Positions 1 through 64,000 of a stretch of DNA of 64,000 nucleotides are shown here, in pieces (positions within the stretch are counted from its first letter, which is position 1; the number at the start of each line of letters is the position of its first letter). The position numbers were made by a program, and so were the translations under genes. The notes beneath the pieces were generated by a model. It was not told where the DNA came from and ran no database searches. It saw nothing but the letters and a program-made list of their open reading frames with translations. This stretch comes from an uncultured Spartobacteria bacterium (GTDB lineage: Bacteria > Verrucomicrobiota > Verrucomicrobiia > Chthoniobacterales > Chthoniobacteraceae): assembly GCA_903901425.1 (NCBI GenBank), contig CAIURC010000214.1:62001-126000 (forward strand). The letters run 5' to 3'.

Positions 1-63
1 ATGAAACAGGAGCGGATCCCGATTTCCGAACTCCTCGGACGCATCCTCCCGGAAATCCGGTAG
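1..63 (+). CDS. Possible C-terminal end of an upstream gene
   Basis: The first 63 bases are open in frame 1 and end in TAG, coding for 20 residues (MKQERIPISELLGRILPEIR). This looks like the tail of a gene beginning before the window, or a tiny ORF starting with the ATG at base 1. No family can be recognised from so short a piece. It runs in the same direction as the CheB-CheR gene that begins 34 bases later. Confidence 0.25.
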   Translation: MKQERIPISELLGRILPEIR

Positions 64-97
64 CGTCCACTCCATTAACACGCTATCCGATGTTTCT

Positions 98-3049
98 GTG
101 AAGCCGGTCCAACGCAGAAACAAAAGCTCCCCGTTCGGACAGACAACCGGACTCCCTCCCCCGCGACACCCCAAGACTGCCGCGGCAAAGGCTCCTGTGC
201 CGACGGAACTCCCCGTAGTTGGCATCGGGTTTTCCGCCGGCGGTCTTGAATCTGCGCAAAAATTTCTGGCCCGTCTCCAACCGAACCCGCCCTGCGCATT
301 CCTCCTTGTCACTCATCGGCGCAGCCGCTCCACCGCCATCCTCTGTAAGCTGCTTCAGAAATCCTCGGCGATCCCCGTTTCGGAGCTTTCAAACGAAACC
401 ATCCTGAAACCAGGCCACCTTTATGTGTGCCCCCCGGGCAAGACCCCAGGCTTTCAAGGCCAAGCCGTTCTGCTTAAGGACATCCCTCCATCTCCCAAAA
501 GCCCATCAGCTCGACGCCCCCTTCCCATCGACTCTTTTTTAACCGAACTGAGTGCCCACCGAGGACCCGCCTCCGTAGCGCTCATTCTTTCTGGCTCCGG
601 AAGCGATGGCACCCGTGGCGCCGCCTGTGTGAAAGCCGCGGGCGGCATTGTCCTGGCCCAAGACCCAGCAACAGCCCAGTTCAAGGGAATGCCCGCGAGT
701 GTGATCCGCGCCGGATTGGCAGACTCGGTACTCGCCCCCGATTCGCTCGGACACCAACTCCAGAGCCTGCTCCCAGGCCATGGAGGCACTCTCGAAACCA
801 CCCAGCGCGCCCTCACGCAAATCTTCGCCCTGCTGCGCTCAAGAACCGGACACGACTTTTCTGCCTACAAATCCAGCACCATCGAAAGGCGGATTCAGCG
901 GAGAATACAGATCCACAACTGCCCTGACTGCCACACGTACATCGCGCTCCTTGAGAAACAACCGGAAGAAATCGACCAACTCATGGCGGACCTTCTTATC
1001 CGGGTCACCCGGTTTTTCCGGGACCCCGATGCGTTCCAAGCCCTTGCCAAGAATGTGCTCCCGGGCCTGATCCGGCAGCGCCCGATGCACCATCCCTTCA
1101 GGATCTGGGTTCCAGGCTGCGCCACGGGCGAGGAAGTGTTTTCTCTCGCCACTCTTTTCCGGGAGGCACTCGACACCGCAGGGCAACTCGGCTCCATCAA
1201 ACTGTTCGGCACAGACCTCGATGCCGGCGCCATCGATAAGGCCCGTCTTGGAAGGTTCCCAAAAAAGGATGCCGCAGACATTCCCGCCTCCAAACTGCGC
1301 CGGTTTTTTGTCGCATCAGAAAGCGACATCCGCGTTCGGAAGGAAATACGTGATCTGGCCATCTTCTCCATCCAGAACGTCATCAAAGACCCGCCATTCA
1401 TCCGGTTGGACCTGATCTCCTGCAGAAACCTCCTCATCTATCTTAGTCCAGAGCTTCAGGCCCAACTCCTGCCCGTCTTCCACTACGCCCTGAACCCAGG
1501 CGGAATCCTGATGCTCGGCTCCTCCGAAACGATTGGCCGCTTCTCAGACCTCTTTGAAGTGGTGGACAGAAAATGGAAGATTTTCCGGAAGAAAGAGCTG
1601 CCCGCTCACCTCAAACGCCTCCATAAGCCAGTCGAGCAAAACCAGAATTCCGCGCCCGTGTCGCACCCGCCAACCACCAGCAGGGCACCCCATGCTCATC
1701 GCCTGAACCAACACCTCGAACACCTTCTCCTCCAGCGCTTCTGCCCCGCCTCTGTCCTCTGCACCTCAGAGGGCGGCGTGCTTTTCATCCACGGAAAAAC
1801 CGGAACCTTCCTTGAACCACCGGCGGGCCAACCACGCCTGAACCTCCTCGAAATGGCCAGACCGGGCCTCCGCATTGAACTCGCCGCTGCTCTGAGGCGG
1901 GCTTCTGAACACGGGGGCGAAGTGGAACGCCTTTGCCCGGAGGTCCGCGGCCCCTCAGGCACTACCTCCGTCCAGTTCACGGCCTCCAAACTCGAAGACC
2001 AAGGACCCCTTGATGGAATGCTGTTGGTCACCTTCCGCTCCGTCGCCAAGCCCCTGAAAAGCGCCACCCAAAAATCCCCACGCCTATCTGGCCTCAGCGC
2101 CGTGGAAACTCTGGAGCGCGAACTGTTCAGCACCCGCGAATCTCTCCAAGCCACCATCGAGGAACTCCAGACCTCCAACGAGGAATTCAAATCCGCAAAC
2201 GAGGAACTTCAGAGCACCAACGAGGAACTCCAGAGCGCCAACGAGGAAATGGAAACCTCCAAGGAAGAACTCCAATCCCTCAACGAGGAACTCACCACCG
2301 TCAACGCCGAGGTCGAAGCCAAAGCCCTGGAGCTTTCCCGCGCCAACGATGACATCCTCAATCTCTTCAACTCCACCCAGATCGCCACGCTCTTCCTCGA
2401 CAACCAACTCCTGATCAAACGCTACGCGGAACCTGCGCGCCGGATCTTCCGCCTGATCCCCTCCGATGTCGGACGCCCACTCTCCGACCTGACAAACCAA
2501 CTCGAACACCCCTCCCTCCTCGACGATTGCAAGGCCGTGCTCCAGTCGCTCCGCCCCAAGGCTGCCGAGGTCCGTACCCGCGACGGCCACTCGTTCCTCA
2601 TGCGCATCATGCCCTACAGGACCGCAGACAACGCCGTGGACGGTGTTGTGGCTACCTTTGTGGACATCCAGCCCGTTAAATCCACCCAATCCTCTTCCGA
2701 CCTCTTCAGGTCAGCCTTCCAACAGCACCCGCTCCCCATGCTCATTCTGGATTCACTGGGGCGTATCCAGGCTGCCAACGCTCAATCCCTCGATTTTCTC
2801 CCGGCCGCCGCCCCAGATTCCACGTCCCTTTTTGAACATCATCTTGCGCCCGGTTCCGTTCGCAGGTTCCGTTCCGCACTCTCAAAAACAGTCCGTTCCC
2901 GCTCCGGAACAGAAATGACAGTCACAATCCAGTCTGGTATGACTCGGGGGAGCCATTGCGGTCTCCAGATCTTTGCCCTCACCTCAAACAACTCCGGCGG
3001 CGCTTCCGTCTGCGTTCTGATCTCCCATCCCAATCAAACCCGGAATTAG
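98..3049 (+). CDS. CheB-CheR hybrid signalling protein with coiled coil and PAS domains
   Basis: This fuses a chemoreceptor-type methylesterase with a methyltransferase. The CheB part (about residues 38-225) keeps the likely triad Ser46 (SAGG), His73 and Asp170 (SGSGSDGT). The CheR part (about 245-500) shows the SAM-binding GCATGEE motif near residue 341 and the SCRNLLIYL segment. Residues about 665-750 form a heptad coiled coil rich in NEEL units, encoded by imperfect 21-bp repeats. It is followed by two PAS-like regions (about 751-858 and 868-935). There is no receiver domain in front of CheB. The start is GTG at 98; no better ATG lies nearby. Its stop is one base from the kinase start, so the two are probably co-transcribed. 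The substrate is unknown because no chemoreceptor gene is in view. The architecture is well known; the function here is inferred. Confidence 0.9.
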   Translation: MKPVQRRNKSSPFGQTTGLPPPRHPKTAAAKAPVPTELPVVGIGFSAGGLESAQKFLARLQPNPPCAFLLVTHRRSRSTAILCKLLQKSSAIPVSELSNETILKPGHLYVCPPGKTPGFQGQAVLLKDIPPSPKSPSARRPLPIDSFLTELSAHRGPASVALILSGSGSDGTRGAACVKAAGGIVLAQDPATAQFKGMPASVIRAGLADSVLAPDSLGHQLQSLLPGHGGTLETTQRALTQIFALLRSRTGHDFSAYKSSTIERRIQRRIQIHNCPDCHTYIALLEKQPEEIDQLMADLLIRVTRFFRDPDAFQALAKNVLPGLIRQRPMHHPFRIWVPGCATGEEVFSLATLFREALDTAGQLGSIKLFGTDLDAGAIDKARLGRFPKKDAADIPASKLRRFFVASESDIRVRKEIRDLAIFSIQNVIKDPPFIRLDLISCRNLLIYLSPELQAQLLPVFHYALNPGGILMLGSSETIGRFSDLFEVVDRKWKIFRKKELPAHLKRLHKPVEQNQNSAPVSHPPTTSRAPHAHRLNQHLEHLLLQRFCPASVLCTSEGGVLFIHGKTGTFLEPPAGQPRLNLLEMARPGLRIELAAALRRASEHGGEVERLCPEVRGPSGTTSVQFTASKLEDQGPLDGMLLVTFRSVAKPLKSATQKSPRLSGLSAVETLERELFSTRESLQATIEELQTSNEEFKSANEELQSTNEELQSANEEMETSKEELQSLNEELTTVNAEVEAKALELSRANDDILNLFNSTQIATLFLDNQLLIKRYAEPARRIFRLIPSDVGRPLSDLTNQLEHPSLLDDCKAVLQSLRPKAAEVRTRDGHSFLMRIMPYRTADNAVDGVVATFVDIQPVKSTQSSSDLFRSAFQQHPLPMLILDSLGRIQAANAQSLDFLPAAAPDSTSLFEHHLAPGSVRRFRSALSKTVRSRSGTEMTVTIQSGMTRGSHCGLQIFALTSNNSGGASVCVLISHPNQTRN

Positions 3050-3050
3050 A

Positions 3051-4349
3051 ATGCCCCCCAGTCACCTCCCACCCGCCAATAAGTTCCCGTTCAAAAAGCC
3101 ACGTTTCAGCCGTCCAGACAACTTCTGGGACATCTGGAGCCGTGGGGCAAAGGAATCCCCCCTTCTTCTGCAAGCCCTTCGTGATCTCGAACTCCACCGC
3201 ACCGAACTCCTCTCGCAGAACGACGAACTCCGCAAAACGCTCTACCGTCTTGAAGCTTCAAGGGAACGGTTTGCCCGACTCTACAACGCCGCACCGGTGG
3301 GCTACCTCACATTGAACTTCGACGGCGAAATTCTGGAAGCCAACCAGCCCTTTGCCCAACTCATCGGGCTTCAAGTCCAAAACTTGGTCGGCTCAAGGCT
3401 GCAACGCTTTGTCGGCCCGCAGCATCAGGACACGCTCCATTTTCATCTCCAATCCCTCCGCACAAGTCTGAATCCCGCCTCCTGCAGGCTTGAAATCGCC
3501 AAACCATCCCCGCGGAGACCGGGCCGAATCCCACGCTCCCAAAAAACAATCTGCGTCCAGTTGGACTCCCGCCCGTTCTCCACCGCAAACGTCCCCCAGA
3601 TTCTGGTGGCTGTCATTGACGTCACCGAATGCGAAACCCTCCAGCGCGAAATATTGCAAACCAGCGAACTGGAGCGCCTTCGCGTTGCCTCCGAGCTTCA
3701 TGACGGCATCAGTCAGGAAATTGTCGGGATTGAACTCCTCCTTCACTCGGCTCTCCAGACGCTTCCAGAAAATCTGGACACCTCCCGTTTCACCGCCGTT
3801 TTGGAAGAAATCCGGAACACCGCAGAGCACGCAAGACAACTGGCCCATTTCACCAGCCCCGCCGTGGCGTCTGGCCCTTCCGTCACCGATGCCCTCGAAA
3901 AACTGGCTGACCGCGCTCAGCGCCTTTATGGCACAGCCTGTTTATTTTCTTCTGAGGGATCCTCTCCAAGTCTGGATGGCGACACGGGGAACCAGCTGCT
4001 CCGAATGGTTCAGGAAGCCGTCTGCAACGCGGTCAAGCACAGCCGCGCCAGCCAGATCCAAATCTCCCTGAGTCAGTCCAAAACCCATGTTCGACTCACC
4101 GTCTCCGACGACGGCTGTGGATTCCAGCGATCCGCAGGCGGAAGTGAGCCCCCTTGTAAATCCGAAGGCCTGGGCCTGAGAATCATGCAACACCGCGCTA
4201 GCCTGATCGGTGCCCGGTTCACCCTCCACTCAGAACCCGGCCGCGGAACTGTGGTTTCATTTTCTCTGAATTGCCCCCTCAAAAAGCGCCTTTCCTCGAA
4301 AAAGAAGAACGCCGGACGGATCAACCGCCCGGCGTCCTCGAATTCCTAA
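3051..4349 (+). CDS. PAS-containing NarL-type sensor histidine kinase
   Basis: This is a soluble sensor kinase. A PAS domain (about residues 72-195) precedes a HisKA_3 dimerisation region with the phospho-acceptor His217 in ELHDG. An HATPase domain (about 320-415) follows, with N-box NAVKH, DDGCGF and GLGLRIMQHR. No membrane segment or receiver domain is visible, so the signal is probably cytoplasmic or relayed from the adjacent CheB-CheR hybrid one base upstream. A LuxR-type response regulator would be the expected partner, but none is found beside it. A GC-rich hairpin at 4310-4334 lies inside the last codons. Confidence 0.9.
   Translation: MPPSHLPPANKFPFKKPRFSRPDNFWDIWSRGAKESPLLLQALRDLELHRTELLSQNDELRKTLYRLEASRERFARLYNAAPVGYLTLNFDGEILEANQPFAQLIGLQVQNLVGSRLQRFVGPQHQDTLHFHLQSLRTSLNPASCRLEIAKPSPRRPGRIPRSQKTICVQLDSRPFSTANVPQILVAVIDVTECETLQREILQTSELERLRVASELHDGISQEIVGIELLLHSALQTLPENLDTSRFTAVLEEIRNTAEHARQLAHFTSPAVASGPSVTDALEKLADRAQRLYGTACLFSSEGSSPSLDGDTGNQLLRMVQEAVCNAVKHSRASQIQISLSQSKTHVRLTVSDDGCGFQRSAGGSEPPCKSEGLGLRIMQHRASLIGARFTLHSEPGRGTVVSFSLNCPLKKRLSSKKKNAGRINRPASSNS
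4310..4334. terminator. Hairpin at the end of the kinase gene, possible weak terminator
   Basis: Ten-base arms (CGCCGGACGG and CCGCCCGGCG, one A-C mismatch) enclose a 5-base loop. There is no U-tract and the hairpin overlaps the 3' end of the coding sequence, so intrinsic termination is uncertain. It lies between two convergent genes. Confidence 0.25.
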
Positions 4350-4406
4350 AGTTCCCGGCCTGGAGCGCTTTCTAGCGTTCTACAGCAACCGGGTACTCTG
4401 GGCCAA

Positions 4407-5675
4407 TCAGGCAAACGTGTTCTTGCGATAAGCTCCGATCTCGGGCGCGTCCGGATTCACCTCCGGCCCAAAGTAGCGCAGGACCACCAGCGGTTCCGTC
4501 GCGCTGGTGTTCTGGTAGGTCACCCCGGCCTGAGCCCCTGCTTCGGTGCAGAAATACTCGTCATCGGTCAGCTCATGGAACCGGATCATTTTCGGGCTGC
4601 TGAGCGGCTGCCCGTTGATGGTCCCCAAGCCTTGGACGCAGGTCAGCCCGTATGCGCCGCTGTCCTTCACTGTCACGGTGACACCGGGATCCACCGTCAA
4701 TTCCTTGGCCGTGAAGAGTTGTTCTCCCTTGATCCGGCCATAGACGATCCAGCGGTCCACGTATCCTTGGCTGCGGGTGTCGGCCACCGGCACCGGCTCA
4801 AGGTAATGGCTGTCCTTGAAATTCGGGTTCACGTTGCCTTCCCAGTCCAGCTGGTCGACGATGAAGTCGAGGTCTTGGTGCTTGTCCTTGGGCATGTCCT
4901 TGACCAGAAGCGACCACGGCACCTCGCGCCCTTCCACCAGCGACTGGTACATCCCAAACACGTCCGAGCCCCACTGCGGTTCGTAGGTGCACAGCGATCC
5001 CGGCGCATGCAGCACGCACGGCGGAATCAGCCAGCCCGTCCCAGGCTTCAGACGGTACGCACGCGAAAGATCCAAAATCCCGTTGTCGCCCTTGTTCCAG
5101 TTCTCAAGGCACTTCCGGACCTGCGCCTTGGTCGTCCCGGGTTCAAATCCCATGAACGTGTACGGGAAATTGTTCCCCACTGGATTGTGCTGCGGGGGGA
5201 AATAGTAGGACTCAGGCTTTCCTTCCTGCCCCACCAAAGCAGCCTGTTCCTTCGACTGATGCATGTGGTGCGGAATCGGCCCCATGTTGTCGAAAAACTT
5301 CGAGTACACCGGCCACTTGCCGTACTTGTCCCAGATCGCCTTTCCAATCAGCACCGAACCGCACTCGGCGACTGCCTGAGCCAGCGTGAACCGGGTATCG
5401 CCCGCCACCACATAACTGAGGCCCTCGTCCTCAGTCCGGTTCTCGTTCGCCGCAGGCGTCGTGGAAGCAAACCAACGCTCGTCAATCCCCCCCCGGTTCA
5501 ACCCAAACGCGTAGAGATCGTCCGGATGCAGTTTCAAACGCTTGCCGGGCTGCAGGAACGAACGCGGCACCCAGCACGGGGCCAGCTTCAGAAGACCGCC
5601 CGTTTTTGCAAGGGCGTCCTCCACCAGGGGTTTAACATTCGACGTGACGGTTTTCAGGGAAAGCACAGTTTTCAT
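4407..5675 (-). CDS. Cupin protein resembling class I mannose-6-phosphate isomerase
   Basis: This 422-residue protein has features of the metal-dependent class I phosphomannose isomerase cupins. It has a His-rich GPIPHHMH segment, then a GKPESYYF segment whose Glu matches the usual metal ligand. An IPPCVLHAPGS segment supplies the late His. No signal peptide is visible, so it should be cytoplasmic. The predicted role is isomerisation of a sugar or sugar phosphate, but the exact substrate cannot be read from sequence. The start is the ATG at 5675. It is transcribed away from the ebo genes, with 222 bases between the two starts. A non-enzymatic or other sugar-isomerase role is possible. Confidence 0.6.
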   Translation of the reverse strand: MKTVLSLKTVTSNVKPLVEDALAKTGGLLKLAPCWVPRSFLQPGKRLKLHPDDLYAFGLNRGGIDERWFASTTPAANENRTEDEGLSYVVAGDTRFTLAQAVAECGSVLIGKAIWDKYGKWPVYSKFFDNMGPIPHHMHQSKEQAALVGQEGKPESYYFPPQHNPVGNNFPYTFMGFEPGTTKAQVRKCLENWNKGDNGILDLSRAYRLKPGTGWLIPPCVLHAPGSLCTYEPQWGSDVFGMYQSLVEGREVPWSLLVKDMPKDKHQDLDFIVDQLDWEGNVNPNFKDSHYLEPVPVADTRSQGYVDRWIVYGRIKGEQLFTAKELTVDPGVTVTVKDSGAYGLTCVQGLGTINGQPLSSPKMIRFHELTDDEYFCTEAGAQAGVTYQNTSATEPLVVLRYFGPEVNPDAPEIGAYRKNTFA

Positions 5676-5897
5676 GCGGGTTGGATTAGGGGACTCTGAA
5701 AGGCCCTTATTTCAACCACCCGCCGCGGAGTCAAGCGTCCTCCACCCCCTCCCGCCCACTGCACAGCACACTCCCGCCAAACTCTCTCAGTCCCCATTTT
5801 TTTCTGATCCAATCCCGGCCTCCCAGCGCCCCCCTGCAAACCCTCCTTTTTTCGCCTTTGCCTTCCCCCCCGATTCCTCCCCAGAGTCACCCACCCC

Positions 5898-6794
5898 ATG
5901 CAACCACCAGTTCGCTCCTGGCTCCAACTTATCCGCGCCCCCAACCTCTTCACGGTCGGCGGCGACCCTCTGGCTGGCTTTTTTCTCGCCAACTTCGGGA
6001 TCCCAACCCACGAAGCGCTCTTTCCCATCCTCGCTAGCTTCTGTCTCTACGCGGCGGGCCTCGTGGACAACGATCTGGCCGATTACCAGGAGGACCTCAG
6101 AGACCGCCCTAGTCGGCCGCTCCCCAGCGGAGCCATTGCACCAGCCACTGCCCGCGCCGTGGCCGCCCTCCTCACAGTGGCAGCCCTTGGATTGAGCGCA
6201 GCGGCAGGACTCAATTGCTTCCTGACGGCCTCCGCTCTGGTGCTCACCGTCGCTGCCTACAACCATTTCCTCAAGGCCATCCCGGTGCTCGGTCCCCTCT
6301 CCATGGGCCTCTGCCGCGGACTCAGCCTCCTCGCGGGGGCCGCAGCGGCGCCGGCCTCCGTTTTTCCCACGGAAGTCTTCCTCGCCGCAACGGGCTTGAC
6401 GCTCTGGATCGCCGGCGTCACCCACCTTGCCCGACACGAAACACTCCGCGTGCTTCCGCCTTCCGCTCGCTTTGCCCCAATCGCAGGACTTCTGTTCCTT
6501 CTGGGCTCCACTCTGGCTTGGGGCAGAATGGGCACTCCGTTTTGGGATCAGATCGGCGCTCACTCCCTCAAGGTGCTCGTTGGGACCGCCTTGGTCATCG
6601 GACTCCTCAACTGCCTGAGCATCCGCGAAGGCACTCCTGTACCCCCCCGGATTGGGAAACTCATCCGGTTGCTCCTGCCCATCCAGGCAGGATTTTGCGC
6701 GTCCACGGGCCTTTTTGGGATTCTGGCCGGCCTCCTCCTTCTGGCCCTCTGGCCGTTGAGCCAGCGCGTCAGCCGGTCCTTCTATGCAAGCTGA
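5898..6794 (+). CDS. eboC: EboC-like UbiA-family prenyltransferase
   Basis: This is a polytopic membrane protein of the UbiA superfamily, 298 residues with about eight hydrophobic segments. The first aspartate motif is intact (Asn58, Asp59, Asp62, Asp66 in NDLADYQED), followed by RPSRPLPSG. The second aspartate-rich motif of classical UbiA enzymes is not evident. Instead there is a THLARHE segment, which I associate with the EboC subgroup. Known ebo clusters are implicated in moving natural-product precursors to the periplasm, for example in scytonemin synthesis. The neighbours eboF, eboD and eboE support the assignment. The ATG at 5898 has a C-rich leader and no clear ribosome binding site. 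Confidence 0.8.
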   Translation: MQPPVRSWLQLIRAPNLFTVGGDPLAGFFLANFGIPTHEALFPILASFCLYAAGLVDNDLADYQEDLRDRPSRPLPSGAIAPATARAVAALLTVAALGLSAAAGLNCFLTASALVLTVAAYNHFLKAIPVLGPLSMGLCRGLSLLAGAAAAPASVFPTEVFLAATGLTLWIAGVTHLARHETLRVLPPSARFAPIAGLLFLLGSTLAWGRMGTPFWDQIGAHSLKVLVGTALVIGLLNCLSIREGTPVPPRIGKLIRLLLPIQAGFCASTGLFGILAGLLLLALWPLSQRVSRSFYAS

Positions 6795-6929
6795 CCGCCA
6801 GAGTTTGCACATGCACCGCCCCAAAATCCCGCTCCTGCATCGCCCTTAGACAAAATTTCCTTCCCCGTTTCCCACGCTCGCCATCTACAAATTTCGTGGT
6901 TTCTTTCTCCCACCAACTCTTTCTTTCCC

Positions 6930-8210
6930 GTGGCCACGCCTAAAAAACTCCTCGTCATTGATGTCGCTGCCCTCGGCTGGAATCTGGTCAAGGACCTGCC
7001 CGAGTTCCGGTCCGCCACCACTTTTTTCCCCGCAGTCACCAGCGTTTTCCAAGCCGGGTTCCGCACCGCAGCCGACGCCGGCCAGCACGGACTGGTGGCC
7101 AACGGCCTGTTTTTCAAGGACCTGAGGAAGGTTCTTTTTTGGGAACAATCCGCCGCCCTGGTGGAGGGACCCCGGATCTGGGACCAGTTCCGGGCCAAGG
7201 GGGGCACGGTGGGCATGATGTTCTGGCAGCAGAGCATGGGCGAACCGGTGGACCTCGTGGTCACCCCCGCGCCCATCCACAAACACAGCGGCGGCATGAT
7301 CCAAGCCTGTTACACCCAGCCCGCCTCGCTCGAACAACGCCTCACCGAAGCCGTTGGACGCCCGTTCAACCTCATGAACTACTGGGGTCCCCTGGCCAAC
7401 CACAAATCCAGCGACTGGATCGTGGATGCCACCTGTGCCGTTCTCGGCATGCCGGACCTCGCCCCGGACCTTCTCCTCACCTACATCCCCCACCTCGATT
7501 ACGATCTCCAACGCTTCGGCCCCAACTCCGCCGCCGCCCGCAAAGCCCTCGACCTGCTCCTCGGCTACCTCACCCGGCTCAAAGCCGCCTGCTCCGAAAA
7601 CGGCTACGACTGGCTCATCGTAGGCGATTACGCCATCGAACCCGTCCAGCGCGGCGCCATCTTCCCCAACCGCGCCCTCCGCGATGCCGGACTCTTCCAA
7701 GTCCGCGACATCCGGAAAATGGATTACACCGACTTTTTTACCAGCACCGCCTTTGCCGTGGTGGACCACCAGATCGCCCATGTCTACTGCCGCGATTCCG
7801 CAGCCACCACCAAGGCAGCCGACGTACTTTCCAAACTCCCAGGCGTTGCTGAGGTCCTCACCCGTGAGTACCAGAAAAACCGCGGACTCCTTCACCCGCG
7901 CAGCGGCGAACTCCTCATCGTTGCCGAACCCGGCGCATGGTTTGCCTACCCGTGGTTCGAAAAATCGCATGCCCCGGATTACGCCAGCCACGTCGATATC
8001 CACAACAAACCCGGGTACGACCCCTGCGAACTCTTCTTCGGATGGCCCCCGCTCTCCGTCAGTTTTGACACCCGCAAAATCCACGGGTCCCACGGAAGCA
8101 CGGCGCCGGGCTACGAAATTGCATGGTCCACGTCGCTCCCCCTCGACTCCCAGCCCGCATCGGCCATGGATCTGGCCCGTCTGACCCGGGCATGGCTCGA
8201 TGCCCGCTGA
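6930..8210 (+). CDS. eboF: EboF-like alkaline phosphatase / nucleotide pyrophosphatase family protein
   Basis: This 426-residue member of the type I phosphodiesterase/nucleotide pyrophosphatase fold has an N-terminal LLVID metal-site strand. It also has the FPAVTS nucleophile region followed by GQHGLVANG. The usual later metal motifs are altered: the normal D-x-x-x-H segment reads PHLDYDLQRFGP, and the usual SDHG reads GDYA. Catalysis may therefore be changed or lost. No signal peptide is seen. The start is GTG at 6930; no ATG gives a better N-terminus. It overlaps eboD by 11 bases if that gene starts at 8200. Its role in the ebo pathway is unknown. Confidence 0.75.
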   Translation: MATPKKLLVIDVAALGWNLVKDLPEFRSATTFFPAVTSVFQAGFRTAADAGQHGLVANGLFFKDLRKVLFWEQSAALVEGPRIWDQFRAKGGTVGMMFWQQSMGEPVDLVVTPAPIHKHSGGMIQACYTQPASLEQRLTEAVGRPFNLMNYWGPLANHKSSDWIVDATCAVLGMPDLAPDLLLTYIPHLDYDLQRFGPNSAAARKALDLLLGYLTRLKAACSENGYDWLIVGDYAIEPVQRGAIFPNRALRDAGLFQVRDIRKMDYTDFFTSTAFAVVDHQIAHVYCRDSAATTKAADVLSKLPGVAEVLTREYQKNRGLLHPRSGELLIVAEPGAWFAYPWFEKSHAPDYASHVDIHNKPGYDPCELFFGWPPLSVSFDTRKIHGSHGSTAPGYEIAWSTSLPLDSQPASAMDLARLTRAWLDAR

Positions 8211-9411
8211 CCCCCTTCTCCCCATGTCCGCCGCTCCTGCCCCCCACGTTGTTCGCCAGCAAATCACGGTGCACTGGGATTTCCCGGTCGCCTTCACGCA
8301 CCACCTGTTTGCCCCAGAAAACCCGCTTCTGCGCGACACCCTGCAGCGCCTCGGCGAGGCCCGGAAACACCGCGCCATGGTGTTTCTGGATTCGCACGTC
8401 GCCAATGCCCGGCCAACACTGTCCGAAGACATCTTGGCCTATTTCAAAGCCCATGCGGACCACCTCGAACTGGCGCTCTCCCCACAACTCGTCCCGGGCG
8501 GCGAAGCGTCCAAAAACGACTTCTCCCTCGTGGAAGGATTCATGCGGCTCCTGCTTGAAAACCGCATGGACCGCCAGTCGTATGTCCTCATCATCGGCGG
8601 CGGCGCAGTCATGGATTCGGTGGGACTTGCTGCCGCCCTGGTCCACCGTGGCCTGCGTCAGATCCGGGTTCCCACCACAGTCCTCGGACAGAACGACGCC
8701 GGCGTAGGAGTCAAAAACGCCGTGAATTTTCTGGGGGGCAAAAACGCCATCGGTACGTTCGCACCGCCCTTTGCCGTGCTCAACGATTTCCAGTTCCTCG
8801 CCAGCCTCGGATCCCGGGACTGGCTCTGCGGGGTCGCGGAAGCCTTCAAAGTCGCGATCATCCGCGACGAACCGTTCTTTGAGTGGCTCTGCCAGAACGC
8901 AGCGCTGTTTCCCGCCAGAAACTTTGAGGCGATGCAATACTTGGTCCAACGCTGCGCTGAACTGCACCTCGAACACATCCGGACCAATGGCGACCCCTTC
9001 GAGTACGGACGGGCAAGGCCCCTGGACTTCGGCCACTGGTCCGCACACAAACTCGAACTGCTCTCCCAGTTCCGCATTTCCCACGGAGAAGCAGTCGCTT
9101 CCGGCGTACTATTGGACTCCATCTACGCCCATAGCCAGAACTGGATCTCGGCCGCGCAACTCGAAGCCATTGCACGCGGCCTCCAACAGAGCGGATTCCA
9201 ACTCTGGTTCGAGGAACTCGACGCCCGCTCCCCAGACGGCCAGCGCCTCGTTTTTGCCGGACTGCGCGACTTCCAAGAACACCTCGGCGGCGAACTCTGC
9301 GTCACGTTCCCGGCCGGGATCGGCTCCCGGCACGAGGTCAATGAAATCGACCTTGCAAGAATGGAGTCCGCCATTCAGGAACTCAGGAAGCGCGTTCACC
9401 CCGGCTCTTGA
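8200..9411 (+). CDS. eboD: EboD-like 3-dehydroquinate synthase family protein
   Basis: This 403-residue protein has the sugar-phosphate cyclase fold of 3-dehydroquinate synthase. It has GGGAVMDSVG for NAD binding, RVPTTVLGQNDAGVG, and VKNAVNFLGGKN. The metal-site Glu214 sits in AEAFK, with His residues in SAHKLE and SHGEAV. EboD proteins form a clade apart from the shikimate-pathway AroB, and the true substrate is not established. The ATG at 8200 lies inside the end of eboF; a second ATG at 8224 is also possible. Its stop overlaps the longest possible reading of eboE, which indicates tight translational packing. Confidence 0.85.
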   Translation: MPADPLLPMSAAPAPHVVRQQITVHWDFPVAFTHHLFAPENPLLRDTLQRLGEARKHRAMVFLDSHVANARPTLSEDILAYFKAHADHLELALSPQLVPGGEASKNDFSLVEGFMRLLLENRMDRQSYVLIIGGGAVMDSVGLAAALVHRGLRQIRVPTTVLGQNDAGVGVKNAVNFLGGKNAIGTFAPPFAVLNDFQFLASLGSRDWLCGVAEAFKVAIIRDEPFFEWLCQNAALFPARNFEAMQYLVQRCAELHLEHIRTNGDPFEYGRARPLDFGHWSAHKLELLSQFRISHGEAVASGVLLDSIYAHSQNWISAAQLEAIARGLQQSGFQLWFEELDARSPDGQRLVFAGLRDFQEHLGGELCVTFPAGIGSRHEVNEIDLARMESAIQELRKRVHPGS

Positions 9412-9455
9412 CCCCGGGGTCAGCGCCCTTTGGAACTCCCGAACGCCCGCCCGCG

Positions 9456-10652
9456 ATGATCCTTCAGCACCGCCCCCCTCTCCATCTCACCTACTGCCTG
9501 AACATTCATCCCGGCGAATCCTGGGCCGAAAACTTTGCGGCCATTCAGGAAAAAGCCCTTGCAGTCAAAAAATCCGTGGCCGCAGACCAATGGTTTGGGC
9601 TGGGGCTCCGACTTTCCCAGACTGCCGCCTCACAACTCGCCTCGACCCCGGATCTGATCGAGGAGGCCCGCTCCTTTTTTGCGGACCAACAACTCTACCC
9701 GTTCTCTGTCAACGCGTTCCCCTTTGGCAGTTTCCACGGGACCACCGTCAAGGAATCGGTTTACCATCCCGACTGGCGCACCCAGGAACGACTCCAGTAC
9801 ACCCTCCAAGTCGCTGACGTTTTCTCCCACTTTCTCCCGACGGAAGTGGATGGATCCATCTCCACGGTGCCAGGCTCTTTCAAGCCATGGATTCAGTCCG
9901 ACGCCGACCGGTCCCTGATCGCGAAAAACCTTGGCACGGCCGTTGCCTACCTGGCTGCCCTCCGCGAGGACACCGGCCAGGAAATTCATCTCGGCATTGA
10001 ACCCGAACCGGATTGCCTCCTCGAAACCACCGAGGAAACCGTCGAGTTTTACAAAAAGTTCTGCCTTGCCGATGGCTGTGCCGAGATCGTCCGAATCTTG
10101 GGCTGCTCCGAATCCCAAGCCGAAGAAATGCTCCGCCGCCATCTGGGCGTCTGCTTCGACACCTGCCACGTTGCACTCCAGTTCGAAAACCTCGCCGATT
10201 CCTACCGCACCTACGTTTCCGAGGGGATCCGGATCTCCAAGGTCCAGTTGAGCGCCGCGCTCAAGGGCCGCTGCGCCCCGGCCACGCTCGATGCGCTCCG
10301 GCCTTTTGCCGAACCCACCTACCTCCACCAGACCAAGGTCCAGACCGAGACTGGCGCGTTCATCTCCTGGTACGACCTCCCGCATGCCCTCCAGGAAATC
10401 CCGTCCTTCCCCACTGCCAAGGAGCTCCGGGTCCATTTCCATGTCCCGCTCTTCCTCAATTCCGCGGGTGCGCTCGAATCCACCGCCTCGGAACTGACCC
10501 CTGACTTCTTTAACGAACTGCGCAAGGGGCACTGTTCGCACTTGGAGATTGAAACCTACACCTTTGGCGTGCTTCCGGCCGATTTGGCGACGGAATCCGT
10601 CGCGCAAAGCATCGCACGGGAATACCACTGGGTGCTGGGCCGGCTGGAATAG
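9456..10652 (+). CDS. eboE: EboE-like TIM-barrel protein (sugar isomerase/epimerase family)
   Basis: This is the 'metabolite traffic' protein of ebo clusters, with the AP-endonuclease-2/xylose-isomerase TIM-barrel fold. It opens with HLTYCLNIHPGESW, which is characteristic of EboE. Likely metal ligands are in LGIEPEP, VCFDTCH, HFHVP and LEIETYT. I chose the ATG at 9456 because the family N-terminus begins almost immediately after it; the frame is open back to a TTG at 9408 that overlaps the eboD stop. Substrate and reaction are unknown for the family. It is the last recognised ebo gene here; the permease 228 bases downstream may be a separate unit. Confidence 0.85.
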   Translation: MILQHRPPLHLTYCLNIHPGESWAENFAAIQEKALAVKKSVAADQWFGLGLRLSQTAASQLASTPDLIEEARSFFADQQLYPFSVNAFPFGSFHGTTVKESVYHPDWRTQERLQYTLQVADVFSHFLPTEVDGSISTVPGSFKPWIQSDADRSLIAKNLGTAVAYLAALREDTGQEIHLGIEPEPDCLLETTEETVEFYKKFCLADGCAEIVRILGCSESQAEEMLRRHLGVCFDTCHVALQFENLADSYRTYVSEGIRISKVQLSAALKGRCAPATLDALRPFAEPTYLHQTKVQTETGAFISWYDLPHALQEIPSFPTAKELRVHFHVPLFLNSAGALESTASELTPDFFNELRKGHCSHLEIETYTFGVLPADLATESVAQSIAREYHWVLGRLE

Positions 10653-10696
10653 CCCGGGATGGGGCCAGTGCCTGCTCCCGGCCCTTGAATTCTGCG

Positions 10697-10725
10697 TTGA
10701 CACACCGGAGCCACCCGCCTGAGAT
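10697..10725 (+). promoter_or_regulatory. Candidate sigma-70 promoter upstream of the MFS permease
   Basis: A perfect TTGACA is followed after 17 bases by TGAGAT, a weak -10 match. It would give a leader of roughly 150 bases before the ATG at 10881. The remainder of the 228-base gap between eboE and the permease shows nothing I recognise. Confidence 0.25.
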
Positions 10726-10880
10726 GCACGGCTTGTGCCTGCTGGGCCCCCAAGGTTCCGCCACGCACCTCCCCCAAAACGGTCGCGCGCTCCAGTCCGA
10801 GACTCTCCTCTGGACCATGTGACCCGGTCGGGGCTAGGGAAAACCATCCCCGACCATTCCATCCAACACCTAAAACACGT

Positions 10881-12455
10881 ATGTCCACTTCATCAAAAAC
10901 CTCGGACGGCCCTGCCGCCCCCAACGCCATGCGGCTCCTCTGGGCCGGTTTCATGGCCATTCTCGCTGCAGGCGTCGGCTTCGCCATCCGCGGCGGCATC
11001 TTCGACAACTGGGCCAAGGAATTCGGATTCACGGCCACCCAACTCGGTGCCATCGGCGGCGCAGGCTTCTCCGGGTTCTGCTTCGGCATCATCCTCGGCG
11101 GCCTCATCGTTGACAAAATCGGATACGGTAAGCTCGTGGCCCTCGCCCTGTTGGGCCACATCGCTTCCGCGGCCGTCACATTCTTGGCCAGCACCCCGGA
11201 AAACGCTTACAACTTCCTCTACATCGGGATGTTCATCTTCGCGTTTGCCAACGGCACGCTCGAAGCCGTCGCCAACCCTCTGGTGGCCACCCTCTTCCCG
11301 AACAACCGCACCCATTACCTAAACATCCTCCACGCCTCCTGGCCCGCAGGGATGGTTCTCGGAACCGTCGCAGGCTGGATCCTCGACGACAAACTTCAGG
11401 TCGGCTGGAAGACCCAGCTCGCCCTCTATCTCGTCCCGACCGCCCTGTACGCCCTCATGTTCCTCGGTCAGAAGTTCCCGAAATCCGAGGCCGCAGAAAA
11501 GGGCGCCAGTTTTGTGGAAATGTTCAAGGACGTCGGCCTTCTCGGCTCGGCGGTTGCCTGCTTCCTGCTGGCCAAGTTCTTCGGCGGGATCCTCAACAAC
11601 CCCATGACCGGCAACATCATCGGCGGCGTTCTGATGCTCGCGGCAGCAGCCATCTGCCGGTTCTCGCTCGGTTCCATCGTCCTTTTCGTCCTCTTCATCG
11701 CTCACGCTCTGGTGGGTGCGGTGGAACTCGGCACCGACGGCTGGATCCAGAACATCACGGGCAACCTGTTCAACTCCGAGCAGGGCAAGTACCTGTTCAT
11801 CTGGACCTCGGCCATCATGTTCAGCCTCCGCTTCTGCGCGCACTGGATTGAGACCAACCTGAAACTGACCCCGGTCAGCCTTCTGTTTGTTTGCTCCGTG
11901 ATCGCCTGCGTCGGCCTCAAGCTCGCCAGCGGCATGCAAACCTTCACCGTGGCGCTCCTCGCACTGGGCGTCTACGCCATCGGCAAAACCTTCTTCTGGC
12001 CCACCATGCTCGCCGTTGTCGGCGACCGCTTCCCACAGACCGGCGCCGTCGCCATGTCCATCATGGGTGGCATCGGCATGCTCTCCGCTGGCCTCATCGG
12101 CAGCCCAGGCCTCGGCTACTGCAAAGACCGCTTTGCCGCTGAAGAACTCAAAAAAGCCAATTCTGCTCTCTTTGAAGAGTACAAGGCCCCGAAGGGCTCC
12201 CGGTTCCTAGACTTCCCTTCCACGGAAATCGTTGGGTTGGACGGCAAAAAACTCGGTGAGGCCAAGGAAGCCAAGGAAAAGACGGACAACCAGAAGGCAG
12301 TGGTCACCGCCGACCAGTTCGGCGACCGCAGGACGCTCGAAGCCGACTCGTTCATCCCGGCGGCCATGGCAGCGATCTATCTGCTGCTCTTCCTCTACTT
12401 CAAGGCCATCGGCGGTTACAAAGCCGTCAGCCTTAAAGAAGGGGCCGCCTCCTAG
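10881..12455 (+). CDS. MFS transporter (fucose-permease-like)
   Basis: This 524-residue major facilitator has about 12 hydrophobic segments. The [11 protein letters not shown] and [12 protein letters not shown] segments resemble the FHS/FucP branch, which moves sugars or small solutes with protons. Before the last membrane helix there is a charged insertion of roughly 75 residues ([10 protein letters not shown] onwards, rich in Lys and Glu), presumably cytoplasmic. It follows the ebo cluster on the same strand after 228 bases, so a shared pathway is possible but not shown. A strong terminator lies 39 bases after the stop. The substrate is not predictable from sequence. Confidence 0.85.
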
Positions 12456-12493
12456 TCCAATTCACAGATTGACCCGGATCCAACGGGTTTAAA

Positions 12494-12534
12494 AAAAGGG
12501 GACATGGCTCTTAGCCCTGTCCCCTTTTCATTTT
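12494..12534. terminator. Strong intrinsic terminator
   Basis: An 11-bp perfect stem (AAAAGGGGACA at 12494-12504 with TGTCCCCTTTT at 12518-12528) is capped by a further GGCT/AGCC stem, and CATTTT follows. The A-rich 5' arm would let it work on both strands. It closes the MFS permease transcript and insulates the next gene, which starts 10 bases later. Confidence 0.85.
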
Positions 12535-12544
12535 CCCGCACGCC

Positions 12545-12892
12545 ATGTCCTTGAATGTCTGGTACACCTGCCAACGCTGCACCCAGTGCTGCCGCTGGCC
12601 GGATTTCGTCAAAGTCACCGAACAGGAGATCGCCGCCATCGCGCGTCACCTCCAAATCCCGGAACTCGAGTTCATCCAGAATCACACACGGCTCCGCCCC
12701 CAGCGCGACGGCCTTGCGCTCCTCGACAAACCCAATGGCAAGTGCGCCTTCCTCGACGGACGCGAATGCCTCCTTCAAGCCGTCAAACCCGCCCAGTGCA
12801 AGGGGTTTCCCAACACCTGGAATTTCCCCGGATGGCCCGAGATCTGCCAAGCGGTTCCGTCGCTGAAGCCGGGTACTGCTGAACCCCGCTGA
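12545..12892 (+). CDS. YkgJ-family cysteine cluster protein
   Basis: This small 115-residue protein carries the CxxCxxCC cluster (TCQRCTQCC) near the N-terminus and further Cys residues in KCAFLDGRECLL and AQCKGFPNTW. This pattern is the YkgJ/UPF0153 family, thought to bind zinc or an iron-sulfur cluster. Molecular function is unknown. No signal peptide is seen. The ATG at 12545 immediately follows the terminator, so its promoter may lie inside the upstream terminator region. Confidence 0.8.
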   Translation: MSLNVWYTCQRCTQCCRWPDFVKVTEQEIAAIARHLQIPELEFIQNHTRLRPQRDGLALLDKPNGKCAFLDGRECLLQAVKPAQCKGFPNTWNFPGWPEICQAVPSLKPGTAEPR

Positions 12893-12947
12893 GCACACGG
12901 CTCGGCGCGATCCATTTCATCGGAATCGGGACGTGCCGCCAAATCCC

Positions 12948-12961
12948 ACTACATTTGTAGT
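12948..12961. promoter_or_regulatory. BlaI/MecI-type operator 1
   Basis: The palindrome ACTACA-TT-TGTAGT matches the TACA/TGTA operator type known for BlaI and MecI repressors. It lies about 41 bases before the repressor ATG. Its centre is 25 bases from that of operator 2. Confidence 0.8.
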
Positions 12962-12971
12962 TGCCTCAATT

Positions 12972-12987
12972 CACTACACATGTAGTG
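12972..12987. promoter_or_regulatory. BlaI/MecI-type operator 2
   Basis: The 16-base dyad CACTACA-CA-TGTAGTG carries the same TACA/TGTA core as operator 1. It ends 8 bases before the repressor ATG. A possible promoter, TTGCCT (12961-12966) with TAGTGT (12983-12988), places the -35 just after operator 1 and the -10 across operator 2. Repressor binding would then block RNA polymerase. Confidence 0.85.
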
Positions 12988-12995
12988 TTCTGCTC

Positions 12996-13373
12996 ATGCC
13001 CGCTCCTGACATCTCCGAATCCGAGTGGATCCTCATGGAAGCTCTCTGGGATTCCGCTCCAAAAACCGCCTCCGAACTCACCCGCCAACTTGCCCCGTCC
13101 ACCCACTGGGCAGAAAACACGGTGCGCACCCTGCTTGGACGCCTCGTCGAAAAGGGCGCCCTCGCGGTGGGTGAAAACCAATCCGGCACCCGCACCTACC
13201 AACCCGCGGTCTCCAGGGAGACTTGCGTCAAATCGGAGGGCGATTCCTTTCTCCAACGGGTGTTCCGCGGAGCAGCCAAGCCGCTTCTGATGCACTTTGC
13301 CCAAGGCACCAAGCTCAGCCCGGAAGACGTCCGGGAACTCAAAAAGCTGCTGGATCAATCCCTCAAGTCCTAA
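12996..13373 (+). CDS. BlaI/MecI/CopY-family transcriptional repressor
   Basis: This 125-residue winged-helix repressor starts ISESEWILMEALW and carries the recognition region ENTVRTLLGRLVEKGAL, typical of BlaI/MecI. A C-terminal dimerisation helix follows. BlaI proteins are cleaved after signalling by a membrane M56 peptidase, and the next gene encodes such a protein 6 bases downstream. I chose the ATG at 12996 rather than the frame opening at 12933 because the longer version would place both operators inside the coding sequence. The operators imply autoregulation of the pair. The inducing signal is unknown and need not be a beta-lactam, since no beta-lactamase gene is near. Confidence 0.9.
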   Translation: MPAPDISESEWILMEALWDSAPKTASELTRQLAPSTHWAENTVRTLLGRLVEKGALAVGENQSGTRTYQPAVSRETCVKSEGDSFLQRVFRGAAKPLLMHFAQGTKLSPEDVRELKKLLDQSLKS

Positions 13374-13379
13374 CCCGCC

Positions 13380-15731
13380 ATGCCCTCCCTAGACTCCATC
13401 CACGCCTGGGTGCTCGCAGGCAGTCTGCGTGCATCCCTTCTGACACTCATCATCCTTGGATTACAGTTTCTCCTGCGCAAACACCTCAGCGCCCGGTGGC
13501 GCCATGGGCTCTGGCTTCCGGCCCTCATCGTACTCATCCTGCCTGCCTCCACTCAGAGCCGGTGGAGCCCAGCCTCGATTCTTGTGAAGGCAGCGCCCAC
13601 GCCACCCGCGCTCCGCCCCAGCGCTCCCGTGCAGGAGATCCCAGTCGCCCCGATCACCACCCCACTCAGGCAAACCGCACCCATCCCCTGGAAACGCCTA
13701 GGCGTCGCCCTCTGGGCTTGCGGCGCTCTCGGGCTCGGCGTCTTGAGCCTCCTCATCTTCCGACTTCGCCTCCGCACCCTGCTGCGGCTGCCTCAACCGA
13801 CTCCCCCCGAGCTCACCGCCCGGATCTCGGATCTGGCGCGGGAAGCCGGACTCAAACAGCCGCCCCGCATCTGCATCACCCCTGCTGTGGATGGCCCGGC
13901 CGTGTGCGGCCTCTGGAACCCCACCCTGCTCCTGCCTCCCCAGTTTGCCGCACAACTGGACACCACCGAGACTGGCTTGGTCCTCCGCCACGAGTTGCTC
14001 CACCTCCGCAGAGGCGACCTTTGGCTGCACGCCCTCCTCTGGACCCTTCTCGCCATCCACTGGTTCAATCCGGTGCTCTGGCTCGCATTCTTCCGGGTCC
14101 GCATGGACCGCGAGGCTGCCTGTGACGCCGATGTCCTCCGCGACGCCACACCCGAACACCGGGTCGCGTACGGTCATGCCCTGCTCAAACTGGAGTCTGA
14201 ATCCCCCGGACCCGGCCTCTGCCTCGGCTTCGTTGGAATCGTCCAGCGCGGCACCTCACTCCGATCCCGCCTCGAACTCATCGCTTTCCCCACCCAAACC
14301 CCAATCCCCATGAAAACCCTGCTACTGGCCGTTTCCACGGCTCTCACCTTCCTCGGCGTTACCAAGGCTGCCGACACTCCCCAGAAATCCACTGGCTCAG
14401 GCTTTGCTGCAGCCTCCCCTGCCATCTCGGTAGAATCGGTGTTCTATCAGATCCCTGAGGACTCCATTCCCGCAGACCTGCGGGCTATTGCCGGGCCCGA
14501 AACATTGTCCGGCCCATTTTCTCAAGAGCAGCTCCAGAAGCTCACGGCAATTCTCCAAAAAACGGCCGATGTCCTCTCCGCCCCACGGGTAGTTACGCGC
14601 CTTGCACAGACAGCCACAATTGAGATCATGCAGGACACCGTGATCGGAAACAAAACCGAGCCCCTGGGCGTCCGGCTCTCGGTCACCCCCAAAATGCCTG
14701 AAGTGCCGTTTGGAAAAGAGCCGGTAATCGAACTGGATTTGCAGCCCTCGGTTAGGAGCCTCGACGAAAGCTCCACCCCACCAAAAGTTCTGGAACAATC
14801 CACCCATATCTCGACCCGGATTGGAAATCACCACGCCGTGCTGATCGGTCTCGGCACGCGAAAAGACAAGGTGACACGGGAGGAAAAGTCCGGGACCTAC
14901 TTCTCGAGGAAAACCTCCACCGTTGCCTACCGGACCCTAGTCGCCATCACTGCGACCGCAGTGAACGCAGACGGAACCCCGCATTCCTTTTCTCCGTCCA
15001 TTGAGGAGAAACTCGATTCCATCGTCATCCCCCAGGTGGAATTCAAGGACGCAACCCCAGCCGAAGCGGTGCAGTACTTGCGTGAGGTCAGCCGCAAACT
15101 GGACCCCTCATCCCCAGCCGAACAACGCGGCGTGAATATTGTCCTGAATCTGGACAAACAGAGAGCAGAACAACCCGCGATCACCATGAGTCTCCGGGCG
15201 GTTCCCCTGCGCGCAGTCCTCAGGTACGTCGCTTATCTCTCCGGGGCCCAGGCCGAGGTCACCCCGCATGCAGTCCTGCTTGGAAACACCCCGCCCAGAG
15301 AGGCAAAGAGCCCAGCCGTCGAAGTCACGGCAAATGAAATCGAATCCGCTTCTGGAAAAACCATTGCGAAAGGGAACGTCTCAGTACAGACCCCCTCGGG
15401 CACGTTCAAAGGAGCCGAAATCGAGTTCACACCGTCCGCTAAAAAATCTCCCGCCCCCACCCTGGGAGGCGACATCCTCCTGCCCATTGTCGACTTCCGC
15501 GACGCGACCTTGGAGGAAGCACTTGAGTTCATCCGACAAAAGTCGCGCCAACTCGACCCTGCCGGGCGGGGAGCTCAGATCTTGATCCAAGGCAGCCCAA
15601 GGACCACACCCATCACCCTTTCGCTCCGGAACGTCCCGGTTTCCGCGGCGCTCCGCTACGTGGCGCAACTCTGCGCCATGGAACTTGTCGCCGACCCGCA
15701 GGGCTTTGTTTTGCGCGATCTGAAGCGCTGA
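13380..15731 (+). CDS. BlaR1/M56-like metallopeptidase fused to secretin-like, STN-like and LptA-like segments
   Basis: This 783-residue membrane sensor-peptidase has two N-terminal helices, then a zinc peptidase domain. Its HELLH motif (His204, Glu205, His208) and Glu245 in DREAACD form an intact M56 site. A further helix lies at about 311-330. The tail is not the penicillin-binding sensor of BlaR1. Residues about 375-520 contain VLSAPRVVTRLAQTATIEI and a late HHAVLIGLG, which resembles a degenerate secretin core. Residues 545-637 and 698-782 are two related STN-like repeats (VEFKDAT/VDFRDAT, then a conserved LRYVA). Between them, about 646-683 resembles the LptA/OstA strand repeat (VTANEIESASGKTIAKGNV). 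The family of the peptidase is clear; what the tail senses is inference. Confidence 0.85.
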   Translation: MPSLDSIHAWVLAGSLRASLLTLIILGLQFLLRKHLSARWRHGLWLPALIVLILPASTQSRWSPASILVKAAPTPPALRPSAPVQEIPVAPITTPLRQTAPIPWKRLGVALWACGALGLGVLSLLIFRLRLRTLLRLPQPTPPELTARISDLAREAGLKQPPRICITPAVDGPAVCGLWNPTLLLPPQFAAQLDTTETGLVLRHELLHLRRGDLWLHALLWTLLAIHWFNPVLWLAFFRVRMDREAACDADVLRDATPEHRVAYGHALLKLESESPGPGLCLGFVGIVQRGTSLRSRLELIAFPTQTPIPMKTLLLAVSTALTFLGVTKAADTPQKSTGSGFAAASPAISVESVFYQIPEDSIPADLRAIAGPETLSGPFSQEQLQKLTAILQKTADVLSAPRVVTRLAQTATIEIMQDTVIGNKTEPLGVRLSVTPKMPEVPFGKEPVIELDLQPSVRSLDESSTPPKVLEQSTHISTRIGNHHAVLIGLGTRKDKVTREEKSGTYFSRKTSTVAYRTLVAITATAVNADGTPHSFSPSIEEKLDSIVIPQVEFKDATPAEAVQYLREVSRKLDPSSPAEQRGVNIVLNLDKQRAEQPAITMSLRAVPLRAVLRYVAYLSGAQAEVTPHAVLLGNTPPREAKSPAVEVTANEIESASGKTIAKGNVSVQTPSGTFKGAEIEFTPSAKKSPAPTLGGDILLPIVDFRDATLEEALEFIRQKSRQLDPAGRGAQILIQGSPRTTPITLSLRNVPVSAALRYVAQLCAMELVADPQGFVLRDLKR

Positions 15732-15759
15732 TCAGAGAGGTCAGACCACATCCCTCGCC

Positions 15760-17202
15760 TCAGGCAATCAGGTCTTTGACCACGTTGCCGAAGTTGTCCG
15801 TGAACCGGAAATCCCGTCCGTTGTAGCGGTAGGTGAACTTCGTGTGATCAAATCCGAGCAACGCCATCAGCGTCGCATGCAGGTCATGGATGTGCACCTT
15901 GTTTTCCACCGCACGCGCCCCAAACTCGTCCGTGCTCCCGTAGGCCTGACCGCCCTTCACTCCGCCCCCGGCCATCCACGCCACCATCGCGCGCCCGTTA
16001 TGGTCGCGCCCAGGCGACGCGCTTCCGTTCCGGTCCCGCGTCACGGTCCGACCGAACTCGCCGCCCCAGACAATCAGAGTGCTGTCCAGCATCCCGCGCT
16101 GGCGCAGATCCTTGATCAGTGCCGCCGCGGGCCCATCAATCTCGCCAGCCTTGCCGCGCAACGCTGTCTCCAGATTGCCGTGGTGATCCCAACCGCCCAC
16201 CTCCACCTGCACAAAACGCACCCCCCGTTCCACCAACCGCCTTGCCACCAGCAGCTTGGCCGCCACCTCCGTCGTCCCGTACATATCCCGCACCTCCTGT
16301 GGCTCCTTGGTGATATCAAAAGCGTCGGTGGCTTCCGTCTGCATCTTGAACGCCATCTCAAACGACTGGACCCGTGCCTCAAACTGCGCGTCTTTCTGCA
16401 ACTGGGCCGAGTGCATCTGGTTGAGTTTCTTGACGTAATCCAGCTCCCGGCGCTGCCGTTCCATCGGCGTGAACTGGTTGCGGATGTTCATGATCACGTT
16501 GTCCAGATCCATCTTGCTGGAATAGTTCACGTTGCAGCCCTGATACATCCCAGGCAGGAACGCCGACTGCCGCCACTCTGGAGCACCCCCGATCGTGATG
16601 AACCCAGGCATGTTCTGGTTCTCCGTCCCCAGCCCGTACACCACCCACGACCCCATCGACGGCTTCGGCAACTGCAACGATCCGGTGTGCATCATTCGCG
16701 CCGCCACTTCGTGCGCCGGAATGTCCGTCCACAGCGAACGGACCACCGCAATGTCGTCGATCAGTTCGCCCAGCTTCGGAAACACCTCGCTGGTTTCAAC
16801 CCCGGACTTGCCGGACTGCTGGAACTTGAACGGCGACCCGAACGCCAGCCCCTCAAGCCCGGGAAGCGCGCTATTGTCGTACTTGTTCAACGCCGGCTTC
16901 GGATCCCAAGTGTCCACATGCGAGGGCGCGCCACTGGCGAAAAGATGGATCACCGCCTTGGCCTTCGCCTTAAAATGCGGCGCCTTCGGAGCCAGAGGCG
17001 TTGCCAACCCTGCCGCGGTGGCCGCAGAGGCCTCGTATGGGTTCAGCCCGAACAACGGCCCGAGGCTGAGAGCACCAAACCCCATCCCGGTCTTGAGCAG
17101 GAAATCGCGCCGCGTGGCTGGCATCATGTCCGGCGTGAAGGAATGCTCCAAAATGTACTTTTCGCGAGAGAACTCGGGCAGGTTTGAGGAATCGTGTTTC
17201 AT
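15760..17202 (-). CDS. DUF1501 Tat-exported protein (sulfatase-like fold)
   Basis: This 480-residue protein has a twin-arginine export signal (TRRDFLLKTGMGFGALSLG) about 30 residues from the chosen start. The body is DUF1501, with GAPSHVDTWDPKP, VRSLWTDIPAHE and WGGEFGRT segments. DUF1501 proteins are abundant in Planctomycetes and Verrucomicrobia. They usually sit next to a PSD1/DUF1549-DUF1553 cytochrome, which is missing here. The fold is related to alkaline phosphatase/sulfatase, but the activity is unproven. The frame is open back to a GTG at 17256; the ATG at 17202 is preferred. It converges with the M56 gene. Confidence 0.85.
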   Translation of the reverse strand: MKHDSSNLPEFSREKYILEHSFTPDMMPATRRDFLLKTGMGFGALSLGPLFGLNPYEASAATAAGLATPLAPKAPHFKAKAKAVIHLFASGAPSHVDTWDPKPALNKYDNSALPGLEGLAFGSPFKFQQSGKSGVETSEVFPKLGELIDDIAVVRSLWTDIPAHEVAARMMHTGSLQLPKPSMGSWVVYGLGTENQNMPGFITIGGAPEWRQSAFLPGMYQGCNVNYSSKMDLDNVIMNIRNQFTPMERQRRELDYVKKLNQMHSAQLQKDAQFEARVQSFEMAFKMQTEATDAFDITKEPQEVRDMYGTTEVAAKLLVARRLVERGVRFVQVEVGGWDHHGNLETALRGKAGEIDGPAAALIKDLRQRGMLDSTLIVWGGEFGRTVTRDRNGSASPGRDHNGRAMVAWMAGGGVKGGQAYGSTDEFGARAVENKVHIHDLHATLMALLGFDHTKFTYRYNGRDFRFTDNFGNVVKDLIA

Positions 17203-17354
17203 AAGAGTGCTGCGCGCCGGCCTCTTTCTTTGAAGGAGGATATTGTCCGACTGCACCTTTGAATCGCATCGCCCCTGGGGAACTTAGCACGCCACCCCTC
17301 ATTTTTCTGCCCCCCCTGAACATGCGATCTCGTTTCGACCGCCCCGACCGGCGG

Positions 17355-18230
17355 TCAACGGGTCGCCACCACAATCGCGGAGAGGAGCAGCAACGCCCCC
17401 GCAAGGCGCCGCACCATAACCCCGCGCCCCACCTCGTTCTCACGGTTTGAAAACCAATGCCCAACGGCCCAGACCAACACCACGCTCCAGATCCCCCTCG
17501 AATTGTAGAGCACGTTGGTCAGGGTCGCCGACCCATACGCAATGATCGCGTAGGCAACCCCGGCCGCCTGAATCGTCAGGAGCGATGCCCCCGCACCCAC
17601 CCAGCCCCACGCAAGCCCACCCAGTCCCCCGTTAAAAAAAGGCACCAGAAAAACCGACAGGGCGCCCACCGTGCCGAACATCACCGGAGCAAAGTGGCCA
17701 AAACCCACCGCAGGCGCCCACCACTGCACAAGGACGTCAGTCACCGCAAACGCCAGTGCCGCCGAAAACCCGAACCCGAAGCTCGCCGCCACCACCCCGG
17801 GCCGGCCGTTTCCGGAATGGCCGCCCCCCAACAGCACCGTGGCCAGGGTGGTCAGGATCGCACCGCCCCACACCCCGCCACCGAGCCGTTCCCCACCGCT
17901 CAAACCGGCAATCAGCGCCACAAATAGAACCTTGCTCCCCATCACTGGAGTCGTGAGCGATACGTCTCCGCGGCTCAACGCAAGAAACGTCAGAACCTGG
18001 CCACAGAAAAAACAGGCCCCACAGGCCACGGCATGCCAGAACCCGTTTCCGCTGAGGTCACCGCCCAGGAACCAGCAGGGCGCGAAACCCAGAGCCTGCA
18101 CGACGTTGCACACAAAACCAACCCGCCAGGCTCCACCGCCGCGCTCGGTGCCCCGCTTCAGGCAGAGGGCAGCCACTGCATACAGGAACGCGGAAACCAA
18201 CGGCATCAACAGTGCAGGACCCTTGACCAT
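17355..18230 (-). CDS. EamA/DMT-family transporter
   Basis: This protein has about ten hydrophobic segments, with the two-repeat layout of the drug/metabolite transporter superfamily. The first repeat begins LMPLVSAFLYAVAALCLKRG, and the second contains the GVAYAIIAYGSATLTNVLYN segment. It lies in the inner membrane; the substrate is unknown. I place the start at ATG 18230 because the membrane domain begins there; the frame continues to 18302 without need. It diverges from hflX, and the shared 103-base region carries the hflX promoter. Confidence 0.75.
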   Translation of the reverse strand: MVKGPALLMPLVSAFLYAVAALCLKRGTERGGGAWRVGFVCNVVQALGFAPCWFLGGDLSGNGFWHAVACGACFFCGQVLTFLALSRGDVSLTTPVMGSKVLFVALIAGLSGGERLGGGVWGGAILTTLATVLLGGGHSGNGRPGVVAASFGFGFSAALAFAVTDVLVQWWAPAVGFGHFAPVMFGTVGALSVFLVPFFNGGLGGLAWGWVGAGASLLTIQAAGVAYAIIAYGSATLTNVLYNSRGIWSVVLVWAVGHWFSNRENEVGRGVMVRRLAGALLLLSAIVVATR

Positions 18231-18296
18231 CTGGGCCTGAGCCTGAACGCCCACCCCACGCGCTTCAAGCCTTGCTTCCGCATGGCACCATGCGGA

Positions 18297-18324
18297 TTGC
18301 ACCGCACCCCGGTTGCGCTATGCT
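18297..18324 (+). promoter_or_regulatory. Candidate hflX promoter with a very short leader
   Basis: TTGCAC and TATGCT are separated by 16 bases. The expected transcription start is about 18331, only a few bases before the ATG at 18334, so the mRNA would be nearly leaderless. Confidence 0.45.
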
Positions 18325-18333
18325 TCAAGACCC

Positions 18334-19650
18334 ATGTTTGACACCCACGAGAGCAGAAAAGTCCAGAGAGCCCTGCTCGTCGGAGCCTACAGCGATCCGG
18401 CAGACCGTCCAGAGGCGCAGAGCCTGCTGGAGGAACTGGGCGAACTGGTCGACACCTTGGGGATCCCCGTCATCCAAAGCCTGCTCGTCCACCACCGCGA
18501 AACCCATGCCCGGTTCCTGCTCGGATCCGGAAAAGCCGAGGAGATCGCCGGCATTGCCCGGGAAAACAGCTGCGACGTCATCATTTTTGACAACGAACTC
18601 TCCCCCAGCCAGCAACGCAACTGGGAGAAAATCGCGCAAGGCATTGCCGTGATCGACCGCCACGAAGTCATTCTCGACATCTTCGGGCAACGCGCGCAGA
18701 CCAGTGAAGCCAGACTCCAAGTCGAACTTGCCCGGCTCGAGTACTCCCTGCCGCGCCTCACCCGCGCCTGGGGACATCTGGCCCGCCAAGGCGGCGGCAT
18801 CGGGGGCCGCGGCGAGGGCGAATCCCAGCTCGAGCAGGACAAACGCAGGATTCGCAACGCCATCGACCGCTGCAAACGCGAACTCGAACAGGTCCGTTCC
18901 GCCCGCGCCACCCAGCGCAAAGACCGCAAAAAAACCCCGGTCCCAAACGCCGCAATCGTCGGCTACACCAACGCCGGAAAATCCTCGCTGCTCCGTCGCT
19001 TGACCGGCGCAGACGTCCTCGTCGAAGACAAACTTTTTGCCACGCTGGACACCACCACCCGGAAGGTGGCGCTCCCCAACCGGCAACCCCTCCTCCTTAC
19101 GGACACCGTTGGCTTTGTGCGCAATCTTCCGCACCATCTGGTCGAAGCATTCAACGCCACCCTCGAGGAAGCCGTCCTTTCTGATTTTCTCATCCACCTG
19201 CTCGACGCCTCACAACCCAAGGTGCTCGATTTCCACAAAACCACGCTCGACGTGCTCCGCGACCTCGGCGCCGACGAAAAACGCACTCTGGTGGCATTCA
19301 ACAAAATCGACAGGGTCGAAGATCCAGCCACCCTCGCCAGCCTCCGCAGAGCCTTTCCCGAAGCCGAATTCATCTCTGTCCACACCGGTCAGGGCATCGA
19401 TTCTCTCCTCCAACGCATGAGCGAGTTTGTGTCTGGTGGATCCAGAGTCTGTGAACTGCGCATCCCCCATTCCGAAGGCGAACTGGTGGCGCGCCTCCAC
19501 AGGCAGGCCCAGATCCTTGAGTCCGAGTACCAGGAGGACGCACTCCGGATTGTGGCGGTTCTCTCCCCAAGACTCGCCACGGAATGCGCTCCGTTTGTTC
19601 AAACCCAAGGCCAGCGCACCACACCCGAAACCGTTTCCCCAATCCAGTGA
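18334..19650 (+). CDS. hflX: GTPase HflX
   Basis: HflX is a ribosome-associated GTPase that splits or rescues stalled ribosomes. The N-terminal HflX domain is clear (LLGSGKAEEIA, IDRHEVILDIFGQRAQTSEA) and is followed by the glycine-rich GGGIGGRGEGES linker. The G domain has G1 GYTNAGKSS, G3 DTVGFVRNLP, and NKID as G4. The ATG at 18334 is used; the frame opens seven codons earlier at a TTG. It overlaps trmD by four bases (GTGA), which suggests coupled translation. Confidence 0.95.
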   Translation: MFDTHESRKVQRALLVGAYSDPADRPEAQSLLEELGELVDTLGIPVIQSLLVHHRETHARFLLGSGKAEEIAGIARENSCDVIIFDNELSPSQQRNWEKIAQGIAVIDRHEVILDIFGQRAQTSEARLQVELARLEYSLPRLTRAWGHLARQGGGIGGRGEGESQLEQDKRRIRNAIDRCKRELEQVRSARATQRKDRKKTPVPNAAIVGYTNAGKSSLLRRLTGADVLVEDKLFATLDTTTRKVALPNRQPLLLTDTVGFVRNLPHHLVEAFNATLEEAVLSDFLIHLLDASQPKVLDFHKTTLDVLRDLGADEKRTLVAFNKIDRVEDPATLASLRRAFPEAEFISVHTGQGIDSLLQRMSEFVSGGSRVCELRIPHSEGELVARLHRQAQILESEYQEDALRIVAVLSPRLATECAPFVQTQGQRTTPETVSPIQ

Positions 19651-20333
19651 GTGCCCCCCTGCGCATTGATATCCTCTCCCTGTTCCCGCAGATCGCTTCC
19701 GCGCCCCTGGGCGAAAGCATTCTCGGACGCGCCCAGGAAAAACGGCTGATCGAGGTCCATTCCCACAACCTGCGGGACTGGGCCACGGACAAACACCGCA
19801 CCACCGACGATGCACCCTACGGCGGCGGCCAGGGCATGGTCCTCAAGTGTGAACCCATTTTTGCCGCCATTGATTCTCTCAAAAAACCCGGATCCCGCGT
19901 GGTTCTGATGTCCCCGGCAGGTCGCATGTTCCGCCAGTCCATGGCCGAGGAGTACGCCCGATTTCAGCATCTCATCCTGCTCTGCGGCCACTACGAGGGG
20001 ATTGACCAGCGCGCCATCGACGAGCTTGTCGACGACGAAATCTCGATTGGCGATTACGTGCTCACCAATGGGGCGCTCGCTGCCGCCGTCTTTGTTGATG
20101 CCATCGCACGCCTCATCCCAGGCGTCCTCGGCGACGCCGCCTCGGCTCGCGACGACAGCCATGCCTCAGGCCTCCTCGAGTTCCCCCAGTACACGCGCCC
20201 CGTCGAATTCCGCGGACTCCGCGTCCCAGAAATCCTGCTCGGCGGCAACCACGGCGCCATCGCGAATTGGCGCAGAGACCAGGCCATCGCCAAAACCCGT
20301 TCCGTTCGCCCGGACCTTCTGCCACCGGCCTAA
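19647..20333 (+). CDS. trmD: tRNA (guanine-37-N1)-methyltransferase TrmD
   Basis: TrmD methylates G37 next to the anticodon using SAM and protects against +1 frameshifting. The knot region is visible (LLCGHYEGIDQRAIDELVDDE, with IGDYVLTNGALAA). The N-terminal IDILSLFPQI and the C-terminal LLEFPQYTRP and HGAIANWRRDQA segments are all typical. The start is GTG at 19647, overlapping the hflX stop; an upstream extension to 19584 would overlap hflX much more. In most bacteria trmD is in the rpsP-rimM-trmD-rplS operon; here it is with hflX. Confidence 0.95.
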   Translation: MSAPLRIDILSLFPQIASAPLGESILGRAQEKRLIEVHSHNLRDWATDKHRTTDDAPYGGGQGMVLKCEPIFAAIDSLKKPGSRVVLMSPAGRMFRQSMAEEYARFQHLILLCGHYEGIDQRAIDELVDDEISIGDYVLTNGALAAAVFVDAIARLIPGVLGDAASARDDSHASGLLEFPQYTRPVEFRGLRVPEILLGGNHGAIANWRRDQAIAKTRSVRPDLLPPA

Positions 20334-20336
20334 CCC

Positions 20337-21152
20337 ATGGAGACCCCAAAACCACCCCTGCTCCAGATCAACGACCTCTGTATCTCCAGGGGCAAAGTCC
20401 GGCTCCTCCGGGACTTTAACTGGACCGTCCGCCCGGGTGAACACTGGGTGATCCTCGGCCCGAACGGTTCCGGGAAGACATCGCTCCTCAGCGCACTCAC
20501 CGGCTACCTCTCCCACACCTCCGGCTCCATCCAACTCCTCGGGGAGACTTTCGGTGAAAGCGACTGGCGCCTTCTGCGCACCCGGATCGGCCTGGTCAGC
20601 AGCAGCATCCGCCAGATGATGCCCGAGAACGAAACCGCTCTCGCCACGGTTCTCTGCGGCAAATACGCCATGATCGATTTCTGGGGCACCGCAGCCCCAG
20701 GCGACGCAAGAGCCGCACGGGCCATGCTCCGCTTGGTCGAGGCCCAACACCTCGCCAACCGCGAATGGGCCGTTCTCAGCCAGGGCGAACGCCAGCGCGT
20801 ACTCATCGGACGCGCGCTCATGGCCAAACCCAAGCTCCTCATCCTCGACGAACCCTGCGCAGGGCTCGATCCTGTGGCCCGCGAAAAATTCCTCCTTTTC
20901 CTCCAGCGCCTCGGCTCCGATCCAGCCGGACCCGCTCTGGTCCTCGTCACCCATCATGTCGAAGAAATCACCCCGGTTTTCTCGCATGCACTTCTTCTCC
21001 GGGACGGCGAGCCCGTGGCCTCCGGCCCGAAATCAGAAACCCTCACCTCCCAAAACTTCAGCCATGCCTTCCAGGCGCCCCTTCGCCTCCAGTCGAGGAA
21101 CGGGCGCTACCAGCTTGTCCTTCAAGAAACCGGGGCGTTGAAAAAAAACTGA
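20337..21152 (+). CDS. ABC transporter ATP-binding protein
   Basis: This single nucleotide-binding domain of 271 residues has Walker A GPNGSGKTS, signature LSQGERQR, Walker B LLILDEPCAGLD and an H-loop His in THHVEE. The overall pattern resembles stand-alone ATPases of the ModF/YlmA type. No permease or binding-protein gene is adjacent, so its partner is unknown. It starts three bases after the trmD stop and probably belongs to the hflX-trmD transcript. Confidence 0.85.
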   Translation: METPKPPLLQINDLCISRGKVRLLRDFNWTVRPGEHWVILGPNGSGKTSLLSALTGYLSHTSGSIQLLGETFGESDWRLLRTRIGLVSSSIRQMMPENETALATVLCGKYAMIDFWGTAAPGDARAARAMLRLVEAQHLANREWAVLSQGERQRVLIGRALMAKPKLLILDEPCAGLDPVAREKFLLFLQRLGSDPAGPALVLVTHHVEEITPVFSHALLLRDGEPVASGPKSETLTSQNFSHAFQAPLRLQSRNGRYQLVLQETGALKKN

Positions 21153-21201
21153 AGGAAACTTCAAGAAATCCTCCCTCAAAACCGTATTCGGAACAGCCCC
21201 T

Positions 21202-22041
21202 GTGAAACTCAACCCACGCCGAATCCAAATCTTGGCCGCGCTCGTCCTGACAACGTGCGTCCCACACACCGGGCACTCGAACCCTCCCGCACCGTCGCCC
21301 ACGTCGCCCACGTCGCCCACGTCGCCCACGTCGCCCACGTCGCCCACGTCGGCTGTGGCGCCTGTGGCGCCTGCTTCGGATGCTCCTGCGCCGCCTCCAC
21401 CCGTCGAGGAACTCGGAAACAACCGCTACCGCGTCGGATCGATCCAACTCGACAAGAACCTGGGGACGGCCTCCTTTCAGGCCCGGGTCAACCAGTTGGA
21501 AGGCAGTCTGGAATATCTGCTGGTCACGCCCTCTGGGAGTACACACGAGAGTCTTCTGGTTACTGATATCTCCCCGAAGCAACTTCACGTCGCCATGCTC
21601 CTCCTCGGCGCAAAACCCTCCAGCCAAACCGCCGATCCCGCCCCCGGGCAGCTCAACGCGGAGTTTCTCAAGAATGCCCCGGCACCGCAGGGCAGCCCGC
21701 TTCAATTCACGGTTTCCTGGAAGGAAAAAGGCCGGAAAAAATCCGCCCCGGTTGAGGACTGGGTTTTCCATTCCGGCACAAAACGCTCCGCCGAACGCGG
21801 CCCGTGGATTTATACCGGGTCCTACATTCGGGAAGGCACTTTTCTTGCCGAACTGGACGGTTGCTTTGCCGCACTGGTCCACAACCCCTCTGCCCTGATC
21901 AACAACCCCCGGAAAGGTCGGGATGACGATTCCGCGTGGGAACCGCACCGCAAACAGATGCCCCCCCTAGCCACCCCCGTCGAGATCACGCTTCGGCTTT
22001 TGCCACATTCGGATTCGCAACCCACAACCCCCAAGAACTGA
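21202..22041 (+). CDS. Secreted YdjY-domain protein with a (Ser-Pro-Thr)6 linker
   Basis: An N-terminal signal sequence (IQILAALVLTTCVPHTGHS) is followed by a low-complexity linker of six SPT units and a Pro/Ala-rich stretch. The YdjY domain begins near residue 70 (RYRVGSIQLDKN, LEGSLEYLLVTPSG, HESLLVT). YdjY domains occur mainly in PVC bacteria and have no established function. The start is GTG at 21202. Its stop overlaps the next ATG by one base (TGATG), which implies coupling to the toroid protein downstream. Confidence 0.75.
   Translation: MKLNPRRIQILAALVLTTCVPHTGHSNPPAPSPTSPTSPTSPTSPTSPTSAVAPVAPASDAPAPPPPVEELGNNRYRVGSIQLDKNLGTASFQARVNQLEGSLEYLLVTPSGSTHESLLVTDISPKQLHVAMLLLGAKPSSQTADPAPGQLNAEFLKNAPAPQGSPLQFTVSWKEKGRKKSAPVEDWVFHSGTKRSAERGPWIYTGSYIREGTFLAELDGCFAALVHNPSALINNPRKGRDDDSAWEPHRKQMPPLATPVEITLRLLPHSDSQPTTPKN
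21295..21348 (+). repeat. 9-bp tandem repeat, six perfect units
   Basis: TCGCCCACG is repeated six times without a mismatch and encodes the Ser-Pro-Thr units of the YdjY protein linker. Because the unit is a multiple of three, copy-number change would alter linker length without frameshift. The perfect repetition at nucleotide level suggests recent expansion. Confidence 0.95.
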
Positions 22042-23201
22042 TGAAAACCATCCTGACTCCCGCCACCTGGGCCGTTGCAGCCGGTCTTTTCTTTGTTTCA
22101 TGCCCCGCGACGATCGCTGAACCCATCCGCGAAAAGCCCGGCCATGTTTCGCTCAAGAACGAGGTCCAACTCTCCATCGACCGCGGCTTGAGCTGGCTCA
22201 AGTCGCAACAGAAGCCCGATGGCACATGGTCCAATGCGGATCATCCGGCACTGACCTGCCTGCCGCTCCTTGCCTTTGAACGCAACCCGCAGAACAAATT
22301 TCAGACCTCGGGCGCGCGCCCTGAGTTCCTTGAGAAAGGATACGCGTTTGTGCGCTCCCAGGCAAAGCCGGATGGCGGCATCTACTCCACGGGCCTCTCC
22401 AATTACAACACCTCCCTTGCCTTGGTTTGCCTGCTCACCCGCAACCTCCCTGCAGACGAACCCCTCATCACCAAGGCCCGCTCGTTCATCATCGGCCAGC
22501 AGGCCAAGGGCATGGCCACCGAGTCGCTCGATGGCGGCATCGGCTACGGCCCCACCGGCGTCAGCCCGAAACGCCAGCACCCCGATCTGGACAACACCCT
22601 CATCGCTCTGGAGGCCCTGCGCACCTACCGCGCTGCCCGCCCCAACGTGGAGTCCAAGGACGATTTGGACTGGAATGCCGCCATCCAGTTTCTGGCACGC
22701 ACCCAAAACCTGCCCGAATCAAATCCCACTGGCAGCAAGGATCCCTCCAATCGCGGCGGATTTGTGTATTACCCCGGCTACAGCAACGCCGATCCCACCG
22801 ACGGATCCAAACCCCTCCGCAGCTACGGCTCAATGACCTACGCCGGCCTCCTGAGCTTCATTTACGCCGACCTCAAACCCAGCGACCCACGCGTTCAGGC
22901 CGCGGAAGACTGGCTCAGGAAGAACTTTAGCCTCGATGAAAACCCCGGCATGGGGCGAGCCGGCCTCTATTACTACTACCATCTGATGGCCAAGGGCCTC
23001 GCCGCCACAGGGCGCGAAACACTCGACCTTCCCAACGGCTCAAAGCTGGACTGGGCCCAAGCCCTGGCCAAAAAACTCCTCGACCTCCAACAGGGCGATG
23101 GCTCGTGGGTCAATGAAACCGGCCGCTGGATGGAGAAGGATCCCGTTTTGGTCACCGCCTACTGCGTCCTCGCACTGGAAACCATCGCATCCAAACTCTA
23201 A
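22041..23201 (+). CDS. Secreted alpha/alpha-toroid protein (prenyltransferase/squalene oxidase repeats)
   Basis: This 386-residue protein has a cleavable signal peptide (AVAAGLFFVSCPATIAEP). Toroid repeats such as GLSWLKSQQKPDGTW, AKPDGGIYS and LLDLQQGDGSWVN follow. The QxxDGxW-type units are those of the terpene cyclase/prenyltransferase fold. The exported location and the lack of an obvious DxDD-type acidic motif argue against a real cyclase, and many PVC members have no known activity. The ATG at 22041 overlaps the ydjY stop. It converges with the cytochrome gene. Confidence 0.8.
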   Translation: MKTILTPATWAVAAGLFFVSCPATIAEPIREKPGHVSLKNEVQLSIDRGLSWLKSQQKPDGTWSNADHPALTCLPLLAFERNPQNKFQTSGARPEFLEKGYAFVRSQAKPDGGIYSTGLSNYNTSLALVCLLTRNLPADEPLITKARSFIIGQQAKGMATESLDGGIGYGPTGVSPKRQHPDLDNTLIALEALRTYRAARPNVESKDDLDWNAAIQFLARTQNLPESNPTGSKDPSNRGGFVYYPGYSNADPTDGSKPLRSYGSMTYAGLLSFIYADLKPSDPRVQAAEDWLRKNFSLDENPGMGRAGLYYYYHLMAKGLAATGRETLDLPNGSKLDWAQALAKKLLDLQQGDGSWVNETGRWMEKDPVLVTAYCVLALETIASKL

Positions 23202-23305
23202 GCGCGAGCAAATCCGGCAAGGCACCGGCAAGGCGCCTCGCATCGGCACCCTGAATCGCCTAAACCGATTTGGCCTCTGAAACGCCTGCCTTGCTCCCTA
23301 GGTGC

Positions 23306-24619
23306 TCACTTGTTCAATGTCCGCTGCGCCGCCGCCAAATACTCCAGAATCTTTCCGCGTTGACCGTCACTGAGGTGCGCGCGCCCCCCCATGGACGCCA
23401 TCGCGCGTGACCATCCGTCCATGGACCGCGAATCCAGCAACTCCAGATCATGGCACTCGGTGCACCGCGCCGTGTAGAGCTTACGCGCCTCCTCCAAAAC
23501 AGCCGCGCTGCTGCCACCCGATGCCGCCACAAGAGCCGGCGTCACCGGCGGCGAAGTCCGTTCCTCAAAGGCCGACTCCATTTCTTTCTTCAACTCCTTC
23601 AACTTCGGGTGGTCAGCGCACTTCTTCAGTCCGTGGTCCAATGCCGAAAGGGCGTGTACCGCCCCGCCCGCATGTTTGCGCATCGAGTTGGCCGCCTTAA
23701 AGTCGTCTTCCGCATCTCCAAGATCCTTTTCCACACGCGCCATCAACGCCTTCAAATCCGGCCGCGACGGTTCCGCCTTCAATCCTGCCTCCACCCAGCG
23801 TTTGGCCTCCAGCATCCGATGCAACGCCGCAGCCTGACGCCCAAGATTCACGCCCAGCGCCCCGGCAACCGCTCGTTCCCGCAACGGCTCCCGATCCACC
23901 TTCGACCCCGCCAGCGCAGGGGCACCTCCGGGATTCGCCGCCTGCACCCGGGCGGAAACCTTGTCCAACCCTTCCTCCAAGGCCAGCGCCAGACTGGCAT
24001 GTCCGGCTTTGTCGAGTTGCACCGCCGTCTCGCGCATCCCGGCCAGAAGGTTTCCGAAAGCCTGAGCCCTGCCCCCCAGAGCCACCCCAGCCGCAGTTAA
24101 AAAACCCGTGAACCGCGGCTGCAACGCAGATGCAAGCGCCTTCAGGGCCGGATCCTGACCTGCCGCTGCCAGCGCACGAGGCACCTCGTCAAAACGCTGG
24201 TCACGGAATGCTTCAAACGCCCGCAACAACTCGCCCCATCCGTCCCGGGCTACCCCCTCCACTGCTTCCACAGGCACCGTCACGGCCACCGCCGTCCCAT
24301 CCTCCTTGTAATACGGGACGTAAACCAGTTTCTGGGCTGCGTCGTACTTGAGAACCGTAAACTCCTGGCTTTTCGGCGCGGGCTTGTAGTTTTCTCCTTT
24401 GAACAGAAGCGTCTCACTCCGGTTCAACCGAACCAGTTCCCCAGGACTCACTCCCCCTCCAGGCGCCGCCGAAATGCCCGCCCCCCAAAGACATCCCACC
24501 CCCACCAATACACCCAATAAACGGAACCCCGCCGTTCGGCACAACCTCCAAACTCTGGCAAATGCCAAGTGTTCAAACTCCGAACAAACGTGAGTGGATT
24601 GAGTGGGGGCGTCCTTCAC
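23306..24619 (-). CDS. Secreted monoheme c-type cytochrome with a large uncharacterised N-terminal region
   Basis: The last 60 residues carry one heme-binding motif, CTECH, and a likely axial Met in MASMGG. The chain begins with a hydrophobic export segment (GFRLLGVLVGVGCLWGAG). Between them, some 330 Ala/Leu/Lys-rich residues, mainly predicted helix, match no family I recognise. It is probably periplasmic and redox-active. The start is uncertain: GTG at 24619 opens the frame, but the signal sequence begins about 25 residues later, so the true start may be internal. Confidence 0.6.
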   Translation of the reverse strand: MKDAPTQSTHVCSEFEHLAFARVWRLCRTAGFRLLGVLVGVGCLWGAGISAAPGGGVSPGELVRLNRSETLLFKGENYKPAPKSQEFTVLKYDAAQKLVYVPYYKEDGTAVAVTVPVEAVEGVARDGWGELLRAFEAFRDQRFDEVPRALAAAGQDPALKALASALQPRFTGFLTAAGVALGGRAQAFGNLLAGMRETAVQLDKAGHASLALALEEGLDKVSARVQAANPGGAPALAGSKVDREPLRERAVAGALGVNLGRQAAALHRMLEAKRWVEAGLKAEPSRPDLKALMARVEKDLGDAEDDFKAANSMRKHAGGAVHALSALDHGLKKCADHPKLKELKKEMESAFEERTSPPVTPALVAASGGSSAAVLEEARKLYTARCTECHDLELLDSRSMDGWSRAMASMGGRAHLSDGQRGKILEYLAAAQRTLNK

Positions 24620-24860
24620 AGCCCCAGCCTGAAAATTCCCGCCCCCGAGTTCAAGCCCGCTCTCAGCCCCCTAAAAACTCCGAGCCTCTTTTGGATTGGA
24701 ACTTTTGGACGTCCCGAACCGCCAATGAGTGGGATCCCTGTGACATGGAAATGCCCAGACAAACGGCTTGATCCGAGTTTCACTCCACACCAGTTTTCGG
24801 CGACACTCAGAGAGTCGCCCGCCCCACTCAGACGACCTTATCCGCCGATCGGTTTGTGCC

Positions 24861-26414
24861 ATGCAGATCATACTGAACGCCATCTACAGCCTCGCTCCAG
24901 TGACAGTTCTCTGCGGAGCCCTTCTGGCTCTGGCTCTCCAACGCGCAACCCGGAGGCAACTGGCACAGGAAAAAATAATCTTCTGTATCAGCCTCACCGC
25001 GCACCTTTGCCTGCTCCTCATCTATCTATCGACCCCATATTTTTTTGGTCTGTCGGACTTTTCCGCCGCCAATGTGGCAAGGGCATACTTGGACGGCAAC
25101 CCCATGTACGGCACGCCTCTGACCAATAACACCGGACACGCCATTCTTTATGGACCGCTCTATTTCCTGCCGACCTTGCTCGCATTCAAACTCGCTGGAG
25201 TTTCGGTCTCAGCCGCAAAATTTTCTGGAGCGCTCCAGTATCTGATCTGGCTGATGGGGATCGTCATTTTTCAGTTTAAATCTCCCGCCTCCTCAAAACA
25301 GGAATCCAGCTACCGGCTAACTGGAATGCTGCTTTCCCTCGGTTTTTTCATGCCGTTCGAATTCTGCCTGATCCAAATCGTGGCCCTTTACGCACTTTGG
25401 TTTCCGATCCGGAGCAGAATCGCTCGGTCGTTGGCGGGCGGAGTCGCAGCCGCAATCGCCGGGAACCTTCGGATACACGGGTTTTTGTATGTCCTTTCCG
25501 GTGCGCTGGACTTGGAAAAAAGAAGCCTTCGTGATGCACTGCGGAACCTTATTTTTTTCTTTGTCTTTTTTGTTGGCGTCAGCTCGCCGTTTCTTTTTCA
25601 AGGCGTGTCACTGAATGAATACCTTGGCATGCTTACCGGGGGTGTCCGCCACGGATTCCCGGCTGATGTAATTGCGACCCAGATGTGCTGGCTGCTGATC
25701 GTGGGGGGGGCGGCACTCTGCGCTGCTGAAGACTCAAAGGGTGCCAAGCACGAAACAGATCCGGTCACTGTTACGCTTTCGGGCCTCTCCCTGTCCGCTC
25801 TTTTTCTGGCCAGCTGCAAGGCAGGCAGCGGTCCACACCATCTCATCGCGGCGCTTCCTCTACTGCTTCTTTTTTTATCAAAATGCCGATTCCGCCTTCC
25901 TCAAGGCGACATTCTTCAACCTGCCGCCGTCTGTCTTTCGGTATCGCTGGCAGTGGTTGGAACCGCACGGGGCGCGAAGAACGGCTACGATCTTATCCGT
26001 TTTCCCGCAGACGCACTTTTTGAAGACATTCGGGGAATTGCCAATCAGGCACGCGGCAATGTCGCGCTGGGATTTGGCGGCGATCAAGACCTCAACTGGA
26101 CAAGGCCGGGCGGCCTTGGGCGGATTCTCGCCACAGGCTTTCTCTTTCCCAAGGATCTGCAAATTGGGAACCACACCACGCTCATGGACTTCAAAAAGAG
26201 CGGACACGACCTGGACGCCTTCGTCCTCCCAAAAATCATGTCTTCCAGGATCGAGTACCTAGCCTTCCCCAAGCGGTCCAAGCCGCTCCAGATTTCAAGT
26301 TGGTACGACGAGACGCCCCTCCTGACGCAGGCCACTGTGGATTCATTTCACCAACGCTATGAATTCGCCTACCAGAGCCGGTTTTTTGACATCTACCAAC
26401 TGCGCCATCCCTGA
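24861..26414 (+). CDS. Polytopic membrane protein, possible GT-C-type glycosyltransferase
   Basis: About 517 residues with roughly ten hydrophobic segments and a polar C-terminal domain. An early extracytoplasmic loop with YLDGNPMYGTPLTNN and HAILYGPLYFLP resembles the polyprenyl-phosphate-sugar-dependent GT-C membrane glycosyltransferases. No family-defining motif is complete. The coding sequence is visibly more AT-rich than its neighbours, with many T-runs, which may indicate horizontal acquisition. The ATG at 24861 is chosen because the first helix begins there; the frame is open back to 24768. It converges with the GDP-fucose synthase gene. The 240 bases before it hold nothing I recognise. 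Confidence 0.5.
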   Translation: MQIILNAIYSLAPVTVLCGALLALALQRATRRQLAQEKIIFCISLTAHLCLLLIYLSTPYFFGLSDFSAANVARAYLDGNPMYGTPLTNNTGHAILYGPLYFLPTLLAFKLAGVSVSAAKFSGALQYLIWLMGIVIFQFKSPASSKQESSYRLTGMLLSLGFFMPFEFCLIQIVALYALWFPIRSRIARSLAGGVAAAIAGNLRIHGFLYVLSGALDLEKRSLRDALRNLIFFFVFFVGVSSPFLFQGVSLNEYLGMLTGGVRHGFPADVIATQMCWLLIVGGAALCAAEDSKGAKHETDPVTVTLSGLSLSALFLASCKAGSGPHHLIAALPLLLLFLSKCRFRLPQGDILQPAAVCLSVSLAVVGTARGAKNGYDLIRFPADALFEDIRGIANQARGNVALGFGGDQDLNWTRPGGLGRILATGFLFPKDLQIGNHTTLMDFKKSGHDLDAFVLPKIMSSRIEYLAFPKRSKPLQISSWYDETPLLTQATVDSFHQRYEFAYQSRFFDIYQLRHP

Positions 26415-26465
26415 AATGGACATCCCTCCCGCACAGCCGCCACTCCCCTGATCGTAGGGAATGGG

Positions 26466-27413
26466 CTAGTTGCGCGCCGTACCCGCATCATATGCGGCTC
26501 GGTACCAAGCGTAAGTTGCTGCGATTCCCTCCCTGAGCGGGATCCGTGCATGCCACCCAAGCCCGGTCAACCGGCTCACATCCAGAAGTTTCCGAGGAGT
26601 TCCATCGGGCGCCCCGGAATCAAATTCGAGGCCGCCTCCAAACCCAACCACCTCGCAGATGAGTTCGGCGAGTTGCCGGATACTAACTTCCTGACCAGAA
26701 CCCACATTCACAATCTCCATGCCGCAGTAATTCTCGAGGAGAAACCGGCACGCAGAAGCCAGATCGTCCACGTGAAGAAACTCGCGCAGCGGCCGCCCGG
26801 TTCCCCAGACCTGCACGGTCCGCGCCCCGGCACTCTTTGCCTCGTGCACCTTGCGCAGAAGGGCGGGCAGAACATGAGAACCCGCCAGGTCAAAATTGTC
26901 GCCGGGACCGTACAGGTTGGTGGGCATGGCACAGATGAAGGGACGTCCGTACTGCCGGAAATAGGCCTGGCAAAGCTTGATTCCCGCAATCTTGGCCACT
27001 GCATACGCCTCGTTGGTGGGCTCCAGCGGGCCACCCAGAAGGGCCTCCTCACGCATCGGCTGCTCCGCGTGCTTGGGATAAATGCAGGAACTGCCCAGGA
27101 ACAAAAGTTTTTCGGCACCGAAATCTGCTGCAGCCTCAATCAGGTTGTTCTGGATCTGCAAATTGTGCAGGAGAAACTCCACCGGAAAATCGTTGTTGGC
27201 TCGGATCCCGCCCACCTTGGCCGCGGCCACCACCACTGCAGCCGGACGCTCCACATCGAAATAACGGCGCACCGCCTCCCGGTCCCGGTAGTCCAACGCC
27301 TCCCGCGCAGGCCGCAACAAACGCCCGTACCCGGCTGCCGCAAGCTCCCTCACAATTGCGCCTCCAGCGAGCCCCCGGTGGCCGGCCACTAAAATGGGTT
27401 TTTGTTTATCCAC
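26466..27413 (-). CDS. fcl: GDP-L-fucose synthase
   Basis: This enzyme epimerises and reduces GDP-4-keto-6-deoxymannose to GDP-L-fucose with NADPH. The NADP-binding GHRGLAGGAI is near the start. The catalytic Ser109 and Cys110 are in GSSCIYPK, with Tyr137 and Lys141 in YAVAK and the active-site His in GSHVLPALLRK. The start is GTG at 27413, giving 315 residues, the usual family length; the frame runs on to 27587 but adds no homologous sequence. The preceding enzyme, GDP-mannose 4,6-dehydratase, is not in the window. The product would feed surface glycans, consistent with the flanking envelope genes. Confidence 0.9.
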   Translation of the reverse strand: MDKQKPILVAGHRGLAGGAIVRELAAAGYGRLLRPAREALDYRDREAVRRYFDVERPAAVVVAAAKVGGIRANNDFPVEFLLHNLQIQNNLIEAAADFGAEKLLFLGSSCIYPKHAEQPMREEALLGGPLEPTNEAYAVAKIAGIKLCQAYFRQYGRPFICAMPTNLYGPGDNFDLAGSHVLPALLRKVHEAKSAGARTVQVWGTGRPLREFLHVDDLASACRFLLENYCGMEIVNVGSGQEVSIRQLAELICEVVGFGGGLEFDSGAPDGTPRKLLDVSRLTGLGWHARIPLREGIAATYAWYRAAYDAGTARN

Positions 27414-27486
27414 AGCCGTGAGCAAACCCAAACAGCGCTCCGGAATCAAACCCGCTTTCCTCAGGCTGCCAAATCGCTCCGCCCCC

Positions 27487-28248
27487 TCACCTCGCCGCTC
27501 GCCCAAACCACGCCTTGATTTTGTTCCACCCAGTTTCAGGATTTTGCACACGCCCTCTGGGCTCCGGCCGCGCCCGACCACGAGCACCTCCCCCCTGCAA
27601 TTTCGGGACCGCCTTCTGCGGAGGTTTCGAGGCCACCTTCAGGCTGCTCGCCCTCACCGCCGAGTCCGGCAGCCAGCTTTTTTCAATCCGCACCGGTGTG
27701 CCAATCTGGGAGTTCTCAAAAAAGTGTTTTGCCATGTCCTCAGGCAACCGGATGCAACCGTGGGACGCCGGGCGACCAGGCAAATGACCGGCATGAAAAC
27801 CGAATCCGCGCGAGAACCTCAGGAAATAAGGCATCGGCGCACCGGAAAAAACGGATCCTTCCGGGGGACGGTCCTTGGAAATGTCCACGTTCTTCCGGAT
27901 CACTTGTCCGTCTGCCCCCACGAAATCCCCGTACAGGTTCGACACGTGTTTCTCGTCCTTCTGGATGACACGGTATTTGCCAGGCGGCGTCTCAAAGCCA
28001 TTCCGGCCGCTGGAAACGCCCGTCTCGGCAACCACGCGGCGCCCCTTGAGGAAAAAAGCGCGCTGTTCCTGCAGCCCAACCACGATCTGGGGGGCGCCCG
28101 GAACACCATCTCCCGACCAGTACACCGGCCGCTCGGGGGGCGGCACCTGCCTGCGCGCGGGAACCCGGCGGTTGAACCCGGAGAAATGGGCGCAACCACC
28201 GAAAGCCCACAAAAACAATAGCATCAGTGCAGGAGCGACGCGGAACAT
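27487..28248 (-). CDS. L,D-transpeptidase (YkuD domain), lipoprotein-like
   Basis: This 253-residue exported protein starts MFRVAPALMLLFLWAFGGC, a signal that may be a lipobox. The YkuD domain carries FHAGHLPGRPASHGCIRL, with the catalytic Cys in SHGC and the upstream His. Such enzymes form 3-3 peptidoglycan crosslinks or attach proteins to the wall. The C-terminal 60 residues are basic and low in complexity, and may bind the wall or nucleic acid. The ATG at 28248 is chosen over a TTG four codons earlier. It lies 73 bases upstream of fcl on the same strand. Confidence 0.85.
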   Translation of the reverse strand: MFRVAPALMLLFLWAFGGCAHFSGFNRRVPARRQVPPPERPVYWSGDGVPGAPQIVVGLQEQRAFFLKGRRVVAETGVSSGRNGFETPPGKYRVIQKDEKHVSNLYGDFVGADGQVIRKNVDISKDRPPEGSVFSGAPMPYFLRFSRGFGFHAGHLPGRPASHGCIRLPEDMAKHFFENSQIGTPVRIEKSWLPDSAVRASSLKVASKPPQKAVPKLQGGGARGRARPEPRGRVQNPETGWNKIKAWFGRAAR

Positions 28249-28411
28249 GACGTGTGACAACGGGGAAGACTAGCGGCGTCTAGGCCGCTGGCAACCCATT
28301 CCCTTCATCCTGAGGGAAAACAACTTGCAGCGGGCCGATGCGGGGTTTCCCAAAGGAAGAGAACCTAATTTTTTTCTTGCCTCGGCCTTCATTAGCTAAA
28401 GACTCCACGCC

Positions 28412-28828
28412 ATGTCTAAAACTTCAAGCCGGACTGCCTGCCTGCAGGAAATGATCAAACTCGAGGAGCGCAAAGGCACCCTCGAAAAACAACTTTCCGA
28501 AATCCATGCCCGCATCCAGGCGCTCACCCGCGAACTGCTCGGAAAACCCGGGAAATCCGTTCCCGCCCCGGGAGACGACGCTTCCGCACCCGCCAAAACC
28601 CGGTCCCGCCGGAAATCCTCCGGGAACCGGAGTCCGCGCGGCGAAATGACCGGCCTGATCCTTGAAGAACTCAAAGCCGCGGGCCCCGAAGGAGTTTCCG
28701 TGGCGGATCTGGCCACCAAATTGGACAAGAAATACGCCAACGTTTACGTCTGGTTCAGCACGACCGGAAAAAACAACTATCCCAACATTGAGAAGGCCGG
28801 CAAAGGCCGCTTCCGAATCAAGGAATAA
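28412..28828 (+). CDS. Small coiled-coil protein with C-terminal winged-helix-like domain
   Basis: This is a 138-residue cytoplasmic protein. Residues about 8-45 form a coiled coil (KLEERKGTLEKQLSEIHARI). A basic, Ser/Pro-rich linker with TRSRRKSSGNR follows. Residues about 75-138 look like a small winged-helix domain (GEMTGLILEELKAAG, then VSVADLATKLDKKYANVYVW and a final hairpin KAGKGRFRI). The layout suggests a DNA-binding dimer, either a nucleoid-associated protein or a regulator. I recognise no named family. It is the only gene between the divergent L,D-transpeptidase and tRNA-Cys. Confidence 0.6.
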   Translation: MSKTSSRTACLQEMIKLEERKGTLEKQLSEIHARIQALTRELLGKPGKSVPAPGDDASAPAKTRSRRKSSGNRSPRGEMTGLILEELKAAGPEGVSVADLATKLDKKYANVYVWFSTTGKNNYPNIEKAGKGRFRIKE

Positions 28829-28879
28829 CGCCTCTGCGGTCCGCGGTCTCCCGGGACTGTGTCCGGGGACGTTCTCCTG

Positions 28880-28908
28880 TTGACGTCCCTGAAATGTTCC
28901 GCTAACCA
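28880..28908 (+). promoter_or_regulatory. Candidate promoter of tRNA-Cys
   Basis: TTGACG and TAACCA are separated by 17 bases, placing transcription start about 10 bases before the mature tRNA. Confidence 0.4.
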
Positions 28909-28925
28909 TCCGGGCTCAGTGAAAA

Positions 28926-28997
28926 GGCGGGGTCGCCAAGTGGTAAGGCTCGGCTCTGCAAAAGCCGCATTCGTGGGTTCGATTCCCACCCCCGCCT
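28926..28997 (+). tRNA. tRNA-Cys (anticodon GCA)
   Basis: All four arms pair: the acceptor GGCGGGG/CCCCGCC, the anticodon stem CGGCT/AGCCG around the loop CTGCAAA, and the T arm GTGGG-TTCGATT-CCCAC. The discriminator base is T, as expected for Cys. CCA is not encoded. The next coding sequence begins only 12 bases downstream. Confidence 0.97.
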
Positions 28998-29009
28998 CTC
29001 TCTCCTTCC

Positions 29010-29903
29010 ATGGCAGTCTTTTCTCTGACCCGCCAAGCGCCCATTTCCGCCACGGCGTGGGCGGTTCTGCTGTACTTTGTTTTTTCCACCGCGGCGATCC
29101 GGGGCGAGGAGGCAGCAGCCAGAATCAGCGCCACTGCGCAGAGCAGCGTTCCCGTCCAACTCAGCCATTCTGCCCTGCCGGGCTTGATCTTGGTCTGGTG
29201 CCCGCCCGGAACATTCCTGATGGGCAGCCCAAAGGGTGAACTTGGACGCTTTGCCAACGAGGCACCGGCCGAGACCACCCTCACACATGGATTTTTCATC
29301 CAGTCCACCGAACTAACCCAACAACAGTGGGGGGCGCTCCGGACCTCAAATCCCTCCAGCTTCGTCAATCCCTCCAATCCGGTCGAAATGGTCAACTGGG
29401 AGGACGCGACCGGTTTCTGCGAGGAACTCACCCGGAAATCTCTGGCCGAGGGGCTCATTCCGAAGGGCTGGCGCTTCGATCTCCCCACCGAAGCCCAGTG
29501 GGAATACGCCTGCCGCGCAGGCACCACCTCGGCTCTGAATGATGGCAGCAATCTCGCCTCCAAAACTGGGGCCGACCCGGGACTCGACCCACTGGCCTGG
29601 TACGAAGCCAACTCCGAACAAGCCGCCCACCCCGTGGCTGGCAAAAAGCCCAACGCTTGGGGACTCTACGACATGCACGGCAACCTCTGGGAATGGTGCC
29701 GGGACTGGTTTGAGTTCAAACTCAAGGGAGGCAACGACCCGGCCGGTCCAACAGAAGGTTCCTCGCGCGTGATCCGGGGCGGCTCGTGGTACATTGGTTC
29801 CCCGTCGTTTTGCAGGTCTGCATACCGGTCCAGCTACGGAATCGAACGCCGCATCTCCCATCTCGGCTTCCGGATCGCCCTCGTTCCCTCTCCGCGCCCC
29901 TGA
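29010..29903 (+). CDS. Secreted SUMF1/formylglycine-generating-enzyme family protein
   Basis: This 297-residue protein has an N-terminal export segment (AWAVLLYFVFSTAAIRG). The FGE-sulfatase fold follows: PPGTFLMGSP, WEDATGFCEELT, FDLPTEAQWEYACRAGT, GLYDMHGNLWEW and SSRVIRGGSW. Most bacterial members outside the true sulfatase activators are binding or non-heme-iron proteins. Export makes a role in cytoplasmic sulfatase activation unlikely. The ATG is 12 bases after tRNA-Cys with no terminator between them, so it may be read from the tRNA promoter. Confidence 0.85.
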   Translation: MAVFSLTRQAPISATAWAVLLYFVFSTAAIRGEEAAARISATAQSSVPVQLSHSALPGLILVWCPPGTFLMGSPKGELGRFANEAPAETTLTHGFFIQSTELTQQQWGALRTSNPSSFVNPSNPVEMVNWEDATGFCEELTRKSLAEGLIPKGWRFDLPTEAQWEYACRAGTTSALNDGSNLASKTGADPGLDPLAWYEANSEQAAHPVAGKKPNAWGLYDMHGNLWEWCRDWFEFKLKGGNDPAGPTEGSSRVIRGGSWYIGSPSFCRSAYRSSYGIERRISHLGFRIALVPSPRP

Positions 29904-29996
29904 AGGCGCCCCCGTCGCTTCGGAATTCCCATCCGATTCCCGGCTCAATCGCCTTGCCGGCTCCGGGCTCATTGCCTTTTCTTGCGAGGTTGAGAG

Positions 29997-30025
29997 TTGA
30001 GCCCTCTTCCGCCCTGCCCTATAGC
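29997..30025 (+). promoter_or_regulatory. Candidate hemL promoter with a very short leader
   Basis: TTGAGC and TATAGC are separated by 17 bases. Transcription would begin at about 30032, some five bases before the hemL ATG at 30037, leaving no room for a ribosome binding site. Confidence 0.5.
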
Positions 30026-30036
30026 TACGCCCTCCC

Positions 30037-31311
30037 ATGCCTGATTCCTCCACTCTGTTCGCTGAAGCCCGCCGGCTAATTCCCGGCGGCGTGAATTCCC
30101 CGGTCCGCGCATTCCGCGGCGTTGGGGGCGACCCGTTCTTTGTGGCGCGAGCGGAGGGTTGCAGGCTCTGGGACGTGGATGGAAACGAATACATCGACTA
30201 CGTGGGCACCTGGGGTCCAGCGATTCTCGGACATGCTCCGTCCATTGTACAAACTGCCATCCAAGACGCAGCCACCCGGGGTGTCAGCTACGGAACACCC
30301 CACCCGGTCGAGATTGAGATGGCCCGCACCTTGGTAGACTGGGTTCCCTCGCTTGAAAAAGTCCGGATGGTGAATTCCGGCACCGAGGCCACGATGTCCT
30401 GCATCCGTCTGGCAAGAGGCTGCACCGGCCGGGAACGGATTTTGAAGTTTGAAGGCTGCTACCACGGGCATGTGGACTCGCTTCTGGTCAAGGCGGGCAG
30501 CGGTGCGCTCACCCATGGCCAACCCGACTCTGCCGGAGTGCCGGCTGCGCTCGCTGCACTCACCCTGACCATTCCTTTCAACGACACCGACGCCCTCCAT
30601 TCCTGCTTTGCCGAGCACGGCCGGGAACTGGCAGCCGTAATCCTTGAGCCCGTCCCAGCCAATGCCGGCCTTTACCTCCCCAAACCGGGATACCTCGAAC
30701 TCCTCCAGAAACTCTGTAAAGACCACGGCGTCCTCCTCATTTTTGACGAGGTGATGACCGGTTTCAGGCTCGCCAAGGGCGGGTACCAGGAGCGCTGCGG
30801 GATCACCCCCGACCTGACTGCACTTGGCAAAGTGATCGGCGGCGGCCTTCCTGTCGGAGCCTTTGGAGGTCGGGCAGAACTCATGGACATGCTGTCTCCA
30901 GAAGGCCCCGTGTACCAGGCGGGCACGCTTTCCGGGAACCCCCTCGCGCTCGCGGCCGGCCTTGCCCAGTTGCGTGAACTTGAACGCGTGGATGGCTGGA
31001 AACAACTCGAGGAGAAAGGCGCCCAGTTTGAGGAGGGCGTCCGGCATGCACTCCGCAAAACCGGAAAGGATTACGTTTTCCAGCGGATCGGCTCCATGTT
31101 CTGCCTCTATTTCACCCCAGGCCCGGTCTGGAATCTGGCCGATGCTCAGCGAAGCGACCGGGAGGCTTTCGGCCGCTTTTTCCATGCCTGCCGCAGGAGC
31201 GGCGTCTATTTTGCACCGTCCCAGTTTGAGGCGGGTTTCCTCTGCCTGGCCCACTCAGAGGCCGACCTCGCCAAGACCGGCGAAATTGCAGCCACCGCAC
31301 TGTCCGCCTGA
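30037..31311 (+). CDS. hemL: Glutamate-1-semialdehyde 2,1-aminomutase
   Basis: This class III PLP aminotransferase makes 5-aminolevulinate from glutamate-1-semialdehyde in the C5 haem/tetrapyrrole pathway. The N-terminal IPGGVNSPVRAF, PLP-contact NSGTEATMS, FDEVMTGFR and active-site Lys265 in LGKVIGGGLPVGAFGG are all intact. Its 424 residues are the normal length. It has its own promoter with nearly no leader. The glycosidase-glycosyltransferase gene starts 27 bases after its stop and may be co-transcribed. Confidence 0.97.
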   Translation: MPDSSTLFAEARRLIPGGVNSPVRAFRGVGGDPFFVARAEGCRLWDVDGNEYIDYVGTWGPAILGHAPSIVQTAIQDAATRGVSYGTPHPVEIEMARTLVDWVPSLEKVRMVNSGTEATMSCIRLARGCTGRERILKFEGCYHGHVDSLLVKAGSGALTHGQPDSAGVPAALAALTLTIPFNDTDALHSCFAEHGRELAAVILEPVPANAGLYLPKPGYLELLQKLCKDHGVLLIFDEVMTGFRLAKGGYQERCGITPDLTALGKVIGGGLPVGAFGGRAELMDMLSPEGPVYQAGTLSGNPLALAAGLAQLRELERVDGWKQLEEKGAQFEEGVRHALRKTGKDYVFQRIGSMFCLYFTPGPVWNLADAQRSDREAFGRFFHACRRSGVYFAPSQFEAGFLCLAHSEADLAKTGEIAATALSA

Positions 31312-31338
31312 CCACCCTTTTCTGCCACTCCCTTTTCC

Positions 31339-33927
31339 ATGCCCGACCATCCGGAAACGCAGCCCGCCTCCAGCCACTCCATGGAGCCCATCAAGATCCA
31401 GGCCAAGTTTTTCTTCGAAGGGGATCGCAAATGGTTTCTCAAGGGCGTCACCTATGGCCCGTTCAAACCGAACGCAGAGGGTGACCTGACCGCAACGCCC
31501 GAACAGGCCAAGGCCGATTTTGCGCTCATGCGTGAACTGGGTGTGAACCTCATCCGGGTCTACCATGTCCCACCACGCTGGCTCTTGGATCAGGCTGCGG
31601 AATCCGGCATCCGGGTGATGATTTCCATTCCTTGGACCCAGCACGTCGAGTTTCTCAACCAACGCGCGCTGCGCCGTCAAATCATCCAGACCGTGCGGGA
31701 TGCCGTGGCCAAACACCGCGGACATCCAGCCATCTTCGCCTATCTGGTCGGCAACGAAGTCCCCACCACCATGGTGCGCTGGCTCGGGGCGGGACGCGTG
31801 GTGGAGTTTCTCGAAAAACTCATTTCCGTTGCCCGGGCAACGGATCCGCGGCCGCTCTACAGCTACGCCAGCTATCCGCCCACCGAGTATCTCCTCCCGC
31901 AAAACGTCGATTTCTACTCGTTCAACGTTTATCTGGAGCGCCAACCCGACTTCGAGCGCTACATCGCCCGGCTCCAAAACCTGGCCGAGGACAAGCCGCT
32001 GATTCTTGGCGAGTTCGGCTTGGATACTCTCCGCAAAGGCGAGGATATGCAGGCCGAGGTCCTCGACTGGCACCTCGACACCGTGGTCAATGGAGGCGCC
32101 GCAGGCACCATTTTCTTCTCTTGGACCGACGAGTGGTTCACTGGCGGCCACGAAATCACCGACTGGGAGTTCGGCCTCGTCACCCGGGATCGAAAGCCAA
32201 AGAAAGCCTTTCACAAACTCAAATCCAAACTCAACGGTTCCGGTTCCATCCAGTCCCGGGTGGGCCTGCCGCGCTACCCGAAAGTGTCGGTGATCGTTTG
32301 CAGCTACAACGGCGGCAAAACTCTCGGGGACTGCCTTCGCGCCTTGGATCAAGTCGAGTACCCTGATTTTGAGGTGGTTCTCGTCGATGACGGCTCCAAA
32401 GACGACACCCAGCAGATCGTGGCCCGCTGGCTTCAGGAACGCACCCGGAACCCGAAACCCACCCAGCCCTCGTTCCAAAGCATCGTCCAGCCCAACATGG
32501 GCCTGAGCTACGCCCGGAACGCGGGTGCAAAGGCGGCCAAGGGCGAGATTTTCGCCTACACCGACTCCGACTGCATGCCGGATCCGGACTGGCTCTACTA
32601 CTTGATTGGCACACTGCTCAGCGGCAACTTTGCCGGGGTGGGCGGTCCGAATATTTCGCCGCCGGCGGTGGACTGGATCCAGGCAGCGGTGGCCGCAGCC
32701 CCGGGCGGCCCCAGCCATGTTCTGCTCACAGACGTGGTCGCTGAACACATCCCAGGCTGCAATATGGCGTTCCACCGCTGGGCATTTGAGAGCGTGGGCG
32801 GCTTTGACATCGAGTACCGGAAAGCCGGGGACGACGTGGATTTCTGCTGGCGCCTGCAAACCAGCGGCGGCGTCATCGCATTCAGCCCGAGCGCCATTGT
32901 CTGGCATTACCGGCGGTTCACCCTCGACGCATTCCGGAAACAACAGGAAGGGTACGGCGAAGCGGAAGCAATGCTGCGCTTCAAACACCTCATCTTCTTC
33001 GGGCCGACCGGCCAGGCGAAGTGGAAGGGCCAGATCTACGGCGCCCCGCGGTTCCGCTGGTTGCTCAACCAACCGGTGATCTACCATGGGGTGTTTGGCC
33101 AGGGCCTTTTCCAGTCCATTTACCCAGCATCGCAGTCCGTCATTGCCGCTTACCTGGGCAGTATCGAATGGGTGGCACTCACCGCCTTCATCTTCGTGGT
33201 CACGGTCGCTTTCCCCAACCTCCGCATCGTCCCGCTGATGATGTTTGGCGGGACATTTCTGGTGGCCCTTAGCTCCATGGTCAATGCCAGGATCGAGCCC
33301 CAGTTTGACACGATCCGGGCACGGCTCCTCGTGGCGTTCCTTGCACTGACCCAGCCACTCGGCCGCGGCTGGGCCAGGTACTTCACCTGGCTCAAGTACA
33401 AACGCACGCCCGGCGCCGTCATCGACGCCCCAGAGGAAGGCGTTTCCCACAAAGGCGGCTCCGCTCAACTCGACCTCTGGAACGAATCCGGCCAGGGTCG
33501 CGAAAGCTTGCTCACCGAGATTTTTGCCCTGCTCGAAACCGAAGGCTGGCGCTATTCCGCCGACACGGGCTGGAAACGCTGGGACGTTCAAATCTACGGC
33601 AACTTCTGGTGGATCGTCACCCTCCACACCGTGACCGAATACCATGGCGGCCCCAAGTGCCTCACACGGGTCCGGCTCCGGCTCAAGATGGTGGTTACCA
33701 CATTCCTCGCCAACTTCATCGCCCTCTCCGCTCTCCTGTACCGACAGGCGTTCACCGACCACAAGGACCACCTCTGGTGGGGCATTTACCTGCTGTTCGC
33801 GTCCGTCCTCTGGTACCGGGCATGGCGCCTCAGACGCCGCGTGGCTGACCTCGTGACCGCCGCCGCCAACCGGTGCGGTCTCCAGCGCGTCTTCGGAGAA
33901 CGCAGCCGGGCAAAGGCCGCAGTCTGA
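31339..33927 (+). CDS. Fusion of clan GH-A-like glycosidase and membrane GT2 glycosyltransferase
   Basis: This 862-residue protein has two enzyme domains. Residues about 20-295 look like a TIM-barrel glycoside hydrolase (KWFLKGVTYGPF near the start). The acid/base candidate is Glu140 in VGNEVP and the nucleophile candidate is Glu225 in LGEFGLDT, the strand 4/7 pair of clan GH-A. Residues about 313-545 are a GT2 domain (VSVIVCSYNGG, VLVDDGSKDD, the DxD motif in YTDSDCMPD, and AGDDVDFCWRL). Hydrophobic segments at about 600-648 and 783-832 anchor it in the membrane. There is no N-terminal signal, so both catalytic domains may be cytoplasmic, though topology is unproven. A role in making and trimming or transferring a beta-glucan-like polymer is inference. 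Confidence 0.8.
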   Translation: MPDHPETQPASSHSMEPIKIQAKFFFEGDRKWFLKGVTYGPFKPNAEGDLTATPEQAKADFALMRELGVNLIRVYHVPPRWLLDQAAESGIRVMISIPWTQHVEFLNQRALRRQIIQTVRDAVAKHRGHPAIFAYLVGNEVPTTMVRWLGAGRVVEFLEKLISVARATDPRPLYSYASYPPTEYLLPQNVDFYSFNVYLERQPDFERYIARLQNLAEDKPLILGEFGLDTLRKGEDMQAEVLDWHLDTVVNGGAAGTIFFSWTDEWFTGGHEITDWEFGLVTRDRKPKKAFHKLKSKLNGSGSIQSRVGLPRYPKVSVIVCSYNGGKTLGDCLRALDQVEYPDFEVVLVDDGSKDDTQQIVARWLQERTRNPKPTQPSFQSIVQPNMGLSYARNAGAKAAKGEIFAYTDSDCMPDPDWLYYLIGTLLSGNFAGVGGPNISPPAVDWIQAAVAAAPGGPSHVLLTDVVAEHIPGCNMAFHRWAFESVGGFDIEYRKAGDDVDFCWRLQTSGGVIAFSPSAIVWHYRRFTLDAFRKQQEGYGEAEAMLRFKHLIFFGPTGQAKWKGQIYGAPRFRWLLNQPVIYHGVFGQGLFQSIYPASQSVIAAYLGSIEWVALTAFIFVVTVAFPNLRIVPLMMFGGTFLVALSSMVNARIEPQFDTIRARLLVAFLALTQPLGRGWARYFTWLKYKRTPGAVIDAPEEGVSHKGGSAQLDLWNESGQGRESLLTEIFALLETEGWRYSADTGWKRWDVQIYGNFWWIVTLHTVTEYHGGPKCLTRVRLRLKMVVTTFLANFIALSALLYRQAFTDHKDHLWWGIYLLFASVLWYRAWRLRRRVADLVTAAANRCGLQRVFGERSRAKAAV

Positions 33928-33963
33928 CCGTCCGGAAATCGAACGAAAGAGCGCCCCTTCCGC

Positions 33964-34935
33964 ATGAGCCTGCTGACGAGCGATTATGACTACACCCTGC
34001 CGGAGGAACTCATTGCCCGGCATCCGCTCCCGAACCGGGACGGTGCCCGGATGCTGGTGCTCCACCGGAAAACTCAGCAGATCGAGCACCTCCAGTTTCG
34101 CGATTTCCCAGCCCTGCTGGAACCCGGTGGACTCGTGGTGCTCAACAACACACGAGTCATTCCTGCCCGGGTTTTTTCCGATGATCGCGGGATAGAACTC
34201 CTGTTTCTGGAGTCCACGGACGTCACCACCTGGAAGTGCCTGGTCAAACCCGGGCGCAAAATGCGCGTCGGCCATTCCGTCTCTGTTCTCGGCGTCCGGG
34301 GAACAGTGACCGAGATCTGCCCAGAGGGCGAGCGCCTGATCCGCTTTGAAGGCCCTGTGGATCTGGAGGCGGCCGGTGAAATCCCGCTTCCCCCGTATTT
34401 TGAGCGGGCACCGGAACCCGCGGATCTGGAGCGTTACCAGACGGTTTTTGCGACGGAGAAAGGAGCGGTGGCGGCACCCACCGCCGGGCTGCATTTCACA
34501 CCCGAAATCCTAGCCTCGATTCCACACACATTTGTCACGTTGCACGTGGGCGCCGGCACGTTCCGACCGGTCCAGGCGGACGACCTGAGCCAGCACCGGA
34601 TGCATTCCGAACGGTTCCATGTTTCCCCAGAGGCTGCCGAAACCATCAATGCAGCCCGAACGATCACCGCGATTGGCACCACCACCACCCGGGTTCTTGA
34701 AAGCCTTGGCCGCCCTGTGCCAGCGGGATCCGGTGAAACCGACATCTTTCTTCATCCCCCCTGCACGTTCGGGGTAGTAGACCATCTGCTCACCAACTTT
34801 CACCTCCCAAAATCGACCCTGCTCATGCTGGTCAGCGCCATGGCTGGGCGGGAGTTTGTGCTCGAGGCATATCGGGAGGCAGTGGCGCTCCGGTACCGTT
34901 TTTACAGCTACGGCGACTGCATGCTCATCCTGTAG
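33964..34935 (+). CDS. queA: S-adenosylmethionine:tRNA ribosyltransferase-isomerase QueA
   Basis: QueA converts preQ1-modified tRNA to epoxyqueuosine using the ribosyl group of SAM. The N-terminal DYDYTLPEELIARHPL, LNNTRVIPAR, the central APTAGLHFT and HVGAGTFRPV, and the C-terminal VDHLLTNFHLPKSTLLMLVSA are all intact. At 323 residues it is slightly shorter than the usual 340. No other queuosine genes are in the window. Confidence 0.97.
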   Translation: MSLLTSDYDYTLPEELIARHPLPNRDGARMLVLHRKTQQIEHLQFRDFPALLEPGGLVVLNNTRVIPARVFSDDRGIELLFLESTDVTTWKCLVKPGRKMRVGHSVSVLGVRGTVTEICPEGERLIRFEGPVDLEAAGEIPLPPYFERAPEPADLERYQTVFATEKGAVAAPTAGLHFTPEILASIPHTFVTLHVGAGTFRPVQADDLSQHRMHSERFHVSPEAAETINAARTITAIGTTTTRVLESLGRPVPAGSGETDIFLHPPCTFGVVDHLLTNFHLPKSTLLMLVSAMAGREFVLEAYREAVALRYRFYSYGDCMLIL

Positions 34936-34976
34936 CCCCGGTGGACTCGTGCAACCCGGCCCGCTGTAAAAGGCGC

Positions 34977-35474
34977 CTACGCCTCAATTGCGGGACACAC
35001 GGCCTGCCAGTGCCGCGCCAAGGCGTCCCGGTCCGCATCGCAGAGTTTGCGCCTGCCGCGTTTGTACAGCCGCTCGGCCTCGGTTGGATCCTCCAACTCC
35101 CAGGCCACCTCGATCCCCTCCATGTACGCCGTCAAATCCTTCGGGTAATAGTACAGGATCCGCTGGTAATGCTCCAATGCCTCCGGCAACCGCTCCTTTT
35201 TTCGGTAAAACCGCGGCAACGTGTAGTCCAAGGGCGGTTCCCCAGTGGCCTCTGGATAGATGAACCCCGAAACCAACCGAGCTACACGGTCCGAAATCAG
35301 CCACCGCATTTCCGGACCGAAAAAGAAAGCCCCGGATACCATTGTGAGGAGGCCGGCAATTGAGGAATCCCGCGTGCCGTCAAAACCCAATTTGAACCCC
35401 GAACCCACCAGAAAACAGCCCACTCCCAACCTCAGAACGCGCACCACAGAACTGAATCGATCCGAGTTTTTCAT
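34977..35474 (-). CDS. Small membrane-anchored protein with a TPR-like helical domain
   Basis: 165 residues. Two hydrophobic segments lie near the N-terminus (VLRLGVGCFLVGSG and IAGLLTMVSGAFFFG). After residue 80 there is a helical pair, PEALEHYQRILYYYPKD and DPTEAERLYKRGRRKL, which resembles one or two tetratricopeptide units. It may scaffold an envelope complex. I know no named family. The ATG at 35474 is preferred to a GTG three codons earlier. It converges with queA. The roughly 200 bases between it and glmM hold no recognised feature. Confidence 0.6.
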   Translation of the reverse strand: MKNSDRFSSVVRVLRLGVGCFLVGSGFKLGFDGTRDSSIAGLLTMVSGAFFFGPEMRWLISDRVARLVSGFIYPEATGEPPLDYTLPRFYRKKERLPEALEHYQRILYYYPKDLTAYMEGIEVAWELEDPTEAERLYKRGRRKLCDADRDALARHWQAVCPAIEA

Positions 35475-35677
35475 CAGGCCCACCTCGTTGCTCTTCTATC
35501 AAAACCCGTCCCTGTCGGCAACCCGGTTTCCATCCCCACCCCCGGCAACGCCGCATCGGGCGCCCACGCGTTCCCCAGCCCCCCTGATTTTTTCAACAGC
35601 GCGCCGGATCCCGCTTGTGCTCGGATACCGGAACGGGCTACCGCTCATCTCTCCCGAGGCCTTCATTCCATCCATCC

Positions 35678-37063
35678 ATGCCCCAAACGAGTCCCAACCG
35701 TAAGATTTTCGGCACCGACGGCGTCCGCGGCGTTGCCAACATCGAACCCGTGACCGCCGAAACCGCGTTGAAACTGGGCCGGGCCGCCGCCCACGTGTTC
35801 AGCGAAATGAGCGGACGCCGTTCCAAGGGCAAACCGCGGATTGTGATCGGCAAGGACACCCGGCTCTCGGGGTACATGCTCGAGACCGCCATGGCCTCGG
35901 GGGTCATGTCGCTGGGCGCAGACGTGCTCATGATTGGGCCGCTACCCACGCCGGGCATCGCCTACATCACCCGCTCGCTCCGGGCCGATGCCGGCATCGT
36001 GCTCAGCGCCTCCCACAACCCGTACGAGGACAACGGGATCAAGTTTTTCCGGCATGACGGCTACAAACTCGACGACGCCGTGGAACGGCGGATCGAGCAG
36101 TTGGTGTTCAGTGGCGAAATCGAATCGATCCGGCCCACCGCCGGCAAAGTCGGCCAGGCCACCCGCATCGACGACGCGCTCGGACGCTATGTCGAGTTCG
36201 CCAAAGCCAGTTTTCCCAAGGGACTCACCCTCGAGGGGATGCGTGTTGCCCTGGATGCTGCCAATGGCGCTTCCTACAAGTCTTCACCCTGCATCCTGCG
36301 GGAGTTGGGCGCTGACCTCGTAGTCACCCACAACGCCCCCAACGGCCGGAACATCAACGCCAACTGCGGCAGCACGCATCCGGAAGAAATCCAACGCATC
36401 GTGCGCGAAACCGGGGCGCACGTCGGGATCAGCCATGACGGCGACGCCGACCGGGTCCTGCTCTGCGACGAAAAAGGCGAACTGGTGGATGGCGACGAAA
36501 TCATGGCCATCGCCGCGCTCGACTTCATCCGGCGGGGGCGCCTGGCCCAGAACACCCTCGTGGCCACGGTCATGAGCAACTTCGGTTTGGACGAAACCCT
36601 CAGCCGGCACGAAGGACGCGTGCTCCGGACAAAGGTCGGCGACCGCTACGTCATCGAGGCCATGATGAAAAATGACCTCAACGTCGGCGGCGAACAGAGC
36701 GGCCATATGATCTTCCGCGATTACTCCACCACCGGAGATGGGATCGTGGCTGCCCTCCAGATCCTCCGAATCCTGGTCGAAACCGGCCAACCGCTGAGCG
36801 AACTCAAACGCTGCCTGACCAAGTACCCCCAAGCCCAGCGCAACCTCAGAGTCCGAGAAAAACCCCCGCTCGAGTCACTGCCCAAAACCCTTCAACTCGT
36901 CCGCGAAGCCGAGGCGGAACTCGAAGGCGCCGGCCGGGTTCTCCTCCGCTACTCGGGCACGGAACCCAAAATCCGGCTCCTGATCGAGGGCCGGGACGCA
37001 GACAGGATCGACCTGCACGCAGACAAAATCGCCGCCGAACTGCAGGAATCCATCGGCGCCTGA
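35678..37063 (+). CDS. glmM: Phosphoglucosamine mutase
   Basis: GlmM interconverts glucosamine-6-phosphate and glucosamine-1-phosphate for UDP-GlcNAc synthesis. The start KIFGTDGVRGVAN, the phosphoserine loop LSASHNP (Ser near residue 112), the metal loop SHDGDADRVL, the sugar-binding GGEQSGHM and the phosphate-binding RYSGTEPKIR are all present. The ATG at 35678 places the family motif ten residues in; the frame is open back to 35615. bioD follows after 35 bases. Confidence 0.96.
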   Translation: MPQTSPNRKIFGTDGVRGVANIEPVTAETALKLGRAAAHVFSEMSGRRSKGKPRIVIGKDTRLSGYMLETAMASGVMSLGADVLMIGPLPTPGIAYITRSLRADAGIVLSASHNPYEDNGIKFFRHDGYKLDDAVERRIEQLVFSGEIESIRPTAGKVGQATRIDDALGRYVEFAKASFPKGLTLEGMRVALDAANGASYKSSPCILRELGADLVVTHNAPNGRNINANCGSTHPEEIQRIVRETGAHVGISHDGDADRVLLCDEKGELVDGDEIMAIAALDFIRRGRLAQNTLVATVMSNFGLDETLSRHEGRVLRTKVGDRYVIEAMMKNDLNVGGEQSGHMIFRDYSTTGDGIVAALQILRILVETGQPLSELKRCLTKYPQAQRNLRVREKPPLESLPKTLQLVREAEAELEGAGRVLLRYSGTEPKIRLLIEGRDADRIDLHADKIAAELQESIGA

Positions 37064-37098
37064 GCGGTTTAAACTCCTTCAACGGCCGCCCAGAGCCC

Positions 37099-37734
37099 AT
37101 GCAACTCCTCGAACGCAGCCTTTTTGTCACGGGAACTGACACGAATGTCGGCAAAACATTCGTCTCCGCCCTCCTTCTGAAATTCTGGCGTTCTCGCGGT
37201 GTGGATGCGGTGGGATTCAAACCCTTCTGCTGCGGTGAACGGACCGATGCAGAAATTCTCCACGAAGCCAGCGACACCGTCCTTGAACTCAACGAGGTCA
37301 ACCCCGTCTGGCTCCGCCCCCCCGCTGCCCCGTACACGGCTGCAATCGTCGAGAACCGCCCAATCGACTTGGATCTTGTCCGGGAAACATATGCCCGGCT
37401 TTCGCAACGTCACTCCAGGGTTCTGGTCGAGGGCGCCGGGGGATGGCGCGTCCCAATCACCCACAGCTACGCGATCTCTGATCTCGCAACGGAACTTGCC
37501 CTCCCGGTACTGGTGGTTGCCGCAAACCGGCTCGGTGCTCTGAACCACACACTCTTGACGGTGGAATCCATCCGAGCCGCCGGGCTAGAATGCGCCGGAG
37601 TCATTTTAAACGATGCAACCCCGGCGGGCGACCCTGTGGCTTCGGAAACCAACCGGGCCGTGCTGGAATCTCTGCTGCCCGTCCCGGTGCTGGCGTCCAT
37701 CTCTTACGGGCAATCCGCTTTCGGTGCAGGATGA
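37099..37734 (+). CDS. bioD: Dethiobiotin synthase
   Basis: This ATP-dependent carboxylase closes the ureido ring of biotin from diaminopelargonate. The P-loop GTDTNVGKTF, the substrate Lys in GFKPFCCG and VEGAGGWRVP are all intact, and 211 residues is the typical size. No other biotin gene is nearby; it sits 35 bases after glmM, probably in one transcript. Confidence 0.93.
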   Translation: MQLLERSLFVTGTDTNVGKTFVSALLLKFWRSRGVDAVGFKPFCCGERTDAEILHEASDTVLELNEVNPVWLRPPAAPYTAAIVENRPIDLDLVRETYARLSQRHSRVLVEGAGGWRVPITHSYAISDLATELALPVLVVAANRLGALNHTLLTVESIRAAGLECAGVILNDATPAGDPVASETNRAVLESLLPVPVLASISYGQSAFGAG

Positions 37735-37737
37735 ACC

Positions 37738-37766
37738 TTGCGCACCGCCCAACTCGCCTCTAGTGT
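37738..37766 (+). promoter_or_regulatory. Candidate promoter of tRNA-Pro
   Basis: TTGCGC and TAGTGT are separated by 17 bases, placing transcription start a few bases before the tRNA. The -35 begins just after the bioD stop. Confidence 0.45.
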
Positions 37767-37777
37767 CATCGGTCTTG

Positions 37778-37851
37778 CGGGGTGTAGCTTAGCTTGGTAG
37801 AGCGCCTGGTTTGGGACCAGGAGGTCGCAGGTTCGAATCCTGTCGCCCCGA
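37778..37851 (+). tRNA. tRNA-Pro (anticodon TGG)
   Basis: The acceptor CGGGGTG/CGCCCCG, with one G-T wobble, begins with C as usual for bacterial tRNA-Pro. The anticodon loop is TTTGGGA (anticodon TGG), the T arm contains GGTTCGAATCC, and the discriminator is A. CCA is not encoded. The antiporter gene begins about 70 bases later. Confidence 0.97.
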
Positions 37852-37921
37852 TTTCCTTCACGATTCCTCGCGTCGGAGTTCCACGGATCTCCCCCGGCTT
37901 CGACGCCACCCTTTTTCTGCC

Positions 37922-39364
37922 TTGTTTCACGCCACGCTTCTCCTGCTCCTCCTGTCGGGTCCGGCTTTTGCCTCTCTATCTGGCACCCCCACGTTTCCCC
38001 AGCCCGTTCATTCGATGCCGGCGGGTTCCAGCCTCTGGGAAACTCTCGTGCTCCGAGTTCAGACGGAACCCTTGAACCTAGCCGCCACCCTGATTTTTTT
38101 GGGGGCAATCCTCCATACGTTTTTTGCGCCGGCGATCCAGAAAAAAGCGCGCCAGTTGCATGCGGACGCCGAGCACTCCAGTTTTCCGGTGGAAGCCCTC
38201 CACTTTTTCGGGGAGGTCGAAGCGATCTTTGGCATCTGGGCGATCCCGCTGCTGGCCATGATCACAGGCTTCAAAGGCTGGCATACCGCCGAATCGTATG
38301 TGAACGAGGGGGTCCAGTTCACCGAAGCCCTGTTTGTGGTAGTGATCATGAGCATTGCAGCCACCCGGCCCGTGCTCCAGTGCGCCCAGGCATGCCTTGG
38401 CTGGTTTGCGCAGCTTGGAAAGTCCACGCCAGGCGCATGGTGGCTGGCGATTCTGACCGGAGGCCCCCTCCTAGGCTCCCTCATCACCGAACCCGCAGCG
38501 ATGACCATCTGCGCCCTGCTGCTCTCCAAAAAAGTGTTCGACCGGAGACCCTCCGGCCCGCTTGCTTACGCCACTCTTGGCCTGCTTTTCGTCAATGTTT
38601 CCGTGGGCGGAACACTCACTCATTTTGCCGCTCCGCCAGTCCTCATGGTGGTGCATGCGTGGCACTGGGACACCCCTTTCCTCTTTGCCCATTTCGGCTG
38701 GAAAGCCGCCACGGCAATTGCGGTATCCAACGGCGCCGCATTCCTCGCATTCCGCCGACAACTCGGGCAACTCGCCCGGAATGAACCCGTGGACCCGGGC
38801 GGACCGGAATCCTGGGAAGGCCGCGCAGATCCTGTTCCTAAGTGGATCACCGGGGTCCACTTGGGCTTTCTCGCCTGGACCGTTTTCACCGCCCATTCGC
38901 CCGCCCTGTTCATAGGCAGCTTCCTCGTTTTCCTCGCGTTTACCTCCGCCACGCATCCCCACCAAAACCGGGTTCAACTCCAACCGGCGCTCCTGGTGGG
39001 TTTTTTCCTGGCCGGATTGGTGATCCACGGCGGACTGCAAGGCTGGTGGATCGCACCAGTTCTGGAATCTCTGGCTCCGCTCCCGCTGCTACTCGGATCC
39101 ACGGCGCTCACGGCATTCAACGACAACGCAGCCATCACCTTCCTTGCCACTTTGGTGCCCGATTTCGGGCCTCACCTCCAACACCTCGTGGTGTCCGGCG
39201 CAGTCTGTGGAGGCGGCCTCACCGTGATTGCCAACGCTCCCAACCCGGCAGGTCAAAACATCCTCGCAGAATATTTTCCCGAAGGGATCTCCCCGGCCCG
39301 GCTCTTCCTCGCGGCTCTTCCTCCAACCATCGTGGCCCTGCTCTGCCTCACCCTTCTGCCCTGA
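37922..39364 (+). CDS. Putative Na+/H+ antiporter family membrane protein
   Basis: This protein has about twelve hydrophobic segments and belongs to the uncharacterised 'putative Na+/H+ antiporter' group (Pfam Na_H_antiport_3, from memory). Typical segments are LHFFGEVEAIFGIWAIPLL, TGGPLLGSLITEPAAMTICALLL, VSVGGTLTHFAAPPVLMV and ALTAFNDNAAITFLATLVPDF. The frame is open back through tRNA-Pro, so the long version cannot be real. I place the start at TTG 37922, which gives a signal-like N-terminus (FHATLLLLLLSGPAFA). The start is uncertain; the first in-frame ATG (MPAGSS) lies about 32 codons further in. Transport is inferred from the family name only. Confidence 0.75.
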   Translation: MFHATLLLLLLSGPAFASLSGTPTFPQPVHSMPAGSSLWETLVLRVQTEPLNLAATLIFLGAILHTFFAPAIQKKARQLHADAEHSSFPVEALHFFGEVEAIFGIWAIPLLAMITGFKGWHTAESYVNEGVQFTEALFVVVIMSIAATRPVLQCAQACLGWFAQLGKSTPGAWWLAILTGGPLLGSLITEPAAMTICALLLSKKVFDRRPSGPLAYATLGLLFVNVSVGGTLTHFAAPPVLMVVHAWHWDTPFLFAHFGWKAATAIAVSNGAAFLAFRRQLGQLARNEPVDPGGPESWEGRADPVPKWITGVHLGFLAWTVFTAHSPALFIGSFLVFLAFTSATHPHQNRVQLQPALLVGFFLAGLVIHGGLQGWWIAPVLESLAPLPLLLGSTALTAFNDNAAITFLATLVPDFGPHLQHLVVSGAVCGGGLTVIANAPNPAGQNILAEYFPEGISPARLFLAALPPTIVALLCLTLLP

Positions 39365-39377
39365 ACCCGGTCCACAC

Positions 39378-40826
39378 TCAGAGCCCTGCCATCGATGCCG
39401 GAGCCGGCAACTCGTGCGACATCCGCAGATGCAGGATCTCCGAGGGCATCAGGGCGCGATCCAAGACCCACAACTCGTCCAATTCAGATCCGGGTCCGGA
39501 AAATTCTAGGCGATCCCATGCCCGGCCGGAGCCATGCCTGCCGCGCGCCTGCCGCAGGACTCCGCCACCTTCCAACCGGCCGTCCACGTACTGTTTGAAC
39601 TGAACCCGGCTCGATTTCGCAGAACGCGTGCTGAACTCCAACACCACATGGTGCCATTGGCCGTCAAAAACACTCTTCTGACCTGTAACCTGGCGCTTCA
39701 ACGCGTTGCCTGAGAGTACCGCCAACGCCCCCATCGCCCCCCGGCTAGGCCTTGTATTTACCCCAAACTGGATCCCGTCCTCGCCTCCGACTCGGAGCAA
39801 CCCGCCCACAGCAGGCACACCCGGCCCCGGATGCCGGATCCAAAATGCGCAACTCCATTCCGTCAGATCTCCCAACCATGGCACCTGCACGGCAACAGGT
39901 TGCTCTTTGGAAATCCGCACAGCGCTCCCACGCACACCCTGCCCAGACACCGCGGCGCCCCCCAACGCCAGTTTCCCGCCATGACGCGTCCCGGCTCCCT
40001 CCCGGTCCATATCAAATCCCCAGTGCTGCCCTCCCAAGGGCTGCGCATTCCGCACCCACTGAAGGTTTTTTCGTAGCCGGCTCAGCTTGAAATCCCGCCC
40101 CCTGATTTCCCCGGTTTCACCGCGGCTAAATCTGCGCGACTCCTGTTCCCCAAGAACTGCCATGCCCCCCTCACTCCCCGCAGCCACGGAGCCCCGGTGC
40201 ACAAAAACCTCCGAGTTCTCATCCTCCACCGCCACGCTGAACTCGGCACCGCCCCCCTCCACCGCCATTTCCGCGTTCTCCACCCGGAACCCCTGCGCCT
40301 CAGTCGGCACCACCGCATTTAAGACCCCGCGCTCCAAAGTCACCTCCCATGCCGACAAAACCCGCATCTCAGCAGGCCCCTCCAGAACAACCCGCGCGCC
40401 CGAGTCCAACGTCAGTTCGCAACTGCCGCTCTCAAGCTTCAACACCCGCCCCGACTCCACAGACTCGCCGCTCTCGGCTTTCCTTCCTTCCCAACGACAA
40501 TCAAGCACCCCGGAAATCCGGGCCACGGTTCCACGGTCCGAGTCCGGTCTGAGCAGAAAAAGGGATACCCCCCCAAGCACAATTCCAGCCGCGATTTTTG
40601 CCCACCACCCCCACAGTCGAACCAACGGTGTCACCTCGCCGGTCAAAATCTCGGCGGCGTACTCGTGCAAGCTTGAGGACAACCCCGCTGACCGCACGTA
40701 AAACCGGCGCGCCTCCTCCGATCCCGCAAGGATCGCGTTCAACCGGTCCCGGTCCCCGGCTCGAAGCCGGCCGTCCACGAGCGCATCGCACAACTCCCCC
40801 AGTTCCGCCCGTTCTTCCGCCGTCAC
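39378..40826 (-). CDS. FecR-like anti-sigma protein with C-terminal LamG/concanavalin domain
   Basis: This 482-residue single-pass membrane protein has a cytoplasmic N-terminus (about 1-70) with a helical anti-sigma-like region (DALVDGRLRAGDRDRLNAIL). One helix follows (WAKIAAGIVLGGVSLFLL). A FecR-like periplasmic domain comes next, with VLKLESGSCELTLDSGARVVLEGP, FRVENAEMAVEGGGAEFSV and VFVHRGSV. The last 190 residues form a LamG-type jelly roll (FDMDREGAG, WSCAFWIRHP, GQWHHVVLEF, LDELWVLDRALMPSEI). The start is GTG 40826, overlapping the sigma stop as GTGA. It would sense a ligand, perhaps a polysaccharide, outside the membrane and regulate the sigma factor; the ligand is unknown. Confidence 0.85.
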   Translation of the reverse strand: MTAEERAELGELCDALVDGRLRAGDRDRLNAILAGSEEARRFYVRSAGLSSSLHEYAAEILTGEVTPLVRLWGWWAKIAAGIVLGGVSLFLLRPDSDRGTVARISGVLDCRWEGRKAESGESVESGRVLKLESGSCELTLDSGARVVLEGPAEMRVLSAWEVTLERGVLNAVVPTEAQGFRVENAEMAVEGGGAEFSVAVEDENSEVFVHRGSVAAGSEGGMAVLGEQESRRFSRGETGEIRGRDFKLSRLRKNLQWVRNAQPLGGQHWGFDMDREGAGTRHGGKLALGGAAVSGQGVRGSAVRISKEQPVAVQVPWLGDLTEWSCAFWIRHPGPGVPAVGGLLRVGGEDGIQFGVNTRPSRGAMGALAVLSGNALKRQVTGQKSVFDGQWHHVVLEFSTRSAKSSRVQFKQYVDGRLEGGGVLRQARGRHGSGRAWDRLEFSGPGSELDELWVLDRALMPSEILHLRMSHELPAPASMAGL

Positions 40827-41359
40827 GCGCCCACCCCCTCCCCGTCCAACCGCTGGCTCACGCAATCCATGAGCAGTTTCCGGATCCGGGCGAGCGCCTT
40901 GTACGCCGCATCCATCGACCGACCCACCCGCCGGGCCGCTTCCTCCACACCCGCCCCGGGCTCGTACCGGAGCAGGATCATTTCCCGGTCCCGGTCAGGC
41001 AACCGTTTCAAACAGTGGGCCAGCGCCTCATGGCGCACATCCAGTTCCTCCTGCATGGCCCCCATCGTCTCAGAAAGCGCGTCCACCACTCCCTGATCAA
41101 AAACCACCTTGGAACGCGCATATTTCTGGCGCGCACGGCGGACCTCCCAGAACGCAATCCGGGTGGCCCATGCCACAAAATCTGTGCCCGGCCTGTACTC
41201 ATGGAACTTCTCACAGATCACTACGCTGGCGTCTTGAAGGATGTCACTGGCGTCCTGACGGTTGGGTACCAGCGCGTAAATGTACGCAAAAAGCCGCCGC
41301 TGATGCTCCACCATCAGCCGCATCAAATCCGCATCCGGCCCCCTCCGGGTTTCAGACAT
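40823..41359 (-). CDS. ECF-type RNA polymerase sigma factor
   Basis: 178 residues. Sigma region 2 (LFAYIYALVPNRQDASDIL, DFVAWATRIAFWEV) and region 4 (LPDRDREMILLRY, a helix-turn-helix with VEEAARRVGRSMDAAYKAL) are both clear. It resembles the PVC-type ECF sigmas that pair with FecR/LamG proteins, and overlaps its partner by four bases. The ATG at 41359 is supported by GGAGG seven bases upstream, one of few good Shine-Dalgarno sites here; the frame is open to 41431. Its regulon is unknown. Confidence 0.92.
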   Translation of the reverse strand: MSETRRGPDADLMRLMVEHQRRLFAYIYALVPNRQDASDILQDASVVICEKFHEYRPGTDFVAWATRIAFWEVRRARQKYARSKVVFDQGVVDALSETMGAMQEELDVRHEALAHCLKRLPDRDREMILLRYEPGAGVEEAARRVGRSMDAAYKALARIRKLLMDCVSQRLDGEGVGA

Positions 41360-41382
41360 GCCGCAACCTCCGCCGGACTTCA

Positions 41383-41429
41383 GGGTTCTCATCTCCCATA
41401 CCCCGCATCCACACATTTTTTGAGAACCC
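41383..41429. promoter_or_regulatory. Long-spaced inverted repeat in a divergent promoter region
   Basis: GGGTTCTCA (41383-41391) and TGAGAACCC (41421-41429) are perfect 9-base inverted copies 29 bases apart. They lie between the ECF sigma gene and the sugar ABC operon. Read outward, each copy is TGAGAACCC, whose GAAC core is reminiscent of ECF -35 elements. It could equally be a looped operator. Confidence 0.35.
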
Positions 41430-41528
41430 ATTCATCATCATTCTCTTCCTTACAGCACCACACCCCCATTTTGGGACACAAGATTGCCTTCCCCCCCAGT
41501 TTCCTTTTCCATCTCCCGGTCTCCGCCC

Positions 41529-43037
41529 ATGTCCGCCGTCCTCGAACTCCGCAGCATTACCAAATCCTTCGGTCCCGTGCGCGCTCTGCGCGGCGTCTCC
41601 ATCGCCCTGTTTCCCGGACAGATCCACGCGTTGCTCGGCGAAAATGGTGCCGGAAAATCCACTCTGATCAAGGTCATGACCGGAGCGCACCAGCCCGATT
41701 CTGGTGAACTCCTTCTAGACGGAAAACCCAGCCAGCCCCTATCCCCAGTTTCGGCACGGGCCAAAGGGATCGCGTGCATTTACCAGCAACCCGCCCTCTT
41801 TCCGGATCTCTCCGTTGCAGAAAACATCTGCCTGGCTCTTGAACCCCACAGCGCACTCTCCAGAGTCCGCTGGAAAAACCGGCTCCAGACCGCCACCTCC
41901 CTGCTCCGGCGCATCGGCGCACAGTTTTCGCCGGAAACCGAAGTCCGCGCCCTGTCGATGCCGGAACAACAACTGGTGGAAATCGCGCGTGCCCTTGGTT
42001 CCGGTGCCCGCGTGGTCATCATGGACGAACCCACCGCCTCCCTTCCTGAACAGGAGGCAAACCGGCTCTTGGAAATCGTCCGCGAACTCGCCTCCCAGGG
42101 CGTTGCTGTCCTCTACATCTCCCACCGACTCGAGGAAATCGCGGCCATCGCCTCCCATGTCACCGTGCTCCGGGATGGCGAAAGCATCGCCACCCTGCCC
42201 ATGGAGGGGGTCACCCACGATCAACTGGTCGAACTCATGGTTGGCCGCAAAGTGGCCGCGTCCGCTCCACTCCCCGCCCCATCCACCGCCTCCGGCCCGC
42301 TCCTCGAGCTCCAGAATCTCACCTGCACAGCCGCAGGAATCCGGAATCTGAGCCTCCAGATTCGGCCCGGTGAAATTTTGGGACTCGGCGGCCTGGTCGG
42401 TGCCGGGCGCACTGAACTTGCCCGGGTCCTTTTCGGAATCACACCCGCTGACTCAGGCTCCATTCTTTTGGAAAACCACCCAGTCCAAATCCGCTCTCCG
42501 CGGGATGCGATTGGACACGGCATCGCCTACCTGCCCGAGGACCGGCGCCGGCACGGCGTGATTCTTCCGATGCCGGTGGAACACAACATGACCATGGCAG
42601 TTCAACCCCGGCTTTTTCCATGGACCTGGATCCGGCGCAACCGGGAACGCTCCATGGCAAACCAGTTCATTGAATCGCTTGCGGTGAAAACCTCGGGACC
42701 GGAAGCCCCGGTGGGCTCGCTGTCCGGGGGCAACCAGCAGAAAGTGGCGCTTGCCCGCTGGCTGGCCACGCGCCCGCGTCTGCTGATCCTCGATGAACCC
42801 ACTCAGGGCGTCGATATCGGAGCCAAATCCGAGATCCATTCACTGATCCGGAAACTCGCCTCCGAAGGCCTGGCGGTGCTCCTGATCTCCAGTGAACTTC
42901 CCGAACTGCTCGCCCTCAGCCACCGGGTGGCCGTCCTGCGCGGAGGTGAAATCGTCCGTTCTTTTGACGCTCCACCCACTCCGCAACAGGTTCTTCAGGC
43001 GGCTCTGGGTTACGGGGAAAAAAGGGAGGTGGCATGA
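41529..43037 (+). CDS. Sugar ABC transporter ATP-binding protein (RbsA/RhaT-like, two NBDs)
   Basis: This 502-residue double nucleotide-binding protein is typical of CUT2 importers. The first half has GENGAGKS, a degenerate signature LSMPEQQ and VIMDEPTASLP. The second half has a degenerate Walker A (GGLVGAGRTEL), signature LSGGNQQK and LLILDEPTQGVD, as in RbsA. It energises uptake through the two permeases that follow. The ATG at 41529 starts the conserved LELRSITKSFG; the frame opens 15 codons earlier. It overlaps the first permease by ATGA. Confidence 0.92.
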   Translation: MSAVLELRSITKSFGPVRALRGVSIALFPGQIHALLGENGAGKSTLIKVMTGAHQPDSGELLLDGKPSQPLSPVSARAKGIACIYQQPALFPDLSVAENICLALEPHSALSRVRWKNRLQTATSLLRRIGAQFSPETEVRALSMPEQQLVEIARALGSGARVVIMDEPTASLPEQEANRLLEIVRELASQGVAVLYISHRLEEIAAIASHVTVLRDGESIATLPMEGVTHDQLVELMVGRKVAASAPLPAPSTASGPLLELQNLTCTAAGIRNLSLQIRPGEILGLGGLVGAGRTELARVLFGITPADSGSILLENHPVQIRSPRDAIGHGIAYLPEDRRRHGVILPMPVEHNMTMAVQPRLFPWTWIRRNRERSMANQFIESLAVKTSGPEAPVGSLSGGNQQKVALARWLATRPRLLILDEPTQGVDIGAKSEIHSLIRKLASEGLAVLLISSELPELLALSHRVAVLRGGEIVRSFDAPPTPQQVLQAALGYGEKREVA

Positions 43038-43957
43038 AGCCGTTGTCCCGCGAAGCCAGTCTGGTCATGGTGCTGGGAGTTCTTCTCGCCGTCCTCGGAT
43101 TCGCTGCCCCTGCATTCTTCAGCCCTCAGCCGCTTCTCTCCCGCCTGAGCATGGAGGCCCCGTGCCTCGTCGCCACCTGCGGCATGGTTGCCGTCATGCT
43201 CGTGCGGCAGATCGACATTTCCGTGGGCTCCCAGTTTGCGCTCTGCAGCGTGCTGGCCGGAACTCTCGCCTCCAAAAATCTTCCTACCTCCCTGCTTGTG
43301 CCCACCGTGCTGCTCGCCGGCACGGTGCTCGGAGGATTCAACGGCTGGCTGGTGGCCATTCTCAGACTGCCTTCCATCGTCGTCACCCTCGCCACCATGG
43401 TCATCCTCCGGGAAACCGTCCGGTGGCACCAACAGGGCGCCCTGCTCAATCTTCCCGCGGATCTCCAGTGGTTTGGACTCTCCCAGTCTGCAGGCCAGTG
43501 GACGCTCATTGCCGCGGCACTCCTCCTCACAGGAATTCTCGCATGGGCCCTCCAAAACCTCAGGGCCGGCCGCTGCCTCTACGCAGTGGGCTCTGATCCC
43601 GAAGCTGCACGCCTGGCGGGCATTTCCCCCAGCACCACCAAGGCTCTCACCTTTCTGCTCTGCGGCCTGCTGACTGCCGCCGCGGCACTCATGAACCTTG
43701 TCCAGTCGCCCCAGGTCGATCCCAAGTCCGGTACCGGCCTCGAACTCAAAACCGTGGCGGCAGCCGTCGTGGGCGGGATCGCAATCTCCGGCGGCCGCGG
43801 CAGACTCTGGGGCGCGGCACTCGGGCTCCTGCTTCTGGCCACCATCAGCCCCGCCCTCACCTATCTCCACGTCGAAGCCTACTGGGAAAAGGCCGTGCAA
43901 GGTGCCGTCATCCTTCTGGCCGTCATCCTCGACCGCAAATCCTCCGCCACCCCATGA
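43034..43957 (+). CDS. Sugar ABC transporter permease 1 (RbsC/RhaP-like)
   Basis: This 307-residue inner-membrane permease has the CUT2 signature segments: VRQIDISVGSQFAL, GGFNGWLVAILRLPSIVVTLATM and AVVGGIAISGGRGRLWGAALG. It has about eight to nine hydrophobic segments. A good Shine-Dalgarno GGGAGGT lies just before the ATG. It overlaps both neighbours by ATGA. Confidence 0.92.
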   Translation: MKPLSREASLVMVLGVLLAVLGFAAPAFFSPQPLLSRLSMEAPCLVATCGMVAVMLVRQIDISVGSQFALCSVLAGTLASKNLPTSLLVPTVLLAGTVLGGFNGWLVAILRLPSIVVTLATMVILRETVRWHQQGALLNLPADLQWFGLSQSAGQWTLIAAALLLTGILAWALQNLRAGRCLYAVGSDPEAARLAGISPSTTKALTFLLCGLLTAAAALMNLVQSPQVDPKSGTGLELKTVAAAVVGGIAISGGRGRLWGAALGLLLLATISPALTYLHVEAYWEKAVQGAVILLAVILDRKSSATP

Positions 43958-44958
43958 GCACCGCTTTCCATCACCGGTTGGCTCGGATCCGGGCCCTGGT
44001 TTTCCGCCACGAATCCCTGCTCCTTCTCATTCTCCTGGCTGAATGGATCACTTTCAGTTTTCTCGGGCGCAGGTTCGCCACATGGGAAAACGCGGCGGAC
44101 ATCCTCCGCCATTCCGCAGAAATCGGGCTTCTGGCCGTGGCTCTGACTCCGGTCATCCTCACCGGCGGCATTGATCTCTCCGCAGGATCGCTCCTCGGCC
44201 TCTGCGCCGTGATCTTCGGCAAACTTTGGCGCGACGCAGGCTTTCCTCCCACCCTGGCCGCGGTGACTGCCGTTGCTGCAGGCGCCGTGGGCGGCCTGCT
44301 CAATGGTTCCCTTGTCACCCGCCTTAAACTCCCGCCGCTCATTGTGACGCTCGGAACGTTCTCCCTGTTCCGCGGAATTGCAGAAGCGCTCACCCGAGGC
44401 ACGGACACGTTCACCAATTTCCCAAACACGTTTCTTTTCCTGGGCCAGGAACGGCTTCTCGGGCTTCCCACCCAGGCCTGGATTTTTTTCCTGCTCGCCG
44501 GGACCGCATGGCTACTCATCCACCGGACCACCGCCGGACGGAACTGCTGCAGCGCCGGGTTTAATCCCGAAGGTGCCGTGTACGCGGGGCTGCCTCTCTC
44601 AAAAATCCAGACGCTCGCCTACGTTGGCGTGGGAACCGTGGCGGGCATTGCCGCTGTGATTTACACGGCGCGTCTGGGCCAAGCCCGGGCCGATGCGGGC
44701 TCGGGCTATGAACTGCTGGCCATCACCGCCGTGGTTCTCGGCGGGACCTCCATTTTTGGCGGGACCGGCACCATCCATGGCACGCTGCTTGGCGTGGCTG
44801 CTCTTGCCGTGCTCAACAACGGCCTTGTCCATGCGCGGCAACCCCGTGAAACTGCCGGAATCCTCACTGGCGTCCTTCTTCTGACTGCACTGACCCTTAC
44901 GACCTTGGCTTATTTCCGTTCCTCCCGAAAACCGTCCCGCACCCAACCCTCCCCATGA
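43954..44958 (+). CDS. Sugar ABC transporter permease 2 (RbsC/RhaQ-like)
   Basis: A second CUT2 permease of 334 residues, with TGGIDLSAGSLLGLCAV, LPPLIVTLGTFSLFRGIAEALTRG and AVVLGGTSIFGGTGTIHGTLLG. Two distinct permeases with one two-domain ATPase is the arrangement of rhamnose (RhaSTPQ) and AI-2 (LsrACDB) importers rather than ribose importers. It overlaps the permease before it and the binding protein after it by ATGA. Confidence 0.92.
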   Translation: MSTAFHHRLARIRALVFRHESLLLLILLAEWITFSFLGRRFATWENAADILRHSAEIGLLAVALTPVILTGGIDLSAGSLLGLCAVIFGKLWRDAGFPPTLAAVTAVAAGAVGGLLNGSLVTRLKLPPLIVTLGTFSLFRGIAEALTRGTDTFTNFPNTFLFLGQERLLGLPTQAWIFFLLAGTAWLLIHRTTAGRNCCSAGFNPEGAVYAGLPLSKIQTLAYVGVGTVAGIAAVIYTARLGQARADAGSGYELLAITAVVLGGTSIFGGTGTIHGTLLGVAALAVLNNGLVHARQPRETAGILTGVLLLTALTLTTLAYFRSSRKPSRTQPSP

Positions 44959-45950
44959 AATCGGCACTGCGTCTCCTGCTTGTTCTCGGCCTCGGCTTCC
45001 TACTCGCGGCCTGTTCCCGGTCCAGTTCAAATCCAGACCAGAAAAAGATCACCGTGGCCCTGATGCCAAAGAGCAAAGGGAATGCCTACTTTATCTCCTG
45101 CAAAAAGGGCGCCGAAGATGCCGCTCAAGAAACTGGGGTTGAACTCCTTTTTGACGGCCCCACCGATCCTGATCCAGCGAGACAGAACGAGATCATCGAG
45201 AACTGGACCACCGTGGGCGTGGACGTGATTGCTGTCGCATGCGAGAACCGGGAGGGCATCGCCACCGCCCTCCGGAAAGCCCGCCAGAAAGGGATCAAAG
45301 TGCTGACATACGATTCCGACACCACCGCCGAGGCCCGCGATTTCTTCGTCAACCAAGCGACCCCCGAAGGGATCGGCCACGCGCTCATGGACGAAGCCGC
45401 CCGTCTGACTGGCGAGGAAGGTGAATTCGCCATCATCACCGCCTCCCTCACCGCGGCCAACATGAACGCCTGGCGCAAACACATCGAACAGCGTCTGGCC
45501 GAGAAATATCCGCGCATGAAACTTGTCGCGACCAAACCCTGCGACGATCTCAAGGACAAGGCCCAGACCGAATCCACGGCCCTCCTCAGCGCACACCCCA
45601 ATCTCAAACTTCTCATGTCCATCTGTTCCCCGGGCGTGCCGGGCGCCGCCGAGGCCGTCAAACAGGCCGGAAAAGGCGGCCAGATCAAGGTCATGGGACT
45701 GGGGCTCCCCAACGAAAACCGCGCCTACATCAAACAGGGCGTCACCCAGAGCATCATCCTCTGGAAAACACTGGACCTCGGCTATCTGACCCTGCACGCC
45801 GCCGCCGCCCTCGGACGGGGTTCCCTCCAACCGAACGCCAAGTCTTATTCCGCAGGGCGCCTCGGCGAAATCACGATCGAAGGCGACAACCTGCTCCTCG
45901 GCAAACCGTTTGTTTTCAACAGCGAAAACATCGACTTGTTCGATTTCTAG
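44955..45950 (+). CDS. Lipoprotein sugar-binding protein (rhamnose/AI-2-type)
   Basis: 331 residues with a lipobox (LLAAC) and a periplasmic-binding-protein type 1 fold. The segments VALMPKSKGNAYFISCKKGAEDAA, LLFDGPTDPDPARQ, VLTYDSDTTAEARDFFVNQATP and PGAAEAVKQAG are close in style to RhaS and LsrB. L-rhamnose is the more likely ligand by overall resemblance, but this is a judgement, not proof. No rhamnose or AI-2 catabolic genes lie beside it. Confidence 0.88.
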   Translation: MKSALRLLLVLGLGFLLAACSRSSSNPDQKKITVALMPKSKGNAYFISCKKGAEDAAQETGVELLFDGPTDPDPARQNEIIENWTTVGVDVIAVACENREGIATALRKARQKGIKVLTYDSDTTAEARDFFVNQATPEGIGHALMDEAARLTGEEGEFAIITASLTAANMNAWRKHIEQRLAEKYPRMKLVATKPCDDLKDKAQTESTALLSAHPNLKLLMSICSPGVPGAAEAVKQAGKGGQIKVMGLGLPNENRAYIKQGVTQSIILWKTLDLGYLTLHAAAALGRGSLQPNAKSYSAGRLGEITIEGDNLLLGKPFVFNSENIDLFDF

Positions 45951-45980
45951 GACGCCCAAAAAAACCCGCACCGGATCGCC

Positions 45981-46838
45981 ATGCCTTCCGAACGCAGATC
46001 CGGCGTCCTCCTGCTCCTCCTCGCCGCCACGCTCTGGAGCTCGGGCGGGCTCCTCATCAAGCTCGTTGACTGGAATCCGGTGGCCATCGCCGGAACCCGG
46101 AGCGCCTTCGCACTGCCCGTCATCCTTCTTTTCCTGGGCCGACCACCCCGGTCCTTTTCCAAACTCCAGATCGGCGCCGCGTTCGCTTATGTCGGCACCG
46201 TCCTCCTCTTTGTGTGCGCCACCCGCCTCACCACGGCGGCCAATGCGATTGTCCTCCAATACACCGCCCCCATCTACGTCGCACTGCTCGCCCCGCGTTT
46301 TTTAAAGGAACCCGCCCACCGGGCCGACTGGTTCCTGCTGGCGGCAGCGTTTGCAGGGGTCAGCCTGTTTTTCGTGGAGAAAATCTCGCTCCAGGGGGCA
46401 ACCGGCATCGCATTCGCCCTCGTCTCGGGAGTCACCTATGCCGCCACCGCGATCCTCCTCAGACGCGACCGATCCGGATCGCCCCTCTCCGCGATTTTTC
46501 TCGGCAATATCCTGACCGCACTGACTGCCGTCCCGTTCCTCACCCCACCGTGGCCGACAGCCCAGGGCTGGATGATCCTGACTGCGCTCGGCGTGCTCCA
46601 GTTGGGGCTCGGCTACGTGGCCTACGCAAAAGGCCTCCAACGCATCCCCGCACTCGAAGCCTCTCTCATCGCCCTGCTTGAACCCATTCTCAACCCCGTC
46701 TGGGTGCTCCTTGCACTCGGCGAAAAACCCGGGTTCTGGCCCTGCATCGGAGGTGGACTGGTTCTCGCTGCCGTTTTGTTCCGGCTCCTGATGCCCCCCC
46801 CACAGCCGGCGCAAGAACCGTCGGATCCGCCCTGTTAA
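45981..46838 (+). CDS. EamA-family transporter
   Basis: A ten-segment DMT permease of 285 residues with two EamA repeats (LLLLAATLWSSGGLLIKL and VSGVTYAATAILLRR). The second ends with LGYVAYAKGLQRIPALEASLIALLEPILNPVWVLLALGE, a typical EamA sequence. It starts 30 bases after the ABC operon and may be transcribed with it. The substrate is unknown. Confidence 0.88.
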   Translation: MPSERRSGVLLLLLAATLWSSGGLLIKLVDWNPVAIAGTRSAFALPVILLFLGRPPRSFSKLQIGAAFAYVGTVLLFVCATRLTTAANAIVLQYTAPIYVALLAPRFLKEPAHRADWFLLAAAFAGVSLFFVEKISLQGATGIAFALVSGVTYAATAILLRRDRSGSPLSAIFLGNILTALTAVPFLTPPWPTAQGWMILTALGVLQLGLGYVAYAKGLQRIPALEASLIALLEPILNPVWVLLALGEKPGFWPCIGGGLVLAAVLFRLLMPPPQPAQEPSDPPC

Positions 46839-46886
46839 GGCTCGCGTTCGACAATTCCGCCTGTCACTTTCGGAGGCAGACGCTCT

Positions 46887-49800
46887 ATGCGCCGCCCCCC
46901 ACATTCCGCGCCCACTCCGGCCCGCGTTCCACGCGCTCCACGGCCTGCGAAAAACGCGTCAGCCGAAAACGCGCGTCCCCGCCTCAAACCAGCGCCCGGA
47001 ATTGGAGCAACCTCCAGGAATCGAGGGCTGCTACTCCATGCATTCGGGTTTTCCGCATTCTGGCTCGCGGCAGCCACGGAACTGCCGGCCCAAACCCCAG
47101 CACCGCCCGTACACGAGTCGCTCTCCGAGTTCGTCGCCCAGTTCAAGGGCCGCGGTGCCATTACAGACGACTCCAAGCCGCTCTCACCCAAGGAAGCTGT
47201 GGACGCGTTCCAAGTCGCACCCGGCTTTGAAATGGAATTGGTGGCTTCGGAACCGCTCGTCCGGCAACCACTCAATCTCCACTTCGATGCGCGTGGCCGA
47301 CTCTGGGTGGTCCAATTCCTCCAGTACCCGTTCCCCGCCGGACTCCAGATCGTTCAGTACGACGAGTACCTCCGCGCCGTGTATGACAAAACGCCTGAAC
47401 CCCCGCCCAAGGGCGTTCCGGGCAGGGACAGGATCACTATTCTCGAAGACCGCGACCACGACGGCACATTCGAGTCGGCAAAAGACTTCGTCACCGGACT
47501 CAACATCGCCACCAGCATCCTCACGGGAGGAGGCGGCGTGTGGGTATTGAATCCCCCGTACCTTCTCTTTTACCCGGACCGGGATCAGGATGACCGGCCG
47601 GATTCCGACCCGGAAGTCCGGCTGAGCGGGTTCGGTTTGGAGGACACGCATGCCACGGCCAACAGCCTCCACTGGGGACCCGACGGCTGGATCTATGGGG
47701 CACAGGGCAGCACCTGCACCTCCACGGTTGCCGGGATCCATTTCAAGGGCCAGGCCATCTGGCGTTACCATCCCCACTCGCGGGCCTTCGAAATTTTTGC
47801 TGAGGGTGGCGGCAACACGTACAGCCTCGAGTTCGACCGCTGGGGACGCTGTTTTTCCGGCACCAACGGCGGCGGCACCCGCGGCCTTCACCATGTCCAA
47901 GGGGGTGCCTCGGTCAAAAGCTGGGCGAAACACGGTCCGCTCCTCAACCCGCACGCGTTTGGCTTCTTTGAACACATGGCCCACAAAGGGTTCCAGCCCC
48001 GGTTTTCCCAGAGCCTCCTCATCTACGAGGGGGGCGCACTGCCCGGACTGGAGGGGCACATGATTGCCAGCCTCGCCCTGGTCAACCGGGTTCAAGACAC
48101 ACGACTCATCCCAGACACTTCCTCATTCCGCACCGAGGATTTAGACCCGCAGGCGCTCACCTCTGACCGTTGGTTCCGCCCCGTCGACACCAAGGCGGGT
48201 CCAGACGGAGCCGTCTATTTCGCCGACTGGTACGATTCGCGACTCACCCACGTCGATCCCCGCGACACCTGGGACCATGACCGGGGCCGGATCTATCGGC
48301 TCAAGGCCAAGGCCATCCCGCGTCCTGCCCCCGTCGACCTTCAGTCTGCAACAAGCGTTGAACTGATTCATGCCCTCCGCCATCCCAACAAATGGCACCG
48401 CCAGACCGCTGTCCGCCTGCTGGGCGAACGCAAGGACCCGGCTTCGGAGGCTCCGCTCCGGACGCTCCTGCATCACGAAACCAACCCCGTGGCCTTGGAA
48501 GCGCTCTGGGCGCTGAACGCTTGCGGTTTCCTCCAAACCGGCGATTTTCAGCGGGGCCTTGCCCATCCGATCCCGGCAGTCCGTGCATGGTCCGTGAGAC
48601 TTCTTGGAGACCAGAGATCCCTCGAGGCGGGCCTTTTGGATCCGCTGCTCCAACTTGCGCGCACGGAATTCTCCGCAGAAGTGCGCAGCCAGCTCGCCAG
48701 TTCCGCGCGACGGTTCCCGGCCGCAACCGGCCTGGCCCTGCTCACTCCGCTGCTTCACCATCCGGAGGACAACGCAGACGTCCACATTCCGCTCCTGCTC
48801 TGGTGGACGCTCGAATCCGCGTTCACCGCGGATTTCAAGACCACCACCAGCTGGCTCCAGAACGAGGACCTTTGGAAACAACCGCTCTTTCTCAAGCACC
48901 TCGCCCCGCGCGTCTTCCGCCGGTGTGCCGCAGACCCCACCGATTCCCACCTCAACCTCTCAGCGGTTCTTCTGGAAAAATTCGCCCCGAAAGACCTGCA
49001 CGACGCGATGCTTCTCAGCCTCGAACTTGGTCTCCGGGGCCACGGCGCCCTGACCGTCCCTGATCGCTTTCGCACGACTATTTCCAAGCTCTGGCCACAG
49101 AACAATCCCCCGCACGCCCTGATCCAGATCGGGTTCCGGATGGGGCTGCTGGAGGCCCGAAGCGCCGCACTCCACAACCTGTCCAAAACATCTGTTCCGA
49201 CCTCTGACCGGCTCGAACTCATCGAACTCCTCGGGGAACATCAGGCGCCCGAGGCCCTCGAACCCCTGCTCCAGCTCATCTCCAAAAATCAGGACTCTAA
49301 GATTGCCCGGGCCGCCCTGCGCGCCCTGCAACGCTTCGAGGATCCGCGGATCCCGGCCGCCTTGCTGGCCGCCGAACCCCCGTTCAAACAAGAACTCCTC
49401 CCGGATGTTGTCGCCGTCCTCAGTTCCCGCGCCCCCTGGGCCCGCCAACTTCTCCTCGCTACGGAACGCCAGCAGATCCACCGCGAAAACATCCCCACGG
49501 CCTCCCTGCTCGGCATCCAAGGCCTTCATGACCCCGAATGCGATGCGCTCATCCGAAGACTCTGGAGCCAGCTCCGGCCCTCCTCCCAAGCCAAAGAACA
49601 ACGGATCCGCCAAGTGCGCGCCCTTCTGAAAAATCCCGGCGGCGATCAGGATTCGGGCCGGACGCTCTTTGGCTCGCTCTGCGCCACCTGCCACACACTC
49701 AAGGGTCCGGGCGGCCGGATCGGACCCGACCTTACCGGATACGAACGCACCAACCTCGACTTTCTCCTGCCGGCCATCGTGGATCCCAGCCTCGCCATCC

Positions 49801-50042
49801 GCGAGGAATACACGGCGTTTGAAGTCACCACCACAGACCGCCAAGTCCTCGTCGGATTCATCACTGAAGAAACCCCACAGACCATCACACTCACGGATCT
49901 TTCGCAGCAGACCACGCGCCTCCCGAGATCCCAGATCCAATCCTCCAAAGCCCTTGCCTCCTCCCTCATGCCCGAGGGGCTCCTGGACTCGCTCTCCGAC
50001 GCCCAGGTGCGCGACCTGTTTGCTTTCCTCTCCTCTCCTTGA
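46887..50042 (+). CDS. PVC-type heme-binding CxxCH protein (dehydrogenase propeller, HEAT repeats, cytochrome c)
   Basis: This 1051-residue exported protein has a long N-terminus with a hydrophobic segment (LLLHAFGFSAFWLAAATELPAQ). A membrane-bound-dehydrogenase beta-propeller follows (about 100-485; GFEMELVASEPLV, FDARGRLWVVQ, GPDGAVYFADWYDSRL). HEAT-like repeats span about 490-880, and a C-terminal cytochrome c with CATCH is near residue 932 (GGRIGPDLTGYERT). This architecture is a hallmark of Planctomycetes and Verrucomicrobia. Physiological substrates are largely unknown; roles in polysaccharide or sugar oxidation have been proposed. GGAGG ten bases before the ATG supports the start. Confidence 0.92.
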   Translation: MRRPPHSAPTPARVPRAPRPAKNASAENARPRLKPAPGIGATSRNRGLLLHAFGFSAFWLAAATELPAQTPAPPVHESLSEFVAQFKGRGAITDDSKPLSPKEAVDAFQVAPGFEMELVASEPLVRQPLNLHFDARGRLWVVQFLQYPFPAGLQIVQYDEYLRAVYDKTPEPPPKGVPGRDRITILEDRDHDGTFESAKDFVTGLNIATSILTGGGGVWVLNPPYLLFYPDRDQDDRPDSDPEVRLSGFGLEDTHATANSLHWGPDGWIYGAQGSTCTSTVAGIHFKGQAIWRYHPHSRAFEIFAEGGGNTYSLEFDRWGRCFSGTNGGGTRGLHHVQGGASVKSWAKHGPLLNPHAFGFFEHMAHKGFQPRFSQSLLIYEGGALPGLEGHMIASLALVNRVQDTRLIPDTSSFRTEDLDPQALTSDRWFRPVDTKAGPDGAVYFADWYDSRLTHVDPRDTWDHDRGRIYRLKAKAIPRPAPVDLQSATSVELIHALRHPNKWHRQTAVRLLGERKDPASEAPLRTLLHHETNPVALEALWALNACGFLQTGDFQRGLAHPIPAVRAWSVRLLGDQRSLEAGLLDPLLQLARTEFSAEVRSQLASSARRFPAATGLALLTPLLHHPEDNADVHIPLLLWWTLESAFTADFKTTTSWLQNEDLWKQPLFLKHLAPRVFRRCAADPTDSHLNLSAVLLEKFAPKDLHDAMLLSLELGLRGHGALTVPDRFRTTISKLWPQNNPPHALIQIGFRMGLLEARSAALHNLSKTSVPTSDRLELIELLGEHQAPEALEPLLQLISKNQDSKIARAALRALQRFEDPRIPAALLAAEPPFKQELLPDVVAVLSSRAPWARQLLLATERQQIHRENIPTASLLGIQGLHDPECDALIRRLWSQLRPSSQAKEQRIRQVRALLKNPGGDQDSGRTLFGSLCATCHTLKGPGGRIGPDLTGYERTNLDFLLPAIVDPSLAIREEYTAFEVTTTDRQVLVGFITEETPQTITLTDLSQQTTRLPRSQIQSSKALASSLMPEGLLDSLSDAQVRDLFAFLSSP

Positions 50043-50063
50043 ACTCTCACTGACATCACACCC

Positions 50064-50846
50064 ATGCCCACAGTCCTCGCCCTCTTTGCCCATCCCGACG
50101 ACATTGAATTCCATGCCTCTGGCACCCTGCTCCAACTCGGACGCCGAGGCTGGGACCTGCACTACTGCAACATCTCCTCCGGGAACCTCGGGAGCACCAC
50201 AACGCCTCCCGCAAAAACCGCCACGCTCCGCAAAGCGGAAGCGCGTGCATCGGCCAAGATCTTGGGTGCCACATGGCATCCGCCTTTCTGCCATGATCTT
50301 CAGGTCTTTTATACCGACGAAAACATTCGCCGCGTCTGCGCCCTGATCCGTTCGGTGCAACCCACCATTCTCCTTACGCACCCCGCCCAGGATTACATGG
50401 AAGACCACATGGCCACCTGCAGACTGGCGGTCTCAGGCGCTTTTGCCCGCGGCGTGCCGTTCTACAAAAGCAAACCGCCCAAACCCTCCACGCTCACCCC
50501 CGTAACCCTCTACCACAGCATGCCGCGCGGCCACCAGACCCCGGACCGGCAGCCTGTCCATCCCGATGCCTATGTCAATGTGGCTCCGGTCCACGCACAA
50601 CGGCAGGCCGCTCTTTCGGCGCACCGGAGCCAGAAGGAATGGCTCGATCTCACGCAAGGCCCCGGAAGCTTTCTGGAACTGCTTGAACACGATTCCGCCG
50701 AACTGGGACGGCGCTCCCGGAAGTTTACCCTCGCCGAATCCTGGCACCGGCACTCCCACATCGGCTACTGCGAGGCCGGTGATGACCCGCTCAAATCAGC
50801 CCTCGGGAAGGACTGGTGCGCTGCCCCGCGGCGGACTGCGCATTGA
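50064..50846 (+). CDS. PIG-L family deacetylase
   Basis: 260 residues. The zinc motif AHPDDIEFH is near the N-terminus and the later zinc/catalytic segment HPAQDYMEDHMAT is intact. The family removes N-acetyl groups from GlcNAc-containing small molecules or glycans. No signal is seen, so it should be cytoplasmic. It starts 21 bases after the PVC heme protein and 115 bases before a DUF1080 protein; such combinations are common in PVC bacteria. The substrate is unknown. Confidence 0.88.
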   Translation: MPTVLALFAHPDDIEFHASGTLLQLGRRGWDLHYCNISSGNLGSTTTPPAKTATLRKAEARASAKILGATWHPPFCHDLQVFYTDENIRRVCALIRSVQPTILLTHPAQDYMEDHMATCRLAVSGAFARGVPFYKSKPPKPSTLTPVTLYHSMPRGHQTPDRQPVHPDAYVNVAPVHAQRQAALSAHRSQKEWLDLTQGPGSFLELLEHDSAELGRRSRKFTLAESWHRHSHIGYCEAGDDPLKSALGKDWCAAPRRTAH

Positions 50847-50961
50847 ACACACCCGCCAGGCATCCCAGAAGCCTGGGGCTTTCCCGCGTTTGGCCCCGCC
50901 TGACGCAAGGTTGGAAACTCACCTCAAACATCCCCCCGGACCCGTGGTTATTCTCACATCT

Positions 50962-51621
50962 ATGAAATTCCGTTCCTCCCTGTGTTCCGTGATGATCGCC
51001 GCTGCCGCAGTTTCCCAAACATTCGCGGCCGAAATGCAGTCCCTGTTTGACGGCAAATCGCTTTCCGGCTGGACCACGTTTGAAAAACCCGCCGCACCTT
51101 TCTGGCAGGTCAAGGATGGCGTTCTAGTGGCCGAGAATGATCCGGCAAAAACCGGGAGCACCCTTTTCACCGAGAAAGAATACCATGACGTGGTGTTCGA
51201 AGCCGATGTCCGCTGGAGCGAAGGCGCCGACACCGGTGTGTTCTTCCGCCTACGAAACCCGCTGGCCAAAGAGCTTTCCAAGGACGCAGGCAAAGCCGCC
51301 TTTTACGGACCGAATCAGGCCCAGGTGCAGATCGGGATCTCGGGCAGCCTCAAACGCGACATGACCGGTTCCATCTACGTCGGCAACTATCCTGAAGAAG
51401 GCCGGGGAAAAGGTGTGGATGCGCTGCTCAAGGCGGGCAACTGGAACACGATCAAGTTCGAGGTCCGGGGCGACACCATCACCGTCTGGCTCAACGGCAC
51501 CGAAATCACCCGCTACTCCGACCCCCGTTTTTCTGCTCCCGCCCCGCTCGGGCTCCAGATCCATCCTGGAAAACCCATGAAAATCGAGTTCCGCAACCTG
51601 CGGGCTCAGGCTCTGGATTGA
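50962..51621 (+). CDS. Secreted DUF1080 protein (3-keto-disaccharide hydrolase family)
   Basis: 219 residues with a signal peptide (SLCSVMIAAAAVSQTFAA). A single jelly-roll DUF1080 domain follows: MQSLFDGKSLSGWT, FEADVRWSEGADTGVFFRL, WNTIKFEVRGDTITVWLNGTEI and GLQIHPG. Some family members hydrolyse 3-keto-glycosides, and many are only predicted to bind carbohydrate. I chose the ATG at 50962 for its signal peptide; the frame is open well upstream into the deacetylase gene. Confidence 0.88.
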   Translation: MKFRSSLCSVMIAAAAVSQTFAAEMQSLFDGKSLSGWTTFEKPAAPFWQVKDGVLVAENDPAKTGSTLFTEKEYHDVVFEADVRWSEGADTGVFFRLRNPLAKELSKDAGKAAFYGPNQAQVQIGISGSLKRDMTGSIYVGNYPEEGRGKGVDALLKAGNWNTIKFEVRGDTITVWLNGTEITRYSDPRFSAPAPLGLQIHPGKPMKIEFRNLRAQALD

Positions 51622-51630
51622 ACGGGTTTT

Positions 51631-51660
51631 CCGGGTTTTTTCCTTCGAGAAAAAATTCGG
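51631..51660. terminator. Hairpin between convergent genes, probable terminator
   Basis: CCGGGTTTTTTC (51631-51642) pairs with GAAAAAATTCGG (51649-51660), with two G-U pairs and a 6-base loop. It lies 10 bases after the DUF1080 stop. A second small hairpin, CGGTTTT-GAG-AAAACCG, is at 51679-51695. No T-run follows either one, so strength is uncertain. Confidence 0.45.
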
Positions 51661-51783
51661 GCTGATTGTTCCGGAGGACGGTTTTGAGAAAACCGGCCTG
51701 TGGTGCGAGCGGTTTCCTGATTGCAGAGGGTGCCAGAGGCGGAAGTTGCCGGCCTCGTGGGGAACCTGGAACTTTGTTGAGGC

Positions 51784-52467
51784 TCAGTGGGTGAGTGCGT
51801 AGACGGCGATGTTCACGGCAATTTTCTTCGCTTCGTCCGGAGGCACCCCCTTGCCTTTGTTGCAGGAAGCGTCCATGGCGAAGGAACAGCAAAGACCGTC
51901 CTGGCACATGACGGCCACGAGTTGTTTTTTATAAAACACGCCTTCGAGATGGATGTCGCCCGACTTGTCCATGGAATGGAGCGCGGGCATTTTGTAGAAC
52001 GAACGGTAGATCAGGTGGTCGTAGCCGATGGGTTGAACCGCGCTCCCGGGAAACAACCGGCTGAACTCCCGGCGCCATGCGGCCGGGAATGCCGGGTTGG
52101 TGCAGCATCCCGATCCCAGAATGAACCCGCCATGCGCAAGATACCGGCGCAAGTTTTCCAGTTCCTGTTCCGAGAACACAAAGTCGTTGTGTCCGTTCAT
52201 GAAGAGAAATGGCGTGTCGAAAAGCGAATCTTCGAGCGTGCGCACCTTGCGCTCCACATGCACCTCGATCGTCGAGACCTTGGAGACGAGTTTGGCCAGT
52301 TGTTCCGCGGTCTCCGCACAGTCGTTCCCGTCGTTGTTCGCGTACTTGAGACGGCCCACAAAAAATGTGGCAGCCCGTTCCGTAGCGCCCGCCGTTCCCG
52401 CTGAACTCAGCAGCCCGGCCAGAAGAACCATCGCGATTCGGTGAAGCCATCCGGTACGGTTTTTCAT
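51784..52467 (-). CDS. Secreted DUF4159 protein
   Basis: 227 residues with an export signal (IAMVLLAGLLSSAGTAGA). The DUF4159 body has FFVGRLKYANNDGNDC, FDTPFLFMNGHNDFVFSEQELENL and GGFILGSGCC. DUF4159 has a class I glutamine-amidotransferase-like fold and often sits with MoxR/VWA genes in PVC bacteria; its function is unknown. The ATG at 52467 overlaps the stop of the upstream VWA gene by ATGA, so it ends the MoxR operon. Confidence 0.8.
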   Translation of the reverse strand: MKNRTGWLHRIAMVLLAGLLSSAGTAGATERAATFFVGRLKYANNDGNDCAETAEQLAKLVSKVSTIEVHVERKVRTLEDSLFDTPFLFMNGHNDFVFSEQELENLRRYLAHGGFILGSGCCTNPAFPAAWRREFSRLFPGSAVQPIGYDHLIYRSFYKMPALHSMDKSGDIHLEGVFYKKQLVAVMCQDGLCCSFAMDASCNKGKGVPPDEAKKIAVNIAVYALTH

Positions 52468-54668
52468 AAGAGGTTCCAGCGTCTGCGGAGTGCCCATTCG
52501 CCCAGCAACAGGAGCAGCACCCCACAAAAGACCCAGGCGTTCAGCCCCACCGAACGCCGCTCCCGGCGCGACTCCCGGTACTGCGCCACTTTTCCGAGTC
52601 CGCCCGTGATATCCCCCGGGTTCTTCAGATCCTCTGCGCGGTAAGCCTCGCCTTTACCCAGCGCGGCCCACTGCCTCAACGTTTCCATGTCCCGGGCCGT
52701 TTTCTGCAGTTCCTCAACCACTTCCACCGCCTCCACACTGCGCTCCGCCATTTTTCTTCCCGTCTCCACTTCCACCACCTGGATTCGGTAGTCGCCCGGC
52801 TTTTCTGACGGGAACCGGATCTCGCGCAAACCGCCTGCGGGATCCAGTTCCTGAGACAGGACTTCGTCTCCAGCAGGATCTTGAACCTGTACGCGTACCT
52901 GGCGTGAGCCCTCGCCCATTTCACCCGCATACTCGATCTGGGCACGGATCTCGCCTCCAGCACGCAAATTCTGGGCCGGGAAGGACACCCGCCACTCCAC
53001 TGCGGCCCCTTCACCAATCCAGCGCAACAACTGCCTCCAGAACCGGTCGAATTGTTCAGGCACAGCGTCCTTGGCAAGACGCCACCGCCAGAAATTCTGG
53101 ACACAAAGCACCACAGAACGCCCGGCTCCAAACCGCTGTGCGGCCATGAGAATCCGTTTGCCTTCGGGACCGATATCCTGCTCGTGTTCGGCGAGCACAA
53201 GCGCCCCGGGTTTTGCACCTGCAACGCTCCCGTACTGGTCAAATGCGGGCACCCTGGCCCAGGCTTCCGCGTTTCCTCCAGAAGACACAATCTGAAACGG
53301 TTCCATGCGCAGCGCTTCCGGGGTGAGCATCAGATGAAACGGCTGGTCCATACCGCGCACCCCGGGGTTCGGGTCAAACCGGACCGGGAGCAACTTCTCC
53401 AGAATGCTGCCCTGCCACTCGCCCCCAAACGTGCCAGCCCCTCCCACCAGCAAAACGCCGCCGCCCAGTTCCCTGCAAAACCGGGACAATGCCTCCTGCT
53501 GGGCAGGCAGAAAGTCCGAGGGCCGCATCCCCGACAACACCACCACGCGGAACTTGGAAAGATCCTCTATCCGGTCCGGGAACCCGTTTTCCAACTCGCC
53601 TTCCTCCGCGACATTCTGCCTGAAAACCGACTTCTCCGAGGTCCGGCTCAACCCGGTCATTTTCACCACGGGATCGTCCGCAAGTGCGCGGCTCAGAAAC
53701 TTGAAATCCCAAGTCAAGGCCCCCTGAACAAACAAAACGCGGAACTCTTTTTCCGCCGCAATCCGGACCTCGCCCCCCATCTGGTTTCGCCCGAGCAAAA
53801 CTCCCTTTTTCTCCGGCACCTGCAACTCAACACGGTACCGCCGCAGACCCTCCTCTTCCTCACGGACCGCAAACGACTCCAGCCAGGAACGCGCCCCGGC
53901 CCCGCCCGGAATCTTCTTCGAGTCGGTGAGAAGACCGTCCCGGTACAGCAACAGTTCGCCCCCGGGAAACTCTCCGTCCCCGGAGGTTTCAAGCTGTACC
54001 TGGACTTGGAAACCCTGCTTGGGTGCAGCATCTGCGGGCAACTCAACCTTCCGGATCCCGATCATGCGCTCTCCCGTGTCGCTGCCGACTCCCACCGCAA
54101 CGAGAGGGATTCCGGACTCCATGAGGGCCATTGCGGCTCGGGTGTTCGATTCAGTCCGGGTGGCGGCTCCGTCACTCAGCAGAATGACGCCATCCACATC
54201 GGCGGGAATCAGCGCCTGCTCCACAGCCAGCCCAATGTCGCTCTGAACCCCTTCCGGATGCCTTCCACGCCATTCGGTTCCTCCGGCCCACTCCGCCCCC
54301 TGATCAAACAGGAGGAGTTCAGGAACCAACCCGGCCTTTCGGACGGCGGGCACCACCACCTCGTCTATCACCCGGAGCCCCTGCTCCCAGCGCGTGGCAC
54401 CAACGTCCTTGAAGCCCATGCTCCGGCTCCGATCCAGCACCACCGCCACCTTGCGCTGCCGCCCTTCCTCCCACTCCAGAACCCGCACCGGACGCGCCAG
54501 AAGCGCAGCAACGGCAAGCACCGCGCCCGCCCGCAGCGACGCCAGAAAAGCCCTTCGCACCCCAGACTCGAGCGGCAGCGCGCGCCAGTAAGCGCCCCAC
54601 ACGGCTGCCGCCAGCGCCAGGCCAACCCAAATGACCCATCCCAGTTCCCATGTGAGTCGCTCCGTCAT
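52464..54668 (-). CDS. VWA/GATase-like membrane protein
   Basis: 734 residues. Two N-terminal helices (WVIWVGLALAAAVWGAYW and ASLRAGAVLAVAALLA) precede a VWA domain with a metal-site DRSRS and VILLSDGAATRTES. A middle region resembles a glutamine-amidotransferase fold (VVVLSGMRPSDFLPAQQEAL, GGGVLLVGGAGTFGG). A C-terminal helix (GLNAWVFCGVLLLLLGEWAL) closes the chain. The bulk is expected to be outside the membrane, possibly assembling an envelope complex with the BatA-like partner. It lies nine bases after the coiled-coil gene and overlaps DUF4159. Confidence 0.8.
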   Translation of the reverse strand: MTERLTWELGWVIWVGLALAAAVWGAYWRALPLESGVRRAFLASLRAGAVLAVAALLARPVRVLEWEEGRQRKVAVVLDRSRSMGFKDVGATRWEQGLRVIDEVVVPAVRKAGLVPELLLFDQGAEWAGGTEWRGRHPEGVQSDIGLAVEQALIPADVDGVILLSDGAATRTESNTRAAMALMESGIPLVAVGVGSDTGERMIGIRKVELPADAAPKQGFQVQVQLETSGDGEFPGGELLLYRDGLLTDSKKIPGGAGARSWLESFAVREEEEGLRRYRVELQVPEKKGVLLGRNQMGGEVRIAAEKEFRVLFVQGALTWDFKFLSRALADDPVVKMTGLSRTSEKSVFRQNVAEEGELENGFPDRIEDLSKFRVVVLSGMRPSDFLPAQQEALSRFCRELGGGVLLVGGAGTFGGEWQGSILEKLLPVRFDPNPGVRGMDQPFHLMLTPEALRMEPFQIVSSGGNAEAWARVPAFDQYGSVAGAKPGALVLAEHEQDIGPEGKRILMAAQRFGAGRSVVLCVQNFWRWRLAKDAVPEQFDRFWRQLLRWIGEGAAVEWRVSFPAQNLRAGGEIRAQIEYAGEMGEGSRQVRVQVQDPAGDEVLSQELDPAGGLREIRFPSEKPGDYRIQVVEVETGRKMAERSVEAVEVVEELQKTARDMETLRQWAALGKGEAYRAEDLKNPGDITGGLGKVAQYRESRRERRSVGLNAWVFCGVLLLLLGEWALRRRWNLL

Positions 54669-54677
54669 TTTAAAAAA

Positions 54678-57272
54678 TCAGCGGTCCGACAATTTCCTGA
54701 AGTAATCTTCCACCCGGCGGCGATACGCCGGAGACACCGATTCCTCGCGCATCCGGGTCAACTCGGCGCGAACCGCCTCCTGCTGGGCCTTGTCCTGCAA
54801 TTGCGAACGGTACTTTTCGATCGCATCCAGCAACCCCCGCAGTTGCGCCTCGTCGGCCGGCCCCTCGCCACTCAACACGCGGGCCGCCTTCGACTTGAGA
54901 ATCATCCCGTCCACATTCCCCGCATTCTCGCCCACTCCAGCCTCCAATCCCGCCAACGCTTCGCCCTTGAGCCGCGCCTGCGCAGGACCGCCAGGTGCGG
55001 ATTTCAAGAGGCTCTCAAGATGCAGTACAGCCTGATCCAAAGACAACCGGTCTCCGGACTGGGCTTCCGGGGCCCCGGGGTCACTGGCCTGAGCGGTGCT
55101 CCCGCCCACCCGCGGCAAAGCCTTGTCGATCGCTGAAAGGAGTTCCCCCAAAGCCTTGCCCGCCGCCACGGAACCCGCTCCGCCCACCACTCCCTCTTTG
55201 AGTTCTTTGCCGGCTGCCTCCAGCTTCGCAGCCGCATTTTTACCCGTCTCGCCCGACACCGCCTCACCCAAGCCAGCTCCGGCGGGAAGCCTGCCCAGTT
55301 CCTGTAAAGCCTGCTGAGCATTGCCAACCATCGTCTGCAACGCATCCGCACCTCCCTGTCCGCCTCCACCGGGCGCGTTACTGGCGTCACCCTGGCCTGA
55401 CTTTGGACCGCCGCTGCACAGTGCCTTGCTGGCTTGCTCGATCACCTCGCGCGAGCGCAGAGCCCGTTCCAGAGCCTGGGCATTCTCGGTACGCGCAAGC
55501 GCCTTTTTGAGGTCCTGGATGCGGTCCTTGACCTCTGCAAGACGTAGTCCGGTGAAAGCGCTCGGATCGGCTCCCTCGCCCCCCTTGGAGTTTTTGGCGG
55601 CTGTCTCGGCACCCTGCATGGCTTTTTCCAAAGCCGCCACCTCTCCGTCTGCCCCCCGGAAACACCGTGCCTGCTGTTCTTTGAGTTCGGCAAACTCGGC
55701 CGCAATTTCAGCCTGGCGCCGGGCGACTTCGCCCGCTTTTAACGGGGCACCGCTGCTCTGACCGGTTTTTGAAGACCGCTTTGCAGCCTCGCACAACTGG
55801 CTCTGCCTGGCCTCAAGTGCCTCCAGCTTTTTTCGGGTTTCCTCGCCCCGGTTGCGGATCTCGAGCACGGTGGCGATGGGGTCCGCCTGTTTGCCAGATT
55901 CATCCTCGCTGAACTGGTCCGGATTTTCTGCGACCTTTTGATGGAACTGTTTTCTGGCCTCAATCAACGAGTGGAGAGCCTTGGCCTGTTCCGGGCGAAC
56001 CGCCCCATCCACGCCATCCTGGAGCGCGGAAACCGCCCGGCCCATCTCAAGCCCCGCATCCCAGAGGGCCGCACTGACCTCGGGCATTTCCCACTGTTTT
56101 CCTGAGGCCTGCAGCTTTGCATCCACGACCTGCGCGGCCTTCTGCAGGCGCTCCTGAGCTTCCTTCAGCTTGGACCGGTCCTGGCTCTTCTGTTCCTCGT
56201 TTCCGTACTGTCCCCCCGTAAACCGCGCGGTTTCGCGCAGGATCCGCTGTTGCTCCTCAATGAGCTCCGAGATTTCACGCACCAGAGAACCGCCTTTGCC
56301 GCCCCCTGCCTGCTCGACCTTTTCCAATTCGGTCCGGAACGGGCGAATCTCCACGAAGTAGAGTTCAGAACTGAGGGCACCGTACCCCTCGGCGGTTCCC
56401 CTTGCCACATAGGTGAGCACATCCCAGTCCGAAAGCCCGAGCTCGTCTAAAAACAGCCGTTCCGTGTACGCGGCATACTGTTTCTCCGCCGGTGCAGCCA
56501 GCGGGTGCTCGACCACGGGCATCCCATTGACGGCGTGTTCCCAGCGCAACCCACTCAGTTCGCCGCCCGCAGCGGCCTCAAGTTTAAACTCCAGCACGTC
56601 CACCTTCGTCAGCTTCAAATCCCGGCCAGGTTCCGTGATCCGAAGTTCTCCCCACGGTTTCACCGGCTCAGCCTTGGGTGGTGCCGCGATTTCAAAGGTT
56701 CCCGAGGGGTTGGGCTGGTCTGCGGACAGGATGGGCACGGTGAGTTTGCGCCACGGATCCTGAACGACAGAGAAGCGCCAAAGGGCGAGTGCAGCAGCCC
56801 CACAGGCAAGGGCGAAGGCGCAAGGCGCAGCCAACCGGTACGGCTGCACCTTGGGCCCAGCCAGCACCGACTCGGCTTGGGCTTGGATTCGGCCGAAAAT
56901 CGGCCCCCGGTGCGCGGGTTTTTCCGCCAGATCCACCAGCGTGTTCAGCCGGTCCATCAAACCCGGGTTGGCCGCCTCGCTTTCCAAAGCCACCCGGCGC
57001 CGGTTCCATACCCAGCGCCGCACGGCAAAGGGCAGCAGCCCGAACCCGAGCGCACAAACCGCGGCTCCGAGCCAAATCCAAAACCGTGCCTGATCCTGAT
57101 CCACGACTGCTCCCCGCTCAATTTCCCAAACCAGAGTCCATCCAGCCAAAACCCAAACCCATCCCCACCCGGCAAAAGCCCAAAGCATTGCACCCAGCTT
57201 CGAGCGCCGTTCCAATCCCATCAGGTACCCGGCCCAATTCCGGCGCCCGTGTTGCATGGAGGAATTTTTCAT
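54678..57272 (-). CDS. Large coiled-coil membrane protein of the MoxR cluster (DUF4175-like)
   Basis: 864 residues. Three N-terminal helices (about 29-48, 63-85, 148-166) precede a beta-rich region to about 300. A very long helical, Gln/Glu/Lys/Ala-rich part follows (LIEEQQRILRETARF, QERLQKAAQVVDAKL) with Gly-rich breaks such as GGGGQGG. It resembles the DUF4175-type proteins near MoxR/VWA genes, but I cannot confirm the family. It may be a long periplasmic scaffold. It is 13 bases after the BatA-like gene and 9 bases before the VWA gene. Confidence 0.65.
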   Translation of the reverse strand: MKNSSMQHGRRNWAGYLMGLERRSKLGAMLWAFAGWGWVWVLAGWTLVWEIERGAVVDQDQARFWIWLGAAVCALGFGLLPFAVRRWVWNRRRVALESEAANPGLMDRLNTLVDLAEKPAHRGPIFGRIQAQAESVLAGPKVQPYRLAAPCAFALACGAAALALWRFSVVQDPWRKLTVPILSADQPNPSGTFEIAAPPKAEPVKPWGELRITEPGRDLKLTKVDVLEFKLEAAAGGELSGLRWEHAVNGMPVVEHPLAAPAEKQYAAYTERLFLDELGLSDWDVLTYVARGTAEGYGALSSELYFVEIRPFRTELEKVEQAGGGKGGSLVREISELIEEQQRILRETARFTGGQYGNEEQKSQDRSKLKEAQERLQKAAQVVDAKLQASGKQWEMPEVSAALWDAGLEMGRAVSALQDGVDGAVRPEQAKALHSLIEARKQFHQKVAENPDQFSEDESGKQADPIATVLEIRNRGEETRKKLEALEARQSQLCEAAKRSSKTGQSSGAPLKAGEVARRQAEIAAEFAELKEQQARCFRGADGEVAALEKAMQGAETAAKNSKGGEGADPSAFTGLRLAEVKDRIQDLKKALARTENAQALERALRSREVIEQASKALCSGGPKSGQGDASNAPGGGGQGGADALQTMVGNAQQALQELGRLPAGAGLGEAVSGETGKNAAAKLEAAGKELKEGVVGGAGSVAAGKALGELLSAIDKALPRVGGSTAQASDPGAPEAQSGDRLSLDQAVLHLESLLKSAPGGPAQARLKGEALAGLEAGVGENAGNVDGMILKSKAARVLSGEGPADEAQLRGLLDAIEKYRSQLQDKAQQEAVRAELTRMREESVSPAYRRRVEDYFRKLSDR

Positions 57273-57285
57273 AGGCTTGCCATGG

Positions 57286-59349
57286 TCACTTTCCGAACAC
57301 GAATGGATTCCCCGTTTTCTTAGCGCGACTCCCCCGGTTCCAACCCGCCGCTACGGTCCAGATGCTTTCCGCCACCAGAACCATGGCACCGGCCAGAAGG
57401 AGCCACCACCACCAGAGCGATCCCTTCCGGGCAGGCTGGGCCTGCTTGGAACTCTCCACCCGGTCCGGTTCCGGCACCCGCCAGCGCCCTACCGCTGCAG
57501 GCTCGGCTCGCTCATACCTCAAATCGCTTTCCTCGGCCCGGAGGTTAACCACCGCCACCCGCTCCGTTTTTTCGGAGTCTCCAAAACTGAGCTTGTAAAT
57601 CCCGGGGGCGTCCGGGAGCCGGACCTCGGCCTGGCCCCTCTCATCGACCGGAACCCGGCACAGCTCTCTGCCGTCCCTGCACACCACCGCCGAACCGGCT
57701 TTCTCCCACGGCTGCAACTGGATCCGCCACGGCACCCCGCAGTCCAGCCAGGATACCCGCTGGGATGGAGGCCTCAGGTACTGGAGCATCAAATCCACCA
57801 TCGGCACAAACGAAGGCAGGACCCCCCAGTTGGTCTGGCGCCGGTCCATTCCAAAGGCACTCACCACCAGCCGCCCCGCACCTTTTTTCTGGCCCACTTC
57901 CACCACCAGAGGATACCCGCCCTCCGACCACGCCAGACCGGTTCCGCCACCTCCGCTCAAATCCATGAACCCAGCGACGCGGACCCGGCTCAAATCCCCG
58001 AAATCTGGCGAGGCAAACGGTGCAAAGACCTGATGCCCAAGTGCGACGCGCCCGATACCAACCCCGGATTCCGAGACCCGATCCAGAGGCCCGAAACCGA
58101 CTCCCCAACGCGTCAACGCTTCCCGGGCCACTGGCCCCACACGGTCCATCAAGATCCAGACACCGCTTCCCACCTCGAGATGCTTTTCCACGGCTTTTTG
58201 AACAGCGAGAGACTGAAGGTAATGGGCCTCGACTACCAGAACCTCCCCGGGATCCTTCTCCACGCGTCCCAAATCCGCGGGGTCCCACTCGTCCAGGCGC
58301 CAGTAGCCTCTGGCCACTTCGGGCTTGAGCGCCCCGCGCAGAAACGTGTTCCCGGTCAACACCGCCACGCGCCCCTCTTCGACCGGTTCCCCCGCAAAAT
58401 AACCGGCCTCGTCGCCGCCCAGCGCGTCCTTGATTCCCTCCAATCGGATCCGGCCCTCCACCCACCCATCGGATTCCTGCCTCCAGAGTGCTCCCACAGG
58501 CACCTCGCTCTGGCCGGACTGCACAGGGACCATCCGCCGCAAAACCTCGCGCCCGCCACTTTCCACAACCAACTCCGCGCGTCCCGCCGGTCCTGAGTGC
58601 CGGAGTATTCCCGCACACTGGACCTGAACGCTGTCTCCGAGGAAAACACGGCGGAACTCCAGCCCACCCACCGACCAGTTTTCCCGCTGGGCCTGTTCCG
58701 GCAAATGCGCGAATCGCACCTCAACGCCTCTCAGGAACCCCGGCACATTCGGGTTTTCCTCCCACTGGTTGAGCTGTCCATCTCCGAGAAAAACAATTTC
58801 GCGCCGTGAACCCAGAGACCGCTCCAGAACGCTGCTGGCCTGCCGGAAAGCGGCAAGATACGAGCCGCGCTCGTGCGAAGGTTCAAGCGACTGCAAACGC
58901 TCGATCGCGGTTTGCGGGCTTTCCCCAAGCCCCACCAAGACCCGTGGCCGCCCCCTCAACTCCACCACACCTGCCTGCACATTCTCCCCAAGCCCTTCCA
59001 ATTCCCGGATGAGCCAGTCCCGGTCCCGGATCCAACCGCCTCCGGCACGGGTGCTGAAGGTGCTGTCCACAACGTACACCCGACTGACCAAACCCGCCGG
59101 TGCTTTGGGCGCATCCGGATTGGGCCGCGCAAACGCAAACACCACGGCAGCAAATCCGAGGCTTCTGAGCACCCATAACAACGGGTCCCTCAGCCTGCGC
59201 GGTGCGTGCCGCACCACGGGCGACTCGTCCACAAACCGCAGCGCGGCAAACACCCGGGGCTGGGTCTTTTTTCTGCGCTGCAAATGCAACCAGAGAGGCA
59301 CCCCCAAACCCGCAAGACCCGCAAGCATCCATGGCACCGCAAAGTTCAT
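57286..59349 (-). CDS. BatA-like membrane protein with VWA-like domain
   Basis: 687 residues. The N-terminus is the BatA aerotolerance-type membrane domain (FAVPWMLAGLAGLGVPLWLHL, PLLWVLRSLGFAAVVFAFARP). The VWA-like part reads VYVVDSTFSTRAGG, so the MIDAS motif is degenerate. A central region resembles a glutamine-amidotransferase-like fold, and a C-terminal helix follows (LWWWWLLLAGAMVLVAESIW). BatA-type proteins work with MoxR ATPases and DUF58 proteins in envelope complex assembly. It overlaps DUF58 by ATGA. Confidence 0.8.
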   Translation of the reverse strand: MNFAVPWMLAGLAGLGVPLWLHLQRRKKTQPRVFAALRFVDESPVVRHAPRRLRDPLLWVLRSLGFAAVVFAFARPNPDAPKAPAGLVSRVYVVDSTFSTRAGGGWIRDRDWLIRELEGLGENVQAGVVELRGRPRVLVGLGESPQTAIERLQSLEPSHERGSYLAAFRQASSVLERSLGSRREIVFLGDGQLNQWEENPNVPGFLRGVEVRFAHLPEQAQRENWSVGGLEFRRVFLGDSVQVQCAGILRHSGPAGRAELVVESGGREVLRRMVPVQSGQSEVPVGALWRQESDGWVEGRIRLEGIKDALGGDEAGYFAGEPVEEGRVAVLTGNTFLRGALKPEVARGYWRLDEWDPADLGRVEKDPGEVLVVEAHYLQSLAVQKAVEKHLEVGSGVWILMDRVGPVAREALTRWGVGFGPLDRVSESGVGIGRVALGHQVFAPFASPDFGDLSRVRVAGFMDLSGGGGTGLAWSEGGYPLVVEVGQKKGAGRLVVSAFGMDRRQTNWGVLPSFVPMVDLMLQYLRPPSQRVSWLDCGVPWRIQLQPWEKAGSAVVCRDGRELCRVPVDERGQAEVRLPDAPGIYKLSFGDSEKTERVAVVNLRAEESDLRYERAEPAAVGRWRVPEPDRVESSKQAQPARKGSLWWWWLLLAGAMVLVAESIWTVAAGWNRGSRAKKTGNPFVFGK

Positions 59350-60257
59350 TTTGAACCCCTCCGCCCCCCAAGAAACTGCGCCAACCGAACCCCGGGGTCC
59401 TCATCCCCGCGAAACACACTGTGCCCAATCCGGTGCATCCCAAAAAATTCACGTTGCGCCTCGAGAAACCGTCCCATGCGTTCCAAATACACATCCCGCG
59501 CCTGCTCCGGACGCACCTGCCTGCTCAGACCGGTTTCCGGGTCCACAAACCAGCCTTCCTCGGCAAATGGAAAATCAAGCTCGTCGGGATCCAGACACTG
59601 GAATGCAAGGAGTTCGTGTCCGGCATACCGCAGCCGTTTGAGTCCCTCGCTCCATTCTTCCTCGGGATCCAGAAAATCACTGAACACCAGCACCACGCCC
59701 CGCCGTCGCATGAGCCGGAATGCGGCCTCCAGAAGTGTTCCGATCTGGGTGCCGCCCGCCACCGGGAGCTTTTCCAGACCTGTCAGCGCCTCCGAAAGGC
59801 GTTCCGAACGGCGGGAAGGTTCCCAGTACCGGACCGGGCCGGCATCGTTCCCCGGTTCGAGCGCGAGAACCCCGACAGGATCCTGTTGCCCGGCAAGAAG
59901 CCAGCCCATTGCCGCCGCCAGAGTCTGGGCGCAGCCCGCCTTCGAATCCCAAGCCCGATCTCCCCGGTACGCCATCGAAGCACTCCGGTCCAGAACCAGA
60001 AGCACCCGGGCTTCAGTGTCCTGCTCGTACCGCTTCGAATACAGGCGGTCGCTGCGCCCGTAGTGCCGCCAGTCCACACGCCGCAAATCATCCCCCGCCC
60101 GGTAATCCCTGTACTCGCTGAACTCCACGCTCCCCCCGTGAAACGGACTGCGCTGGATCCCAGACAGGTACCCCTCCACCAAATACCGAGCCCGAAAAAC
60201 CAGCCCCTCCAAAACCCGCAACACCTCGGGAGCCGGCTCTCGCTTTTCGCCCGTCAT
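59346..60257 (-). CDS. DUF58 protein with VWA-like fold
   Basis: 303 residues. The DUF58 core is GDDLRRVDWRHYGRSDRLYSKRY, followed by LLVLDRSASM and a VVLVFSDFLDP strand. No membrane segment is visible. DUF58 proteins are the near-constant partners of MoxR ATPases. I chose the ATG at 60257, ten bases after the moxR stop and preceded by GAGGG. The frame is open to 60329, which would overlap moxR. Confidence 0.88.
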   Translation of the reverse strand: MTGEKREPAPEVLRVLEGLVFRARYLVEGYLSGIQRSPFHGGSVEFSEYRDYRAGDDLRRVDWRHYGRSDRLYSKRYEQDTEARVLLVLDRSASMAYRGDRAWDSKAGCAQTLAAAMGWLLAGQQDPVGVLALEPGNDAGPVRYWEPSRRSERLSEALTGLEKLPVAGGTQIGTLLEAAFRLMRRRGVVLVFSDFLDPEEEWSEGLKRLRYAGHELLAFQCLDPDELDFPFAEEGWFVDPETGLSRQVRPEQARDVYLERMGRFLEAQREFFGMHRIGHSVFRGDEDPGVRLAQFLGGRRGSK

Positions 60258-60267
60258 TCCCTCGAAT

Positions 60268-61311
60268 TCAGGGCCGTATTTCCCGCAACAACTTGGCCAC
60301 GATCTGATCGGTGGTGACCCCTTCGGCATCGGCCTGGAAACTCTTCAGGATCCGGTGCCCCAAAACCCAAGGAGCCAGCGCCGCCACGTCTTCACACGCC
60401 ACATTGAACCGCCCCTCACAGGCTGCACGGGCGCGTCCCGCCAGAATCAGGTTCTGGCTGGCTCGGGGACTGGCTCCGCAGCGCACCCAGCGCTGCACCT
60501 CCGGGGAAGCCGAGGCATCGGGTCGGGTGGCACGCACCAGTCGCACCGCGTACTCCACCACATTCGGAGCCGCTGGAATCCATGAAACCGCGTTTCTCCA
60601 CGCCTGAACCTCCCCCACCGTGAAGACTGGCTCAACCCGTTCGAGCGGGTTGTGGGCATGCCGCGTAACCAACTCCACCTCCTCGGTCTGCGTCGGATAG
60701 CCCACCTTGAGCTCAAACAAAAACCGGTCCAACTGCGCTTCAGGCAGCGGATACGTGCCCTCCTGTTCAATCGGGTTCTGCGTCGCCAACACCATGAACG
60801 GTTCCTCCAGACGGTAACTCCGCCCCCCCACCGACACCGTCTTCTCCTGCATCGCTTCCAACAACGCCGACTGCGTCTTCGGCGGCGTCCGGTTGATCTC
60901 GTCCGCCAACAGCACACTGGTGAATATCGGACCGCTCATGAACCGGAACCGTCGCGCCCCGGACTCCGGATCCTCCTCCAAAATGTCCGAACCGGTAATG
61001 TCGGCTGGCATCAAGTCCGGCGTGAACTGGATCCGGCCAAATGGCAGCCCCAGAACCTTGGAAACCACGTGCACCAACAGCGTCTTGGCAAGCCCAGGGT
61101 ATCCCACCAGCAAGCAGTGGCCACGACTCAGCAACGCGTACAGAATCCCTTCCACCAAATCCGTCTTGCCCACCACCACCCGGGCCACTGCGTCTTTCAA
61201 ACGCGGCACACATCCCGCCAGATGCTCGATCACACGCGCCGCCTGTTCCTCAGGCAACGGCGGGGGGCCGTCTCCCGGCGCTTTCACCTGATTTTGGATT
61301 TCCGTTTGCAT
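60268..61311 (-). CDS. MoxR-family AAA+ ATPase
   Basis: 347 residues. Walker A is GYPGLAKT (about 69-76, the MoxR form), Walker B is VLLADEINR, and sensor 1 lies in VLATQNPIEQEGTYPLPEAQLDRF. A C-terminal AAA lid contains GASPRASQNLILAGRA. MoxR ATPases act as chaperones that remodel or insert metal cofactors into VWA proteins; the genes immediately downstream encode such proteins. It starts 18 bases after the EF-hand gene. Confidence 0.95.
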   Translation of the reverse strand: MQTEIQNQVKAPGDGPPPLPEEQAARVIEHLAGCVPRLKDAVARVVVGKTDLVEGILYALLSRGHCLLVGYPGLAKTLLVHVVSKVLGLPFGRIQFTPDLMPADITGSDILEEDPESGARRFRFMSGPIFTSVLLADEINRTPPKTQSALLEAMQEKTVSVGGRSYRLEEPFMVLATQNPIEQEGTYPLPEAQLDRFLFELKVGYPTQTEEVELVTRHAHNPLERVEPVFTVGEVQAWRNAVSWIPAAPNVVEYAVRLVRATRPDASASPEVQRWVRCGASPRASQNLILAGRARAACEGRFNVACEDVAALAPWVLGHRILKSFQADAEGVTTDQIVAKLLREIRP

Positions 61312-61329
61312 GGGGGGAGGTGTCTCTGG

Positions 61330-61701
61330 TTAGCGTTTCCCGGCATCGCCGCCGCAGCGGTTCTTGGCAAATGCAGATGCCTCACGCTCGCTCAAAACCC
61401 CGTTTCCATCGCTGTCCGCAGCCTGAAATGCCTCGCTCAACCGGGTCAATCCGGGGTCGGCATCCTCCCACTCTGGCAGCCCCCCAAACTTCAGATCCAA
61501 ACCCACCCAAACTTTATTCTTCGGTCCCTGCTCTTCACAGAATGCAGCCCGCAAGAATGTTGAAGCCGCTTTCCCGCTTCCAAACCGCCATGCCGGAGAT
61601 TGTTCCCCACGCTTCTTGGTCCATATCGCCCCGGTTTTAATCATGCAACCGCTTCCAAGAAACAAGGTCCCAACGGCTACCGCGAGGAGTCGATACTTCA
61701 T
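61330..61701 (-). CDS. Small exported EF-hand-like protein, possible lipoprotein
   Basis: 123 residues. The signal (LLAVAVGTLFLGSGC) ends in a Cys that could be lipidated, although the lipobox is not perfect. Near the C-terminus is one EF-hand-like calcium loop (DSDGNGVLSEREA). The middle resembles no family I know. It lies 18 bases before moxR and 53 bases after the caspase-like gene on the same strand. AGGGA two bases before the ATG may be its ribosome binding site. Confidence 0.7.
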   Translation of the reverse strand: MKYRLLAVAVGTLFLGSGCMIKTGAIWTKKRGEQSPAWRFGSGKAASTFLRAAFCEEQGPKNKVWVGLDLKFGGLPEWEDADPGLTRLSEAFQAADSDGNGVLSEREASAFAKNRCGGDAGKR

Positions 61702-61754
61702 TCCCTGAGTGATGCAGATCGCCGGGAGTGTTGCAAACTTTTATCATATTCGGA

Positions 61755-62513
61755 TCATTTCTTGCCCACGGGCCGCCATTCCCCGCCTGAACCGTCTCCA
61801 CTCCCAAACCACGGCTGTTCCTGAACCACCAAACTCCGTTCCTCGTACCACCCCAAAACACGGCTGCCCACCCGCGCAACAAACCCCTCAAACCCCGTGC
61901 CCCCCTCCTCCAAAGCGTCCGCCACAAAACGCATCAGCACGGGGTCGCTCCCGTACACAGTTTCGCCGTCCGACGTCAGCACCCTCCGGTCCTTGCCCAT
62001 CACCGCCGCCCCGAACTTGCCACTCCCGCAAAACGCCAGCACCCAGGCGGAACCGGGATTTGCAGCGTTGGCCACCGCAATGAGATCCGGCACACCGACC
62101 CGCGGCCCGCGAACATGCAGCACGGGCTGACCGCCGAGCAGTCCGCCGTGTCCCCAGACGAACGCGGTCAACCCGCGCCCTGCAACAGCCGTGGCCGCAT
62201 TCTTGAGCCCCGCGAGGGTTGGCTCCCCTCGTTCGACCTGCAGTCCGCCTGGGATTGGCACCCGTCCCTCGGTCAGGAGATGGATTCTGCGGCCCTCGAC
62301 CACCGGCAACCGGGCAAGCAAATCGCCCGCAATCAAACCGTCTTGGTCGCGGCTGGCTTGGTCCCCCGCAACCCCGGAAAATATCAGGATGTCGTTCCGG
62401 TCCAGTTGGAGACCGGTTCCAATAGGCGCTGCGGGTTCCTGAGCAAAGCTTGAGCTCGCAAGGCAGCCCAGCCCAACAGCAAAGAGCAAAATCCAAGCGG
62501 GACACAGTCTCAT
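61755..62513 (-). CDS. Exported caspase-like (clan CD) protein, putative peptidase
   Basis: 252 residues with a signal peptide (AWILLFAVGLGCLASSSFA). The layout recalls the caspase/legumain fold. A first strand (ILIFSGVAGDQASRDQDG) leads to His122 in FVWGHGG. Cys162 follows in VLAFCGSGKFG, then VLTSDGETVYGS and a final helix. The His-Gly and Cys-x-Ser-Gly pair is the clan CD dyad pattern. Proteolysis is not shown, and the family match is by eye. I use the ATG at 62513 for its signal peptide; the frame runs back over the divergent CotH gene, which rules out the long form. It probably heads the EF-hand/MoxR operon. Confidence 0.55.
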   Translation of the reverse strand: MRLCPAWILLFAVGLGCLASSSFAQEPAAPIGTGLQLDRNDILIFSGVAGDQASRDQDGLIAGDLLARLPVVEGRRIHLLTEGRVPIPGGLQVERGEPTLAGLKNAATAVAGRGLTAFVWGHGGLLGGQPVLHVRGPRVGVPDLIAVANAANPGSAWVLAFCGSGKFGAAVMGKDRRVLTSDGETVYGSDPVLMRFVADALEEGGTGFEGFVARVGSRVLGWYEERSLVVQEQPWFGSGDGSGGEWRPVGKK

Positions 62514-62714
62514 GGCCTCCCGTTTCCAACCGGGGAGGATTTCCCGCAAGCAAAAATCGTGATCCATCCCCGGCAGCCCGCTCCGGCGCCGCCAAAGCCC
62601 ACGGCACCTTGGACTTGAAATCCAGATCCAGCCAAATCCCGGTCCCGGAGGAAATCCCGGCGGCGCGACTGGATTCAAACCTCCGACTCTGCCATTCTTA
62701 CAGTGCTCATTCCC

Positions 62715-64000
62715 ATGTCTTCCTCCCTGCTCCGCTTGGCTGCCGCCATATCCGTTGCTCTCCTTGCCTTTCAGACTCCGGTCTGGGCGGAAAAATCCAA
62801 GGTCGAAACCGCCGGGAAAAAATCCTCGGAGAAAGGTCCTTCGTCGGAGGAACGGGCGGAATCGGACGCCCTTTTTAACGGACTCATCCCCGTCCTCCAG
62901 ATCCGGATCGGCGAAAAGGACCTCGAAAAACTTCGCAAGGAACCCAAGGAATACGTCGAGGCCACTCTGATTGAACCGGGACGGCCGCCCCTTGAAAAAG
63001 TGGGGCTCAAACTCAAGGGATCGGTTGGGAGTTTCCAACCCATCGACCAGCGGCCGGGTTTTTCGTTGAACCTCGACAAGTTTGGAAAAAGGAAAGTGTT
63101 CCATGGTCTGACCCGGTTCCAGCTGAACAACTGCAACCAGGATCCCACGGCACTTCACGAATTGCTGTCCGGCCAGATCGCTCGTTCGGCTGGGGTGCCC
63201 GCCTCGCGCTGCACCCACGCGCTGGTCTCACTCAACGGCCGCAACCTCGGCATCTACGTCCTTAAAGAAGCCTTCCGCGAGGAACTCCTCGGGGCATTTT
63301 TCAAGCGCACCGATGGCCGCCTCTACGACGGCGGGTTTTGTGCAGAAATCCGCAAGGACATGGAACTGGACTTTGGGCCGAAGGAAAACTCACCCCGGCT
63401 TCAGGAACTGGTGACTGCGCTTGCGGAAAGCAATCCCGACAAACAACTCCAGCAACTTCATTCCCTGATCGAGGTGGACGCCTACCTCCGGCACCTCGCC
63501 CTTGAAAACATCCTCACCCACTGGGACGGCTATTCTTTCAACCGCAACAACTACCGGATTTATGAAAACCCGGAAACCGGCCGCTTTCATTTCTTGCTCC
63601 ACGGCATGGACCAGACCCTGACCAACACGGACTGGAGCATTTGGCGCGCCCCGCAAGCAGCTGTGGGCTCGATCCTCTGGAGGGATCCCGCCGTTCAGAG
63701 CCGGTACCAGACCCTGCTGGGCGAGATCTGCGAAAAAACGCTCCAGTCCAGAGACTGGGTGGCGTTTTCCGAACAGGCTGGCGCCCGTCTCCTGAAAGCA
63801 TGCGCTGCGGTGGACCCGCAAACGGCAAAGGCCTACGAACCCAGAATCGCTGAAGCCGGCAACCAACTCCGCGCGCGCCTCGCTCACATCACTCGCCAGA
63901 TCCAGACCGGAAATCCCGCGCTGCTTTTCTCGGTCGGAAAACCTGTCCCGCTCGGCTCACGCGAGTGGACCCCACAAATGCAAAACGCCGAGGGAGACGC
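62715..64000 (+). CDS. Secreted CotH-family kinase-like protein, cut by the window end
   Basis: The frame is open from ATG 62715 to the last base, at least 428 residues. A signal peptide (AAAISVALLAFQTPVWA) is followed by a charged linker. The CotH domain then shows IPVLQIRIGEKDLEKL, LHELLSGQIARSAGVP, LVSLNGRNLGIYVLKEAF, the region LENILTHWDGYSFNRNNYRIY, and LLHGMDQTL. CotH proteins are atypical protein kinases; bacterial exported forms are common in PVC genomes and have unknown targets. It diverges from the caspase-like gene, and the 201-base gap holds no clear promoter. Confidence 0.85.
   Translation, partial: MSSSLLRLAAAISVALLAFQTPVWAEKSKVETAGKKSSEKGPSSEERAESDALFNGLIPVLQIRIGEKDLEKLRKEPKEYVEATLIEPGRPPLEKVGLKLKGSVGSFQPIDQRPGFSLNLDKFGKRKVFHGLTRFQLNNCNQDPTALHELLSGQIARSAGVPASRCTHALVSLNGRNLGIYVLKEAFREELLGAFFKRTDGRLYDGGFCAEIRKDMELDFGPKENSPRLQELVTALAESNPDKQLQQLHSLIEVDAYLRHLALENILTHWDGYSFNRNNYRIYENPETGRFHFLLHGMDQTLTNTDWSIWRAPQAAVGSILWRDPAVQSRYQTLLGEICEKTLQSRDWVAFSEQAGARLLKACAAVDPQTAKAYEPRIAEAGNQLRARLAHITRQIQTGNPALLFSVGKPVPLGSREWTPQMQNAEGD

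Follow-up and report, generated by a model that had tools for sequence, protein, structure and literature searches.

Two TACA/TGTA dyads lie directly upstream of a blaI-like gene and its M56 metallopeptidase partner in the window, the 64,000-nt stretch of DNA from an uncultured Spartobacteria bacterium that was analyzed here. In all probability, they are paired BlaI/MecI-type operators of the adjacent BlaI, and the operon would be autoregulated and form a closed loop in this genome. The first-pass annotation had assigned the dyads to the TACA/TGTA class of BlaI/MecI sites and had them overlap the promoter proposed for the repressor and its receptor; both points stand, and most relatives with a closely related BlaI share the layout. 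A guess from bare sequence has become a promoter design that can be tested and that is widely conserved across Verrucomicrobiota and some members of the Planctomycetota.

Paired dyads upstream of blaI-M56

The first dyad, ACTACA-TT-TGTAGT (ACTACATTTGTAGT), has perfect 6-base arms and a C/T mismatch at the next outward pair. The second (CACTACACATGTAGTG), perfect in its 7+2+7 bases, ends 8 nt (12988-12995) before the ATG of blaI (12996-12998), and the centers of the two are 25 bp apart. Their exact CTACANNTGTAG cores occupy positions 12949-12960 and 12974-12985. Direct reading and a mechanical search both returned the sequences, the center spacing and the distance to the ATG as first annotated. 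Both dyads fall within the 103-base gap between a CxxCxxCC-domain gene (12545-12892; E 2.6e-08) and the blaI-like gene (Table 1).

Table 1. Features of the blaI-M56 operon and its upstream region
Feature	Coordinates	Strand	Basis
Operator 1, CACTACATTTGTAGTT	12947..12962	.	Core dyad 12948-12961; same place and sequence class in relatives; one of two exact CTACANNTGTAG genome-wide
-35-like hexamer TTGCCT	12961..12966	+	Sequence; first two bases shared with end of operator 1
Operator 2, CACTACA-CA-TGTAGTG, perfect dyad	12972..12987	.	Conserved in relatives
Possible -10-like TAGTGT (3 of 6)	12983..12988	+	Inside operator 2, 16 nt after the -35; suggested by likeness across 45 sequences
blaI-like repressor, 125 aa	12996..13373	+	PF03965 E 8.6e-30; MecI E 5e-12; alignment of starts
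BlaR1-like M56 metallopeptidase, 783 aa	13380..15731	+	PF05569 E 3e-54; HELLH residues 204-208; secretin-like C-terminal region and STN-like repeats

The Penicillinase_R domain (PF03965) spans residues 6-121, nearly the whole repressor. Among solved structures, the repressor matched by sequence not only MecI (Table 1) but also the Staphylococcus aureus penicillinase repressor, BlaI (E 5.9e-11). The domain, together with TACA/TGTA dyads at the gene's own promoter, places the protein in the BlaI/MecI family on grounds of sequence and conservation. The presumed reader helix residues W38, T42, T45, and R49 are invariant in 53 relatives. A longer frame (12933-13373) that opens at the in-frame GTG at 12933 and encloses the dyads was rejected, because the relatives start at the ATG, with their dyads lying at varying distances ahead of it. 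The next long frame behind the M56 gene (15760-17256) is on the opposite strand, and the operon therefore appears to have two genes. Promoter and terminator scans returned nothing at either end of the operon; behind the M56 gene, the terminator scan found no terminator-like site.

At no more than one mismatch, the window held 2 matches to the dyad, both exact, as opposed to a mean of 0.14 in shuffled sequences, 3 of 100 of which reached 2. The genome (5,102,136 bases in 224 contigs, 96% complete, so that a target could fall in a gap) contained exact CTACANNTGTAG in 2 places, both at blaI, plus 6 one-mismatch places. Had the dyad been common at random positions, this would have spoken against the first-pass annotation; the genome-wide check shows that it is not. 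The bare dyad count did not rise above the control, since the reversed pattern occurred in 4 exact places and in 128 at no more than one mismatch. The tandem pattern, TACNNNNGTA-(11-18)-TACNNNNGTA, was found in 1 place versus 2 for its reverse, and at up to three mismatches 222 places versus 954 for the reversed control left no usable signal. PF03965 and PF05569 each had a single match in the genome, and both exact dyads lie directly before that gene pair. The nonrandom part is that both exact sites stand 25 bp apart at the sole detected BlaI gene, and that this arrangement is repeated in relatives.

Conservation in relatives

We compared 80 loci from named genomes, the best 80 of 380 candidates; some are the same records as genomes of the family sample (L092 = G003, for example), and the two sets are not independent. 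A dyad was counted if it had 7 or 8 of the 8 core bases and lay within 200 bp upstream of blaI. At least two dyads preceded blaI in 46 of the 50 relatives with at least 52% identity and upstream DNA. At 62% identity or more (40 loci), 35 loci had two dyads, 1 had one, 1 had none, and 3 were without upstream DNA; exactly two dyads were thus present in 35 of the 37 loci with at least 60 bp upstream. The 13 loci of 52-61% identity were divided into 10 with two dyads and 1 each with three, one, and none, and the 27 loci below 52% into 11 with two, 1 with three, 4 with one, and 11 with none. Elsewhere in these loci, dyads numbered 99 in 703,505 positions, a background of 0.03 per 210 bp. Spacing was measured in the 45 of 53 loci (L090-L142) retained for having two dyads 20-28 bp apart; it ranged from 22 to 26 bp and was 23 bp in 24 of the 45.

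Two dyads were found, among others, in Verrucomicrobium, Prosthecobacter, and Brevifollis and, within the Planctomycetota, in Stieleria and in a Pirellulaceae MAG. The exceptions were L124, the start of which was not placed, and L137 (= G011), both without a dyad, and the Haloferula loci L127 and L135, with one dyad each. Three loci (L095, L096, and L143) come from MAGs with titles unlike their neighbors, Akkermansia muciniphila and Klebsiella pneumoniae for the near-identical verrucomicrobial L095 and L096, and are probably misnamed bins.

Of the 40 genomes sampled from the family, 23 encoded a PF03965 protein, with 32 matches in all, 30 of which were inspected (two had no locus). By eye, 11 genomes carry a BlaI of the same type as in the window, with SEW..MEALW or similar and the reader helix W....TVRTL..RL. 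Immediately upstream of blaI, nine of these carry a pair of dyads that keep at least 7 of the 8 core letters; in G038 only one dyad passes this cutoff, a second appearing when the pattern is relaxed, and in G011 none passes. A second type, SRRERQIMD, is two residues shorter before the reader helix in three aligned examples, and its promoters carry other words, such as TGCTAAAAATTTAGCA, which reaches into the ATG; a few further types were also seen. Within the same family, L044, L046, L049, L050, L051, and L053 have another BlaI type with GCTAA...TTAGC or GTTAA...TTAAC dyads, one of which overlaps the ATG. Exact dyads occurred in 13 of the 40 family genomes, 10 of them among the 11 with the window's BlaI type, and the other 29 genomes held only 3 exact dyad places in all.

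Search for further targets

For a sequence-only search, we built a 39-position profile, R1, from 40 relatives with the window left out; these were 40 of the 45 retained loci, L091, L109, L111, L113, and L115 having been omitted as close copies. In its own genome, the window site scored 42.5 bits (E 2.8e-10; 5.5e-5 for the reverse strand of the same place), and no other place was found at E≤10 among the 150 of 236 first-look candidates scored, a search that would miss single or weak sites. Across 60 genomes, R1 detected 27 distinct places at E≤0.1, 24 of which lay no more than 300 bp ahead of a BlaI gene. The 40 family genomes contributed 10 places (8 before BlaI and 2 in G011). Another 20 genomes of the class, selected by hand from the stronger part of the 90 genomes (of 384) that had a match, contributed 17 places. 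These fell in 15 of the 20, with 16 places at most 300 bp before BlaI and 1 in G407; the remaining 5 genomes had nothing at this threshold. The profile missed the blaI promoters of G011, G017, and G038 at E≤0.1. Some of the genomes with hits supplied profile rows and match by construction; the site of the window's own genome (G000), the two G011 sites, and that on contig C5 of G407 are not among the rows.

The tandem pattern occurred in 10 places in the 40 family genomes (7 upstream of a BlaI match, 1 at a barrel gene of G011, and 2 elsewhere), and its reversed control was as common or commoner in many of them. A looser version gave 36 places in the 20 class genomes, 20 of which preceded a BlaI match by 400 bp or less, along with far more places for the reversed control. 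Because reversed-control places were so abundant, the counts rest on the profile instead.

The same dyad in front of other genes had been expected to reveal the regulon. In the window's own genome it did not: the scan returned no other exact dyad, tandem place, or R1 match (E≤10). The idea fared better in one relative, G011, where paired sites precede an OMP_b-brl barrel gene (L068/L076; E 6.7e-11) directly behind the M56 gene, with 19 nt from site to ATG, and a gene with an FGE-sulfatase domain (L059; E 1.7e-37), with 5 nt to the start. One of these pairs is degenerate (CTACATGTGTAG with CAACATTCGTAG), and the blaI of G011 itself has at most a degenerate dyad. In G407, paired operators (C5:77404-77442, L214; E 6.1e-11) precede an M56-secretin gene (M56 E 1.6e-59, Secretin 2.7e-05) that runs off the locus, with no BlaI frame listed beside it. 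Where other putative targets are seen, then, they appear to encode either another M56 receptor or a protein that by eye looks outer-membrane-type or secreted, again behind paired sites.

These relatives bear on a wider-regulon reading, in which BlaI would repress its own operon plus other genes through single or degenerate sites, the paired site being merely the strongest target. This reading shares autoregulation with the one we prefer and disputes the closed loop only. It could draw on the six one-mismatch single sites in the genome and on the two additional G011 genes with paired sites, one pair being degenerate. However, none of the six sites is tandem, and five (L003-L007) lie inside long open frames; the sixth, L008, is between the two longest frames, where a 156-aa frame also covers it. 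No second profile match at E≤10 and no second tandem-pattern place were found, and for the Clostridium thermocellum proteins, paired sites are described by the authors as seemingly a strict requirement (PMC8457756). We consider a wider regulon unlikely. As regulon members, the six one-mismatch places were rejected on inspection, none resembling a paired site; the single site G000:C214:135507 may still be a weak target.

Single exact dyads in G015, G016, and G039 were set aside as unconnected with BlaI, and so were those that G034 and G036 carry beside a LacI-type gene. The latter two genomes are among the ten that combine the window's BlaI type with an exact dyad, but their blaI pairs themselves have 7 of 8 core letters. 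Their look-alike, CCCTACACGTGTAGGG (L064 and L065), is flanked by the LacI-type gene and by a Gfo/Idh-like oxidoreductase gene, both identified by eye, and is probably a LacI-type operator. Such look-alikes demonstrate that the core occurs in other settings, and they could hint that the dyads of the window bind another regulator, for example of the LacI type, rather than the adjacent BlaI. That is very improbable, given that nearly all profile places (24 of 27) are upstream of BlaI genes, that the 29 family genomes without this BlaI type have so few exact dyads (3), and that the other BlaI types of the family carry other dyads.

Position of the dyads in the putative promoter

The trinucleotide TTG directly follows dyad 1 in 41 of the 45 retained loci, and the bases at the -35 place in the 45 relatives are TTGA in 20, TTGC in 14, TTGT in 6, and others in 5. 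Likeness to TATAAT, averaged over 45 distinct sequences (window included), peaked at a spacer of 17 with a mean of 3.11 of 6; the next-best value, 2.67, was at a spacer of 12, within dyad 2 itself. The hexamers of the window are weak (TTGCCT, and TAGTGT at 16, the best -10 matching 3 of 6), and a strict sigma-70 scan of 12850-13100 returned 0 promoter-like sites. From these placements, dyad 1 would abut or overlap a TTG-type -35, and dyad 2 would cover the spacer and reach the -10; both being occupied should therefore exclude RNA polymerase.

Given the same -35/-10 placement, transcription plausibly starts at about the ATG, which would make the message leaderless. The ATG is 33-40 nt from the start of the -35 in 28 of 45 distinct sequences (window included) and further away in the other 17; the relatives therefore do not all share a leaderless start. 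The near-leaderless promoter of the first-pass annotation remains a plausible reading of the hexamer spacing, but the strict scan was empty. An RNA hairpin or attenuator in place of a DNA-level operator, which the 8 nt between dyad 2 and the ATG and the mutual complementarity of the dyads (93% over 15 nt) might suggest, is scarcely credible, as neither dyad would be in the RNA with the start where the -35/-10 spacing puts it, the 2 nt between the arms of each dyad are too tight for an RNA loop, and the TACA/TGTA letters themselves, not just their pairing, are conserved.

Proposed mechanism

Autoregulation of blaI-M56, proposed in the first-pass annotation, is very likely, judging from the conserved paired dyads over the putative promoter and the match of the repressor to MecI and BlaI. 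Two dimers of the adjacent BlaI-like repressor would bind the two dyads, masking the promoter's -35 and spacer/-10, and the two-gene operon would be held at low expression by negative autoregulation. The membrane M56 protein would sense a presumptive signal, upon which BlaI is expected to be cut or released, and repressor and receptor would be made together until the signal ends. We infer BlaI repression and M56 signaling from the bla and mec systems. Because the paired site was found only here in this genome, the operon would be a closed loop, with the M56 protein itself, including its secretin-like and STN-like C-terminal region, as the induced product.

More tentatively, the operon may be a closed sensor-effector loop in which BlaI has no other target and the output is the C-terminal module of the M56 protein, the operator promoter serving as a fixed chassis and the module being swapped between lineages. 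A clear share of the swapped modules is of envelope type (secretin-like, STN, LptD_N, SurA/PPIase, amidase, and M23); ankyrin, TPR, and beta-propeller also occur. What makes the system interesting is this proposed combination of a closed loop with a module that changes while the promoter and protease ahead of it stay the same. If the loop is indeed closed, such BlaI/M56 pairs would be inducible membrane proteases with exchangeable outer modules and not primarily antibiotic-resistance switches. The results also suggest that regulon hunting is the wrong route to the function of the receptor, which is itself the sole visible target in this genome.

Comparison with known systems

The bla and mec systems of S. 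aureus and Bacillus licheniformis resemble the window in repressor family, in having several operators, and in the autoregulation of blaI-blaR1. Three operators are present in B. licheniformis, where the OP1 oligonucleotide contains TTACATATGTAA (PMC3305447). Unlike bla and mec, the genome studied here has no divergent beta-lactamase or PBP gene with a dyad (no other exact site was found), and unlike BlaR1 and MecR1, the receptor in the window is without a recognized penicillin-binding sensor. BlaI is inactivated by a cut between N101 and F102 according to the introduction of one paper, whose own proposal is a different one, displacement of BlaI from its DNA by a peptidoglycan dipeptide (PMC3305447). 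The window repressor has His100-Phe101 aligned with this Asn101-Phe102 site. HF occupies the position in all 53 relatives with at least 52% identity and in 14 of the 27 below, a count that is partly circular because one search pattern held HF.

The closest precedent for the layout is in C. thermocellum, and self-contained paired-site BlaI regulons are thus already known. As mapped by DAP-seq, BlaI_1845 and BlaI_0696 share with the window paired inverted-repeat sites for four protomers and self-regulation, and their regulons comprise one operon (its own) and three operons, respectively. They differ in their words, GACTAT and GTCTAT rather than CTACA, and in the two further genes of the BlaI_1845 operon (PMC8457756).

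The copper repressors CopR and CopY of Gram-positive bacteria are homologous and recognize TACANNTGTA cores, two such sites lying upstream of the cop operon of Enterococcus hirae; the same source urges caution in calling operators from a 10-base core (PMC7253601). Unlike these proteins, the window repressor (translation of 12996-13370) has a single cysteine and none of the C-terminal CXC motifs that mark CopY, and no copper gene was recognized in the two-gene operon. Among the papers listed in literature searches of journals outside subscription, no earlier description of this promoter was seen.

The M56 receptor and its C-terminal module

The receptor carries the HExxH motif of M56 peptidases as HELLH, with H204, E205, and H208 invariant in 45 aligned proteins. 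Its C-terminal region matched Secretin at E 6.5e-05, below the gathering score of that family, and STN once and weakly (E 0.026; 0.0026 when searched alone); a second STN-like repeat was seen by eye and in the structure model. Up to E 0.1, Secretin and STN were the only matches beyond M56, and no transpeptidase or beta-lactamase family appeared among them. No solved structure matched the receptor by sequence at E≤0.01.

The AlphaFold model of the receptor was of moderate confidence (pLDDT 78.5, pTM 0.48). Type II secretins and S. aureus BlaR1 took the top Foldseek ranks with low TM-scores over the whole chain, and the likeness to secretins and BlaR1 is therefore fold-class evidence only. The M56 part of the model aligned with S. 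aureus BlaR1 (8exr_A) at a TM-score, normalized by target, of 0.73.

The M56 proteins beside the BlaI of relatives were compared in a set of 45, made up of the window and 44 of the 80 loci. This set excludes cut or short M56 frames, loci without an M56 frame behind blaI, close copies (such as L091, L096, and L104), and most Firmicutes loci. M56 matched all 45 proteins, Secretin 20, and STN 10. Among the 25 of 33 families listed, ankyrin, Amidase_3, M23, PPIase/SurA, TPR, and LptD_N were each found in single members and beta-propeller in two. The one Amidase_3 match belongs to L134, where the M56 protein beside blaI appears to have an N-acetylmuramoyl-L-alanine amidase domain. LptD_N matched 1 of the 45 proteins. 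In the window receptor, residues ~648-685, between the STN-like repeats, form a stretch that by eye resembles the LptA/OstA type, with low pLDDT and no family match.

Follow-up and report, generated by a model that had tools for sequence, protein, structure and literature searches.

An M56 receptor of the BlaR1 family with a secretin- and STN-like tail beside a BlaI repressor in a Spartobacteria genome

The blaI-receptor operon

The window, the whole 64,000-nucleotide stretch of Spartobacteria DNA analysed here, carries an operon in which a blaI repressor gene directly precedes the gene for an M56 receptor with a long periplasmic tail (Table 1). A genome-wide check found this receptor to be the sole M56 protein of the source genome, where blaI is single-copy as well. 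Unrelated genes flank the operon, with no genes for pili or secretion among its neighbours. Upstream, a probable ebo (metabolite traffic) cluster occupies window positions 5898-10652, comprising a UbiA-like prenyltransferase (5898-6794) and a phosphodiesterase-like protein (6930-8210), both named by eye from their translations, a 3-dehydroquinate-synthase-like protein (8200-9411) and EboE (NF035939, 1.6e-127).

Table 1. Features of the blaI-receptor operon in window coordinates; residue numbers refer to the receptor.
Feature	Position	Strand	Evidence or remark
BlaI-type operator O1, ACTACATTTGTAGT	12948..12961	.	perfect palindrome arms
BlaI-type operator O2, ACTACACATGTAGT	12973..12986	.	perfect; ~10 bp ahead of the blaI start codon
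blaI, Penicillinase_R repressor	12996..13373	+	Pfam PF03965, 1.5e-29; ATG at 12996
M56 receptor with secretin/STN tail	13380..15731	+	783 aa
Peptidase_M56 domain, residues 11-301	13410..14282	+	Pfam PF05569, E = 3e-54; membrane-embedded zinc protease
HELLH zinc site, H204-E205-x-x-H208	13989..14003	+	invariant columns in the M56 alignment
Further zinc ligand, E245	14112-14114	+	invariant in the M56 alignment
Last transmembrane helix, signal-peptide-like, residues 311-331	14310..14372	+	MKTLLLAVSTALTFLGVTKA then AD
Mini-secretin core, residues about 346-527	14415..14960	+	NF042912, 2e-4 alone; without VPxLGDIPxxGxLF
STN/N0-like domain 1 (STN1), residues about 543-632	15006..15275	+	NF042912, 3.9e-22 alone
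Possible LptA/OstA-like strand hairpin (weak), residues about 641-685	15300..15434	+	strand pair predicted, low confidence
STN/N0-like domain 2 (STN2), residues about 697-776	15468..15707	+	NF042912, 2.2e-16 alone; model pLDDT 84.5

The protease half of the receptor scores 184.6 bits against Peptidase_M56 (curated cut-off 31), which makes it a member of family M56 (BlaR1). All four catalytic-site residues listed in Table 1 are invariant across the aligned M56 relatives, and an earlier sequence-only reading of the window was right both in the gene coordinates it gave and in placing an intact M56 site at these residues. A profile built from the M56 alignment retrieves the cryo-EM structures of S. 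aureus BlaR1 (8exp) at 7e-28, with HELLH aligned over HEYAH. The NCBIfam model NF000326 matches residues 18-274 only, at 106 bits versus a cut-off of 400, and neither Pfam nor NCBIfam finds a transpeptidase or penicillin-binding domain in the protein. Judged by the defining sensor domain of such receptors, and on its predicted domain content, it is not a beta-lactam receptor.

The product of blaI, whose listed open reading frame begins farther upstream with a GTG at 12933, matches the MecI/BlaI structures 1sd6 and 1sd4 (E = 5e-12 to 6e-11). Combined with its Pfam assignment, this bears out the BlaI-like repressor previously proposed next to the receptor. The two operators, spaced 25 bp, are of the TACA-NN-TGTA type, and together with the adjacent Penicillinase_R repressor they form at the promoter region the arrangement by which BlaI/MecI systems are recognised. 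In relatives the pair is kept at the same position, often with a mismatch in one copy, and several relatives have a TTGAC-like -35 element between the two operators. By sequence, the receptor is an M56 family member of the BlaI-controlled kind. Like BlaR1/MecR1 (MEROPS M56) and BlaI/MecI, the system combines the M56 zinc site with an adjacent repressor and its operators, and the last helix carries a signal-peptidase-like site ahead of the sensor; it differs in bearing a secretin core and STN domains where those receptors have a penicillin-binding sensor, and in having operators, by scans of the draft genome, on its own operon only.

A tail of secretin and STN domains

The tail is matched in three stretches by NCBIfam NF042912 (E = 6e-43), the model for Amuc_1098-type pilus secretins; in Akkermansia, Amuc_1098 itself is the secretin of the type IV pili (PMC4960237). 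The full-length score of 146.9 bits, set against an equivalog cut-off of 750, denotes homology at the domain level only, and the source genome has its own Amuc_1098 orthologue on contig C174, which scores 871.7 bits and exceeds the family cut-off. The tail runs in the order secretin core, STN1, possible hairpin, STN2. Against Pfam Secretin (PF00263) the receptor reaches 6.5e-5 and 23.0-27.1 bits, below the curated cut-off of 27.5; the cores of relatives pass it at 39-64 bits, so the weaker score reflects divergence and not chance. Identity to the same relatives is about 26% over the core versus 46-48% over the M56 part, the core diverging faster.

An AlphaFold model of the full tail, built from five sequences, has a mean pLDDT of 46 and is best over the secretin core (up to 78 in ten-residue blocks); given this low confidence, it does not establish the arrangement or packing of the domains. 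With the core model as query, the best 31 Foldseek matches comprise nothing but secretins and complexes that contain them, and 28 secretin chains rank first in VIA-align (Z 7.5-10.3). The secretin-core-like segment that had been read after residue 330 is thus upheld.

In secretins, the VPxLGDIPxxGxLF stretch is generally regarded as necessary for insertion in the outer membrane. In an alignment to the C174 orthologue, in which two fused sequences, L143 and L201, do not extend far enough for the end of the core to be judged, the M56-fused cores are without the VPLLGDLPMVGRLF-type stretch of this region; the insert preceding it is shortened or absent, and the last strand is kept in most. The stretch is retained by the C174 orthologue and by the stand-alone secretin-like proteins C39 and C103 of the same genome. 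Because the region is missing here, as in the M56-fused cores of relatives, the core of the receptor is probably no outer-membrane pore, and by this signature region it is not a full secretin. Compared with Amuc_1098/PilQ secretins, the core and STN/N0 domains remain recognisably of the Amuc_1098 family, but their order is reversed, with the core ahead of the STN domains, and the core is tethered to the inner membrane and fused to a protease. The source genome also encodes a stand-alone protein (L149 6283-8001, G000 contig C5) composed of a mini-secretin, an LptA-like hairpin and an STN domain, with a signal-peptide-like start and no M56 domain; its signature stretch is lost.

STN1 and STN2 are clearly related to one another by sequence comparison. 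The Pfam STN model finds them weakly (0.026, under its cut-off), whereas NF042912 detects each alone (Table 1). The closest structural matches to the STN2 model are the STN parts of the anti-sigma factor BDI_1681 (Z 9.3) and of PupR (Z 8.7), and the N0 domain of PilQ (Z 8.2); comparisons with PupR, PilQ, XcpQ and FpvA (Z 7.7-8.7) indicate an STN/N0 fold. BDI_1681 and PupR, both regulators of cell-surface signalling, match STN2 no less well than the N0 domains of secretins do. These data confirm the two related STN-like repeats of the sequence-only reading. Phage and injection-system baseplate proteins share the arrangement and match the model at Z 7-8, so the fold by itself does not give function. 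A protein of ~153 aa that is hardly more than one STN domain (L086 1450-1911, G000 contig C47) has 47% identity to STN2.

The LptA/OstA-like repeat suggested between the STN domains is found at the proposed position, but its assignment is weak: the LptA family (PF03968) matches neither the receptor nor the isolated hairpin segment. A profile of two paralogous hairpins ranks this spot first in the window, yet E is only about 0.2-0.4. Among the relatives, only the equivalent hairpin of L145 passes Pfam LptD_N (23.0 versus 20.4 bits), and most fusion relatives have no hairpin. The segment shares with LptA/LptD_N (OstA) a short strand hairpin with an A-x-GNV-x-V motif and differs from them in being a single hairpin that falls under every cut-off. 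A sensor of lipopolysaccharide transport was considered and rejected, the hairpin being too weak and not conserved.

Regulon and recurrence across Verrucomicrobiota

Scans of the 5.1-Mb source genome with the operator pattern at up to one mismatch returned 2 sites, both before blaI. The operator core TACANNTGTA occurs at 4 sites, and the 2 outside the operon lie within coding sequence; two-mismatch sites number 15, fewer than the 85 of a reversed-pattern control, a comparison of counts only. A wider BlaI regulon was rejected, as scans allowing 0, 1 or 2 mismatches, or using the core alone, turned up no other site convincingly placed in a promoter, and the regulon looks narrower than the sequence-only reading had assumed. 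Because this draft genome is 96% complete, a BlaI target may have been missed, and weaker sites could also function. The Amuc_1098 cluster of the source genome has no BlaI operator, so the pilus is not visibly regulated by this system.

The strict operator is also confined to the blaI-M56 locus in G002, G006, G057 and two Verrucomicrobium genomes, and so is the different operator of the second fusion lineage (G012/G018), TGCTAAA-WW-TTTAGCA. The sister of the window's M56 group, G036, has a tail that is not secretin-like. Its operators precede a gene for an OMP_b-brl outer-membrane beta-barrel (L147, sites 2781/2807) and, on another contig, one for an FGE-sulfatase-domain protein (L213, site 2853); strict-form operators are missing at its own blaI. 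From these envelope-type genes it follows that BlaI systems of the window's branch may control envelope proteins. In G025 the operator TGTTAA-WWWW-TTAACA (from L144) has 10 perfect sites versus 0 in the control; they lie in or near unrelated genes, many inside genes, and with no theme among them a regulon was not accepted.

The survey covered 180 Verrucomicrobiota genomes, of which 97 were relatives and 87 were sampled across the phylum, four belonging to both sets. They yielded 68 M56 proteins above the Pfam cut-off, and all 68 loci were scanned with custom profiles. A mini-secretin and/or STN tail is present on 15 of these proteins, from 13 of the 180 genomes, one of the tails being weak (L201) and one belonging to a broken copy (L138). 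Culturable strains with the fusion include Verrucomicrobium sp. BvORR106 and BvORR034. BlaI lies within the fetched stretch at 64/68 M56 loci and at 13 of the 15 with such tails; the two exceptions are the broken copy and a locus that begins at a contig end. Fusions of this kind thus recur beside BlaI, as the sequence-only reading proposed to check. Homologues without a secretin/STN tail are nonetheless the rule (53/68), which that reading had named as grounds for doubt, along with an unalignable tail or missing folds; the tail aligns well, occurs on at least two lineages and has the predicted secretin and STN folds. No M56-secretin/STN fusion was found described in the open-access literature, in agreement with the earlier remark that no description of the combination was known.

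Tail composition is variable, with modules gained or lost between close relatives. Besides the core+STN+hairpin+STN order of the window, we found core+STN+STN (L135), core+STN+STN+hairpin (L141), core+hairpin (L145), core only (L137, L139, L002, L003), STN+STN with an apparent frameshift (L136) and toroid+STN+STN (L144). Other verrucomicrobial M56 tails carry transpeptidase, CarboxypepD_reg, AhpC/TSA, ankyrin, HEAT or terpene-cyclase-like toroid domains. In the M56 tree, where several single long branches remain unplaced, the window's group (7 rows, 100/98) stands far from the group of L141, L145, L182 and L144 (98/99). Joining the two secretin-tailed groups, which were named after the tree had been viewed, is rejected by an AU test (p = 0.002), and with it a single origin of their tails. 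The two groups also use different operators. M56 receptors have therefore gained the secretin/STN tail, by acquisition or by exchange, on no fewer than two occasions.

Several individual loci deserve mention. L144 (G025) joins a squalene-cyclase-like alpha toroid to two STN domains; L138 3175-4689 (G006 contig C124) is a second M56-mini-secretin copy with an in-frame stop and no HExxH; and the M56-STN-STN relative L004/L136 (G001) is interrupted within STN1 by an apparent frameshift, which may be genuine or an artefact of the assembly.

What the receptor may sense

In BlaR1 an extracellular domain senses and the M56 domain cuts BlaI (PMC9834060). PupR binds to the STN-type signalling domain that an outer-membrane transducer carries, and does so with its all-beta juxta-membrane part and its C-terminal STN domain together (PMC7186176). 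The receptor described here shares with FecR/PupR anti-sigma regulators a place in the inner membrane and a layout in which a C-terminal STN domain follows an all-beta part. It differs in output, an M56 protease and BlaI in place of an ECF sigma factor, and its locus has no ECF sigma or TonB-dependent transducer gene alongside, so that the likeness would be one of mechanism and STN fold only.

It is probably the condition of the cell envelope, and not antibiotics, that the receptor monitors. With the BlaR1 chassis kept and a tail resembling that of PupR, we consider the likeliest signal to be contact of the tail with an STN/secretin protein of the outer membrane or periplasm, read out by cleavage of BlaI on the receptor's own operon, though we hold this reading tentatively, at somewhat less than even. 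Modules derived from a pilus-type secretin would have replaced the penicillin-binding sensor; the mini-secretin would adjoin the membrane and the STN domains extend into the periplasm. We infer that these STN domains could touch, in a PupR-like manner, the STN/N0 or secretin parts of a partner, for which the pilus secretin on contig C174 and the stand-alone mini-secretin protein are candidates. Altered contact would activate the M56 domain, BlaI would be cut, and the derepressed operon would supply more receptor and more tail. Against the contact reading stand the lack of pilus or secretion genes next to the operon and of the operator in the Amuc_1098 cluster, as well as the fast divergence of the core and the coming and going of modules, which would not be expected of a receptor tied to a single conserved partner. 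The narrower version, in which the protease reads assembly of the Amuc_1098-type pilus secretin through homotypic STN/secretin-core contacts and derepresses its own operon by proteolysis, appears rather unlikely. The sequence-only reading had suggested sensing of an outer-membrane secretion or lipid-transport assembly: the secretion or pilus part is plausible through the FecR/PupR precedent, and the lipid-transport part lacks specific support.

A contact signal has to be weighed against a generic ligand receptor, in which the secretin and STN pieces would be a scaffold for a soluble ligand (a peptidoglycan or glycan fragment, a metal or a lipid) with no link to an outer-membrane machine. The diversity of verrucomicrobial M56 tails and the variation of modules among close relatives speak for such a scaffold, but the same core and STN set on separate M56 lineages is still recognisable as Amuc_1098 family, which suggests that its secretin origin matters; we regard this explanation as a serious contender that is nonetheless on the unlikely side. 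Alternatively the tail itself could be the output, freed by signal peptidase or made from Met311, with BlaI setting its amount. In S. aureus BlaR1, signal peptidase can shed the sensor by cutting the linker after the last helix (PMC9834060), and the corresponding helix here is signal-peptide-like, with a Met-Lys-Thr/Ser motif and a TKA/TRA end (TKA at about residue 330 in the receptor) conserved in the window's clade. The apparent confinement of operators to the blaI-receptor operon and the C5 protein of like make-up, with its signal-peptide-like start, also fit. Against this stand the absence of a ribosome-binding site ahead of Met311, the lack of the conserved Met in the last helix of the second fusion lineage, and the fact that autoregulation by itself is common among repressor operons; we judge a self-supplied tail distinctly unlikely.

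A protease whose main substrates are proteins other than BlaI, and whose level BlaI only tunes, would agree with the failure of genome scans to find further BlaI targets, but is improbable given that BlaI adjoins M56 at nearly all surveyed loci, the classic pairing for repressor cleavage. An ordinary beta-lactam sensor is the least credible reading, to the point of being nearly dismissible: M56 and BlaI do make up a BlaR1/BlaI pair, and transpeptidase-tailed M56 proteins exist in the phylum, yet Pfam and NCBIfam detect no transpeptidase or penicillin-binding domain in this receptor, and the genome scans revealed no second gene under operator control.

BlaR1-type receptors have mostly been studied as antibiotic sensors; in the operon described here, components of an outer-membrane channel are mounted on that protease-repressor chassis. 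Secretin parts occur in two or more M56 lineages, which suggests that M56 receptors contribute more broadly to envelope sensing. Were the contact reading true, the Amuc_1098-type pilus secretin, abundant in Verrucomicrobiota, would be tied to a signalling route. As a compact two-gene system with its own promoter as reporter, the operon offers a test of M56 sensing beyond beta-lactams. Elsewhere in the phylum, the M56 receptors L160 (G073) and L189 (G161), with penicillin-binding transpeptidase tails by Pfam, and L148 (G057), with one assigned by eye, are possibly true beta-lactam or cell-wall sensors.
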